NCBI GenBank assembly: GCA_019914995.1 | Contig: CM034127.1 | Span: 14,048,269 to 14,112,268, forward strand | DNA: 64,000 bases | DNA from: Acanthochlamys bracteata | Lineage: Eukaryota > Streptophyta > Magnoliopsida > Pandanales > Velloziaceae | Reading direction: 5' to 3' | Shown here: positions 1 to 64,000 of the stretch, in pieces | Layout of the letters: each line of letters begins with the position of its first letter | Position numbering within the stretch: the first letter of the stretch is position 1 | Translations under genes and position numbers: made by a program | Notes under the pieces: generated by a model | Told to the model about the DNA's origin: nothing | The model's database searches: none | What the model saw: only the letters and a program-made list of their open reading frames with translations

Positions 1-900
<900 letters not shown>

Positions 901-1159
901 CTGCCAGCAAGGTAAGAGCAAGTTAAGAGCAATTGCCTTTGCGTAACTATGCAACGTTGTTAAGAGAAATACAATACCTCTAGTAAGTGAAACTTCTCTT
1001 GTTTAGAAGAAGCAGGAGTCCAGAAGAACAGGAACAATAACACCCAATCAAACTTATGCTTATAAAACAGATGTTATTAATTGATTTGTTAAATCTCTTA
1101 CATTTGAAAAACATCTGTTACATGTAGTTGCAAGAACTATCATCAATTGTTGACTAAAA

Positions 1160-1602
<443 letters not shown>

Positions 1603-2072
1603 CTGAGGAATAAAATTTACAATTCATACATTGTAGAAATTGTTTTCATCACTTCATAGACATGAAATAGGCTGCAGAACATTTACATAGGTAAGTTATT
1701 GTGCAGATCAAACTCTCTTTGATTCTGATAAATGCACAAAACAGAAGTACTTTGTATAAGTACCTTCTTCAAGACCTCATCGAGCAGACCTGGGCTCTGT
1801 ATGCTTGTCTAGAGGCCTCCGTGGTCAAACAACATAAGATATGATGTTTTTACCTACAAAAAAGATGAAGTGCTGAAGTGTGCATCAGGACATAATTAAT
1901 TTTTCCTAAAGGAAACACAGGATTAGAAAACTTACCATTCTGGGAAGAACTTAACAGCATACAGCTTCAGTACTTTACAATCAACTGCTTCAGCAGAAAC
2001 ATAAAGCCCTTAACTGTCAGAAAACAAGCCAAAGCAAAACTCAAACATATGGAGGAAAAGGATTTGCACATG
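1603..2072. other. Spacer between GH1 remnant and PPR gene
   Basis: No convincing coding exon. Bases about 1640-1700 resemble the intron region next to the TENG exon of the first GH1 copy. The rest up to the PPR stop codon is probably PPR 3' UTR and downstream sequence. Confidence 0.4.
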
Positions 2073-5000
2073 TTATTCCTCCAAAGTGAATGATCCAACT
2101 TTTGGAGCATCAGCGTTCTTTTTCATCTGTGAACTCAAACTCTTCAACATACCATAAATTTCTGCAGTATGTGGATGAAATTTGTCTCCAGCAACAAACA
2201 CATTGGTTGTTTCTCCCACTACTATCCAACTACAACCAGGACACTTCATCACCCTTTTTTCTCTCATAGCTTGTCTCACCAATTTAGCACCAGGCAAGTC
2301 TCCTGCTGCAGCACATAAACTGGAAAGCATCACGTAAGAAGAAGAGTTCTGAGGCTGCAATTCCATAAGCTTTGCTGCTGCTAGTTTACCCCTTTCCACA
2401 TCCCCATGTATTCTACAAGCTGCTAGCAAAGTCCCCCAGATGATACTGTCAGGTTCAAAAGGTAGCTCATTTATAAGTTTCTCAGCTTCGCTAAGATAAC
2501 CACCACGGCCAAGGAGATCGATGATGCAAGCATAGTGATCTGGTCTTGGAACTATATCATCTTCACTGAACATGGAGTCAAAGATGCCACGGCCTTCAGA
2601 GATTAGGCCTGCATGACTACATGCTATGAGCACACCAAGGTATGAGACCTCATCAGGCTTCATTCCAGATATCTGCATTTTATTGAAAAGAGCAATGGAT
2701 TCTTCAGCATACCCATTCTGAGCATATCCAACAATCATACTATTCCATATAATGACATCCTTCTTAGTCTCCAACTCTTGAAACACTTTGCAAGAAGCTT
2801 GCATATCACCACATTTAGCGTACATGTCTATGAGTGCACCACCTACATTCTCATACATAGAAAAGCCAGTACGAGTTATAAGACTATGCACTACTTTACC
2901 GTGTCTGAAAGCAGCCAAATCTGCACATGCCTTCACAACACTAGAGAAAGTGGCTTCATCTGAAAGAACATTTTGACTGTGCATTTCACGAAAAGCTGCC
3001 ATTGCCTCAACACTGAGAGAATTATGCACAAGCCCTGAAATCATAGTTGTCCACTGTACCAAACTCTTACTCTCAGGAAGCTCACAAAAGAGCTTAAAAG
3101 CATCCTCAACCTCATTTAACTTCAGATACATCCCTAACAGAGAAACATCTAGGAAGCCATCATCTAAAAGAAGGCTAGACTTCAGGATATGACAATGCAA
3201 CTGCTTCCCGATACCTAATCCAAAAGGCCCTCTACAAGCAGGTAATATGCTCGCGAAGGTGAACTTAGATGGTTGAATACCTTCCATCTGCATTCCCCTG
3301 AACATTAACAGTGCTTCTTCTGGATTACTATTTTGAACATGGCCCGCAATCAAAGCATTCCTTGACACCACATTCGTTTCTGGCATCTGAAGGAAAACCT
3401 TCCTTGCAGCCTCCAGTTCACCAAGTTTAGCATAGAGATCGATTAAAGAACTCCCAACAGAAACATTTAAGTCCAAATCATACTTGATGGCCAAGCAATG
3501 TACCTGCTTCCCTTGCTCAAATGCTTGTAGATTGGAGCATGCACTGAGTACAGAAGTAAAGGACACTGCATCAGGGGCCACTTCCTCCAACCTCATCTTT
3601 CGAAACAACACAAGCGCTTCGTCTTCTCTATCATTATGTACATGCCCAACTATAATGGCATTCCAGGAAATGTTGTCTCTGTAAGACATAAGGTCGAATT
3701 GTCTTTTTGCATCATATAACTCACCAGTTTTAGCATACATGTCCAAAACCGCATTACCAACAAATAAGCTCGACTCCAGGTGATTCTTCAATATATGGGA
3801 ATGCAACTGCCTCCCCAGCAAAGGAGATTCAAATAACGAACATGCACTGAAACAACTAACAAAAGTAAAATTGTCAAGCTCAATTCCAAGCTTCTTCATT
3901 TCAATAAACAACTCAACAACTTCTTCTGGCTGGCCATTCTGCAAATAACCTCCAAGCATTGCATTCCACATAACAATATTTCTTTCCTCTGAAAGATTGA
4001 ATACCTTCCTTGAATCTTCTATCGCGTTGCATTTGGCATATAAGTTCACCAAAGCGCTCCCGACAAAAACATTTGAATCCAATCCAAGTCTCATAGCCAC
4101 TGAATGCACTTGCTGACCTCCATTTAATGCTGCTGTAGATGCAGCGGCGCTTAGTACACTTCCGAGTGTTGACCGAGTAGGTAATACACCCTTCCTTAGC
4201 ATTTCATTAAAGAAACCAAGTGCCTCAATCTCACATCCATTCTGTGAGTATCCTGATATAATACAATTCCATGCCACAACATTGGGCGACGGCATCCGCA
4301 TAAATAGGTCCCTTGCCTTCTCTACTCTACCTAGATTCACACAAGCTGTTATAGCTGTAACATACGTCACATTGTCCAGAATGCTGCCCAAACTCTGCAT
4401 TTCTTCGAATAATACCAAGGACTCTTCTGGAATACCAACTCTAGCATAGCCAGCAATCATATTAGTCCAAGAAATCGTATCAGGGATGGAAATCTGGTCA
4501 AAAACCTGCCTTGCATCTTCAATCCTGTAGCATTTAGAATACATATCAATCAAAGAACCCTCACAAAACGGATTCGAACCGTAACCCATTTTGACAACAA
4601 CACAATGAACCATCATACCATGATAAAGTTCATCCAATCGCGCGCATGCCGAGAGAACAATTGCGAGCCCAAACTGATTTGGCATAATCCCAGAACTCCT
4701 CATCCACAAGAACTCCCTGACAACACTCTCTGGAGATCCATTCCTCGCATGAAAAGCCAAAACCGAGTTCCAACCCGTCCCATTCCTCGCTTCCAAACAA
4801 CCGAATGCAACAATCTTAGCATAACCTAGATCACCAGATTTCGCATACAGATCAATAAGAGCATCACCCAGTTCCCCACCCAACTGAAACCCATGTTTCG
4901 TAATCCGTGCGTGTAAAACTCTGCAGTTTCTTGAAGACAAAGTTCCGTGAGGCAATCTACCGAACAGGTTATATGCGTTCAAACGATTCGCTTGAATCGA

Positions 5001-5177
5001 GCATTGAATAAGAAGATCTGTGTAAAATCTCGGGTCTGGTGTTGTGATGAAGCGTGAATCAGAGAAACGTTTTACAAGTTTTTCTTTGAACTGAAGAATT
5101 AGAGAAGAAGAAAAACAGGATAGAGATTTACGAAAACATCTTCTTTCTAGAAGAAAGAAAGATGACAGAAACATCAT
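2073..5177 (-). CDS. PLS-class pentatricopeptide repeat protein (E-type), organellar
   Basis: An intronless reading frame of about 1,034 residues built from tandem 31-36-residue PPR motifs, e.g. VFVGSALVNLYAKCNAIEDS and WNAMLGGYLQNGQPEEVVELF. The alternation of P, L and S repeats and the C-terminal E-type segment (PDHYACIIDLLGRGG ... GCSWIVV ... FVAGDKFHPHTAEIY) mark the plant PLS/E subgroup. There is no DYW deaminase domain. The family binds organelle transcripts base by base and acts mostly in C-to-U editing, relying on a DYW-bearing partner when the domain is absent. The N-terminus (MMFLSSFFLLERRCFRKSLSCFSS) is basic, Ser/Leu-rich and acid-free, as expected of a mitochondrial presequence. 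The first ATG is at 5177; the open frame extends slightly upstream without an ATG. Length and layout resemble Arabidopsis At3g09040 (recalled, not searched). The frame is intact. Confidence 0.93.
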   Translation of the reverse strand: MMFLSSFFLLERRCFRKSLSCFSSSLILQFKEKLVKRFSDSRFITTPDPRFYTDLLIQCSIQANRLNAYNLFGRLPHGTLSSRNCRVLHARITKHGFQLGGELGDALIDLYAKSGDLGYAKIVAFGCLEARNGTGWNSVLAFHARNGSPESVVREFLWMRSSGIMPNQFGLAIVLSACARLDELYHGMMVHCVVVKMGYGSNPFCEGSLIDMYSKCYRIEDARQVFDQISIPDTISWTNMIAGYARVGIPEESLVLFEEMQSLGSILDNVTYVTAITACVNLGRVEKARDLFMRMPSPNVVAWNCIISGYSQNGCEIEALGFFNEMLRKGVLPTRSTLGSVLSAAASTAALNGGQQVHSVAMRLGLDSNVFVGSALVNLYAKCNAIEDSRKVFNLSEERNIVMWNAMLGGYLQNGQPEEVVELFIEMKKLGIELDNFTFVSCFSACSLFESPLLGRQLHSHILKNHLESSLFVGNAVLDMYAKTGELYDAKRQFDLMSYRDNISWNAIIVGHVHNDREDEALVLFRKMRLEEVAPDAVSFTSVLSACSNLQAFEQGKQVHCLAIKYDLDLNVSVGSSLIDLYAKLGELEAARKVFLQMPETNVVSRNALIAGHVQNSNPEEALLMFRGMQMEGIQPSKFTFASILPACRGPFGLGIGKQLHCHILKSSLLLDDGFLDVSLLGMYLKLNEVEDAFKLFCELPESKSLVQWTTMISGLVHNSLSVEAMAAFREMHSQNVLSDEATFSSVVKACADLAAFRHGKVVHSLITRTGFSMYENVGGALIDMYAKCGDMQASCKVFQELETKKDVIIWNSMIVGYAQNGYAEESIALFNKMQISGMKPDEVSYLGVLIACSHAGLISEGRGIFDSMFSEDDIVPRPDHYACIIDLLGRGGYLSEAEKLINELPFEPDSIIWGTLLAACRIHGDVERGKLAAAKLMELQPQNSSSYVMLSSLCAAAGDLPGAKLVRQAMREKRVMKCPGCSWIVVGETTNVFVAGDKFHPHTAEIYGMLKSLSSQMKKNADAPKVGSFTLEE

Positions 5178-7083
5178 TCGGAACGGCTTCAAAATGTTCG
5201 TTCACCTTTTTAAGTTAGGTATTTTGCAATATGAGACAACAAGCATTTACTTCTTAGTAATTTTACTCATACATGATAAATTATTTTAGCAAATAATGGT
5301 CCCTAAACGTTTACTTTAGCAAAATCACGCCCTATAAAGCCTTCAATGTTACAATAGAAAACTTCAGCAAATTTTCAGAACAACAAACATCTATCAACCA
5401 AATTTATATTTCTCAGAAAGCAAAAAATAGATATAACACTACAATGGGAGAAATTCTTTACGTTTCAGGCCAATCAGAAACCAGAGTGTCGATTACACCC
5501 AAGCTTCTCTTCTACAGCAGAAGGTCTAACGACAACTTACAACAAAGGCGAGATGCCTTCAAAAATAGCAACAACTGCAATGATTGCTAATATATTAGAT
5601 ATTGTAAAGTCACTATATAAATTAGTGGTTCATTAAAATGCAACAAGTTAAATGTGTATAAATATTGAAATGTGAAAAATAAAAAAAAACGAACCATCAC
5701 CCAAGAAGTTGGAAAACTAACGGGTTAAAAATTTTGAAGCATCTTTTCGAAGATGGAAAGCTAAAGAACTTATACAATTAATGGGAAAATAAAAGGACAA
5801 CCGTTTGAAAGTTCAAAAGTCTTTTTGGGATATTATATATATGTATGAGAGGCATTTGATTGAAACATAGAGTATAAAAAAAAAATCATTCTCGCATCAA
5901 GTGTGAGAGATAGAAATAAAGCATTATAATGAGATTTTTACTTAAAGTGTAAAATAAGAGTTTGTAATTGCCTTAGTTTAATAATTTTTTTGAAAGCTAG
6001 TTTATTTTTCGGTGAGATTTATCTCTTTTTTCTACATAAATCTCTTATCTTTGTGATTGTCTTACTATTGTCTCAATTCTCGTGTTGCTTACGCAAGATT
6101 TTTTAGCGTGTCTTATATTTATGCTGCGTTTATCGACAATCAAGCACACTCGCTATTTTCAATATAACAAACATAACGTACTGAATTCTACGAGAACTAC
6201 GACAAATGCCAGCCGGGCGGTCTCTTGAAATTAGGAGCATTCTCGAACCAACATAGTTAAACGTGGGACTTACGGGTAAGGTCATCTGGACCAATAGTTT
6301 CCTTCAACTTCAACCGTTCTTTCCACTAACCGTGCTCAGATGTAGTTCCAGGAGTTCTTATCCTTATCAGCATCGAACACCATGCTGCTTGACCCCATAA
6401 CTACAGAAGAGTTGCCCCAAAAACTTGAGTTAAAAGATGAATAATGGAAGTTGGCAATGGAGTCCGGAAGTGTGTATGCGGTAACCATGGAATGCATGAG
6501 CGCGTGCGTTCTTCAGAGAGTCTTAAAATGGATAAGCTTAAAATGGAGACAGGACACTTTAGTTGTAACCACACGCTTTCATACGCTGGCAAGATTCTTT
6601 GAACTGGTAAAACCTTAGCTCAATACCTTATCTGACATGGATGGTCTGAATGTGGACAGAAAGGCTACCATTGGCTTCGTGAAATCGCGAATTGAACTGC
6701 AAACTCTAGTTCCAGCTGCAACTCAAAAGGCTCAGTTACCTGGAGGAAAAGGTTCTTTGCGAGGATGATTCCACACCGGAGAAACACAAGATACCATTGT
6801 GTTCGAGGCTGCACTTCACTGAACAAGTCATTTCGCACTCAACCAAACATGTATTGTAGAAAAAAGAGGATTCAGAAAAATAATTTTTTTTTTTATTAAA
6901 TTGAGCTAGGATATTTATTATTCGCATGAGGATGCAAGATAATCCATATACAGATTAGTTATTTATAGGACTTGATTTGCAAATGTTTTCACTTAGGTAC
7001 TTCCCTGCAAATTTATCTCAACTTCTTGCTTCTGTTCGGGAAGAAAATAAACAAAATCTAAGCAAGCATCGTCTTCTCCATCG
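5178..7083. other. Intergenic region, no confident gene
   Basis: Holds the presumed PPR promoter and AT-rich DNA to about 6100. From 6770 down to 6330 the minus strand has protein-like but interrupted stretches (AVQFAISRSQW, PAYESVWLQLKCPV, and in another frame PDSIANFHYSSFNSSFWG). This could be a decayed unidentified gene. I could not name the family and see no clean splice chain. Confidence 0.35.
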
Positions 7084-7325
7084 ATGGAAGAACAGCGCCA
7101 ACAACAACAAGTAGAACAAGAAGACGAAGAAGAAGAAGAATCTTTGGAGCAAACTCTGTTAGTAGTCCGAGAAGTTTCGGTCTACAAGATCCCACCTCGT
7201 ACAACAAGCGTCGGTTACCGTTGCGCGAATGGCTTCACAAGATCTGGACAGGCCGACTCCGAGTTGTCTCTGCCGGCGAACTTTGCGAAGTCCGACTCGA
7301 AAACCCTGTCTCAGGAGATACAAGG
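7084..7325 (+). pseudogene. NECAP-like protein, first exon with one-base frameshift
   Basis: The start codon at 7084 opens a frame with a Gln/Glu-rich leader, then EQTLLVVREVSVYKIPPRTT, the signature N-terminus of the NECAP PH-like fold (plant homologues such as At1g03900). NECAPs bind AP-2 and help clathrin-mediated endocytosis. After GYRC the frame shifts. The conserved continuation EWLHKIWTGRLRVVSAGELC, then EVRLENPVSGD, is read in the +1 register from about 7223, consistent with one missing G near 7221. The next expected block (LFAACFV..) and all later exons were not found before the VPS2 gene. So this is either a truncated, frameshifted pseudogene or an assembly error plus gene loss. Its position next to VPS2 and PP2A B'' mirrors Arabidopsis order, so it is probably the orthologous locus. 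Confidence 0.75.
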
Positions 7326-7494
7326 TTGATGAGCTGTTCACTATCAATATGGATTGATAATCCAATATAGCACTTCTGTACAGCGATTATGTTTATCTTT
7401 AATTTTGTCGCATAACATTATATTTTTGGCAGCAAATCCTTTGTTAATGTAATATAGTTCAAGGAAAACTTGTGGTGATGGGTTTGTTTTTGCT

Positions 7495-8590
7495 TAGCTC
7501 TCACCTGTCAGGAATGGATGGTTTGAAATTATCTGGAGATTCGACATATGGCAAAAGATGTTCAGCAAGGTTCAACCTTTTAAGACATACTTTGCGGGAA
7601 AAGCAACCTTCTGAAAAATTGTTGTAAGTTTTGCTTAATGATTTATCAGTTTACTACATCTTGTAGACTTGTAGTTTCAAGTCACATATAAAGCTAGTTC
7701 ACCTTGTCTATGTGTATTTGATCTTCTTTCTGTTATCTGATGGGTTCGCGCATAAATTTTTAAAAGAAAAGGAACTATATAGCTTTTTTGGTGACTTTAA
7801 ACAATCTATACAGCCACTAGCCATTACATCTCAAAAGAGGGAGGGAAAAAAGGAAAAAGGTTACAATATTGGAAAGTCCTATGAACGAGACAAATTTTAA
7901 TGCTGTAAAGCTCCATTTGAACATTGTGATCCGCTGGTGGATATGTCAGAATCCCTTTACTTGAAAAATTTTACTATAGTACAGATTGAGCCTGTTAACA
8001 GGAATATCTAGCAAGTCAACCAGAGTAATAAATAAAATTTTACTATTTTACTGTTGCTCTTTACTTCTATTCTTTCACACATCATTCATTCTTCTGTCTA
8101 TTAGTTCCCCACATGTGCTTTAGGCACTTGGTTAGAATTCAAGAGATACAACTTTCTTAGTAGTTCTTAGTATTTGGAGTTGATAAAAAGATTTGTTAGC
8201 ATTCCACTAGAATACAAGCTTCTCAGGAATTTTGTCATCTGGAGACGTTATATTTATATAACAAAGCATAGCATTAGTTGTATAAACATGTCACTCTCAT
8301 ATTCAAGTTACTATGTAATGTTTCAGGACAGGCTGACTCCTGAACTGGAGAAAAACTGCTCTATCTCTTAAAACAGAAGCTCCAACAGAGCTGTCATCTC
8401 AAGCAGCAAGCAATGGTTGAGACAAATGATGAACCAACATGCCATACATCAATAACAGTAAGAGGATCTCAGGATGAATCTACAGTGCAAGTCTTGAATC
8501 TCCTATCAATTAATGATGAGAAAATAAAGTGGAACGGCCATCATAAGCTGCACAAATTTCTTCATGATTCTTGTGGAGTCGAGTAAGCAT
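7495..8590 (+). other. Two exon-like open segments of an unidentified gene
   Basis: Segment 7495-7625 reads SGMDGLKLSGDSTYGKRCSARFNLLRHTL and further, and runs into a good donor (gtaagt). Segment 8327-8586 follows a tttcag acceptor and reads LTPELE, then in a shifted frame LLYLLKQKLQQSCHLKQQ, then MVETNDEPTCHTSITVRGS up to CGVE and a stop. Codon flow and splice context look genic, but there is at least one frame change and I do not recognise the family. It is not NECAP C-terminal sequence. It may be the decayed 3' end of another gene. Confidence 0.3.
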
Positions 8591-9417
8591 ATCTATCTGA
8601 ACACCTTTCAGGTAAACATCTCATTTTGGCCAATAGCCCCCAGTATTCAGTGATGAGGGGGATATGCCAAGAGGCATTGCAGACATCAGAATATTGACAA
8701 TAACAATTATCAAGGAACATTTTTTTTTTTTGTCTCAGCTCAACTCATTCATACCGTATTTCTATTTCATACCAAGAAACCTTTAGCTTCTTACATTTCT
8801 AATTGTTAAAGAGCCAATAGGCACTTATTTTCTTCTCATAAGCTTATAGAATCTCATCACTTAAATTGCTACTATGAATTTGAACCAACTCCTTTATATT
8901 CACAAGGAATTCATGGCCATTAGAGCCACGTTCGTACTATTTTTGTCCAGGTGTGGTTCATTCTTGTGTATCATTGTTGCAGCAGATCCATCTTATTACA
9001 ACTATCTTCAACCATCTTGCGGAATTATTCAGTGATTTGTCTAAGTTGAATCACAAATGAACTGCGGAAAGTGCCCGTTCCCATTCTCTGACGCCCATGT
9101 CTAAAATATCGACGCAAAATTTTATTGAGAAGATAATTGGCAGCTAGCGCATATATATTCTGCACTCAGCTCGCCAACCGTGAAGATCACAATTGTTTCA
9201 GGTAATACAACAGTGTCCGTCTCGGATTCAGCAAATGACTTTTTCTGTCCCCTATAAACATATTACAACTCATACTTCTTATAGTTCATATAAATACCCC
9301 TTTGCTATATACATAGCCTCATCTTTATGGGAAAAAAAAATTACACATATTAATATACACAAAGTAAACAACAAATGAAGACGTGGTAAGATTTGCAAGT
9401 CCGTGTGTCAAAGCAGC
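8591..9417. other. Intergenic, nothing recognised
   Basis: AT-rich unique-looking DNA between the unidentified exon-like segments and the 3' end of the VPS2 gene. The part nearest 9418 is presumably VPS2 3' UTR. No further coding signal was seen. Confidence 0.4.
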
Positions 9418-12246
9418 TTATGGGTTCCTAAGAGCAGCCAATCTCTTTTCAAGGTCATCCACTTCAAAGCTGCGATCAAGATAAAAGCCAAATTCAAAAG
9501 GAAGACCAGTGAAAAATCAACAACTTCAGGACTGTAAGCTTATTACTGGATTGAACAAATAATTCAAAGCACCGGAAGGCATGCAGAAAGCTCAGTCGGT
9601 CACACCAATTGCAAATGCAGGTGATATTTCAATAGATAAGCGGTGGACAAGAGTGCCATTACCAAGCAGGCTACCTTCTAGAAGGAAAATGTAGGTATGA
9701 CAAAACTGAAGTTACCACAACTGGCTTTGCTCTCAATCTACAAGGGTTAACTGAGAATGTACTTCTGGACTCTGAACCAACAAAGCTAGTAATGATGACA
9801 AACATAATTTTCAAGTTTGTAGCTTATAAGACCTAACAAATTGAATAATACAGTCAAGGCTTAAATTAATGAGCAGGGAGGTAAAACCTGTCCTCTCTTT
9901 GGATATTCTTCCCTTTCACTTTCCCCATGGGAGCCGATGATAACTGCAAACAATTCCAGTAAATCTCAAACCAAGTTATTGATATGCTAGAAAACTTGGA
10001 TGAGGAAGTAAGATGCCAACTTCTGGAAATTATAAAAAACTAACCTGCGATGCAATATCAACGCCGATTTCATCTAGCACCTAATGAAAAGATAAAACGA
10101 TATGTAACAGTGTCATTGGAACTGGTACAGTGTGGAAAATAATCGTGCCGATCATCAGACTTCTTTGGCACAGATTCCATGAAATGGAACAGAAGTAGAA
10201 TACCTGGTTCGTCAAGTCCTCTGTTTCCTCTTCAGCTTCATCATTGTCTAGGACATCGTCTATGGAATCTGACATCATCTCACCCTGTTGAAAATGATGT
10301 TAGGTCAAGCATTAAACAGAATGTGTATATAACATGCTCCCTACTTAAATCTACATACAGAAAAAAGAGTATCGAACTATGGATAATGGTTGTCATAAAA
10401 CAAATAGGTGGGAAAACTAAGTGATCATGGGACAAACCCATGGGACCTGCATGTAACTACATGCTCATCCAGCACCTACATCCTACAGGTGAAGCAAAAC
10501 TGCATATACTTGTTCATTTGTAGACTCATAATCTTACCGCCATATCCATCTGGGCAGACTGCTTTTGAAACTCTTGCAAAACCTTTATTTGCTGGGTAGG
10601 TTCCATTTGCTGCAAACAAATTTAACTTCATCAACGTTTGGTGTGAAACTAAAAGGGAAAAAGGATAGAGATTTAAGCCTCTCTATATAGATTATTGTCA
10701 GATATTCAACCTTATTCATAGCCCCCATAGCCTTATTTGCACCTTTCATGGCAGCTGCCACTGATGTGTTGGCATGCATAGCCTGTCCGAGCATCATATT
10801 AGAAGCTGAGGAGATGTGATTGTAAATGCAGTGCTACTATACATTTTACTACATATTTCATCTTACATACTACTTTCAAAGTCAAAATTCTGTTTTTCAG
10901 TTTAGTTCAGACATGGTGTTCTATTTAATGAAAGGTCATGTCAGTTGATTTAACTTCTTAAGTTCACTTACTGAGAAGATGGGAACGGAAATGTTATAAG
11001 CTAATCAAAGAAGTAACAAGTACAACAACTTTTAGTAGATTAAGTTACAAGCTGAATGAGCAATGGAAGAAATAGTTATCACAAATTTGACACCTGTGTA
11101 TGAGTAGCTACCCCACGCATCTGAGCTCTACTACCTTGTAGAGTAGATATTTGCTGCCGCAGTCTGACAAGTTGGCGGGCTAAAACTCTGGTTGCAGTCT
11201 GCACAAGTCAAAAGGAGTCATTAATTTTTTCAAGCAGTCAAATCTTATATAATATACATAGTTTATTCAAAGACATTTACTTGATTACATAAACCAAATA
11301 TACAGTGCTCTGATTCCTGTAGGTATAAGAAAACAGAGCTTACCTCATTTCCAATTTTTGCTGTTCTTTTAATTTCTGCGACTAGCTTTTTTTCCTATCA
11401 TGACAATCACTATAGTCAGGTCTCAAAAATCAGCTTGTAAGACAATCAAGAAATATAACCATCATGGAATTAAGCTTCAAGTATATCCCCTTGTTAAAGC
11501 AATCTTTTATATCTTCTTACGGAACTAGAGGAAGATATTCTGGCTGTAAATCGTCCAGAAAAAAAACAAACTTAAAAGATGTGATACAACTTACTTCTGA
11601 TTGCAGTGTCACAATCTCCCGCTCAATACCTAATCAGAAAAATAAATGCACGAGAAACTTAGAACACTGAACAACTTTTGCTATACAAACACTCGTCTAG
11701 CAATGATAATCTCCATGAAATGTTAGCGTCTAAAGGAATAGGAACAATTCTTGTGATCAGAGGTAGAAGCAATAGATTAACTTCTACTTCTGTAGATCTC
11801 TGTCCATTGTCCATTATTTCCCGGAGATAAATTCCCTAGTAATTTAATCAGAGCAGTACCACTGCCCCTAGCAATGCTTGATCACACTATGGTTAATGGA
11901 AACTGAGATAGAAAAAATAATAATAGAATCTTCAACGACTAAATATCACCTCTTGTAGCTTGTGTCATCTCTCGTTTATTCGCTCGCAGAGCATCTATAA
12001 ATAACAAGTAGAAGAGAAAAAACACAAAACAACACAATTAGTATTACAGACAAAAGAATGAATTCATATCTAAAGTAGCTAGCAGAACCTGAAATTGAAG
12101 AATTACTGTGAGAAAATAATACAGAAATTTGGGGGGGAAAATCTAAATCATGTGATTGAGGAAACTTACAAACAAAAAAAATTCGAAATTGAGGAATTTG
12201 GTATAGGTATACCTCTGGTATTGGTTTTCTTCGCGAAGATATTCAT
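9418..12246 (-). CDS. VPS2.3: ESCRT-III subunit VPS2 homologue (CHMP2 family, VPS2.2/2.3 type)
   Basis: Eleven coding exons on the minus strand: 12246-12213, 11994-11950, 11629-11595, 11394-11344, 11198-11094, 10782-10711, 10609-10538, 10284-10204, 10080-10045, 9943-9888 and 9469-9418. All have GT-AG borders and keep frame, giving 212 residues. The protein starts MNIFAKKTNTR, continues ALRANKREMTQATRGIERE, has the basic helical core (KLVAEIKRTAKIGNE, RVLARQLVRLRQQI) and the acidic MSDSIDDVLDNDEAEEETED autoinhibitory region. It ends DDLEKRLAALRNP, the MIT-interacting motif read by VPS4. VPS2 caps ESCRT-III filaments with VPS24 at endosomes for multivesicular body sorting. Length and C-terminus match plant VPS2.3 (about 210 aa) better than VPS2.1. 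The very short exons are typical of this gene. No lesions. Confidence 0.93.
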
Positions 12247-13463
12247 TTCTGTTCTTGAAGCTCTTGCTAAAATCGATCGATGGAAGGAGACTCGTCTGTT
12301 ACCAATTACAACTCGTAGAACAAAAGATTGAGTATTGAAATACTTCTCAAATAGTTTGACTTTGTTTTTTGTAGATAAGAAATTTTTATTGAAGAGATTT
12401 TAATAATATACGTCTTGAAATTTTCTGGGAGTCGATGGTTGGGTTCGTGGAAAATGTTTGAGAAGATTTCGTTGAAGAAAAATTTCTGGGTGCTGTTGGG
12501 GTCGCTCAGCAAACAGCATTCATTTCGCAGATCTACGTATAAGCAATTGTAGCACTTCTTTTGAAAGGACCTTTGCCCAATTAAGAACATATTTTAATTA
12601 TAAAAAGTTTAATTTATTTGTTTGATTTTAAGTTTTTATTAAATTATACATTTAGCTTCACTCAAAAATCTTATTTTTCAGCTTATTACTAGCTTCTATT
12701 AAATTTATTTTTAAATTTAATTTTACATAATTTAGTTATTATTTTAAATTTTTTTATCAAAATTTCTTATTTATGAACTTGTTTTATAAAAATTATTTTT
12801 GTGAAAGTTACTTTCATACTGTTTAAGTATATATGTAAATTAATAATTGATCTCTATAAATATTATTTTTTTAAGCGAAGTTTTTTAAAATCTTTCTGGA
12901 TGTAAATTTTATAGTATAATAATTATTGTGTGATAAAAAATATCTTTCTAATTTTCTGTTTTCCACGTTTCGGTTATAGCATCGTCTAGGCAAGGGGGGA
13001 CCACCATGAATTTTAACCATAACGTAAACTCCTCAATCACAATAACAAGTAACAATACTACTGCTGCGAGTCTACGCATTCGCACGATGCGGTCGGTTTC
13101 ACGAAACACCGCCCAAACTCCTCTGTATCATAACCAAACCGCTTAACACGAATCTCGAGGCATTTCTTATGACTGTCCACGTCAGCCCCCGCTCGAGCGG
13201 AAACAACGACTCTCTCTTTCTGTTATATTGCCCTTCATTTTCCCCTCTCTTTTTCTTTTCCTTCTTTCTTCTTCTCGGAAGATTCAATTCGATTTGATTC
13301 AAAATTGATCGATTCGATCTAGCTAAGGTTTCAAAAACGAAAATCGAATTGGATTCTTGTGATCGGAGAGACCTAAGCTTAGTCAGGGATTTCAATTTTT
13401 GCATTTTTTTTAATCTGAGAATTTTGTGGATTGGAGTTTTTTGTTTGATTGGGATTTGGATTG
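12247..13463. promoter_or_regulatory. Divergent promoter region VPS2 / PP2A B''
   Basis: About 1.2 kb lies between the two divergent start codons. 12590-12960 is very AT-rich with poly-T/poly-A tracts. 13230-13275 is a CT-rich stretch of the kind found in plant 5' leaders just upstream of the PP2A B'' start. No TATA box can be assigned with confidence. Confidence 0.5.
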
Positions 13464-16400
13464 ATGGATGTTGATGTGGTAGAGGAGAGGAAAGATGACG
13501 CGGCATCGCTGGACCCCGAGTTGCTGCAGTTGCCGGAGCTCCCACCGATGGCAATCAAGGATAACCCCGTGATTGCTGATCATCTCTACTCACAGTGGCT
13601 CTCCCTTCCCGACACCTTGAAATTGGTATTAATGATTCCTTTTTGAATTTGTTATTTTTAAAATGCAAGGATTGTCGCTGTCGTTGAACGAGGGATTGTT
13701 TGACTGATAGCATGAGGGATGCCAGGTTGTTTTTATTGAATTTCCCCTTCTGCAAAATTGAACGACAATTGTAGTTTTTATAAACAAATAGTAGAAAGTC
13801 CATGATTTCAAACTTTATCTTGCTTATCGGAATCTGTGGAAAGTGATCATTTTTTGTATGTGGCTTCTATATTTTCTTGTGTGCTGCTTTTGTTTTGTAT
13901 TTTTAAGATTTATCTCGCAAATCCCAATAATAGACTTACAATGAAGTATCTTAAGTTGACAAAGTGAGGTTTTAGACATTAATCCGAGCAGCAAGGTTGC
14001 TCTTTCAATCTATCGCTGATTGTTTTATACCTTTTAGAAGAATTTGCCCTATTAAACGGTCCCGTTTATCTGGTTTTTACTTGAAATCAAGTGATTTTGC
14101 TCATCGTGCACCTCACTGGAAGACATTTTTGGAATTTTCAATTAATTAGAGAATGAGTTAGTTAACTTGTCTTGCCTTAATTATATGGAAAATCGGAGAA
14201 TGTACCTTTTGAAAGTTCCTAAATATTGAGGGCCCTGTTTAGGCTCTGGCCACATCGCTGTATAGGGTTAAGTAAATGATTTGATATTCACTACTAAGTA
14301 GTATGCGGCTTTTATTATGATTTGTTTTTAAAACTTTTACTTCATCCAGTCACTTAGTGCTAAGGTCCCTTAGTTCATTCTTTGAACTCATCCGTCAAAG
14401 TCAAATCATTTATTGTGATTTTCATAGTGATTTGAGGGGGTGGTTTTGTTGTATTCAATCATTTGAGATCTTGTATGCTGAGGAGTGAGGAGGCTTTCTT
14501 TTTGCATATTTATGAGTTGATCTGATGAGATTGAGACTGATGCCGCAAAGAAACGTTGTTATACGAGCCATATTTGACAAAGTTCTTGGTATTTTAATAT
14601 TTGTGGAAAGAGAGGTGCTTATTTATTGTCCAAGAGTATGCTGCTTGCAATTTGTGTACCATTCTTTTCTGGACCAATTCTTTTCTGTTTATCTGCTTCC
14701 TATAATTTTTCAGGCACATGTTACCTTGTTACCTTGTTGGAAGTAGCTGGAAAAAAAGATGTACACAAAACCTTTTGTATTGAGATAAAGCTGCATTTAG
14801 ATCAGAGATCGTTTAATTAGTTAGAAGTGCTATTCTCTTGGAGTTGACCCCTCTGCTTATTAGCAAATACGTTCTTTAGTTAATCATTTTTTGTCTCACT
14901 GTTTACATTCACATGTAGGTGAAATCTTTAATTGATGATGCTAAAGCAGGCATTCTATCAAGTACCGCAAGCAGCAGTGGCAGTGTAAGTACTGCTGCAG
15001 GCAGTTCGCTGCCTTCCATGTTTCCTTCTGGCAGCACTCCTCCCTTGTCACCAAGAAGTGCTTCTGGATCTCCTCGCAGTGTAAAGCGCAGTACTGGAAT
15101 CGGACCATCATCCTTAGGGTCTCCACTGAAAGTGGTTAGTGAGTCAGTCAGGGAAGTTATACCTCAGGTATTGATGGGGGTGATGAAAGAATCTTACTGA
15201 AATAATTTCATATAAGATAATTTCCTGCATTTCATGTCACTAACATCATCTGAACTAATGCTTGATGTGGATGCAGTTCTATTTCCAAAATGGCTGTCCA
15301 CCTCCAAGAGAAATTAAAGAACGATGCGTTTCTAGGATTGATCATATCTTTTTCAGCCATTTGGATGGACTACAAGCACAAGGTTTCTAACTTACCCGTT
15401 AGTTTCTTTGCTCTTTGTGCCTCTTTTTAAAGAAGACAAGTTTTATTGTGTCAACCAGAGTTTAAAGCTGTGACAAAGGATATCTGCAATCTGCCATCAT
15501 TTTTCTCCAGTGTTTTGTTTAGAAAGATTGATGAGGATTGCATCGGAATGGTCAGAAGGTACGCAAATTGGTTGTAGTGAAGTGCCATCTGAAGCAATTA
15601 TTTCTTCTACCATGATTCTTGACATCTTGTAACTCTTTGCCGCAGTAATCATTTTGCCTTTCTTTCTGCCTACATTGTGATCCTCTGTCTACCTCACCTT
15701 GTAAGCGGCAAGCTGTTGTGGTCCATGTCGAGTCAAATTTGCTTACGATTAACCATGATGTGGTTTTTAATCTGAATGAGTGAAAAGTAGATATCATAAA
15801 AGAATGTAGTAATTGTAAGATTGTTAGTTATTCCTTTTCCCAGTAGCTGACCATATACTGGATTCACTTAACTTAAACACATTAAGACAATATAGCCCTT
15901 CAAAAGGTTCCTATGGCATAATGTTTATAGGAGAGCATAGCAGATGGTTGTTTCTTTCTTTATGTTTTTGTTTATGGTAGATATCCTGCAGTATTAGCTT
16001 TATTCTGTTTAATTCAATGTAATTTACATCCATCTCTTATTGCCCAAGTGACCATTAAATGACCATCAGAAGAGCACTTTACCTACTGTAATTGCTTGTA
16101 TACTTGAGAAATTTTCGCGGTTCTTCCTACTATATCCAATTTGAAAGTACAGTAGAATTGTTCTATGAGGGTCAGTTTTAGTGAAATATGTGGTTGGACT
16201 TTACATTCATTGCTAGATATGGGAAGGAAGACTCTGAAAGCGTCTTAGCGCAATAGGTTACCTTATTCTCATAAAAGTGAAATCAAGGAGCTTGGATACA
16301 TCACTAGCTGCATGATTTGCTTTTTGTTTTATATGAAAGTACGAAAGATCGTCATGTAGAAATTATTTTTAGAGTGTTAAGGTATTTTCTTGGTAGTCTT

Positions 16401-18508
16401 TTACTCTTTCTTCTTACTCGGGATGTTTCCAGGGATAAATTTGTTGATTATTGGGTCAATAGCAATATGATGACCATGGATACTGCAAGCCAAATATTCT
16501 TGATCCTGAAGCAACCAGATCGCAAATACCTTACTCAGGTTTGTCTGACCTTGTAGTTTCCTGTCTTATACTTAAGGTTCATGATGGCTCTAGCTTGTAC
16601 CCTTCGAATGTTAATATGATAATTCTTGAACATCATAGGCTCATAGCTACTCTATTAATTATTCATGCAACTTATGCCCGTGTCATAAGTTAATTATGCC
16701 ATCTGATGTGTATAGGAGGACTTCAAACCTGTTCTTCAAGAGCTTTTGGCAAGCCATCCGGGACTGGAGTTCTTGCAAGGCACGCCAGAGTTTCAGGAGC
16801 GATATGGTGAGTTATCTCTCTGACTTCTTCTAGACTGGAGTCAGTTGTTTACTTGTCTGGCTGCTGCATACTTCATCAAGAGATCTGGTTTTGCATGCCA
16901 TTTATGGTGTCCTTATCTTGCTATAGTTTATTAATGTTTTTGGTCTGTGGATGAAGTTTAGGAACAGCATCAATTAGAAAACATCTTACATGTCTCCTTG
17001 AGGAATTAGTATCAATGCCATAAACTTGTTTGTTTATAGTTGCTATAAAATCTCTGTAGATCAAGTATCAACTAGAAAGAACTTCACCTTATGCTTTATA
17101 ATCAGCTAGAGGTGTCACATGCCTTAGAGTGTCATTGAGAAAACAGTTATCATAATGTAGTAAACTTGTCTTGTTTACGATTGCTACGTCATGTCTTTAG
17201 ATGAAGTGTCATGAAGAAGGGGCTTTCTCATATTCACAACATCAAAATAGCTTTTTGTGTCATTTTTAGAAAGCAGTTTTCCTTCTGTCATAGACTCGTG
17301 TTATTATGATTGGTACATCTTGTTCTTTTCTTTTTTTCCCACATGACTATCAGTTTTGCTAATGCTTGTATCGATTTCCACGCTTACATTTCTTAAACAT
17401 CTTTGTCCTTGAGCTTATCTGAATTCAATCTTCAACTTCTGCTTTTAGCGGAAACGGTCATATACAGGATATTTTACTATGTGAATAGATCTGGGAATGG
17501 TCATCTCACCCTCAGGGAGTTCAAACGAAGTAATCTGATTTCTGCTATGCAACACGCAGATGAGGAAGAGGATATCAACAAAGTCCTAAGGTAAAGTTGT
17601 AGATGTGGATAATACTGTCTGCTTGGTGTTCCATTGCCACCATGGTTTGCGTAAATACTATATGCTTGCATTTATATTATAGGTTTCTGAATGAGTTTTT
17701 TTGTTGTTGTTATGTAGATACTTCTCCTATGAACATTTCTATGTGATATATTGCAAGTTCTGGGAGCTTGACACTGATCATGATTTTTTAATCAACAAAG
17801 AGAATCTCCTCAGATATGGAAATCATGCACTTACTTATAGAATTGTTGATAGAATTTTTTCGCAGGTTTGTATGCAGTTTTCTGTTTTATGCTTCTGCAT
17901 ATTTCATAGTGGATGGTGATATGGCATCTTCTTATCATTCTCTGTCATCGGTGCAGATTCCAAGGAAGTTTACTAGTAAGGTTGAGGGCAAAATGGGTTA
18001 TGAAGACTTTGTCTACTTTATATTGGCAGAAGAGGACAAATCCTCTGAACCAAGCTTAGAATATTGGTAAGTTGCTAGATTTTCTTGGATAACCTATAAG
18101 TATTTGATGACCTAGTTCAATATATAGAACTCTATTATGTCATATTTGCATTTGTCTGCTTGCATTAACTTGAACAGAGATATAGTCAGTTTAAACCTGC
18201 ATCTCGAAAACGTTTTGTGATTGACCTATACTCTTTAACTTTGGTTAGCCGCTAACTAATTTTGCACTATGCAAAATATGGGTAAGATTTCTTTGAAACC
18301 ATTTGCCGCTTGTCGATGTTTTCATAGAAGATTGGTCCCTCATTTATGGCTTCTTCATTTGAATAGCTTGTGCTGGGAAGATGCCATTGGCCTCACACTC
18401 GTGGCTTCAGTATGTTGACCCTTTATTAATATGGGTAGCAAGAAAAGCAGTCAAAGTTTAGATTTCAATTTTTGTCAGCATTCTAATGTCTCCTTAAACA
18501 TTGAAATC

Positions 18509-18539
<31 letters not shown>

Positions 18540-19382
18540 CCTGCTTTATAATCATGCTTCCTAAGCCACATTTGAGTCTTTTTACATTTGAGTGTTGTTT
18601 GAACTTTAAAGCCAAAACATGTTTTACATGAGGAGAGGATATTGCTTTTGTGCTTGATTCTTGAAATAACTCTAGAGATTGACCTTATAAGATGGTCCGT
18701 TTGATGATTTAGATTTAAAGCTTCTACTGTATTCATCTCGTTGTTGATGTACTTGTCATACTCTCTGTGTTCTTGTCAGGTTCAAGTGTATTGATCTTGA
18801 TGGTAATGGCATGTTGACACCCAATGAAATGCAGTTCTTTTACGAGGAACAGCTGCATCGGATGGAATGCATGGCACAAGAACCTGTCCTGTTTGAGGAT
18901 ATATTGTGCCAGATGGTTGATATGATTAGCCCTGAGGTTATCCTCTTGTTTATGTCCTAACTTTTTAGCAATTTTCTTGCTAAGTAAATCTTTTGATAAT
19001 AAGTCTTTTCTTTTAATGCAGAATGAGAGTTACTTTACACTGCGCGACCTCAAGGCTTGCAAACTTTCAGGAAATGTTTTCAACATACTTTTTAATCTCA
19101 ATAAGTTCATGGCATTTGAGACTCGTGATCCTTTTCTTATTCGCCAGGTCTGCCTCATGCTATTCTTTACTACTAATGATTCTTACTGTACAGTTCGGCG
19201 ATTGTTGTAACATGCTGAGCTCCCTATGTACCTTCATGCAGGAGCGTGAAAATCCTTCTTTAACAGAGTGGGACCGCTTTGCTCATAGAGAATATATTAG
19301 GCTTTCTATGGAAGAAGATGCTGAAGATGCTTCAAATGGAAGTGGAGATGTTTGGGATGAATCACTTGAGGCTCCCTTTTGA
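13464..19382 (+). CDS. PP2A regulatory subunit B'' with EF hands
   Basis: Twelve exons join in frame to 545 residues: 13464-13625, 14919-15167, 15277-15382, 15459-15558, 16433-16538, 16716-16806, 17449-17590, 17718-17865, 17957-18066, 18780-18936, 19022-19147 and 19242-19382. The start ATG ([12 protein letters not shown]) follows a CT-rich leader. The product has a Ser-rich linker (exon 2), the [18 protein letters not shown] block, then EF-hand segments [15 protein letters not shown] and [16 protein letters not shown] with Asp/Asn/Gly ligands. Between them is [14 protein letters not shown], also EF-like. It ends in an acidic tail (WDESLEAPF). B'' subunits target the PP2A A/C core, and Ca2+ binding tunes assembly. 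Length and order match Arabidopsis At1g03960 (529 aa). It lies head-to-head with VPS2, as in Arabidopsis. No lesions seen. Confidence 0.94.
18509..18540. repeat. (CT)n microsatellite
   Basis: A run of CT dinucleotides with one CCC interruption inside the intron before the exon encoding [12 protein letters not shown] of the PP2A B'' gene. Confidence 0.9.
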
Positions 19383-21450
19383 GATTGACATTAGGTGAAG
19401 AAGCATCTCTTTCTACTTTCTCATTTCTCTTTGTTCTGGTTTGCTTTTCTTCTTTAACAATCGCTGGCATTTTTTAGAGCTTTTAGGACAACCAGCCAGG
19501 TGTTGCAAAGTATTCTTCATGTTAGGACTAGCTGCCTCGAGCATGGTAATTATCCTATGTGAAATATTAGTGCACCACCATTATTTCACTCCTATTCTTA
19601 ATGCTTTTGGAATGCCAACCGAGGTGGCTGTTACTGGCCTTTTTGGGTCTGTGCCTTGCTAAGGGATGACTGCATTGTAACCATTAAAAGGACAATTAAT
19701 GGAACTTCTATGGATTGTTCTTAGCTATTCTTGGCAATTTCACCGGTAGTTTGTGATTGCAGTTGTTTTGTTTTCCATTCACAATTGGGCTTGATCTATT
19801 TTCTTGGCAACTGCTTTTTTTTTGGGAGGACAACGGGAGAAAATCCTTGGTAGAGTTGAGATATAATAAGAGAGGTGTTTACGCTATGCAAGCTATGAGG
19901 TTTTTGTGATTTTGTAGCATTCCCCTAAGTGCGACTTGGAGCTCCCATTCTAACAAACAGCTAAGCTACATAGATTTCTTGTGCTATGTATTTCATTGAA
20001 AGCCATTTATGCAATTGGACCATCAATAGCAAATATTTGTTTAGGAAATTTATTGAAGTCTTTTCACACCTTCCTCTATTACCTTTGAGTTATTTTGATT
20101 CTTTAGTGCTTCAGTTTGTCACAGCCTCCTCTATTACCTTTGAATTGTTTTGAATTCTTTAGTGCTTTAGTTTGTCTCGGTATATCGTAAAAAATTAGAT
20201 ATATGTGCATTGTGATTGCCACCTGAACTTTCCACAATAAAGACCTCCTTACATTTCTTAAACTATCCACTGATGAAATGTTTAGGTAAATATTGAGGTC
20301 TTATGGACTACACAAAGATCAATATGCTTCCATGTCGTCACATTAGATAACCTTCAGTGTTCCTACTATATGGTGCATAATTCTGAGAATCCATTTGTAC
20401 AAGTTCTCCGCGAAGTTGGAGTAGCACAAGAAATATTTTGCATTGGAATGCCCTTTCAAACTTGAGTAGATGCTAAGTAGGTTGCTTTCTGATGCCTATT
20501 TTAATTTTGGAAATAACATCATGTCTTGTGTGGTCTGCAGAGCTTTCCCTGTGTCGCGAATTCTTGAGGAGACATCTTGAAGAAGGGCGTTCTAGTTATA
20601 TGATATTGGTCACTGCACTCTTCTTCAAGGTGACTGGCGCCCTTCTTCTTTAAATTTTCTCAATTTTTTTGATTAGAATGCACCATTTCCAGCCTATCAG
20701 TGTGGATAGACTCATCTGTCCTGCCCTTCTGAATTTCACATAAATCCAATTTGTTATATTATGATTGCATAGTTGGTCAGAGTGGTTTGGAGCAGCCACT
20801 TTAGAATTGGGAAATATTTGTCGCATTCCAGTGAGCTTGCTTCCCTTAATACCCACTGTTCTTGTGATGGTCTTGGATATATGAGCCGTTCTCTGATTTT
20901 TCAAGTTATCTGCCTGACAAGGTATCTTCCAAGCTGGTCAAGGAGCATCCAAAGAAAATGCATCTGTTTTCAAAGTATCTTCTCCATTAGTTGATTGAAC
21001 AGAAACTAGGCTTTGTACAGTATTGTGCAGGATCCTTGTTGCTGCAACACGATCTAAGCCTGAGGCATTCCACTGATTCTGTGAAAGCATCATAACAATG
21101 CTGTATATAGGAAGTGGTACTGACCTTTCAATTTCGTTATTTTTTTTTTTTTGGATCATCCAGGAGTAGATACTGCCTATTGATCTTGTTGTTGTAGAAC
21201 TGATACAGCAATTTTTCCTTTTCTTTTTCTTGTGAAACTTTTGTCTTAGGCATTTGTAAAATTTCTTTTAGATATATGCATCCTAGACAGTTGCAATTAG
21301 GTGAAGAAGTGTCAGGCTGTTTATTGAAATTATGAAAGAATTCTATTTGAGTTTTGATGTTTTGTTTACACCGATTATGTGGACTTGGATATTTAAATAT
21401 TCCGTTTGCAACTGTTGGAACCCGTCGACCATCATTTGAGAGGATATTTA
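19383..21450. other. PP2A B'' 3' flank and intergenic DNA
   Basis: The first few hundred bases are probable 3' UTR. At 20541-20628 an open stretch with a ctgcag acceptor and an aag/gtgact donor reads ELSLCREFLRRHLEEGRSSY and a hydrophobic end. It may be an isolated exon, but no partner exon or family was recognised. The rest shows nothing I can support. Confidence 0.4.
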
Positions 21451-21529
21451 CATTCTAGGCGAGCGGGAAAGTATTCGTAATTGTCTCGGTCCATTTCGAC
21501 TCATGAGCTATTTGATTTTGGAGGCGTTT

Positions 21530-23470
21530 CGAATTACTTAAGAAATAAAATTTTTTTAAAATAAAAAGTATTTTTTTGAAAAATAAGTTTAATTTTTTAG
21601 TTTTAAGAAAATAATAAAAATATATACTAAAAAAATTTTGTTAGGTAAAATTTTTCTATATATTTTTAAATTTTTAAATAAAATTTTTTATATTTATAAA
21701 ATATATATTAAAAAATTTAAAATAAAAAATTTAAAAGAAGCTGAGAACGCTCAACCAAATACCCCTGCAGTATACATTCACGGGCGCCGGGAGTAAAAGA
21801 AATTACACAAACTACAGGGGTAGTGCAGTCATTTAATAACAAAAGCTAAGAGATTATTTTTTGAATTAGCTCATTCTTTCTATTCAAACAATAGCAATGA
21901 CTAAATTACCCCTTAGAAAGGTGGTTCCCAGTAACTATAGGGGGGTGCGTTTGACAATGCGCTCCAAAAATTCTTTTGTAATTTTTATTTTATATTTTTT
22001 ACTAAGATTTCTATACATAAAAATAAAATTATCGAAATAAAATCTGTTTTAAAAAAATATTTTTAGAAACACTCACAAATACTTATGAGCCATGAGAAAA
22101 TGGTAGCTGTTCGTGGCTCTACGCAACATAAGTGGACTTTAGATGTGATTGAAAGATTTTTCCAAGAGTGTGTGTTTAGAAATACTTCTAAAAAATATTT
22201 TTTTAAAATAAATAATATTTTTTTTATTTTGATAAAAATGCCATATTTTTTTAATTTTATAAAAATTGTATAAAATATTATAAAAAAATTTTTTTAATAT
22301 AAAATTAAAAATTAAAAAAAAAAGAGTTGAAAACACTTTCAAATATTACATAATTGGATTCTTTCAGAAGTACCCTCCCAAATGCAACGGTAACTACATG
22401 CATAATAGTATTAAACAACGAGTTAATAGGCTCAAACCGAGCGTTTGGCTAACTATTTTTCCAACAAAATTTTTCAAATTTTTATTTTATATTTTATAAG
22501 TATTTAGAAAATTTATTTAAAATTTTAAAAAATGTAGAAAAATTCTACTTATGAGATCTTTTTATAGATATTTTTTTTTGGAAATAAAAAAGATAAAATT
22601 TATTTCATTTTCGGAACTACCATTTGTCACGAGCCTAAAATTTTTATCTTGACTCGTGCGGCACTTAGTCATCTTCCTTTGTGGCTAAGTCAGTCTTTAC
22701 CTTAGAGCTATCAAAGATTGCTAAAAAATTTGAATGGACTAAAAGAAAATTAAGGAACACTTGAAGATAACTCTTTTGAAAAAAAGTTTTATATTATTTT
22801 GGCTTGGTACAACTCTTATTTGATTTGTTTGATGGCTCTAAATGAGGGCTCATCTTTCCTATTTATAACTCATCTACCTCTTCAACGGATGGTAGAAATT
22901 ATTTCGATCGGACGGTGAAGAATACCCTCTTCAGAAAGTTCTTACATAATATTTTCTATAAAAATCTCCACATTTTTAGAATATTTATGCCAATTATTTT
23001 TTATCTAAAGTTCTCTACCATACTCTAGATTTGGTTTATATATAAGTTAATTTTACCTAGAAAAAAAATATTTTTCTAAAATAATTTCGATAGAGAGAAA
23101 AGCCAAAGTCATACCGTGACATAAAGAGTTTGAAAACAATTTCAAATATTTACATAATTGGATTCTCTCAGAACTACCCTCTCCAATGCAACGGTAACTA
23201 CATGCATAATAGTATTAAACAACGACTTAATAGGCTCGAACTGACGCCGGGCGTTTGGCTTTTTATTTTTTCAACAGAATTTTTTAATTTTTTTTTTCAT
23301 ATTTTTTAATATATATTTTATAAGTATTTAAAAAAATTATTTAAAAATAAAAATATAAAAAAGTACACATAATGAAATTTTTTTATATATTTTTTAAAAA
23401 TAAAAATTAAAAATATTTTCAAAAAAATAAAGATACTTTTTTGTTTCAAAAAAATTCTATGTGATAACCA
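21530..23470. repeat. AT-rich repeat block with a duplicated segment
   Basis: Nearly 2 kb of A/T-dominated DNA with long poly-T and poly-A runs. A segment of about 125 bp (22323-22447: ...ATGCAACGGTAACTACATGC...GCGTTTGGCT) recurs in direct orientation at 23124-23257 with small differences, and AT-rich sequence following each copy is also similar. Several stretches have the (G)CGTTTGG plus AT-rich look of plant MITE-like repeats, but clean terminal inverted repeats were not found for them. Confidence 0.65.
22625..23121. mobile_element. Solo-LTR-like element (TGTCACG...CGTGACA)
   Basis: A 497-bp block begins TGTCACGAGCC and ends ACCGTGACA, so its ends form a perfect 7-bp inverted repeat with the TG/CA dinucleotides of LTRs. 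TGTCACG starts are common in plant LTR-retrotransposon LTRs. It sits exactly between the two copies of the duplicated segment described for 21530-23470. No 5-bp target duplication is visible (ccatt left, taaag right) and no internal retrotransposon coding region is present. It could be a solo LTR with altered flanks or a non-LTR unit with short inverted ends. Confidence 0.45.
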
Positions 23471-23586
23471 ATTCTAAATCGCAGTGCACCGGAAAAGCCC
23501 AACTTTTTGCTCAGTGAAAAAGAAAACCTCTATAAAATCTTTCACCCAAAAAAGAAAAACCTAAACCTCGTCTTTCTCGTTCAATC

Positions 23587-26500
23587 ATGGCCGCTCGGCT
23601 GTTCATTTCAGAAGCGGAGCTTCAACTCTGGCTCCGCAGCCGTAGAAGCTGCTGTAGTTGCAGCAGCAGCAGAGGTAATAATAATGCAAATATAGGAGTT
23701 CAACAAATATCTCATGCATTTCCCGTGACTCCGTTTCCGGTGGAACTCGTTTATGGTTTATTTGGTTGTTTGTTGTAGTTTTCTGTCAGAGGCAGCGGAG
23801 ATGGTTCTCATCTGAATCTTCTCAATCTTCTCCACCGAAACCGAAATCATTGAAAAAGACCGATCTTGCCAAAAAGATGGCCGAAGCCGTGAAATCATTC
23901 GTCAAAAAGTAAAAACCTTCTGTTTTATTGTTTCCTCATTTTGTTTTGATGATGTTTTTTTCTTTTCGTTGCAGACATGACGTCGTTAAGGTTATTGGTT
24001 TTAGAATTAGAATAGTTGTATCGTTTTTGCTTTAGTTCCCTATGACTAGGATATTGAATATGGTCCCCAATTAATGGAAATCGACTGATTGTTCCAAAAA
24101 ATCAGTTGGCGATGAGCTCACGATTAATTGGCCAATTCAGTTGTACCAAGTAAATTTGAAATTTTGGTTAGAATGCACATAGAGGATCTATGTGCACGTG
24201 CTTGTTGACGAAGGCAACTTTCTGTTATGTTGAATATGATGTTAATGGAAACTTTCAAAGACAAGCAGAGGGATGCGCACAGTATTACCAAATAATGGAG
24301 CAGAGTTTGATAACTTTTCCCTTATTTTCTAAATATATTGTGCAGTCTGTATGCAGAGTTACAATGTAATATTAGTTCGGTACTAAAAAAGTAGTTTTCT
24401 AATTTGCACCATCTTTTTTCAGGCATATGTTACATCATCCTGGAGTTCTCCCTGAAATAAAAGAAGTTCATGAGGAGGTAGGAGGATCGTGGTACAAATT
24501 GAGAGACATCCTTAATGAGGTTAAATCAGCTACAGAGCCTGGATACAAAAGCAATAATAACTTAAAAGAATCTTGCATTGTTAATACGGTAGCTTTAGAA
24601 GGAATAGACATAAAAGATAATCCAGATGGAGGTGAAATTGATGACGCCGAACATCGACTTGGACCAGTAATGGAGCTTCCAAGTTTGGAAGAATCGCAGA
24701 TGATAGGTGACAAAGATCGTACAGTTCTGGCTGCAGCAGAAGTTCCAGAAGAAGCTGTTAAGCACGAAATTATAACTACTGAGGACAGGGTTGCTTCTGA
24801 AGGCAACGATGCAGCTCCAGAATCCCCTTTCTCAGATTTTAAAAGGTATGCAGATGATTCGTACCATGGAAAAATCCCAATAGGAGGAAAATGCATGCAG
24901 GAAATGCACGACCCCATGTTAGAAGGTCAAAATTCTGAAAGAAAGGTCATAAGCTTGGTCGAGTTTTTTAGACGCAATATAGGCAAGGTGGAGCCAAAAG
25001 CAAAACCCACTTTTTCAGACTATGCGTGTCAAAAAGAGGACAGGCAATCAAACAATTTGGATAGTTCTAAAAGAAAAAATGGTCTTTATCATCATAGCAT
25101 AAGCTATGAGCAACAGCGCAAACAGAGTGTACCGTTGAAGCTGAATAATACTCAAGGAGAGATACCTGAAGGGAGATCAAATGTAAATTTATTGCTGGAT
25201 AGACTTCTTGAACTCGCAGAAGACAAAAGAAAGAGTCCGCCCAATGTAAATGGTCAAAGTGGTACAACAAACAAGGTCAATCAAGAAACTAAACCAGGAA
25301 CTACTTGGAACTCTTTACAGGAGGCACTAAAGTTTCCTAATGTGAAATGTAAGGATACATCAGATGGTCTGTTTACACATATAAGGGCTAAAGACTTTAA
25401 TACAGAGACAGAAAGGGGGACAACTGTGAAAGTAAACATCTCTAATTTTTTGGCAGGAACCACTGAAGTCCATGCAAACATAAGAATTGGTGGGAGCAGT
25501 ACAAAGAAGCTGCAGTTGGCTAAAGAGGAACAAAAAGAAGAATTGCCAAGTTTGTCTGATACCCAGTATGTGAGCGACTGTAGTGATTCAGATATCGCAG
25601 CATTTGACTATCCAAAGCCAGATGCAAGTACTCAATCAACTGGAAGATTAAACGTGAATGCATCTTCTACATTTGAAGAAAGAGATAGGGGTGAAAATAG
25701 ACTTTTGGTGAAATTCTTGCCAAAGATGGTCACAGCGAAAGATATAGCTCTCCAATTTGGCAATTGTGAACCTATTTCTGAAGTTCATGTAGTTCCTTCC
25801 AGAAGAGAGAACAAATTCAGTTATGCTTATGTTTACTTCAAGGTAGATTCATCTTCACATAATCATTTTTTTTGATATAGTTTACCAGAAAGAAAAACAC
25901 TCATTTTCACATTCTCAGGTTTGACAAACATAAATGCCTTTAGAAACTATCTTTTGTTGTGATTCTGCTACTGTTGTATGTTTGTGTGCTTGTGTTTGTT
26001 TGTGGTTGGTGGGTGTGTTTTGTGTACTTTATTATGATGGTTTCACTTTATACCATGGACTATTGGATGGAGATAGTGGGTAGAACATCGAAGTATGGTT
26101 ATCATTTAATGTCTTCAAAACACAGAAATGACTCGTGTGATCTTTTTAATCCCTCCAGCAATAGAAGATACTACTAGAGAAGCATTCATTTCCAAAGATA
26201 TATTATTCTCTTATACTGTTTTTACTTTTGGATTTTATAGATGTAGATATAAATCATTTTGCTGTACAGGTCTTTCTTCCTGATTGCGATGCTGTAAAAT
26301 AGTATATACCCTTATTAAAATGCACACATTATGCATGACTAGAACAGAATATTGAAAGTCTGAAAGTTCTGTGGCAGACAGAAGAAGGCTTGCAGAAAGC
26401 TCTAGGTAAACCTAGTGTAACTGTGGGAGGTTTAGATGTTATCATGGAGCCGTCTAGTGCGAAGCTCCATTTTACACGGTCTCCTGTGGAGCCAGGCGGC

Positions 26501-28264
26501 GATGAAGATTTCCCGTTAACCTTTCTGAAAAACATTAATTGCACCGTTCTCATAAAAGGACTACCTCGTAATACATCTTTTCGTCAACTCAAGCATGAGC
26601 TATCTTCTTGGGGACGGATCACAGGAATTGCCATGGGATCCATGAGGTGTAATGCATATGTCGAATTTGAGGTAATATACTGATCTGAACTCTCCGTTCG
26701 TATTTTATGATACTTGTTTACTGAACTTTGTGTTCAAACCATGTTCTTAAGATTTTGATGAATCTGTAGAATTGTGGGCATCTTTCATGTCCAAGCTTGT
26801 GAAGCTTTATTTGGAGAAAATCTGCATCACCTAAGTCAAATCTATTTAATCCATTCCTGTAAGTATTTTGTGATGGACCATTATTTTATGTTTATCTACT
26901 CGTTTTTTATTTTTACTTAGATTGAGGGCATCTAAACACAGTCTTTCTTGTTTGGGAATTGTGATATCCACAGCTTTCGTAGTGCCAGCTAGTTAGTCAA
27001 AGTTCAAATAGTGAAATATAGTAGCTGCCCAGAGGTAATACCATGGCCTAAAAAGTCGTTAGAGTCTCCTGTGGCTATTCATGTTATGCGAAGGTATGGA
27101 TTGGAATATCAACTGAAGCTCGTTGAAGAAGAGCTGAAACTCTGATCACCTAAGCATTGCCAATATTAATTTCACTATAGTAGCATCAGTGTTTAACCTT
27201 CAGGTTCATGCTTTTAGTTTCAATAAGGATCTTATATAATATTTTGGTCAGATGAGACGATGCGAAATTGCCTGAATTCCTTTACTTCAACATTTCTGTT
27301 AACATGTTCACCTGATTACCTTCTACTGTCTATGCAGTCTGAAGAATCAAAGGAAAGAGTCCTAGCTGAAGCTTCAATATCTGTGACAGGAAGCAAGCTC
27401 TCCATCTTCAGGGTTGATGCCCCCAATACAACAGTTATACGCATTTTCAATGTGAATCCTCATACTATGCCAGCAAATGTTGTATCTACCTGTAATAATT
27501 TTGGACAAGTGAAGAGAATAGTTACTAGAGACGCCAGTATTTTTGACGTGCACTTCAACTTATCTGAATGGCTGAACATGACCAAGATAATTAACAGGTA
27601 TAAACGATATCTCTGAATGTTTTGACTTTATGTTTATCTGAAATGTAGTTCTCCAATTTTACCGAAATTTTAGGAATAGAAAGTGTTAAATTTAACAGCC
27701 TGTGCTCATTGCATAGAGATATTGGAGGACATAAAAACAGTTACCATTCTGCTGAAAAAAAATTCTGAAATTTCTATTAAGTTCTGTCTTTGCCTCGCTT
27801 TCCTACAAAGATGAAATGTCTTCACAAAAAATTACAAAGACTATAATTCAAACTATTTCCTGTGATAGTTTTGTGTAGGATTCCTCTTTTTTTTTTTTGT
27901 TAATAAAAAATCTTGTAAATAGTGGTGCTTTCACAAAAGAGCTTGATTTCATATACGTATTCTGTGTTTACTTATTCTTTTATATTTGGACTTTCTCTCA
28001 AGGATCAACGGCATTGTTGTGGATAATCATAAGTGGTTAGCGCAGCCAGCGACGGTCTTTCCGGTTGAAATTCTTCAAGCAATTTGGAGCAAGACTGATC
28101 GTCAAAAGCGCGTCCAAGAATTGATTCAGAATATCTGCAGAAGAATCGAACGGATAAAGATAGACACTGCCTCAGTGACTAGCCTTGCCCAACAATATTA
28201 TGGAGGTAGCAACTCAGAAAGCTCTGATTATTCGCAGAAATCTTTGCCAGAAGACTACCAGTAA
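23587..28264 (+). CDS. Uncharacterised protein with three RRM-like domains, probably mitochondrial
   Basis: Six exons: 23587 to about 23739/23748 (donor ambiguous), 23790-23908, 24423-25842, about 26378-26671, 27338-27597 and 28003-28264, giving roughly 835 residues. The N-terminus (MAARLFISEAELQLWLRSRR ... RQRRWFSSESS) looks like a mitochondrial presequence with a Phe-Ser-Ser cleavage site. A helical block (LAKKMAEAVKSFVKKHMLHH) follows, then a long, low-conservation acidic/polar linker (exon 3). RRM-like 1 starts NRLLVKFLPKMVTAKDIALQ and ends YAYVYFK. RRM-like 2 starts CTVLIKGLPRNTSFRQLKHE and ends NAYVEFE. RRM-like 3 starts TTVIRIFNVNPHTMPANVV. RNP1 aromatic positions are only partly kept, so RNA contacts may be atypical. 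A C-terminal helix (RQKRVQELIQNICRRIERI) closes it. The exon 4 acceptor and exon 1 donor are my best choices by frame. Confidence 0.8.
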
Positions 28265-28859
28265 TTTGCTCCTAAAATTAAAGCAAATGTGAGAACTAGT
28301 TGCAGCTGATGAATGAATTGTTTGTGCTTGTATATTAAAGTTAAAACGAAGGTTTTGGGGAGATAGTCAATGCGTGTTCTTGGCATAGAGGCTTTTCTGC
28401 AATAACCCTTTTTCTTATTCTATTAAAAAAAAACAAAATTCTACAAGACTTAAGTGAAAAAGAGGGATCGATATTTTGATCCAAGTAATCCCTTCGCTTC
28501 TACGATTTTGGGATATAAACTTTCGATTCATTATTCGAAAGGCACGGATTGACAAATCTATTAGTAGCTAAACAAGCTCTAGCTAGGGCATGCACGTTAG
28601 TTTCAAACGTTGTGGTTTTAAATTTCGATCTAAACTTTTTACAATATTTTAAATACATATAAAAATATTTATAATATAAGTATTTAACTATTTATTTTTA
28701 ACTATTTTTAAATATTTTTCGTATCAGAATAATTTTTTCCAAATCAATCTCAAACATGTCCGAACCAAATCACATGAGATATCTGACCTCTGGACTAGCG
28801 ATCGGTTCGTGTTTTGGAAATATTTCTGCAGAGGTCGGTGGTGGTAATCAGTAGCAAAT
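28265..28859. other. Intergenic, AT-rich
   Basis: 3' flank of the RRM gene, then unremarkable AT-rich DNA (28580-28740). No coding signal. Confidence 0.5.
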
Positions 28860-29140
28860 CCACTTTGGGCCTTCATTAGGCCGATGCGGCCCATTTATTT
28901 TGTATTACGTCAATGAGCCGTATTTCGTACATCAGGCCCAACTAATAAGAAGGTGATAAGAAACCGTCTAATCTAATCAGACGGTTTATATATAAGAAAT
29001 ATCTTAACCGTTGGTTAATGTGTCGAACGGTGCGATGTGCACCCTGGAATTCATTACATCTAAAGAGCTAAGATTTCTACTATAAATTAACATTCACACT
29101 TACATTTTCGACAACCTGCTCAGTTCTCCAAACCCTAACA
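28860..29140 (+). promoter_or_regulatory. EF-1alpha promoter: site II and telo-box motifs
   Basis: Site II-type motifs TGGGCC/GGCCCA lie at 28866-28871, 28888-28893 and 28935-28940. A telo box AAACCCTAA lies at 29130-29138 just upstream of the leader exon. This pairing is the known signature of plant translation-machinery promoters. Near 28968-28995 there is also an inverted repeat, ACCGTCT...AGACGGT. Confidence 0.7.
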
Positions 29141-29183
29141 AGCTTAAAGAAAAGCTTCAGCACGGCTGCTCTCGATCTAAAAG

Positions 29184-30024
29184 GTTAGAAATTTAATTAT
29201 TTCTCTTATGTGATTGATTTTATATTCCTGATTTCTAATTGATTGATTGATTCATTCTTCTAGATTAGATCTGTAGTTATTGTTCTAAGATGTTGTGTAA
29301 ATTTGCTAGAATAGTTCATCTGCCATAGGTACTTATTCGCTGTTGTTTTTGATCGATTTTGGTATTACAATGGATTTTTGTTGCATTCCTTTTGTGTTAA
29401 GTCTAGAAATCAGTGTAGTTACATGAATTGTGGACTTTGTTGTGCTTGTATTCCGTATATTAATTTTAATGTTCCTGCTAGAATTTGCTGAACAAAGTTG
29501 CTGTTCTGGTGTTATTATTATACCTCGAAACATTTAGAGTTAGCTACTGTTTATGCTTGCTTGTGTGACTGTTTTGCATCTCATGTTAGTTCATTTTTTT
29601 ATATAAATGTGTATTATTTGCTTTTCTCTTGCGTTTTATTTTGTCTGAATGGTAAAAGAATGTCTGTTGATCATATTGTTCTGGCTGATTGTACCTTATT
29701 GTCACCAGTAGTGAATTACATAGTGTCTGTGCTGGTATGATTTCTGTCAGAAGTAGTGTGAAAATCTATGATGTGTTTATAGCAATTGAAACTCGCTTAG
29801 AAACATTAGTTAATCTTACTGTTTATTACAATATATGTTTGGATTTTTAGTTTGAATTATGTACATGTCTAGTCTAATTGTCAGTTTATTATATAATCTG
29901 AGAATTCTTTTTTGTTTCTGATTCAATTCTTGATTGCATCTCTGTTTTGGTTTGTTTATAGCTAACTGATTGAACTTGCATGTCATAATTGGTTTATACT
30001 GAGATTTTCTTATCTGCAATCCAG
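29184..30024 (+). other. EF-1alpha 5' leader intron
   Basis: The leader exon ends aaaag/gttag at 29183 and splicing resumes at ccag/gcaacATGG at 30024/30025, five bases before the start codon. A long 5' UTR intron directly before the ATG is a standard feature of plant EF-1alpha genes, where it boosts expression. Confidence 0.75.
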
Positions 30025-30029
30025 GCAAC

Positions 30030-31456
<1,427 letters not shown>

Positions 31457-32279
31457 GGTGTTGAGTCTGTGTTTTAGTTTATGGAGAGTTTTAGTTTTGG
31501 TCTGAATTTGCTTATTTGACTGTCGGCAGATCTTGTATTCGTTTTGGTTACATGCTTTCTTTGAATGAAACTAAAAATTTCACTCCGTTCAATTTTCAGA
31601 TGGAAATTCATAAAAACCCAACGTCTTTGTGACAAAGATCCACCTCCGTTAGACATACAGGAAATATTTTACACTTTGTTCTCGAAATCCCAATCTTTTC
31701 CCTAAGAGAAGTTCCACCTTCCCCTACACGGGACTTGGATCTGTTGTTCTTAGAAGAAGACACTTGCAGATCAAAATTTTGGGTAAATGAAACGGTTTGA
31801 GTTAATCTTCAACAGCTAAACATTCTTTGGCCAAGTAAAAAGATCAAGTCAGTACTCAGCTCATACATACATATCTAAGATCAAAGAGCTTCCGCAAAAC
31901 AACTGCAGTTATAAATGTTCATCACGAGCTGCTGAATAGTAATCACTCAATCATTATATTGGAATTTGTTTCTGAAAGCTACAGGAGAGGACTACCAGAC
32001 AACTCTACCACAGTCATTATTAAAAGTTTCAGGTTCACGCGCTGCTTGCTTAAAAGTCAAGACCTTGTAGCTGTCAAAACTCCCAAATAGAAATCCGTTT
32101 TAGTAGTCCAGATGCGTTGCTAATCTTTGAGTAAAACGTACAAAACACTATCTACACACACCTTAACCCTTAATTGAATAATACTTCATTGTCCAGCTTG
32201 GGATGCTATCATGTAACTAGTAAGAAGAATGATGCAATGCTTGGCCGAGCATGTGGAAAATTTGAGATGCAAGACAATG
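31457..32279. other. EF-1alpha 3' flank, nothing else recognised
   Basis: Includes probable 3' UTR (aatgaaact near 31565) and then non-coding DNA up to the LRR kinase remnants. Confidence 0.45.
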
Positions 32280-32860
32280 CTATTTAGTGAGTAAAGGCAA
32301 CATTCTTTCAATTTCTGCAGAGGGCAGTATGATGCATTGATCAAGCACATCTATCACTTTAAATGTTTTTATCTCCAAAATTTGAAACAGAGGAAATAAT
32401 ATGAGTTGGATGTCTTCCCAATAGAATTTCCAATGCAACAACACCACTTTATCCATCACCGCATTTTCAGTGTGAAAGCAATAATCCACTAATGCAATAT
32501 GCCTTTTGTGATCTTTCCTGGACTCCCATAGCCATTACAATGTGGCAAACCTCTCTAATCACCACATAGACCTTTGTTGTAAGCAAACTGCTCCAAAAGT
32601 CTATCACACCAAAAAGCAGGCATGCTACTGAAAGAAGTTCTAATAGTTCCTGATAAATTGTTATATGAGAGGTTTAGCATTAAGAGCTTCTGCATTTCCT
32701 AAAGCTGCCATTGTAACTGACTGGTGATTAGTTACTACTTATGTAGCTTAATCTGTAGTGTGACTAGTTTGCCTAGCTCAACAGGAATGCTTCCTTTTAG
32801 CTCATTTCGCTTTGGTCTAGAGGAGCAGTTAATAACAATTTCCTAATGAATAAGTCCAAC
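32280..32860 (-). pseudogene. LRR receptor-like kinase remnants (MIK2-like)
   Basis: Minus-strand fragments: NELKGSIPVELGKLVTLQI (about 32820-32760), MQKLLMLNLSYNNLSGTI (about 32696-32645), SFSSMPAFW and AYNKGLCGD followed by a stop, then RGLPHCNGYGSPG. This is the last-repeat and post-LRR signature (LSYNNLSG ... NKGLCG) of subfamily XII/XI-type receptor kinases such as MIK2. Further on, 32489-32280 contains KVIDVLDQCIILPSAEIER, resembling the late kinase-domain VLDQRLPPP segment. The transmembrane region and nearly all of the kinase are missing between them, with stops in between, so it is a deletion-riddled relic. Confidence 0.65.
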
Positions 32861-32869
32861 TAGTCCATG

Positions 32870-33880
32870 CACAAATTATCAAGTACTTAAAACAGTAATT
32901 AGACTTCTAGGTTTTCAATTCTTTAATAAAAACAAAATATATCATGAATTTAACAAAAATATAAAAGCACTGTTAGTACAATGGAAAAACATAATTGACA
33001 ATAGCAGAAGAATCATGCCATATAGAGATTGTTATAGAAAGAAAACTGAAGAGAATCAAAGCATACATAGAAAAAGGACAAAAGCAACAGTAACCACAAT
33101 TATAAATATGACTAAAATCAAGCAGCTCTTTAGTGATGTTGATCCTGTGAAGATTTTCATAAATGATAAATGGTACCATCTGTGTTACAAGAGCGTGGCC
33201 ATTCCTAGTCTCCACTAAGGTCCACTGTTGACGTTGATCATCACTCACACCATAAAAGTATACCACATCTTCTATAAATGAATTTCACATGCTGAAACTT
33301 AACTGAATAAAAATCATTCAAAACTGCTAGCCCTTCAAAGAAATGCATTAACTTAATTCACTTGTACGCACAAGCTAATTGGCTTCCATAACATATGGCA
33401 AAATACTTATCAGCACCATCCAGAATCACTACATCCTTTCATAACAAATCAACAGCACCACAATTTTTATCTCACCAAAACTCAAAACAGCAACCTGCAA
33501 CCTAATGATCTTTAGGTAGATGACTAATCTTTCATCAGAGTTAACAGCTAGGAACACTTTCCAGATACTAATAACTAATCAATGGCAATCAGGTACACTG
33601 CTTTCAGTCTCATACGGCCAAACACCTTAATGATTTGCAGACTTTATTTAAAATGATAATCTCAGTAAAAACCTAATTAAAGAAAATGTATAGCTACTTG
33701 CAGCAGATATTACAAAAATAACATGGCACATGTCAAATTCTTAATCCTGATTACTAATTCTCCAGTGCACACATAAGCCTCAACAAAAACAAAATTTCTA
33801 AACAGGCTATCTAGCAGCAAGCTCACATTCCAAGTGAAAAAGAATGGATAAAAATTACATCCAAACCACTATAGACAACC
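32870..33880. other. Intergenic, downstream of eL14
   Basis: AT-rich sequence with no recognisable gene. The portion just below 33881 is likely eL14 3' UTR. Confidence 0.45.
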
Positions 33881-35651
33881 TCAAGCTGCACTCTGCTTCT
33901 TCAGCTTCGCAAGTTCTTGCCTGATTACACCTCCACGCTGATCACAACCAAAAACAACAGATAATACACAATCATCAGAAATCTTGTAAGTTAAGGCAAC
34001 AATTTACGCTATTCAACTGATTCGAAACAAACCAAAATTTCTCAACTTTTGTTAATCAATCTTACTCTAATATTTGCTTCTCCATAATGACTAAAGTCAA
34101 AGGGTAAAGGGGCAAACTAAACATAAACTGCCACAGGTTCTTTCCAACATCAACCTTATCATCATATTTTCAACTCAACACTGCCTAAAGTTGAAGGGTA
34201 AAGGGGTCAACTAAACACAAATTGCCGTAGGTTCTGTAGCAGGCAAGACATAAACTGTACTAACAGAAGGCTAAATCAAGCTAAAAAAGGAGTTAATTGG
34301 GTAAGTTTGAGAACTGTTGATGAAAGATCTAAACTGGTGGAAGTCGAGGGTTCACAGTAAGTTAGACAAATGTTGGTGAGCACAATAAAACAAGTAATTG
34401 CAAATTTACCTTGATCTTTGCCAACATGACCTTGAACCTGTCAAAGTCATTGAGAGAAGCCCTCTTCTTCTGCACGATTAGCTTCCTTCCCCATCTGCTG
34501 TTCTCCCATTTGCTTTTAACATCTACAACAAGGTTCCAATGAGAAGAAGCACAAGCTTTTCATGAAATTGAAGTAATGATGCAGAGAATTTAAGATACTT
34601 ACCGGCAGCCTCCATGGCCGCAATAAGGGATTTCTTTTTGGGGATCCTTGGGATGTCGATCTTAATGTCAGTAAGCGCTAGCCTTTTGAAGTTCATTTGC
34701 CCTCGAACCATGTCAGGAGCATCCACAAGAGCCTTTAATATTTGAAAGGATTTCTTGTTAAGTTGATGACTGTCAAATGTTTGTTAGAAACATGCATGCT
34801 CACAGGATGTTTAAGATTAGCTGCTTGAGTAGATGTAATTTGGAGTTGAAGCTATAAAAAGTACATGCAAAGAAGGAAGTTCCATTGGTTTAGACTTGGC
34901 TATTAGCAAAGTCGTAAGGCCAACTATTGGATGCAAAGTAGTATATTTACCAGGTTGTAAAATTAACATTTCACAAAGCACTACATATAAGCTTAGAATC
35001 TCCGCATATGCTACATAATCAAACTATTTAAGCATTTCAAAATCTGAAACTGCAGAAAAAAGTGTTAACGCTAACGCAAAGAATCAAAATCAAAATAAAG
35101 AAACAGTAGGCTCACTCTGTTCTGATCGAGGACATCAACGATGACCACGAGCTTGCCGTAGTCCTTGCCGTAGTTCACTAGACCCACACGGCCAATCTCA
35201 ACGTATCTCTTGAAAGGCTGCCAGTACACAAGACAAAACGAAGACAATCAAAACCACGAATGATATAAATCAGTTGAACCGCTAATGTACTACCTATTGA
35301 TCAGCCAAATCTACACCTATGGAAGCAAAACTAGCTGAACCTAAGTATAATTAGAATTAATCATCAAGCACTCAGACGAGCAACGTTAGTAATATAACAT
35401 CAAAAAACCACGAAATGAATAAAATTTGAGCATAAGCAGCAAAAGGTTCAGGAACCAGAAAAGAAAAAAAAAAATAAAAAAATCGGTGATGAGATCCTCA
35501 GAGAACAAACGAATCTAAAATTAAAATGTAGAAAATTTTTAGATCAAATACAAAGTTAGAGCATCCAGACTAAGTGAAATTAACAGAAATAACGTTGAAG
35601 TCAGAAGCTAAGGAGAGAACAGGAACACATGGAAGAGAAAGTGCTCACCAT
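33881..35651 (-). CDS. RPL14: 60S ribosomal protein eL14
   Basis: Five coding exons on the minus strand: 35651-35649 (the ATG alone), 35217-35116, 34732-34603, 34522-34410 and 33937-33881. They join in frame to 134 residues, the usual plant length. The protein starts [20 protein letters not shown] and continues through the KOW-like fold ([20 protein letters not shown]). It passes the basic core [20 protein letters not shown] and ends [14 protein letters not shown]. It is a structural component of the large ribosomal subunit. The first exon is a single start codon interrupted directly by GTGAGC, so the leader intron splits codon 1 from codon 2. No lesions. Confidence 0.95.
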
Positions 35652-35719
35652 GGCTGCTGGTCGAAGCTTTGCGGCGGGAGAGAGCGGGAACGAGTGAAGC
35701 GAAAGAAGAGACTCGGGCT

Positions 35720-35945
35720 TCAGGATTAGGGTTTTATTTTCTACCAGAGAAGGTGGTGCATAGGAGGTTTAATGAAGTTCTATCATCCGTTGATTTTACA
35801 TCAACGGCTAAGATGTAGTAGCACCTAATGTTTAGGCCCGTACGTTTTTACAGGCGTGGGCTTTTATTTAGGCTTAATGTCTTTGGATTTCAATCCAAAT
35901 ATCGGAGATTATATAGGTTTCAGGTCATCGTAGTCTGGCCCACTT
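35720..35945 (-). promoter_or_regulatory. eL14 promoter: telo box and site II motifs
   Basis: Reading toward the minus-strand gene, TTAGGGTTT at 35726-35734 is a telo box in reverse. Site II-like elements (AGGCCC 35834-35839, TGGGCT 35857-35862, GGCCCA 35937-35942) lie further upstream. This is the same architecture as at the EF-1alpha and NOP10 genes in this window. Confidence 0.7.
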
Positions 35946-36569
35946 CGTCCACTACGAATATTCAGTTACTTAAATTTTGTGTCTTTAAATAAATTGCTTG
36001 CTTAATTAATCCGACAATGAAATTCCTAGTTTAATAGCTAATATAAGGAAATATAAAATTATAGGAGTTCTTTAAGGCAGTGTTTTAAAATCTAATCCGG
36101 ATTGGCGGAATTGACCCGAAATCTGACGATTCGGTACCGATTTTGAGTTGGGCGAATAGCAGAACTCAATATATAATAAATCCGATAAGAATCGGATCAA
36201 ACCGGTGACCCGGTTGGACGGATCAATCGGGTGTTATTATAAATAAAAAAATTAAAACACTGGTTCGCTACTTCATGCTGTGCTCGATCAGAACGAACCA
36301 TTTTCGTTTTTCATTTCCTGGCTCGGCTCCGGCGCGCTGTTCCTTCTCGTCGATCTCCGGCACCGTCTTATCTCCGGCACCATTGTCTTCTTTCTTGTCA
36401 GTTATCATTACTGCTCTGCCAAAAAATCTTTCTCTTTCTCTTCATAGACGAATCGACGTATTTTCTGTTCTTCATAACCGATCGGAGTTCCTGTCGGCGA
36501 TTTTTTTCTGCTATTCTTCTTCGGCCATCTTGTCGTTGTTTCTCAGTGCTCCAGCTTCTTTGATCCGAC

Positions 36570-36700
36570 ATGAATTCTGCTTCGGCTGAACCTTCCAATC
36601 CCGAGACGAATTCTGTTTCAGCTCCAGCAGTGCCTCCAATTTCACAAAATCAAAGTATTGCAAGTGGTAAAACCGATCCTGCTTGGAGCCTAGTTTTGAA
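36570..36700 (+). pseudogene. hAT transposase N-terminal remnant
   Basis: An ATG at 36570 opens MNSASAEPSNPETNSVSAPA, then PPISQNQSIASGKTDPAW. A Ser/Pro-rich leader followed by GKTDPAW is how many plant hAT transposases begin, immediately before the BED zinc finger. The zinc-finger Cys residues do not follow in frame; the sequence turns into unrelated low-complexity DNA. It suggests the element is an internal-deletion derivative of an autonomous hAT. Confidence 0.5.
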
Positions 36701-37779
36701 TCATCTGTTTTGTTGGAGGGATTGGAGTGCTTTCTGGAACTGCTTACTATTTTTGCATTATGCAAGATGTGTAAGCTTTGGGTCTGCTTGATGTTTTTGT
36801 ATTATGCAGGATATGCATGCTTTAGGACTGCTTGCTGTTGTAGACTTGTAGATTTTCTGCGTACTTTCTGTGATTATAAGTACTACTGTTGCAGATCATT
36901 GGAGGTTTCAGATTAAGGCAATTGCAGGTAAGACTTTTGATCTTCTTAGAAAACTTGGACAATAGTTTCAAAGACATTGTGAATTAAATTCAGTCTGTGT
37001 TAAATCTTCTTGCTTATGATGTTCCTTATAATGTTGAATATGTGATTTATTTTGGACAGTTTCAATTTTCAAAGATGGGAGTGCTTGCTTTCTGTATGAC
37101 TTGGAGTGTTAATTCTGTGTGCTTATGTAGTTGCTGTTGCTGCCAGTAAATTGATGTAGTTGCTATTGCTGCCAGTAATTTACAATTTGTAATTTGCTTG
37201 CTTGGCATTGTCATTTGTAATTTGCTTGTTGTTATACTTGTAGTTGTTTGCTTGTTGCTGTGTGCTTATTTTGCTTGCTTGTTGCTTTTTGTTATAAGTT
37301 TAGTCAATGTTAAATCAATTGGGAGTTGCTGTTGTAGTTGTTTGCTTGCTGCTTATTTTTGGGAGTAGTTTAGAATGATATTCAATCATGTGTCTATTGA
37401 CTCTATTTTGGTCAGGTATGCTGTTTGGTTCATTGCTGAGCATTGTCATCCATGCTGGAATCAGGTTGCTGGAATCAGGTTGTTTGGTTCATTGCTGGAA
37501 TCAGGTAGTACCATAGTATATGTTGTTTCCTTTGTTGTTTTTTTGTCTTATTTATCTGGTTGCTAAAGTAATCCTCTGCAGTTTTATCATAAAACTGTTG
37601 ATCTTCCGTAATCATCACCGTAGTTGCAACTATCGAAGCTAAATACATGCTGCAAGTATTTCTCAGGGAAACAGATAATATTCGTGCGTTGTTAATTTGG
37701 TGTGTTCTCTGTGGACTTTATCTGGTTGCATAAAGTAGTCTAGACCTTTCGCTTTTTATATGCCATCTTCTATATTAAT

Positions 37780-37914
37780 CTTGTTGGTGTAAACAAGGAT
37801 AGCTATTTAATATTGGATACTCTTTTATCTGAATATGACTCAATAGTGAAGACTATAGAAGTAGATGAGAAGCCAACAGAGGATTACAACGATATTGGTG
37901 GTCTTGAGAAGCAG
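37780..37914 (+). pseudogene. Captured exon of 26S proteasome ATPase RPT5
   Basis: The frame reads [20 protein letters not shown], then [20 protein letters not shown] and GLEKQ, ending at a perfect donor (CAG/gtaact). It matches the OB-fold/AAA boundary of RPT5 (…[20 protein letters not shown]…). Substitutions include P to L in DTLPSEYD and A to T in KAMEV. RPT5 is a six-ring AAA ATPase that unfolds substrates for the 20S core. Only this exon and adjoining intron-like DNA are present, inside hAT ends, so it is a transduplicated fragment and not a working gene. Confidence 0.85.
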
Positions 37915-38885
37915 GTAACTTTCCATTGCATTGTTTAAGTTAATATAGATCAGTGCTCCGTAAGCATAAAAATTTTCATGGATATTTTATAATTATGAGT
38001 ATGCATTTGCTGTATGTTTTGTTGACTGTCTTTGTATACATCTGCTGAGAATAATGCTATATGTGTTTGACTAGTTTGTCTTGAATTTTTGTAGTCTCTT
38101 TTTATAGCAAGCTTCACTTGCTGATAAGTATGGGGGAAATATGCAACTTCAGTAGCTTAGAAGTATGCATATGAAGACTTTACAAGTTCAGCCGGTAGTT
38201 GAAGGAACTTCAAATGCAAGGAACTTCATTTGTAATTCATAACATAGCATATACTTCATCTGTAAACGTATTCAATATTTGAACTTCATGAAATTTTGAA
38301 TTTCATCAGTAGAAAATATGTAAGACATATATACTATCTAATTTTGTATGTGTCAATATTTATTTTTATAAATTCGATTTGACTCAATGAGTTAACCCAG
38401 TGATCTGCTGGTTTAACCGATGACTCGGTGATCCGGTAATTTTTCTGGGTCAATGATCTGGTTGGATTTTAAAACACTGCTTTTAGGTATGTTCCCTCGT
38501 GCATCTTCGAAAACTCGATTTCATAGAAGGTTAATCTTATTCCATTCCACTGTACAACATCAATATAGAGTACATTAAAATAATGTGTTATAGTGCAGTA
38601 TGAGTTTTGGGAATGATTAAAAGAAATGGTTGTTTTTAGTTTTAGTGATAACCTTTTTAGTGATGGTCGGTGGAGATTGTTTAGGAATCTGATCATAATA
38701 ATCATACCCCAATTCACAATTAACTTATTCCATTAAAACCTAATCACCAAATTCTCTTATGACTTTTCTTTATATATATATAGCCACTAGCACTACCGAA
38801 GCCATTCAGAAATTGTTATTTCACTCTTGAAGTTTGCAAGTGAGAAAGGTTGAAAGAGAGAGAGAGAGACTTGAGAATTATTGTG

Positions 38886-41157
38886 ATGGAGGAGAAGAAG
38901 GTGAAGGAAGTAAGCATCAATGAGTTATCAAGGAAGCTTGTGGAATTTGCAAGGGCTAGGAATTGGGAACAATACCACAGTCCAAGAAATCTTCTTCTTG
39001 CCTTGGTAATTAATCAAAAACCCTTGCTGTTTTCTCTAATTAAGGGATTTAGTTACTTTCTTCATGAATGTTTTGAATTTCATACCATGCACGTTTATCC
39101 TGTTCTGGTTTCACGGTGTATGAAAAGAAGCTTCATGTTTTTTTTTTTCATAGGAAATTCTGGAACCTCTAAAACCATGAAAGATCTTCTTCTTCAATAG
39201 AAAGTTTTGGAGCAGAAATTGAGTTGAATCCCAAAATACGTTCTTCTGAGCATTATAATACATACACGAAGGACGCAAACAACACTACTACTACCATAAT
39301 CCACTAGTTAACTTCTTCCACATCTTCCTCTTAATACAATAGCATCTTGTGTCATTCTAATTAAACTTTTTCAACATCCCCAGAAAAGGCACCTTTTAAA
39401 AATATTTCTTCTAATAGAAATTATTCTTGTTTAAAGTTAAAATAATTTTCTGAGTGATTAAGGAATTTGGCGGCTTACATGACAACACTAATTTTTTGTA
39501 TAATGAAAAGGTTGGTGGGTCAAGATTCCCACAGCTAATGTTGGGAAAAAATTCTATTTGTGTTAGTCTCATTCATGAATTCTTAATTATCAAAAAGATA
39601 AACTTTATGTTTACGAAAAGTATCTTTCTATTAAGTTGAGGGGCATTATCGTTTATAGATCACAAGTTATGTTAAAAAAATCCAAATGTGTTATATCTTT
39701 AATCCGGAACAGTATCATTAGAGTGGTCATGAAACATTCCTGATTCAGTGGACACATCCTCGTTTCTTGATATATTAGAGTGTGATCCATGTTGAGACGG
39801 CATTTGTTGTCGGTAGCTTTCAGTAGTTACTTAGGGTAGTTTATCTCTTGAATAGTCAAGTTCATATTCTTGCCGGCCAACGGTAGTTATCTGAAGAAAG
39901 AAAACCATTGCGTTAAGTCAGTTTGAAAAGGAGACTTAGAAGATTCGCTATGAAGAAATTTCTAACTTCCTTTACTCATAAAGGCCTCTAGGTCCACTGA
40001 GGTGATCTAAGGTGCCAGGTTTTGCTGACCGCTTCTTCTGTTGTCAAAGAGTGAATTCACGGTGGCCATAACTCCACACTTGAAGTAAACATGCACTTAA
40101 CTGGTTAGGCATTTTTTATTTCTAATTCATAAGGAATTAGGAGTCACCGGTCAAAGCTTGCTCACTGTTAAGCTCGTCTAATGCACTTGTTCATGAACTG
40201 GAGACAAAAGCATAGATGTGTCAAAAATTACTCTTGCATATATAATGTACTCTTTACTTCAAAGATGTTATTATTAAAGACTGCTGCTCATTGTTTAGTC
40301 AAAAGCTAGACTTTTTTTTGGGGGGTAGAAGAAACTAGAATTATGTTGTAGAAACTGAGAAATAGGAACAAAACCTTCTACTTTCTGCTCTCTTATCCAT
40401 GAAGCAAATTACTTATAAACTTGTAATATATCAATTTAGCAATTCTATCAAATAACTACTGTATTCTTCTCTATACTTCTAGTTGTGTCTGCTAGTCAAA
40501 TCAGGGTGAAGGTGGCCAAAATTGGTGCCTGAACAGAAGGTAATCTTACATATTTTCAGTATTTGAGTAATCTATCTTCTGTTCTGGCCGCCATATGTAT
40601 GACCAGATTTCTGATAAATGCCATGGAGACTCGAGTCTTGAGTAAGATAGCCCATCGCCACCATTTTGATGATGATTTATTTCACATGTTTGACAAATTA
40701 AGCACTATGACATTTATTTTTGGAATTATCTGGAGAGGCTTGTGATAATGTCGCTATTATTCATTAACTACTCTATAAATTCTTTTTCCTTGTAACTTCT
40801 ACAGCTTTTTTTCGTTGTTTTATTGAGTTTTTGATAGTTGGATAAAAATAAGATAAAATACAGTTGCACAATTAAATGAAAGAAACCAATGACAGAAAAT
40901 AAAACTCTTGCTATAATATGCTGTAGGTTGGTGAAGTGGGAGAGCTCTCAGAAATATTCATGTGGAAAGGTGAAGTTGCGAAGGGCCTTCCTAACTGGAA
41001 TGAGTCTGAGAAGGAACATTTAGCAGAAGAACTATCAGATGTGCTGCTCTACTTGATTCAGCTTTCCAATACTTGCGGTATTGATCTCGGCAATGCTGCC
41101 ATCAAAAAAATTGTCAAGAATGGGATCAAGTACCCTATACCTGGCTCTACTACATGA
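38886..41157 (+). CDS. MazG-type dCTP pyrophosphatase (DCTPP1-like)
   Basis: Two exons, 38886-39005 and 40927-41157, join in phase 0 to 116 residues. The protein is all-alpha: NELSRKLVEFARARNWEQYH, then SPRNLLLALVGEVGELSEIF, then HLAEELSDVLLYLIQLSNTC and IKKIVKNGIKYPI. The two metal-binding acidic motifs, EVGELSE (EXXE) and EELSD (EXXD), are intact, as are the QYHSPRNL and KYP signatures. The family hydrolyses dCTP and modified dCTP analogues to dCMP plus pyrophosphate, cleaning the nucleotide pool. The intron of 1.9 kb holds no other gene I can support. A GA-rich leader (38858-38870) precedes the start. The C-terminus is shorter than in Arabidopsis At3g25400. Confidence 0.92.
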
Positions 41158-42390
41158 ACCAAAAAAAAAAAAAAGGAAAAACTTATTGTGTCGGTGTTCT
41201 AAATTCAGAGACCTTTTGAGTTGTATAGAACTCATGATCTCTTCATGTAGGTAAAAGATAGAAAATTGCATCTGTAATACCTGTTCAGGCTGTGTGGAGC
41301 TCTTCTCTTCTGTTGGTGATTATACCATTTTGAATACACCATGTTTGTTCTAAGCTTAAACCGTCACCCGCTCTTCCATATGGGCAGGGCTTTTCCATTA
41401 TTGCAAATTTCATGATTCAGAATATGGTTTATGCTGAAAGTTACTATTGGTAGTTGTTTTGAATTAGAATTTAAATTATTAGCAGCATGATATCGTGAGA
41501 CATGATAAATAGCAATTTTTGAGATTTAGAAAAGAAGTTGCATGTGTTGTAGTGTCTAATATCGCATATGCTACGTCTGACATAGGAATTTTGTTTTGTT
41601 TTGTTTTGTTTTTTTCTTAATCATAAATATGGTGTAGAAGTGTTTAGTTTCTATTAGGGCATATTTACCTACCACTCAAACTCTACTTTTTTTAAACACA
41701 CATTTAATATAAAATAAACAAAAATTTTTTTTTTTAAATTTATTAATTTTTTTTTTCAAAAATCAATTTTAAAACTTACTTTTAATAAAAAATTGATATA
41801 AAAATTATTTATTTAAATATTTTAAAATTTTAATTTACTTTCAAGAAATGAGCACAGCTCAAATAAACACACTCTTAATAGCAGCTTGTCTATTTACCAG
41901 AAAATAAATTACTAAAAAGTAATTATTAAAATTATAAATAATGTTATTAAAAAATAAAAAAAATTATAAAAATTAAGCTAAAAATAATTTATCATAGTCA
42001 TTATAAGATTGAAATTGAAATTAAACGTAATTTTTTGTAAAAATAAATAATAGTGAAAGAAGCACATGAAATCTAAAAGAAAAACTCTACTGGACCGGCC
42101 TTAAAAATGCCCAATCCAACACCTCCCGTAAGAATTGTTGACACGGCCCAAGAAGCCTAAAGGGTTGGTCCACCTACTCATGTCTACAACCAGCTATTGC
42201 CACGTCGGTTGAAAGAAAACGTGAGAGCACGCAACCGTGCCAAGAACAAATAAAGAAGTCTCTCCCAACCCATTTGCCATTTGCGCGCGTATTGTTCTCC
42301 TGTTCAGATTCTTCGGTTTCCTTTTTATAATTCACACTCTCAACTCTATATATTCGCAAAATCAACCCATCGTTCTTATTAAGCGAACGC
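41158..42390. other. Intergenic with AT-rich block
   Basis: 3' UTR of the MazG gene with an A-run at 41160-41174, a (TTTTG) short repeat near 41593, and an AT-rich, MITE-like block at 41650-42060 with long A/T runs. No terminal repeats were confirmed. The end is GLTP promoter/leader. Confidence 0.5.
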
Positions 42391-43372
42391 TGGCCAGAAA
42401 GTGAACTCCCAAAGTTGAAGTTTTGTTCTGTTCTTCAGGTGAGGTTCCCGCTTTCAGTTAAAATTCTGTAAGTTTCTTTATTTTACATTAATTATTTAGT
42501 CCATTTTTCTATTTGGATTTATAAGCGTTAACTCCGGATCAGAAATCAGTAGAATTGATTTTAATTTAAAGGACAAAAGATTAGATTGAAGAGAAAGGGT
42601 ACTTCTAGATTAGTTGTAGTTTGTGAGATTTTTCTTTTTATGTTTTAAGTTATCATCCAAAATTACGGTCAATTAGGAGACACATTTGCTTCAGTTCAGG
42701 ATCTGAGATCGAAAAGAATTGCATGTAATCTATTGAACGAAACAAGTGAGATTTGAAGTCTGTTAAGATCGTTCAGGATTCAGTTTCAGCTGTGAGCTTC
42801 TCTATATTTCCTTTTTGACAAATAAAAAAAGAGAACCATTTTTTTCTTTGGAAGTTTTTGTACTAGCTTCAAACTAAGATATCAACAAATTCATAGAAGA
42901 TCTAACTAAGAATGAGATTCAATGCAAGGTTTTATGCGAGATCCTTCAGTGTGATTGGATCTCGGCTGCTTTATTTGCCAATTAATTGGTGTATTAGAGC
43001 TAATGTTATCAGAATATTGTTACCGGGGGAGACATTTCCTCTAGAACTTTGCAGTATGTGATTGATTAGTTATTGGCTTTAGGTCTTGTGTTTGGGCCAG
43101 GGTAAAATTCACTTTGTTTTTTTTTTTTTTTTGTTTGTTGTCTGTCCTGCTTTAGTCGGATCGTTTCCGAATCAATGCCCAGCATTTGATTTCACCAATT
43201 TGGCACTTGCACCTGATTGGCGATCGGTCCTGGTTACTGAACCTGCTAGGTTTAAAATCTGAATCTTTTCATGTCAAACTAATTTATCATGCATGATTTA
43301 AATTTTTATACGTTTGATGATTAGTGAAAAGGGTAGAAGAATTGATAGTCATTTGGTCGTAGGCAACAGAAG

Positions 43373-45083
43373 ATGAGCACTCAGGTGGAAGGTACCATAT
43401 TCACTCCATCGCTGGAGGGAATGAAACACGTGAAGAATGATGACGGGGAGATGCTGACTAAGCCTTTTCTTGAAGTGTGCAAGCTGATCTTACCAGTTCT
43501 TGGTGATTGCCTTTTATAACTTCTTGTTTCCATGAAATTTGTATGCATGGTATTTTGCATGTTGGTGTATTCAACCATGGTCTTTTCACTTTTTCTTCTG
43601 CGGAAATTAGAAGTTGAAGTATGAAGGTTTCCTTCATAAACTGTTGATTCAAAAGTTGTGTCTGTGCCTAATGACAACAGTCTGAGATGAGATACCGATA
43701 ACTTGGCTGCTGTCAGAGAATGTCTTAATCATGTTTTCTTCAGAAAATAAGACAATTTTTGAATTTTTGTTATATATAACCAAGGGTGCTCTTCTGGAAC
43801 TTGTGCAGATAACTTTGGAGCTGCTTTATCTCTCGTAAAATCTGATATTGGTGGTAATATAACGGTGAGATTTAGCTTTGTTTCTGCTCATTTTGAAGAA
43901 GTCTTACAGTGCCAAGCTAATACTGGTCAGTTTCTGTAATACTATATATACTGTTCTCTGTTTATTGACGCATCATTTTGATATGGATGCAGAGACTTGA
44001 GAAGAAATATTCTTCTGATCCCACAAAATATAATGTGCTGTATAGCATGGTGCAAGAAGAAATTGTATCCAAAACTGCCAAAGGTTCATCAAGTTGTACA
44101 AACGGACTTCTTTGGCTAACAAGGTCTTCTGGTTATTTCTTAAGATGATTTTATTTTTATTAATTTTCATCTCTTGTTTGATATACCATTTCGTAAGGCC
44201 TTGTCTTTCTCTTGTGTTTTGAATACTATTTATACTTGCATATTTTGTTACAGATCAATGTCTAAATTCTGATATGTCTGTCCAGGGCTATGGATTTCTT
44301 GGTAGAGCTATTTCGTAATCTGCTTGAGCACCCAGACTGGACAATGACACAAGCATGCACAGATTCTTACAGCAAGACCCTCAAGAAATGGCATGGGTGG
44401 TTAGCAAGTTCTAGCTTTACGGTAAAATAGCTACTCAATTTCAATGAGCAACAGTATAAAATGATGCAGTCAGCACTGTGATGACTAGAAAGTAGATTTA
44501 CTTGGCACCTTTCAAATTGTTTCTTGTATTAGCGTTATGGACTAGGAGAGCATCTCATATTGGAAGTAATACAGGGAAAGAAGAAAATGGCCCACGAAAA
44601 TACTTTCTAAGCTGCTCTTTTAGTTCCACAAAATTTATGAAATTGTCTTGTATTCATCTAGTGCTTCCAACATTATTGAAGCACTTTTTGTCATGCTCTG
44701 ATAAACCTATGCATTTAGAAATTTTGTGTGCCACTGCTACTTTCCACACCAAAGTACTTAATGGAAATGTCCTATGTTTTTATCTAATGCCTTGAATTTT
44801 TTATTACTTTCAGACTGAACACTCCCATACTTGCAGGTTGCAATGAAACTTGCACCCGATAGGAAGAAGTTTATGGAAGTTGTTGGTGGGTCTGGTGACA
44901 TCAATGCCGACATTGAGAAATTTTGCTCTACATTCGCTCCTCTACTTATGGAGAACCACAAGTTTCTTGTAAGTCTTGTGCCAAGCTCTATTCCTTGCTT
45001 GTGACACTAGTTGTATTAACATGTGGAGTCCTTTGCCTTTTTGGCAGGCTGGAGTCGGCTTGGACGATCTCAAGGCTTCTTAA
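43373..45083 (+). CDS. Glycolipid transfer protein (GLTP1-like)
   Basis: Six coding exons (43373-43502, 43809-43864, 43993-44123, 44286-44421, 44837-44968, 45048-45083) give 206 residues, the usual plant GLTP length. The GLTP fold signature is clear: FLEVCKLILPVLDNFGAALS with the Asp-Asn of the sugar-headgroup centre, SDIGGNITRLEKKY with the recognition Lys, then GLLWLTRAMDFL, and KTLKKWHGWLASSSFTVAMK with the conserved Trp and His region. It ends FLAGVGLDDLKAS. Such proteins shuttle glycosphingolipids, mainly glucosylceramide, between membranes without a signal peptide. A 5' UTR intron probably spans 42439-43370 (cttcag/gtgagg at the leader). No lesions. Confidence 0.92.
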
Positions 45084-46747
45084 GCTTGGAACTATTTACT
45101 TATGGGATCGTAATTTATCCTCGTAGCAACCTGCTTAGTTACAGATGCTGTTATGAAAGAAATGTGCCACCAAATAAAACCAGAAATGGGACCTGTATGT
45201 TTAGGCACCATAAGCTTTTGTTATATTTGTGAGCAATAGGATTGAAGAGTGAAACTAATTCGAACTTCTTGACTAGATAAATTTTAATGTCTTTGCAATG
45301 TTAGATCTGATCTACCTATCACATGTATCTACCGGTGGAGGCTCCACAGGCAGAAGTAGAGCCTCTAACCATAGGATGATTCAAAAGTTTACGAATTGTT
45401 TCGTTTCATTCATTTGTATTGCATGTCGGAACTCTACCTGAAATAGGAAAGACTTTCTGTAATCGCCTGAAGACCTGCAGCGATATCTGAGTTCAACGGA
45501 GAAGTACTATTACGAGCTTAGGAACTTGTTATTCAACGTGACTAGTCGCCACTACCTATTGAACCTTGCATATCTCTGATCAATGGTCAGGCCAAGTTAA
45601 ATATCAAGCTGCAGTGTTGTAAAGGAGTGCACATGTGGAAGTTTCCAGAACTATTTACAATAGGGTGTGTTTACATAGAAATGAATTATATAAAAATAAA
45701 ATTTGGAATAAATTTTTATAAAAATAGAGTTGAATATAGAAATAAAAATAAAATTCGAAATGATAATTAAAATATATCAAATTCAGAATCTTTAAAAAAA
45801 AAAAAAAATGGGAGTAAGGTGCAACTGAAATATGCTCTTTATATATACAAGCGAAGAGATGCGCGGAGAAAGAGTTTCTTAAACTAGTATTACTCATTAG
45901 CGACTAAATTATCCGTAAATAAATTTATGTAGATATACACGTTTCAAGAAACTAGTTTGAAAAAATGTTTCAGCAGGGTCAATACAGTCAACACGAATGA
46001 GTTCGACCTGATATGTATGGAAGAAAGACGAAGGAAAACCATACCATCATTGGTGTCCATGCTTTCATTACACTTTGTTTCCCGGGCTTAACGGTCCCTT
46101 GAAACCTGCGTTGCCACTGAAATTGACAGCGATAAGAAAAACCACAGATCAATCGATGTCTTTCATTTCCACCCTCGAACAAACCAAAAGAACAGAGAAA
46201 ATCAAGGAAAAAAAATTAAAGGGAAAAAAAGAAAAAAGAATTCCCATAGTTGAATTCTTCTCTTCTTCCTTCGTCCGGCAAAAATCAAATGCGAGTCTCC
46301 CTGAAAAGCCGAAGTCTGCTGCTTCGGCTTTAAACGGGACCGCTATCCAATTCCTTTCTTTTCCTTTCTTTTTAGGCTTCTCTCGTTATTATTGTTATTC
46401 TTCTTGTTCTTGTTGTTATTATTAATTTCTACTAAGTTTTGCTTGAACGAGAGAGATTGTAGAATAGAATCCTTGTTTTGTCTGAAGAAGGCATGAAGAA
46501 CATGGCTGCACCGCAATCGATTTGAACATCGGTGATTCAGAGTTTGGAACTACTCCCACACTCTCGAGGATTTCAGAAACTCTAAACCATTAATTAATGC
46601 TCTCAGCGACGACTAAAGGTAATGAAAGGTTATGGTAAAACTGAATGCTTCGACTATTTATTCTTTGATATTAATATAACAGAAGCCGATTGTCATGATT
46701 TTTTGTGTAGTGAGGGTTAAATTTAGAGGCTCGTCAAATTAATTGTT
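45084..46747. other. GLTP 3' flank, AT-rich stretch, RIC leader
   Basis: Downstream GLTP sequence, then a short AT-rich MITE-like stretch at 45660-45800. Probable RIC 5' UTR, with CT-rich tracts at 46255-46420, runs up to the ATG; a leader intron may begin at 46620 (aaag/gtaatg). No other coding sequence was recognised. Confidence 0.45.
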
Positions 46748-48061
46748 ATGGCGCTCAAAATGAAAGGCATCCGGAAGGGGATCAGATACATAACTCATAT
46801 ATTTGGTACGTAGTCCTTCATGCATATTCTACCTTTTCCCTTTTTTTTTCTTGTAATGATCACCAGCAACTAACTAGTAACTACGATTTATCCATATAGA
46901 TGGAATTCGATTATATGAATTTTTTTTATATGTTATTTATGTTTGTTATGTACCATATGATTGATCGTAGTTGTTATTGATTAATTATTATTTTATACAG
47001 CGGATGGAAAGGAAAATGAGATGCAGATTGGGTTTCCGACTGACGTCCGACATGTAGCGCATATCGGATGGGATGGCCCCTCTGCAAACACCCCTAGCTG
47101 GGTAAGAGTTTCTTGTCAAATTTCTGATTAAATTTTTGTGCCAAGCAATCGAATGAGTAACTGATTTTGATTCCAGTGTGTGCCGGTTAGCATACTTAAC
47201 GTGAAAAGAGACGATTTTTCCTTTTGCTTTTTAAATGTTTGAACAGATGAATGAGTTCCATTCTGCACCAGTGAGTGCCACGGTAACACCGGAATCGGAA
47301 GGTTCTATTTCCAATCCATGGGGATCTCAAGGTTAGCTCTAGATTCTAGTAGTTCTTAACTTTGAAAATTCTGTCTAAATTTTCGTTTAAAATGAAATAT
47401 TTCTTCACAGGAGAATTCACCGGTTCTTGATATTTCACAAATTCCACTGTAATTATTCATATGTATGCACCTCTCCATGCATCTTGTGTATGAGAATGGC
47501 TGAGAATCAAAGACTTGCATAATTCTTGTTTGCCTAAAAAATAAGTTCAAACTTAAAAGATATATACTACTTCTGAATCTGTTAAAAAATGTGACGAAGT
47601 TTGTTTCAATAGATTTCGGTACCATGAACATGGGAATCCAACAAGAATCACCAGCTTCATCTCCGGCACCGAGACCTAGACGCCGCAACGGGTCTACTGC
47701 TTCAACTGGTGAATCCTCCGGCAATCTTCCACGTCGTTCGAGACGTCAGCAGTCAGACGCTAACGGGGAGTCAAACTCAACCGATTTGGTAAAAGAATCA
47801 AGACAAAGCCGACGACATCAGAAAAGCAACGGTAGGGAAAACGGTGGCCCGGACTCCCCAAAAGACCTACCTCCGAAACAGTCAAGGCGGAGACGGTCTA
47901 AAGGGTCAGGAGATGGAGGAAGCGTTTCCTCACGGAGATCTAAAGCTGCTGCTGCTGCTGCTTCAGCACAAGGTGATTCTTCCGTTCGCGGGGATACGAG
48001 CGGGAAATCGGCAACTGCGGCGAAACTAGAACCGACGCCGGAAGAAGAAGAAGCACTGTGA
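46748..48061 (+). CDS. ROP-interactive CRIB motif protein (RIC family)
   Basis: Four exons, 46748-46805, 47001-47101, 47247-47331 and 47613-48061, encode 230 residues. After a basic start ([19 protein letters not shown]) comes the CRIB motif [17 protein letters not shown] (residues about 30-46), with the Pro, both His and the Gly needed to clasp GTP-bound ROP GTPases. WMNEFHSAP follows. The rest is a disordered, Ser/Arg/Lys-rich tail (RRSRR, SRRSK, a short Ala run, then an acidic end EEEEAL). RIC proteins are plant-only ROP effectors steering actin, microtubules or vesicle traffic during polar growth. The eL14 and NOP10 neighbours suggest RIC6/RIC7 orthology (At2g20430 region); the tail is too variable to settle it. 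No lesions. Confidence 0.9.
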
Positions 48062-48800
48062 ATAATTAAAAATAAAAACAACGAGAATTCTACTGTGAAT
48101 ATTTCATGATGATCGTTCAAAACATTCATTTGTTCAAACCACTGCGATCATATGAGGAGAGGAAAGAAAACAAAATCTTTGAATGCTTGGGGGGATTGAA
48201 TTAATCATGATAGACTGCCTGCTGCTATGTTGGTGTGTTTTAGGGTTTTCACATTTGAAGTAATTAATGTTTTTTAAGTGATTGTGGGTTTGAGATATTG
48301 TTCACTTGTAGTTATAAGTAAGCACTAGTGTTTGTGTGGTTCAAAACAATTCTTTTTAATTTGTTTGAGATAGAGTGTTTGTAATTTGTGAAACAACAAA
48401 GAACCACAAAGGAAGGAGAATACATCTCTCTTTTGTTTTACTAATCTGTCCATATATTCTCACACGCATGAAATTTTAGTCTTGTATCTTTTTCCTATAC
48501 ACTCAGTAGAGTTTTTTAAGTGGCGTTATTTTTGAAAGAAAATTTTTCTAAAATAAAATTTTAAAAAAATAAAATATATTTTTTTAAAAAATAATAAAAG
48601 TAAGTAATAAAAAATTCTATTATGTAATTTTTTTATATTTTAAAACTTCAAATAAATTCTTTAAATTATCGTAAAAAATTTATTAAGACTTAAAAAAAAT
48701 TGATAAATACTTTTTTTGAAATGGAAAGCTAAATCGGCCCCTAAAAGTTTTACAACTTTTTAAACAGCAAATCAAGGTTCACCGGACAGTTAAAATCGGT
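48062..48800. other. RIC 3' flank and AT-rich block
   Basis: Probable 3' UTR to about 48450, then an AT-rich repeat-like block at 48530-48720 similar in style to the AT-rich blocks elsewhere in the window. No gene. Confidence 0.5.
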
Positions 48801-48809
48801 CTGAATGCC

Positions 48810-48975
48810 AGAGGCCCAAAACCAATTTTCGTGATCCAGCTTTATTTAACGGGTCCAAAGCGAGGCCCATTATGGGCTTGCCCTGTTACGTCTTGGTTGG
48901 TTCACTGAACCGGACGCTCCAGTCGATATAACCCCGACCGGAACTGTTTCCCTCATGAAAGTAAAACCCTAGAAT
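48810..48975 (+). promoter_or_regulatory. NOP10 promoter: site II and telo box
   Basis: GGCCCA at 48813-48818 and 48864-48869 and TGGGCT at 48873-48878 are site II-type elements. AAACCCTAG at 48964-48972 is a telo-box-like motif just upstream of the leader. The layout parallels the eL14 and EF-1alpha promoters. Confidence 0.7.
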
Positions 48976-49133
48976 TTCTCCAGAGCTGTCAACTCTAAAA
49001 CCTCTCCTTTCTCGAAGGTGAGCGATTTCTTCTTCCCTGGTTTAGAATTAAATTTTTTCTCTTATAATTTTTCTTTCTGTGCTGTTGAATTCTTTAGGTT
49101 TGAAGGTATTTGGTAGATCGAAGGTTGGCAGTC

Positions 49134-51281
49134 ATGTATCTCCAGTACTACATCAACGAGAATGGGGACAAGGTGTATACAACCAAGGTGAGTAAAATTT
49201 TATTCGATTTGATGTTTTGATTGATGAGAAAAGAATATTTGCGCTGATTTTTTGCTTCTCTGACTCGTTTTTTTTGTTTATTCTTCAAACTGGGGTTGCG
49301 TCGTTGGATAAAAGTTTTATCTTGAATCAGTTCTAATGAACCAGATGTTTTCTCTCTGTGCTTAATCTCGTACTTCGAAGCTTTGATCTTTCGTAGTTGT
49401 TGGATGAATGAGCTCCTAATTTAAGAGACAAGAATGAGTTCCTTACAATTAGATGATTTTTTGATTGAATACATCTTGTTTATAATTTGTGAGATTTGGT
49501 ATGTCACTACATGAAGCTTTTGGTTAACATGTTACAGAGATTCATATAGGAAAATTTGTTGTTTCTTATTCTTTCTCGTGTTACTATTTGATAAGAATAC
49601 GGATCATTGCTGTGTTTATTTTTTTAGTGTTTCCTGAGCCACTTTTGAACTTTCTATATTAGTCTATCCTACTTCTGATGATTAAATAGTTCCCGCAAGT
49701 TTCAAATCCTAAGAAATATAGATAAGGATATAACCGCTGCAAATTGTTACAATATTTGACCTTCTGCGCGTCTGTTTTTAGTGGAATGAATTCTCAAAGT
49801 AGTTTATAATATAGATTTTCTTCCATCATGTTGGATTCCTTTCTAGCCGCAAGCATTCCTGGTTGTAATATTGAGGTTATTTTAATGTAAATGGTGAGTG
49901 TTATATAAGTATATTCATATGAGGTCCTACTTGAGTTAGGAACTATTCATGAAAATCAATATGCCTGGTTGTATTGATTGATCAAGGATAACTCTAATTG
50001 CAGAAGGAATCTCCGCTTGGAAAGGCAACTCAGTCGGCACACCCTGGTATGTGCAACACTTGTTGATAATTTCTATTAATGCTCTTGATTTGCTTATCTT
50101 TTCAACAGCATGGGATTAAAATATTCCTTCTTCATTCTTCATCAAGTAACGTGCCATATTTAAAATTACTAGCATAGTGCATTAAACTAATAGCTGCTAT
50201 TTTCCATGACTTGCGTTCCTAAAATGATAATCTCTTTGGACATGTGGTTTTGGTGAGCACAATAGTGTGTCATGATATATTTAACCAAAGCCAAACTAGT
50301 GTATGGAGTTCAGTTGTTATTGGTGTCAAAAAACATGAGTATACAGGATGTGAAGTTATCAGTTAAGCTGGCACCTTTAAAATGTAGTGTTTAACACAAA
50401 CGGAAATGTTTCTTTCACGTCAATCTAGTCAACTTTCAAAGAAGTCATTTCATTTGCTGCTAAATGTGCTATATTCAAGCAGCATTCTATATGAGAGTTA
50501 TCTCTGGTGTTTGAGTCTCCTCGTGTAATTGCCAACATGTTTGTTCAACATAGTTACACTTATTTGACCTGAGCTTGCTAGTAAACAATGTTCTAATAAT
50601 AGGATCCTTTAATAATAATGTCCATCATTTATTTCCTTAAGAGTTAGTAAGTCTTCTTTTGCATTTTGTATAGCTAATGGACGTGGGACTAGAAAAAGAC
50701 TTACATTCACATTGTTAAGCAGTATTTTTCTTGACCTCACGTTCTAAACATGACTTAATTAGTTAATTTTTTATATGGCTTCATAGCGTCCTATAGTTTA
50801 TACGACCTGATTGTGGATGTAAGTCTGAAATTCAGGTTACTGAAACTTTGGTTGCGACCACCATTTAGCAACTAATTATATGGCACTCCTTTTAGGACAT
50901 CATATGACACTCCTTTTAGGACATCGAGTAATATATAGTGAATATAAAAATCACTATCTCTGCCAACTAAAATGTCTGTAGGTTATATCTGTTGCTTGTA
51001 GGCCTATATAGCATTGTGCTATGATCCACATTTATGCATGTCTTTATTTATCCCAGTAATGGCAACTCAAAGCACGCACCAGGATGATTTTGTGTAGTAG
51101 CTTTTTTTTTAATCAATTGATATTAAATATGCTTTCACCTTCTCAAACGGCTTCAAGTTCTAACCATTTCTCATCGGATGCAGCTCGCTTCTCTCCAGAT
51201 GATAAGTACTCTAGACAGCGAGTGTTGCTGAAGAAGCGCTTTGGTCTCCTTCCAACACAGAAGCCTCCTCAAAAGTACTGA
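49134..51281 (+). CDS. NOP10: H/ACA ribonucleoprotein subunit NOP10
   Basis: Three exons, 49134-49187, 50004-50046 and 51184-51281, give exactly 64 residues, the eukaryotic NOP10 length. The protein reads [20 protein letters not shown], then [20 protein letters not shown], then [20 protein letters not shown] and a short tail. Eukaryotic NOP10 lacks the archaeal zinc-ribbon cysteines, as here. It clamps dyskerin/CBF5 in H/ACA snoRNPs that pseudouridylate rRNA and snRNA. Large introns (0.8 and 1.1 kb) contain no further gene seen. No lesions. Confidence 0.96.
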
Positions 51282-51890
51282 GTAGCATTCCTGTTGGTGT
51301 TGTGAGCTTGAAGAGAGATACATTGATCATTTCTCTGTGTACTATCAAATTTAAAAACCATAAAGTCAATGCGTCGCGATCTGGTTTCCAAGTTATGGAC
51401 TTGGGCGAATTTTAATGTGGGAATGTGGTGTTGTTGACTTCTACAGTTGTGGTAGTGCGTTATTTAGCGTCTAGCAGGACTCTACTGCTTTATTTTCGAA
51501 TACGTTGAATTTATTTCATCCTCGTTGCATTCATCAGTATGTCCCTACTTTTTTCTCTCAGCAGAATGCAGACTTCTATGGTGTTACAAGCAAAAGAACC
51601 AAGATAACCGTTGATACTGTTAGTCACTGTCAGGGTCCCACGTTATTTACTAACCGGCTTATATAGGGCCTATACCGTAATTGTATTGACAAAATAGTCT
51701 GATTCTGCAATATCTTCTCAAATCTTCAACGAGTACTTTAAATGTTCGATTTGTAATCCAAAAACAAGCTTTAGTCCCCGCAGGTCGGGATTGAACGCTC
51801 TCCATAAACCCTTCCTTTCTCTATCCCTCACTCTCGATCTGAATCAGATCTCGCACTGTCGATCGCCCGCTGCGTTGAGCGATCGACAAC
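51282..51890. other. NOP10 3' flank and RPN2 promoter region
   Basis: No coding signal. The CT-rich leader sequence at 51800-51850 precedes the RPN2 start region. Confidence 0.45.
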
Positions 51891-54800
51891 ATGGTCGGAG
51901 TCCAACGCAGTTGACGTCGGCTGGTTTTGTTCGCCGTCTTGATCTGTTCATTTCTCTCCTCTGTCCCCCCCGTGGTACGCCCTATCTCAGACGCTCACCG
52001 ATCTGCTGCGATCGAGCTGTTGCAGTCAACAGATGGATCGTTTAGAAGGTAATAGAATCTTAGATCTTAAACAAATTCAGTACTCCGTTTACTCTCTTTT
52101 GAATAATCCATTTTTTATTTTTGTTATGGAGTGCTGGACTGCTTTGATGTTTGGTGCCTGAGTGAAGAAAAATCAACAATGTTAATGATGGAACACTTTA
52201 GTTGAACTTGTCATATAGCATTATCATGGACAGTGTCTCTCATCGACTTCAACTGAACTAAACTGATTGGTTTCTACACTTTCTTCCATCTCTATTTTTC
52301 TGAAGCTATTCTGCTTTGTTTGGATCTTGTCACTTTTGTGTGGTAGTCGAGTGAGAATCAATCTTTTTTCTAGTCTAGTATACTGCATATCATATTTATT
52401 TTGGAGTGCAACTGGGTTGGCATGGAAAACTTTCGGGAAGTCCCAGAAACTTTTATTAAAAAACTAAAACTTACAAGAGAGCACAGAGAGCAGAGAGTGC
52501 CACTATTCGTTCAAGTTGTGATTGCATTTATAACTGTGTTTATTTTCTTTGCTGTTTTTACTTATATTGTGTTGGCATTTCTACTTTTTGCTACGATGTT
52601 CTTTCTTTCTGTCTGGGATTGATCAAATCTTCTAGGAGTTTTTTTCTTAACATCAATGCTTTGTTTATCACAAACTCTCTCGTGTTTCACATGTACTTAA
52701 CTCTAGGATGACAGTCATGTGAGGTGATTTAATCTGTTACTTTATGGCAGTTTTGTCAGTTATCATCAAATTCTATGACCATGTAACTTTTCAAGCACTA
52801 GGTATATGTTTATGCGAGGTTGGTTAGTTTTCTGAAGAGGATATTAGGTGTTCTTCCTTTTGGACGTTGCGTTCTTTTCCTGTTTGTCTACTTACTACTT
52901 TTCTTTTCTTTAATAGTTTAGTATTAGATGGCATCAGAGAGTCATTGGTAAGCCTTTAGCATAGTGGCTTCTTTTTTTTGGCAATTATTTGGACGCCAGC
53001 TTTGAGAGTGACCAGAACACCTCTTTCTTACAGTTCATAATTTCGTTTCCAATAAATTGAGTTGTAGAACCATGCGAATATTTCGCTGACTTCTTCTTTT
53101 TCTTTTATATATCCTCTGCAGCTTGGAAGAAACATATTAGGCATTGAAAACATTCCAAATTTTAGGATTGGGGGAGCCTGCTGATATCAGCAATAAGGTT
53201 TGCATTTCAGTTGGTGAGACTCTTGCGTTGTCATCCTCCAGTTTGAAGGATCTGTCAGTGCACTCAGAGTTGACAGTGTTTTGGAATGCCAGATAGATAA
53301 AACTGCAGTAAAGGTCGTTCTAACATCGATTGATTGCCCTAGGGAGCTGAGTAAAAAAAGTGCCAGTAATATGGTTTACTTTGCTTTTGTAGAATGTGTC
53401 TTCAAGAGTGCAGTCCTTTTTAAAGGATTTGAATTCATTGGAAGACCTCTACTATTGCATAGGAAGTTGAAAGCTCGTCAAGGTTAGGGCTATCTGCAAT
53501 GATCCTATTTTGCTTTGCATCAATTTCAGGCATCTGTATAAAGTTGCCCCAATGCAAATCAATCTTTCATGTGCAGGATAAAGGGACAGTTTTAGATCTG
53601 TCAGACCTAATGGCTTATTCCAGACTGTGAAGGTAGTTATTTTTGTGCTTCAGTTTAGTTTTATTTTCATGTGTTTAGTTTTAGAAGCCAATATAAGCAC
53701 TTATTTTCTTGCAATTTTCTGTCAGGCTCTCAGCCAAAGTGATGGAAGATGGCGTTTTGATTCCAACAATACCGAATCCAGTACTTATGGGGCAGGTAGA
53801 TAACCTAAAAGTGCTTAAATTTTGACAAATGCTTTTCAATCTTTTGCCATTGGTATAAGATGGACTGTTCATGTTAGTTTATGAAAAGAAAAAAAATATC
53901 CATTAGGTCAGATTAGTATTATATTTTCAGAAAGCAGCGGAAAACCATATTATTCAGTTGGTGGGAAATTATTCAGGCTTTTCTATCTATAAAATACTTC
54001 TTGGTAACCTTGTCTAGCTCACTAGCATCTAGTTGCTTACTAACTCTAGAAGACAGTTATGCCCTTGTGAGCAAGTCCCATAGACTTGGATGAGTACTTT
54101 GCCTAGCAGGTTTGTCTAGGTAGGAAAGTGTATTATTACTTTTGAAGAGGTTAGGATTGCCCGTCTGTCGTGCTAGCATAAACTGCTGGTTTTGTATTGA
54201 GTTTCAGTTATCGTTAACTTGTTAACTAGAACTCTTGCAGGGTTAGCACTTGAAACGCTCGCGGGTATTATATCGTTGTCGGATTAGATGTGGATTGGTC
54301 CATGGTAAGGAGACTGGACGATGAGCATCCTGTTATCAATGCTAACCTAGTTTCAATTGCTTACATTGATTCTAGTAAGTCATGTTTTAATTGTGTAATG
54401 GTGTTGGCTCCTCAGATATCTAAGGTTTTAGTCAATCACAGTCATAAAAGAAGTTAATAAGTTAGGTATTTTTACACTCCTGATGCTTAGACTATTACAA
54501 TAAGCATATAGAGCTAGTTGATAGATTCGAATGTTGATCTCAAGCTCCAAGTATGCCTGTGAAAGGTTCTCATATTGGAAGTTTATGCTGAAAGTAATAA
54601 GAGACTGTTAATTTCTTTGGATTTGCATTTATGTGTCCGGTGCTGATTAATGTTGCGTTTCGATTATGTAACATGTGACACCTACAAATGGCAGTACAAT
54701 CACGAGTCGTTATGGCTTCATCGTTTCAAGAATATTATTTTGTCAAGTTAGTTTGGTTCAGAAATCAAGGAAAGATGTTGCAGAATATGCTGTACATATC

Positions 54801-55591
54801 CTGCATTGTGTGTTTTGCAAATGTTGACATGATGCAATTTCATTGTGAAGTTGTATCTGGCCTTATTTGCAGTTTAAGCTTTTTGTCATTTTAAATTTCT
54901 TTCTTCACATATATACAATCAGTTCTTTCAGCTTCGTAGATGTGTTGGACTTTTGACAATGACTCTGTCTTTTTATTAGATCGAAGTTGTGAAAAATGAC
55001 ATCGTGAAGCTGTTCAATAGCATCTCGAGTTATGGTAATCTCTCTAATCCGTCTGATTTTCTTGTCAGATTTGTGAGTTATTGATTGCTTCCCTGCTGGA
55101 ATAAGTTGTCGTCCTCTTTTTCTTTATTGAAGTAGTATATTGAAGTATGTAGGCTTCACAAAGAAAAGAATAACGCAAGCATGTACATGCAGACACATGT
55201 TCATGCATACATGTCTAGTTTTGAAATGTTCATCATATAGTGTGCATGATGCCGCTCATGTTCTTATAATTTTGTTTGATCTGATGCAGATGACGGGATC
55301 TTGTATATTGACGAGAAATATGTTAATCCTAGTGACTATAAAGGCCCTCTAGCAACAACATCTTCCGTACTACAGGGTGTGTCTGCATTTGCCAATGTTG
55401 CTTCTGGGCAGATTAATGTGAGTTGGATATAGTTAATTCAGGTTTGTTTTCCATTTATTATGCTTATTATCCACCAGCTGTTTCTAAATGGTTAGTTTGG
55501 AACTATATTTTGCAGATTCCTGGTGATAAAATCTTAGGTTTGGCAAAGTTTCTTTTGAGTGTTGGGTTCCTGGTAGTGCAAAAGATTTGTA

Positions 55592-56192
55592 CAACCAAAT
55601 TGCGGAACTTGGATCTAGATAGCCCGGCGAAGGGAGGACAGCCGCAGAAAAGTCAGAATAAAATTATACAGAGGAAGAACGGAAATAAGATCAGAGATAT
55701 TCTTCTAAAGATTTAGGTTTATTCACAAGTGGTATGAGGAGTGATCTCAACCAAGGGAGAAGCCCCATATTTATAGTATTTACAAGGGATCGCAGTGGCG
55801 TATCCTATAAGTCTCATTTTGTGCTAGTGGCCGACTTATGCATGTGGGCATAGTACAATGATGAGACACCACTAACTAATGACAAGACTCTACTAATCTA
55901 CGTGGCTTACGATACATAGTGGCCAGGTACAATAATGCAAGAGAATTTTATCACTATACTATTACAATATGACTACAAGACAGAACGTCTCGTCAAGCCA
56001 CGTCAGTGGTCATGTGCTTATGTCTTTTTACTGCTGTTTGTGATAAGAAGAAATCTCTCATCAGTTTATTGATGTGATGTTTAGGACCCACCATGCTTCG
56101 CGCGCAAGACTCTGATGGACCTAATCGTCAATAGTGAGTGCTGCCAATGTATCCGAATTCAATGAATCGTCTTCATCGTTCATTGCTTCGTT
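55592..56192 (-). promoter_or_regulatory. Viral intergenic/promoter region, left copy
   Basis: Reverse complement of 58744-59345, with point differences and small indels. In the viral sense it holds a stop-terminated ORF end (NEAMNDEDDSLNSDTLAALT), TGACG near 55998 (as-1-like), an intact TATA-type CTATAAATA near 55770-55780, and AATAAA near 55727. It ends at GGTTGGGCTATCTAGATCC against the host exon. This matches the layout of caulimovirid pregenomic-RNA promoters. Confidence 0.65.
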
Positions 56193-56200
56193 TTTCCTTT

Positions 56201-56305
56201 AATTGGATCATCTATCTTGAAGCTTTTGTACTTTGACTATCTGCCCTTTGTCGCTCAAGTAGTTTTATCGTTTTTTCTTCAATTGGATCATCTATCTTGA
56301 AGCTT
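56201..56305. repeat. ~80-bp tandem duplication inside left arm
   Basis: AATTGGATCATCTATCTTGA begins at about 56201 and again at about 56281, an 80-base period. It lies right at the internal deletion junction of the left arm. Confidence 0.75.
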
Positions 56306-56652
56306 AAACGATGGATGTCGTGTAGAGCCTCTGGAGTGAGTTCTACGTTTCCCCATCTGTGGAAAGATAGAGATGAAACGGACCTTATTATCTCCTGTTG
56401 TGGTGGTACATTTGTGGAGATGGATGCCTCGTCAGGATTGGTATGCTTGATCACAGACGAAATTGTATTTCCTGAAGCTGTGAAATATTCAATTGGCATT
56501 AGAGGTTTTGGCTTCAGGAATAACTGCATGTCATTATCCAGCTTTAGATGTATTATGTCAACTAATCTTGGTTGATTAGTTTTACCTACGATTAGTTTGA
56601 CGCACTCTTTTGGAGTTACTGACTTGAATGTAAATGTATCATTCAAAGCCAT
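56212..56652 (-). pseudogene. Viral polyprotein segment, left arm
   Basis: Open for 146 residues beginning MALNDTFTFKSVTPKECVKL. The right arm carries a diverged homologue at 61584-61844. It lies downstream of the zinc-knuckle region in the viral sense. I cannot assign it to movement, coat or another domain. Its 3' end (KASR, stop) includes the start of the local tandem duplication, so the C-terminus is altered. Confidence 0.5.
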
Positions 56653-56830
56653 ACAGTGTTCCCATTGTATTCCAAGTATTTTTTAGCCTGTTAAGAGCTC
56701 TATCCCTTGGAGTTTTTCGATTTTGTTTTTGTTTAAAAGACTGATGGAAGATAAGTCTTCGTCACCTTTTAAATCAATATTCTCCTGCATCCGTTCGAAA
56801 ACGTATGTATGCCTATTGAAGAATCTTGAT

Positions 56831-57343
56831 CTAAAAGAGGGGGGTTTTGTAAATTTCCCTCTTCTTAGAATGAGGAATTGCCTTTTTGAGTCTTTCAAGA
56901 TCTTCATCGGTGACTACAAATTGCTCACCCATGCTATCTTGAATATTCGGATGTGTTGTTTCTTCTGGTTCGGAAGAGAATTTGAACATGTATAGCCTAT
57001 ACTCGCGGAATATATCTCCTTCTTCTTTAGATATATTAGCGGGAGTAGAGCTAGAAGCATCGGCCCTTAGTGGAGAACGAGTTCGAGTCGCGGCCCTTTG
57101 TGGGGTGCTGCTAGTCGAAACTCTTTGTGGAGAGCGCATGAATACTCTTTGTGGAGAGGAAGTTTTAATGTCTTCGAGTTCTTCCTTTACTATCGGAAGG
57201 TCTTCGTATTTATGTATTACAAGGAGTCTTATTGGATCTCCTTGCTCAATCTTATAGTGCCTGTCATCAAAATTAGTACTTTTCATTAAGATCAGTACAT
57301 TGGTCTTGACTACTGGGTAGATAATACCTTGTGTTATAGACAT
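56831..57343 (-). pseudogene. Viral polyprotein segment with dUTPase-like motif, left arm
   Basis: Open for 170 residues. It includes VKTNVLILMKSTNFDDRHYK, then IEQGDPIRLLVIHKYEDLPI. Hydrophobic strands followed by GDxIxxLVIH resemble the GDRIAQLVIH strand of dUTPases. It then runs into Ser/Thr/Arg repeats built on SPQR (RSPQRVSTSS..TPQRA). The right-arm counterpart (61000-61260) is frameshifted. The dUTPase suggestion is structural resemblance only. Confidence 0.4.
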
Positions 57344-57375
57344 ACTATTTTTTGTATGTTTAGATATATTGTGGA

Positions 57376-57900
57376 TTATTCAAAATATCCGAATAAGATT
57401 TGGATAATTAGATCTAAGTATATCTCAGTTGTTCGGTACCTTTTCAATCTAGTATTTCTTCCAACATATATTGTATAGCCTGGGGAGTTTGCTTTTTTCT
57501 TTTTCGGGAGTATTGAGTGTTTGCTCAATTGTGCGACTTTCATCACATTCATTGTATGATTTATGGTGAACATATTCATCCTTAAGTTTTCTACTGAATC
57601 ATCGTCGGATGTATCCGAACAAATAGATTCAACCTCATATTCTGAGGAGTCATTGTTGTTTGAGATATCTTTCACGGTTCCGATGTGGATACCGTATTGA
57701 CCGATATAACTACGTATTATGCTTCTGATCTGAGTGGAACATTCTCTTGCGAAGTGTCCTTTCTGATCACCTTTGAAGCATTTGCAACCAGATTTAAATT
57801 TCTCTTTATCTAGGAATTTTCTATCAGAGAATTTTTTCTCCGTTTGGATTTTCCTTTTCTCTTATGGTTTCCAATTTTTCCAAGTAATATGAAATTTAGG
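57376..57900 (-). pseudogene. Zinc-knuckle (coat/Gag-type) region, left arm
   Basis: Upstream of the frame at 57675-57376, the sequence continues open through a CKCFK..DQKGHFAREC segment at about 57740-57790, followed by an acidic Ser-rich stretch ESICSDTSDDDS, as seen around the zinc finger of caulimovirid coat proteins. The codon expected to give the second zinc-binding Cys is GGT (Gly) at 57769-57771, so the finger is broken. Confidence 0.6.
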
Positions 57901-58723
57901 GTCCTGCTTTTTGAGAGCTTTATCCCTTATTTCATATTCTGTAGGAAAGCCAAAGTCTTGGTTTGTATTGACTGTATACTTGCTACAGCAATTGTACTCA
58001 AGTTTTGAATGTTTGACTTGTCTTTGAGCTTTAGCTTGCACGGAAACTTTTTCTATTGTTTACATACAAGCCTTCTTTAAGAGACCTGTAGAATGATCAA
58101 TTGTTTGAGCTGTAGCCCGAAGCTGATCATAAGTTGTTTGTGTCAGATTATTCCATAGATCAGAGAATTTTTACTGATCCAGAAATTCTTTTGTTCTGTT
58201 GTTCCAAGTCGAAAAATTAGACCTATGTATGCAGAAGTAAATTCTTCTAACATACAAATGTCACATAATTTCATTTGGAATAGTCTTTTTTCATGATTTT
58301 TTTTCTTCTGTAGCAGTTTCTCTAATAAAATCTGCTATAAGATATTCATTAATCGGGATTGTGCCTCAATTTTATTTGGGATACTTCTGATTTCAGCAGC
58401 AGTCTGTGGACTGTTATTGTCGAGACCTTCTAGTCATGCTAGTGTACGTCTCTTTCCCAGAAATTTGTTGCGAAGCAAATGTATTCACTTGTTGTCAAAG
58501 TTGCTGGAAGAACCCATATTGTTCTAAATATTCGTTGAACCTCTAGCGTATTACCCTACTTCAGAAGTACCAAGCACAGCCATGGTTCGTTTTTTACTCC
58601 GTGACGTAGTAGCTCAAGATCAAAAAAGGTGCTATTGAACTGTAACTTTCTCAACTTACCATTTTCTTACAATACTATAAGCAAATAACGAAAATACTTT
58701 CTGTAACTAAGCATCTTCAAAAA

Positions 58724-58852
58724 ATGGAAGACCAGCTTGCTAACGAAGCAATGAACGATGCAGACGATTCATTAGATTCGGATACATTGGCAGCACTCAC
58801 TATTGACGACTTGGTCATCAAAGTCTTGCACGCGAAGCATAGTGGGACCTAA
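58724..58852 (+). other. Short ORF at the palindrome junction (end of viral downstream ORF)
   Basis: A 42-codon frame from an ATG at 58724, reading MEDQLANEAMNDADDSLDSD and on to a stop at 58852. The left arm carries the same C-terminal text (NEAMNDEDDSLNSDTLAALT), joined to different upstream sequence. It is therefore the 3' tail of a viral ORF just before the intergenic region. It sits exactly where the two arms meet. Confidence 0.5.
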
Positions 58853-59345
58853 ACATCACATCAATGGACTGCTGAGAGATTCTTTCTTATCACAAACAGT
58901 AGTAAAAAGACATAAGCACATGACCAGACGTTCTGTATGGTAGCGTGGTTTGACTAGACGTTCTGTCTTATAGCCATTATTGTAATAGTATAGTGATAAA
59001 ATTTTTTAAATTATTGTACCTGGTCACTATGTATCGGGGGCCACGTAGGTTAGTGGAGTCTTGTTATTAGTTAGTAGTGTCTCATCATTGTACTATGCTC
59101 ACATGCATATGTCGGTCACTAGTACAAGATGAGGCTTATGGGATATGCCACTGCGGTCCCTTGTAAATACTGTAAGTATGGGGTTTCCTCCCTTGGTTGA
59201 GGTCACCCCTCATACCACTTGTGAATAAATTTAAAGTTTTAGAAGAATATCTCTGATCTTATCTCCGTTCTTCCTCTATGTAATTTTCTTCCGACCCTTC
59301 TGCGTTTCTTCTCCCTCCGGTTGGGTTATCTAGATCCAAATTCCG
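58853..59345 (+). promoter_or_regulatory. Viral intergenic/promoter region, right copy
   Basis: Direct counterpart of 55592-56100 in inverse orientation. The TATA position here reads CTGTAAGTA and the as-1-like TGACG is lost, so this copy looks weaker than the left one. AATAAA is kept near 59224. It runs straight into the primer-binding site. Confidence 0.6.
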
Positions 59346-59350
59346 CAATT

Positions 59351-59363
59351 TGGTATCAGAGCC
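59351..59363 (+). other. tRNA-iMet primer-binding site
   Basis: TGGTATCAGAGCC is complementary to the 3' end of plant initiator tRNA-Met, the reverse-transcription primer of Caulimoviridae and many LTR retrotransposons. It is the only full copy in the insertion; the left promoter copy stops just short of it. Confidence 0.9.
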
Positions 59364-60171
59364 GTTGATCGTCTATCCGTGCCTTGTGTCTTATTTGTGC
59401 ATCTCACGTCGTCTATCAAAGATTTGGAGCTTGTCGAGTAAAAGTTGGAGGTTCGCTCTGATAGAACTGGTATGGCTTCCTTCACAATATCGTTTGGTTT
59501 TCCCAACATCATACTAGTCTTAGTTGCAGGAAGTGTTTTCGTTATTTGCTTATAGTATTGTAAGAAAATGGTAAGTTGAGAAACTTACAGTTCAATAGCA
59601 CCTTGTTCGATCTTGAGCTACTACGTCACGGAGTAGGAAATGAACCATGGTTGTGCTTGGTACTTCTGAAGTAGGAGTATAGGCTAGGTGTTCAACGAAT
59701 ATTTGGGACAATATGGGTTCTTCCAGCAACTTTGACAACAAGTGAATACATTCGCTTCACGACAAGTTTCTGGGAAGGAGACGCACTAGCATAGCTAGAA
59801 GGTCTCGACAATAACAGTCCATAGACTGCTGCTGAAATCGGGAGTATCTCAAATAAAACTGAAACATTATCCCGATTAATGAATATCTTATAGTAAATTT
59901 TATTGGAGAAACTGCTATAGAAGGGAAAAAATCATGAAAAAAGGCTGTTCTAAATGAAATTATGTGACATTTGTATGTTAGAAGAATTTACTTCTGCATA
60001 CATAGGTTTAATTTTTCGACTTGGAACAATATAACAAAAGAATTTCTGGAACAGTAAAAATTCTCTGATCCATGAAATAATTTGACATAAACAACTTATG
60101 ATCAGCTTCGGGCTACACCTCAAACAATTGATCATTCTACAGGTCTTTTAAAAAAGACTTGTATTTAAACA

Positions 60172-60999
60172 ATGGAGAAAGTTTGCGTGCAAGCAAAGGC
60201 TCAAAGACAAGTCAAATATTCAAAACTTGAGTACAATTGCTGTAGCAAATATACAGTCAATACAAACCAAGACTTTGGCTGTCCTACAGAATATGAAATA
60301 AGGGATAAAGCTCTCAAAAAGCAGAACCCTAAATTTCGTATTATTCGGAGAAATTGGAAACCATAAGAGAAAAGAAAAATCCAAACGGAGAAAAAATTCT
60401 CTGATAGAAAATTTTTAGATAAAAAGAAATTTAAATCTGGTTGCAAATGCTTCAAACGTGATCAAAAAGGACACTTCGCAAGAGAATGTCCCACTCAGAT
60501 CAGAAGCATAATACGTAGTGATATCGATCAATACGGTATCCACATTGGAACCGTGAAAGATATCTTAAACAACAATGACTCCTCAGAATATGAGGTTGAA
60601 TCAATTTGTTCGGATACATCCGACGATGATTCAGTAGAAAACTTAAGGATGAATATGTTCACCATAAATCATACAATGAATGTGGTGAAAGTCATACAAT
60701 TGAGCAAACACTCAATACTCCCGAAAAAGGAGAAAGCAAACTCCCCAGGCTATACATTATATGTCGGGAGAAATACTAGATTGAAAAAGTACCCAACAAC
60801 TGAGATATATTTGGATCTAATCATCCAAATCCTATTCGGATATTTTGAGATAATCCACAATATATCCAAACATACAAAAAATAGTATGTTTATAATACAG
60901 GATATTATCTACCCAGTAGTCAAGACTAATGTACTGATCTTAATGAAAAGTACGAACTTGATGACAGGCACTATGAGATTGAGCAAGGAGACCCAATAG
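60172..60999 (+). pseudogene. Zinc-knuckle (coat/Gag-type) region, right arm
   Basis: Mirrors the left-arm region. An open stretch at 60172-60366 is followed by CKCFK..DQKGHFAREC at 60442-60490, and the frame 60553-60999 with the ESICSDTSDDDS acidic stretch and the hydrophobic block up to VKTNVLILMKS. The second zinc-ligand position is CGT (Arg) at 60457-60459. A frame change after NVLILMKST and others downstream break the polyprotein. Confidence 0.6.
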
Positions 61000-61583
61000 G
61001 ACTAGGACTCCTTGTAATACATAAATACGAGGATCTTCCGATAATAATAAAGGAAGAACTCGAAGACATTAAAACTTGCTCTCCACAACGAGTATTCATG
61101 CGCTCTCCACAGAGAGTTTTGACTAGCAGCACCCCCACAAAGGGCTGCGACTCGAACTGGTTCTCTACTAAGGGCCGATGCTTCTAGCTCTACTCCCGCT
61201 AATATATCTAAAGAAGAAGGAGATATATTCCGTGAGTATAGGCTATATATGTTCAAATTCTCTTCCGAACCAGAAGAAACAACACATCCGAGTATTTAAG
61301 ATAGCATGGGTGAATAATTTGTAGTCACCGATGAAGATCTTGAAAGACTCAAAAAGGCAATTTCTCATTCTGGCAAGAGGGAAATTTACAAAACCCCCTT
61401 CTTAGATCAAAATTCTTCAATAGGCATACATACGTTTTCGAACGGATGCAGGGGAATATTGAATTAAAAGGTGACGAAGATTTATCTTCCATCAGTCTTT
61501 TAAATAAAAACAAAATCGAAAACCTCCAAGTGATAGAGCTCTTAACAGGCTAAAAAATATTTGGAATACAATGGGAACACTAT

Positions 61584-61844
61584 ATGGCTTTGAATGATAA
61601 ATCTATATTCAAGTCAGTAACTCCAAAAGAGTGCGTCAAACTATTTGAAGTTGGAATAGATAAAACTATTCAACCAAAATTAGTTGACATAAGACACCTA
61701 AAGCTGGATAATGACATGCAATTATTTCTGAAGATTCTGAAGCCAAAACCTCTAATGCCAATTGAATATTTCACAAAGCGTAGAAATACAATTTCGCTTG
61801 ATGATCAAATACTAATCAAAAGGATAGTCAATTTAGGCATTTAG
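61584..61844 (+). pseudogene. Viral polyprotein segment, right arm
   Basis: An 86-codon frame, MALNDKSIFKSVTPKECVKL to NLGI, homologous to the left-arm 146-codon frame but shortened by indels. Sequence homology between the arms continues to about 61905, after which host-like DNA resumes ahead of the ribophorin exon at about 62060. Confidence 0.5.
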
Positions 61845-64000
61845 CACACATGAATGATACCACCATAACAAGGGGTAAGGTCCGTTTATCTCTATCTTTC
61901 CAGAAATTTTAAATCTTTTTATTTATACTAATCTATCCAACCTCAAGCTTAAAAACTCCTTTGAAGGATAGATGATCATTTTGACATCCGCCAGGGTGCT
62001 TAATGATAATTGCTATAGCTGAAAGGATCAAGCTTGCTTTTGGTCGTCCAGACTATGACCCAAGTGGATGTTGGCAAATACATCTTGGATTTTGAGGTAA
62101 CCTTGTCTTCCTATTTGCTCATTTTTCTGCTGCAGCTTAAATTAATATATTTGAGGTGACCCCAATATTTGCAGGTTAAGCTACATGACCCTGAACATGC
62201 AAGCACATATGCAATAGGAGGTAAAACAAGCGAATTAGTTTTTCTGACTGGTGAAATAAAGGTTGAGAAGCCAGAAATTGCTGTTTTGGACAGTGAGCTT
62301 GGGAATGTTCAGTCAACCAAGAAGTATGTTCTTTTTTCTCTCTTACATGTCTGTCAATCAGTTTGCAAATGTGATCCATAAAGTAATGGGTATTTGAAGC
62401 TTCTTTTAGAAGCATATACTTTATAATAGCTTCCCTAAATATATATATTGCTCCAAGTTTTCCATCTTGTAAAGAGGATTCTGCAGAAGCTAGCCACATA
62501 TAACTTGTATTGTTGTTTTTGCTTGTGGAATTTAGCATTTTTCAATGCTTTACGATTATGGTGAACTCTTTAACTTTTCTTTCCTAAAAGACCTTGGTTT
62601 GCCTTGCAACAAGGCTCACATAAGTGCTGATTAATGTATATTAGTGAGTGCATTGATCTTAATAACTGGATATGAATCACTGTCATTGTTCCTTAGAAGA
62701 AGCAGGAAGGCGATACCTATTTGTGCTCGCAAAAGAAGGGTGCCGTTGCTTTCCACATGTTGACTTGTAGTTTATAATATGCAGATTAGATTTATCAAAA
62801 GACAATAAAGTTTCGCTTGCAGCAAACCATTTACAAAAACTGTATTTGTCTTTCCAGTTGACCACACCTCTGGGACACTCCTTCAAGCCACATCAGGTTT
62901 GCTCTCAATTTCCATGAGAATTCTCTGTGATGATAATTCCTTGATTTTTGACAAAGATGAATGGCCACAGGTTTTCCTTAAATTGAGCCATGAAACAAAA
63001 GTTGATCACATCTTCATACTGGAGAGTTCTGCTAGGCAATTTAAGATTCGACTAGTTAAGTTCTTTTGATAGTTGCATTAGTTACAAGTAATAGATGTGT
63101 AAATGAGATTGATATGTTTGTAGAATAGTGTATAATTGCATTCTCTTATCTCAGGATTTTCTTCGACTGGTGGACAAATTTTATTTATCTCTCTGGAAGA
63201 TATGATATTGAGCTTACAGTGGGAGATGCTGTAATGGTAAAATTCTTCTACAGATCGTCTCTGTTCATCGTTGTTGCTCTTGGACCTTTGCATTTACTCC
63301 ATGGTGATAATCCAGGATAAGTAGTTCATGAGAGCACTTGGCCATGTAGATCTAGACTTGCCAGATCCACCAGAGAAAGCATCCCTCCCTCCTGCATTGC
63401 CACTTGATCCTTCTCAAGATTTGGGCCCAAAAAAGAGATATTCACATCTTTCGGGCACCAGAAAGTAGGCCCCGAAGGAGCTATCACTTGGTTTTCTTGG
63501 ACTAGTACTGGCTCCCCCTTCTTGGATTTTTAATTGGGGTAAGGCTCTTTCTATGTCATTTTTTATGTGCTGCTATTTTTTCTTGCTAACTTATCTAAAT
63601 ATCATTTTGCAGTTAATCAGGTTGAGAGTGAGCTTTAAGAATTTCCTTCTGCTCACATTCGCCTTACTCTTCCATGGTGGCATTGGAGCGGTTATTGTAA
63701 TTTACTTGTTCTTCTAATTGAAGGTTGGTATCGTTGGACACAGATCACAAATTTTATTTTGCTAAACCGCACGTGATCAAAAAGGTGCACATGCATCTAA
63801 TCCTTTCTCTTGGAACCTAAATTTCTACAATTGAACCTATTAACCAACATTGAAGGCTCTTGCATTCTTGGGTGTCTTCCTAGTGTCCGTTGGTCATAGG
63901 ACATTGTCCTACCTTACATCAACATCAAGAAAGCTGAAGTCTTCTTAAGACAATTGACCCATTAAGTTATGTGCTTCCCATACAGTTATTGTTTGTGAGA

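Follow-up and report, generated by a model that had tools for sequence, protein, structure and literature searches.

An inverted caulimovirid insert, probably captured from one deleted viral DNA, in a ribophorin II homeolog of Acanthochlamys bracteata

How did two inverted copies of viral DNA come to lie within a gene of Acanthochlamys bracteata, and would RNA read from them feed antiviral silencing? A sequence-only reading of the window (the whole stretch of 64,000 nucleotides analysed here) had described positions 55592..61905 as one inverted repeat, in which two copies of the same caulimovirid-like coding region face each other around an axis near 59,115 with a loop of about 0.8 kb. The matching arms are confirmed: blastn aligns arm B (56360-58711, minus strand) with arm D (59519-61902, plus strand) at 90.6 per cent identity over 2397 columns (E-value printed as 0.0), and ungapped blocks of this repeat were also recovered in a repeat search of the window. 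Such length and identity are far beyond chance, and the computed loop (807 nt) and axis ([58711 + 59519]/2 = 59115) agree with the earlier values. The main pair is thus real, but the same limits also include a second inverted pair, formed by segments A (55594-56192, minus strand) and C (58742-59354, plus strand) with 86.5 per cent identity over 615 columns. The order along the insert is A-B-C-D, with A matching C and B matching D; because the two pairs cross, they cannot coexist in one nested hairpin. The copies are indeed inverted versions of one region, but they lie head to head with the viral sense outward in both, and they are rearranged and deleted pieces that hold no whole coding region.

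Palindromes are a known class of assembly artefact, and the repeat might have been created by a chimeric fold-back read. We exclude this origin, to which we assign next to no probability, because the arms have diverged (K2P 0.083), with 182 of 2343 aligned sites differing and 50 of 2393 columns gapped; the insert also has unlike ends.

The limits of the insert are set by host homology to the C1 homeolog of the ribophorin II gene (RPN2), which stops at 55600 and restarts at 62059. On the left, RPN2 exon 8 and its acceptor (55514..55600, plus strand) are truncated by the insert; on the right, the gene resumes with the remainder of exon 11 and continues to exon 18 (62059..63950, plus strand). The insert took the place of 1.22 kb of this RPN2 copy, which lacks positions 3419-4638 of the sequence L043. 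Whereas 18 exons of the C1 homeolog are open and encode four ribophorin II domains, the window copy carries one 1-base frameshift upstream of the cut and more frameshifts in exons 11-18. Judged from its sequence, this copy, one of two homeologs, is now a pseudogene. A weak HERV-K_env_2 match at 53218-53487, below the cut-off, was taken as chance because that interval spans the first two RPN2 exons with their intervening intron.

At the left junction, host and viral homology overlap by 7 nt (ACCAAAT, 55594..55600), and the viral side stops at the border of the primer binding site for tRNA-Met. Segment A, identified by blastn and motifs, is the left copy of the viral sequence that precedes the primer site (the promoter and poly(A) region by motif), and it retains the TATA motif TATAAATA (55768-55775, minus strand) and an AATAAA (55718-55723, minus strand). 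It is followed by a stretch of the viral frame that continues after the movement-protein region (56193..56359, minus strand), and a 38-nt direct duplication (56188-56225 and 56268-56305) is present in this copy. Arm B contains the leader end, the CCHC-containing (capsid) region, the edges of the movement-protein region, and both of the deletion junctions described below; arm D has the same content. At the head-to-head junction (58712..58741), about 9 nt of filler precede the upstream edge of segment C, which lies within the loop and is, by blastn and motifs, the right copy of the region of segment A. Here the TATA motif has decayed to TGTAAGTA (59171-59178, plus strand) and a viral AATAAA stands at 59224-59229 (plus strand). 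The tRNA-Met primer binding site TGGTATCAGAGCC (59351..59363, plus strand) is followed by viral leader present in the right copy only, which makes up the remainder of the loop (59355..59518, plus strand). The right junction is occupied by 156 nt of filler (61903..62058) with no second copy, as a search of this genome gave only the window itself.

Both arms have the same two deletion junctions. In arm D (plus strand), the first lies near 59693-59695, where about 1.1 kb is missing with CAA microhomology, and the second near 61520, where about 0.26 kb is missing with microhomology around CTCC. Spliced viral RNA was rejected as the cause of these deletions, since their borders are not GT-AG and microhomology is present. 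Probes for the two junctions listed 25 and 28 genome matches in a search that scores only the best candidates, and among these only the two arms in the window span the junctions; we therefore derive both arms from a single deleted progenitor. Had the same virus instead inserted twice, independently, at one place, arms as different as these might be expected: a comparison of 13 sequences over the capsid block places the arms nearest each other (K2P 0.070), but only by a little, as arm D is 0.081 from L034 and 0.089 from L035, its nearest other copies. The two junctions common to both arms and found in no other listed match speak against independent insertions, which we consider improbable. What the locus contains is two head-to-head inverted pieces of one deleted viral DNA in an RPN2 homeolog, with the target host DNA lost. 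At a substitution rate of 7e-9 per site per year, the divergence of 0.083 between the arms corresponds to about 6 million years, which is an upper limit if the arms differed at entry.

The insert is, as its motifs and relatives indicate, a rearranged and deleted piece of an endogenous caulimovirid, and the caulimovirid origin proposed earlier is supported by the primer site and by the movement-protein domain PF01107 in dispersed relatives. Of 19 fetched viral stretches, 10 have a site resembling TGGTATCAGAGCC with comparable spacing from the TATA motif. The family is dispersed in the same 195.5-Mb plant genome, with 24 matches to a leader-region probe and 23 to a zinc-finger probe (the window's own included), and inverted viral repeats of at least 400 bp occur in four of 17 other sampled places of the genome. 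A profile search located PF01107 just downstream in several relatives (67.8 bits at 3997-4608 of the relative stretch L035; the best score in the genome is 77 bits); the ORF pieces of the window itself did not match the profile. This is because the second deletion removes the core of the domain: of the nucleotides matching PF01107, 260 of 330 in L035 and 239 of 369 at C7 fall within the deleted part. The CCHC zinc knuckle scores 14.2 and 15.5 bits in the window pieces, below the cut-off of 20.8, and 24.6 bits, above it, in the relative L034. Neither reverse transcriptase nor RNase H was detected in the eight ORF pieces scanned from the insert and its flanks. An RVT_1 match (86.7 bits) lies at L035:1708-2040, next to the relative and on the opposite strand, and an IMG/VR scan with the RT piece gave no match. 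In the relatives, the zinc finger precedes the movement domain, an order that presumably recalls Cavemovirus/Solendovirus. It differs from florendovirus ORF1, in which the MP comes first and is followed by a CP with a zinc finger (Geering et al. 2014; PMC4241990). As far as bipartite endogenous florendoviruses are described there, they resemble the present family in that its dispersed copies seem to be of two kinds of piece sharing the primer-site region (PMC4241990).

The 0.6-kb segment that stops just before a tRNA-Met primer site is LTR-like, and in L024, L027, and L031 a further copy of it, oriented alike, lies 2.3-2.6 kb past the leader module, so that segments A and C could be read as inverted LTR fragments of a retrotransposon. 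We rejected this as the main reading and consider it very improbable: the family carries the PF01107 movement-protein domain, segments A and C are mutually inverted rather than direct, and in place of a short target-site duplication there is the 1.22-kb host deletion.

A rearranged endogenous caulimovirid insertion that arose by capture of deleted viral DNA in break repair is, in our assessment, very likely. Repair of a chromosome break would have taken up the deleted viral DNA as filler, either as two molecules or as one inverted duplicate, and one viral end would have joined the host through the 7-nt microhomology at the edge of the primer site. The RPN2 copy may already have been dead at insertion, or may have died later. 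Taken as a whole, the locus is probably best explained as a captured inverted caulimovirid insert in an RPN2 homeolog that would be foldable if read through.

The capacity for a long double-stranded hairpin is upheld by structure prediction. The MFE fold of the insert has a predicted 2255 arm-arm pairs in a duplex of about 2.35 kb (-4138 kcal/mol), and segments A and C are not paired together in it; the alignment of the arms holds 39 perfect runs of at least 21 nt (longest, 81). The earlier proposal of folding by a transcript from either side holds for RNA that crosses both arms, but not for the viral promoters, to judge from their motifs and positions: the loop promoter, its TATA decayed, is directed into a single arm, and the promoter of the left segment, its TATA kept, is directed out of the insert. 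Because neither reads both arms, the two could enter one RNA only if transcription starting in the host gene or elsewhere outside the insert ran through them. A polymerase reading the plus strand from the RPN2 side across the loop would make an RNA that folds into the predicted duplex, and Dicer-like enzymes could cut this into siRNAs against the virus family and its genomic copies. Plus-strand read-through would, however, meet the AATAAA in the loop and would tend to stop before the second arm. We put the chance that hairpin siRNAs may be produced in some tissue at slightly below even.

The differences between the arms are strand-biased. Arms B and D differ by 136 transitions, of which 89 keep a G.U pair in the plus-strand RNA and 47 break pairing (two-sided p 0.0004), and the same test on A and C gives 35:19 (p 0.04). 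Polarised changes on the plus strand show an unexpected excess of C>T over G>A in the two arms together (55:25, p 0.001), which would fit either plus-strand transcription or selection for pairing. Under selection, the arms of a functional hairpin siRNA locus would stay pairable and its plus-strand RNA would feed antiviral silencing, for which tomato and soybean provide precedent, as presented in PMC10377300. The pairing asymmetry, however, amounts to this same C>T excess, so that selection is not needed; A>G and T>C changes between the arms are even (7:8); and the bias has the same direction in A and C (polarised, 29:17, p 0.10), which do not pair together in the predicted fold. No transition bias is seen in six further inverted pairs of the family (p 0.27-0.92). 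Divergence and indels in the arms indicate no tight constraint, and they have drifted (K2P 0.083, 50 gap columns) as a neutral locus would. Selective maintenance of a functional hairpin appears unlikely on these data, as does a selected antiviral role for the locus, and we doubt strongly that the G.U-keeping bias is a record of selection on a working, heritable antiviral silencing locus whose past use could be read from its mutations alone. Were that true and of general validity, drift of a G.U-tolerant kind between the arms of inverted viral copies would mark active siRNA loci, with RNA data unneeded.

The bias may instead be a footprint of transcription, left by deamination of the non-template strand as host polymerase read through in the RPN2 direction, and the same transcription would also yield hairpin RNA. 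Arm B (29:10, p 0.003), arm D (26:15, p 0.12), and segment C (19:8, p 0.05) all have the C>T excess, but segment A, nearest to the host exon, is even (10:9), and a stricter rule (private changes against a unanimous rest) leaves only 32:17 in the arms (p 0.04). Cytosine transitions dominate the private changes of the arms, where they make up 57 of 85; the figure for five other copies is 142 of 306 (p 0.0009), a comparison confounded by the virus-time changes that are included among the private changes of those copies. Single copies are skewed in opposite ways at similar size (L025, 12:22; L035, 14:6; neither significant) or are near even (L036, L038, and L039), and the RPN2 flanks have no clear bias (window T/C1 C, 111; window A/C1 G, 105), although old divergence dilutes this test. 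We regard a transcription footprint as a tentative reading, plausible but somewhat short of an even chance.

Small-RNA immunity from caulimovirid inverted repeats is, as a general idea, already published for tomato, where inverted-repeat endogenous caulimovirids described as 'transcriptionally competent siRNA areas' are reported to give rise to 22-nt siRNAs, with silencing of matching transcripts (Valli et al. 2023, as described in PMC10377300). The tomato loci, as described there, are likewise rearranged and able to give a hairpin transcript, but siRNAs and silencing are reported for them, whereas the present locus is a candidate hairpin source and lies within a host pseudogene. In soybean, long inverted repeats derived from caulimovirids and TEs are reported to be cut by DCL2 into siRNAs (Jia et al. 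2020, cited in PMC10377300); these share with our locus a long inverted repeat of caulimovirid DNA and differ in the siRNAs reported. Rearranged banana streak virus insertions (eBSV) can release virus, according to PMC10377300, whereas the insert in the window is deleted and decayed. Within what these sources describe, the locus is a further example of an already described kind. Endogenous viruses in inverted copies have been proposed as one origin of heritable, RNA-based resistance to viruses in plants, and the locus adds an example in which both arms come from one deleted viral DNA and lie within an exon of a housekeeping gene that is duplicated. A count of strand bias among the transitions that separate two arms gives a simple sequence-based test for transcription or selection, which may be applied to every such locus.

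The insert comprises four viral segments: A (55594–56192, minus strand), B (56360–58711, minus strand), C (58742–59354, plus strand) and D (59519–61902, plus strand). In a self-comparison of the window, B pairs in inverted orientation with D (90.6 per cent over 2397 columns) and A with C (86.5 per cent over 615 columns), so that, given the order A-B-C-D, the two inverted pairs cross. The long arms, B and D, have their axis at 59115 and a loop of 807 nt, bearing out the inverted repeat around ~59,115 with a ~0.8-kb loop proposed in the sequence-only reading. In the viral sense, the left copy runs B then A and the right copy C, leader, D, the copies lying head to head; they may derive from a single DNA, circular or terminally repeated, of which each is a permuted piece. 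The left copy also carries a 38-nt direct duplication (56188–56225 and 56268–56305), bordering its join with segment A. Elsewhere in the window, small dispersed repeats in both orientations (21527–21736, 22321–22607, 23123–23478 and 48526–48699) are 72–78 per cent alike, and three of the four lie in or near its most AT-rich 2-kb step (22001–24000, GC 0.284).

A tRNA-Met primer site (59351–59363) lies at the end of segment C, with an AATAAA at 127 nt and a TATA position at 180 nt upstream. The TATA position reads TATAAATA in segment A and a decayed TGTAAGTA in segment C; exact TATAAATA occurs there in 11 of the 19 clearly homologous places counted. Searches of G000, the 195.5-Mb, 557-contig assembly in which the window occupies C2:14048269–14112268, returned at least 24 matches to a leader-region probe and at least 23 to a zinc-finger probe, the window's own included. 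Several of these relatives have the movement-protein domain PF01107 directly downstream of the zinc-finger stretch; the domain scores 67.8 bits in the relative L035 (3997–4608). The CCHC knuckle of another relative, L034, scores 24.6 bits, above the Pfam cut-off of 20.8, and those of the window pieces fall under it (14.2 and 15.5 bits). PF01107 has no match in the window's ORF pieces because the second of the two deletions described below removes the domain core. RVT_1 lies beside L035 (1708–2040, opposite strand) and was not found in the insert's own ORF pieces. The primer site and the movement-protein domain of the relatives place the insert in an endogenous caulimovirid family and uphold the caulimovirid-like origin first proposed. 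The family seems to comprise two kinds of pieces with a common primer-site region. One (L038, L039, L040 and L041) has the zinc finger and movement domain; in the other (L024, L027 and L031), the A/C-type (Y) region repeats 2.3–2.6 kb past the leader, with the zinc-finger arm unmatched in between. The two kinds recall the bipartite florendoviruses.

Relative to the other copies, B and D share two deletions, one of ~1.1 kb following the leader and one of ~0.26 kb within the movement region; neither has GT-AG borders, and both show short microhomology. The first junction was spanned in two of the 25 genome matches listed for its probe and the second in two of the 28 listed, in each case the two window arms. 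In the capsid block (13 sequences), the arms are mutually closest (0.070), followed by L034 at 0.081, measured over a shorter stretch, and L035 at 0.089. Because the junctions were spanned only by the arms among these matches and the arms are closest to each other, a single deleted viral DNA was most likely the source of both.

The insert lies in the ribophorin II gene (RPN2), which forms a homeolog pair on C1 (G000:C1:14494000–14503900; L043) and C2 (window 52566–63967). The plus strand matches L043 at 75 per cent over 52566–55600, 77 per cent over 62059–62704 and 84 per cent over 62749–63967. In the stretch read, which excludes the first exon or exons, the C1 copy has 18 exons that, hand-marked and joined, are open through the final stop and encode all four ribophorin II domains (158, 135, 88 and 62 bits). 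The insert stands in place of L043 3419–4638, a 1.22-kb interval that runs from within exon 8 to within exon 11 and includes exons 9 and 10 entirely. Single-base gaps interrupt exons 1, 3, 5, 8, 11, 15, 16, 17 and 18 of the window copy, exon 17 having an 11-base gap as well; AG and GT sites are kept at the 13 fully aligned internal exons. It is a pseudogene, and the insert, which is therefore located in the lost copy of the pair, may precede or follow gene death. At the left junction, host and viral sequences overlap by 7 nt at the primer-site edge; at the right is 156 nt of filler, for which a genome search returned the window alone. These features are consistent with the picture expected from viral DNA captured in break repair, a hypothesis described in PMC10377300.

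The minimum-energy fold of 55594–61905 has 2255 B-D pairs (–4138 kcal/mol), and the arms share 39 perfect runs of at least 21 nt, the longest of 81. The proposal that a transcript from either side would fold is thus sustained for the predicted fold, but not for the transcript: a viral AATAAA (59224–59229, plus strand) lies within the loop, and the promoter motifs do not cover both arms. Because the loop motif is directed into D alone and the A motif leftward out of the insert, only host or outside read-through could supply the predicted hairpin RNA.

B and D differ by 136 transitions and 46 transversions. Of the transitions, 89 would preserve pairing as G.U in plus-strand RNA and 47 would disrupt it (P = 0.0004); for segments A and C, the corresponding split is 35:19 (P = 0.04). 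Polarised with five other copies over a 1.8-kb capsid block, plus-strand changes in the arms comprise 55 C>T versus 25 G>A (P = 0.001), divided 29:10 in B (P = 0.003) and 26:15 in D (P = 0.12). Base composition is ruled out as the cause because the two arms are significantly different (P = 0.0008). For segments A and C, the polarised C>T to G>A count is 29:17 (P = 0.10; segment A alone, 10:9), and the leader has four C>T and two G>A. Under a stricter rule (private versus unanimous rest), the arms retain 32:17 (P = 0.04); L025 (12:22) and L035 (14:6), two of five copies taken singly, have non-significant skews of similar size, and the other three are near even. No bias was found in a further six of the family's inverted pairs (P = 0.27–0.92), and none was visible in the RPN2 flanks (111:105 summed, a comparison of limited power). 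Of the private changes, cytosine transitions account for 57/85 in the arms versus 142/306 in five other copies (P = 0.0009), a weak comparison since the latter include virus-time evolution. Two viral lineages would be expected to differ symmetrically; the bias, if real, therefore arose after integration. The most parsimonious explanation is read-through transcription in the direction of RPN2. Maintenance of arm pairing by selection is an unlikely alternative; it would be expected to bias A>G/T>C changes as well, and the arms show no such bias (7:8, small numbers).

We fetched 19 viral stretches, representing 17 places, from the lists of the leader-region and zinc-finger probes, several listed places being left out; inverted matches outside family matches or shorter than 400 bp were not counted. 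Inverted viral repeats of at least 400 bp occur in four of the 17: L025 (787 bp, 95 per cent; 417 bp), L039 (1400 bp), L040 (434 bp) and L041 (2163–4151 and 7716–9597 of C19:3361000–3370900; 1250 bp at 78 per cent and 711 bp at 72 per cent, more diverged than the window's repeat). One further place, L032 with L033, has inverted pairs of 235–262 bp. Inverted capture is therefore a recurrent outcome for this viral family.

According to PMC10377300, inverted-repeat endogenous caulimovirids of tomato yield DCL2-made 22-nt siRNAs that silence matching RNA, and soybean has similar loci; 22-nt endogenous-pararetrovirus siRNAs of tomato hybrids are likewise linked to DCL2 (PMC9124383). The siRNAs are reported for those systems, whereas the A. 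bracteata locus, known here from its sequence, joins them by structure. It is a new addition to the structural kind of inverted-repeat endogenous caulimovirids and a candidate member of their siRNA-producing class.
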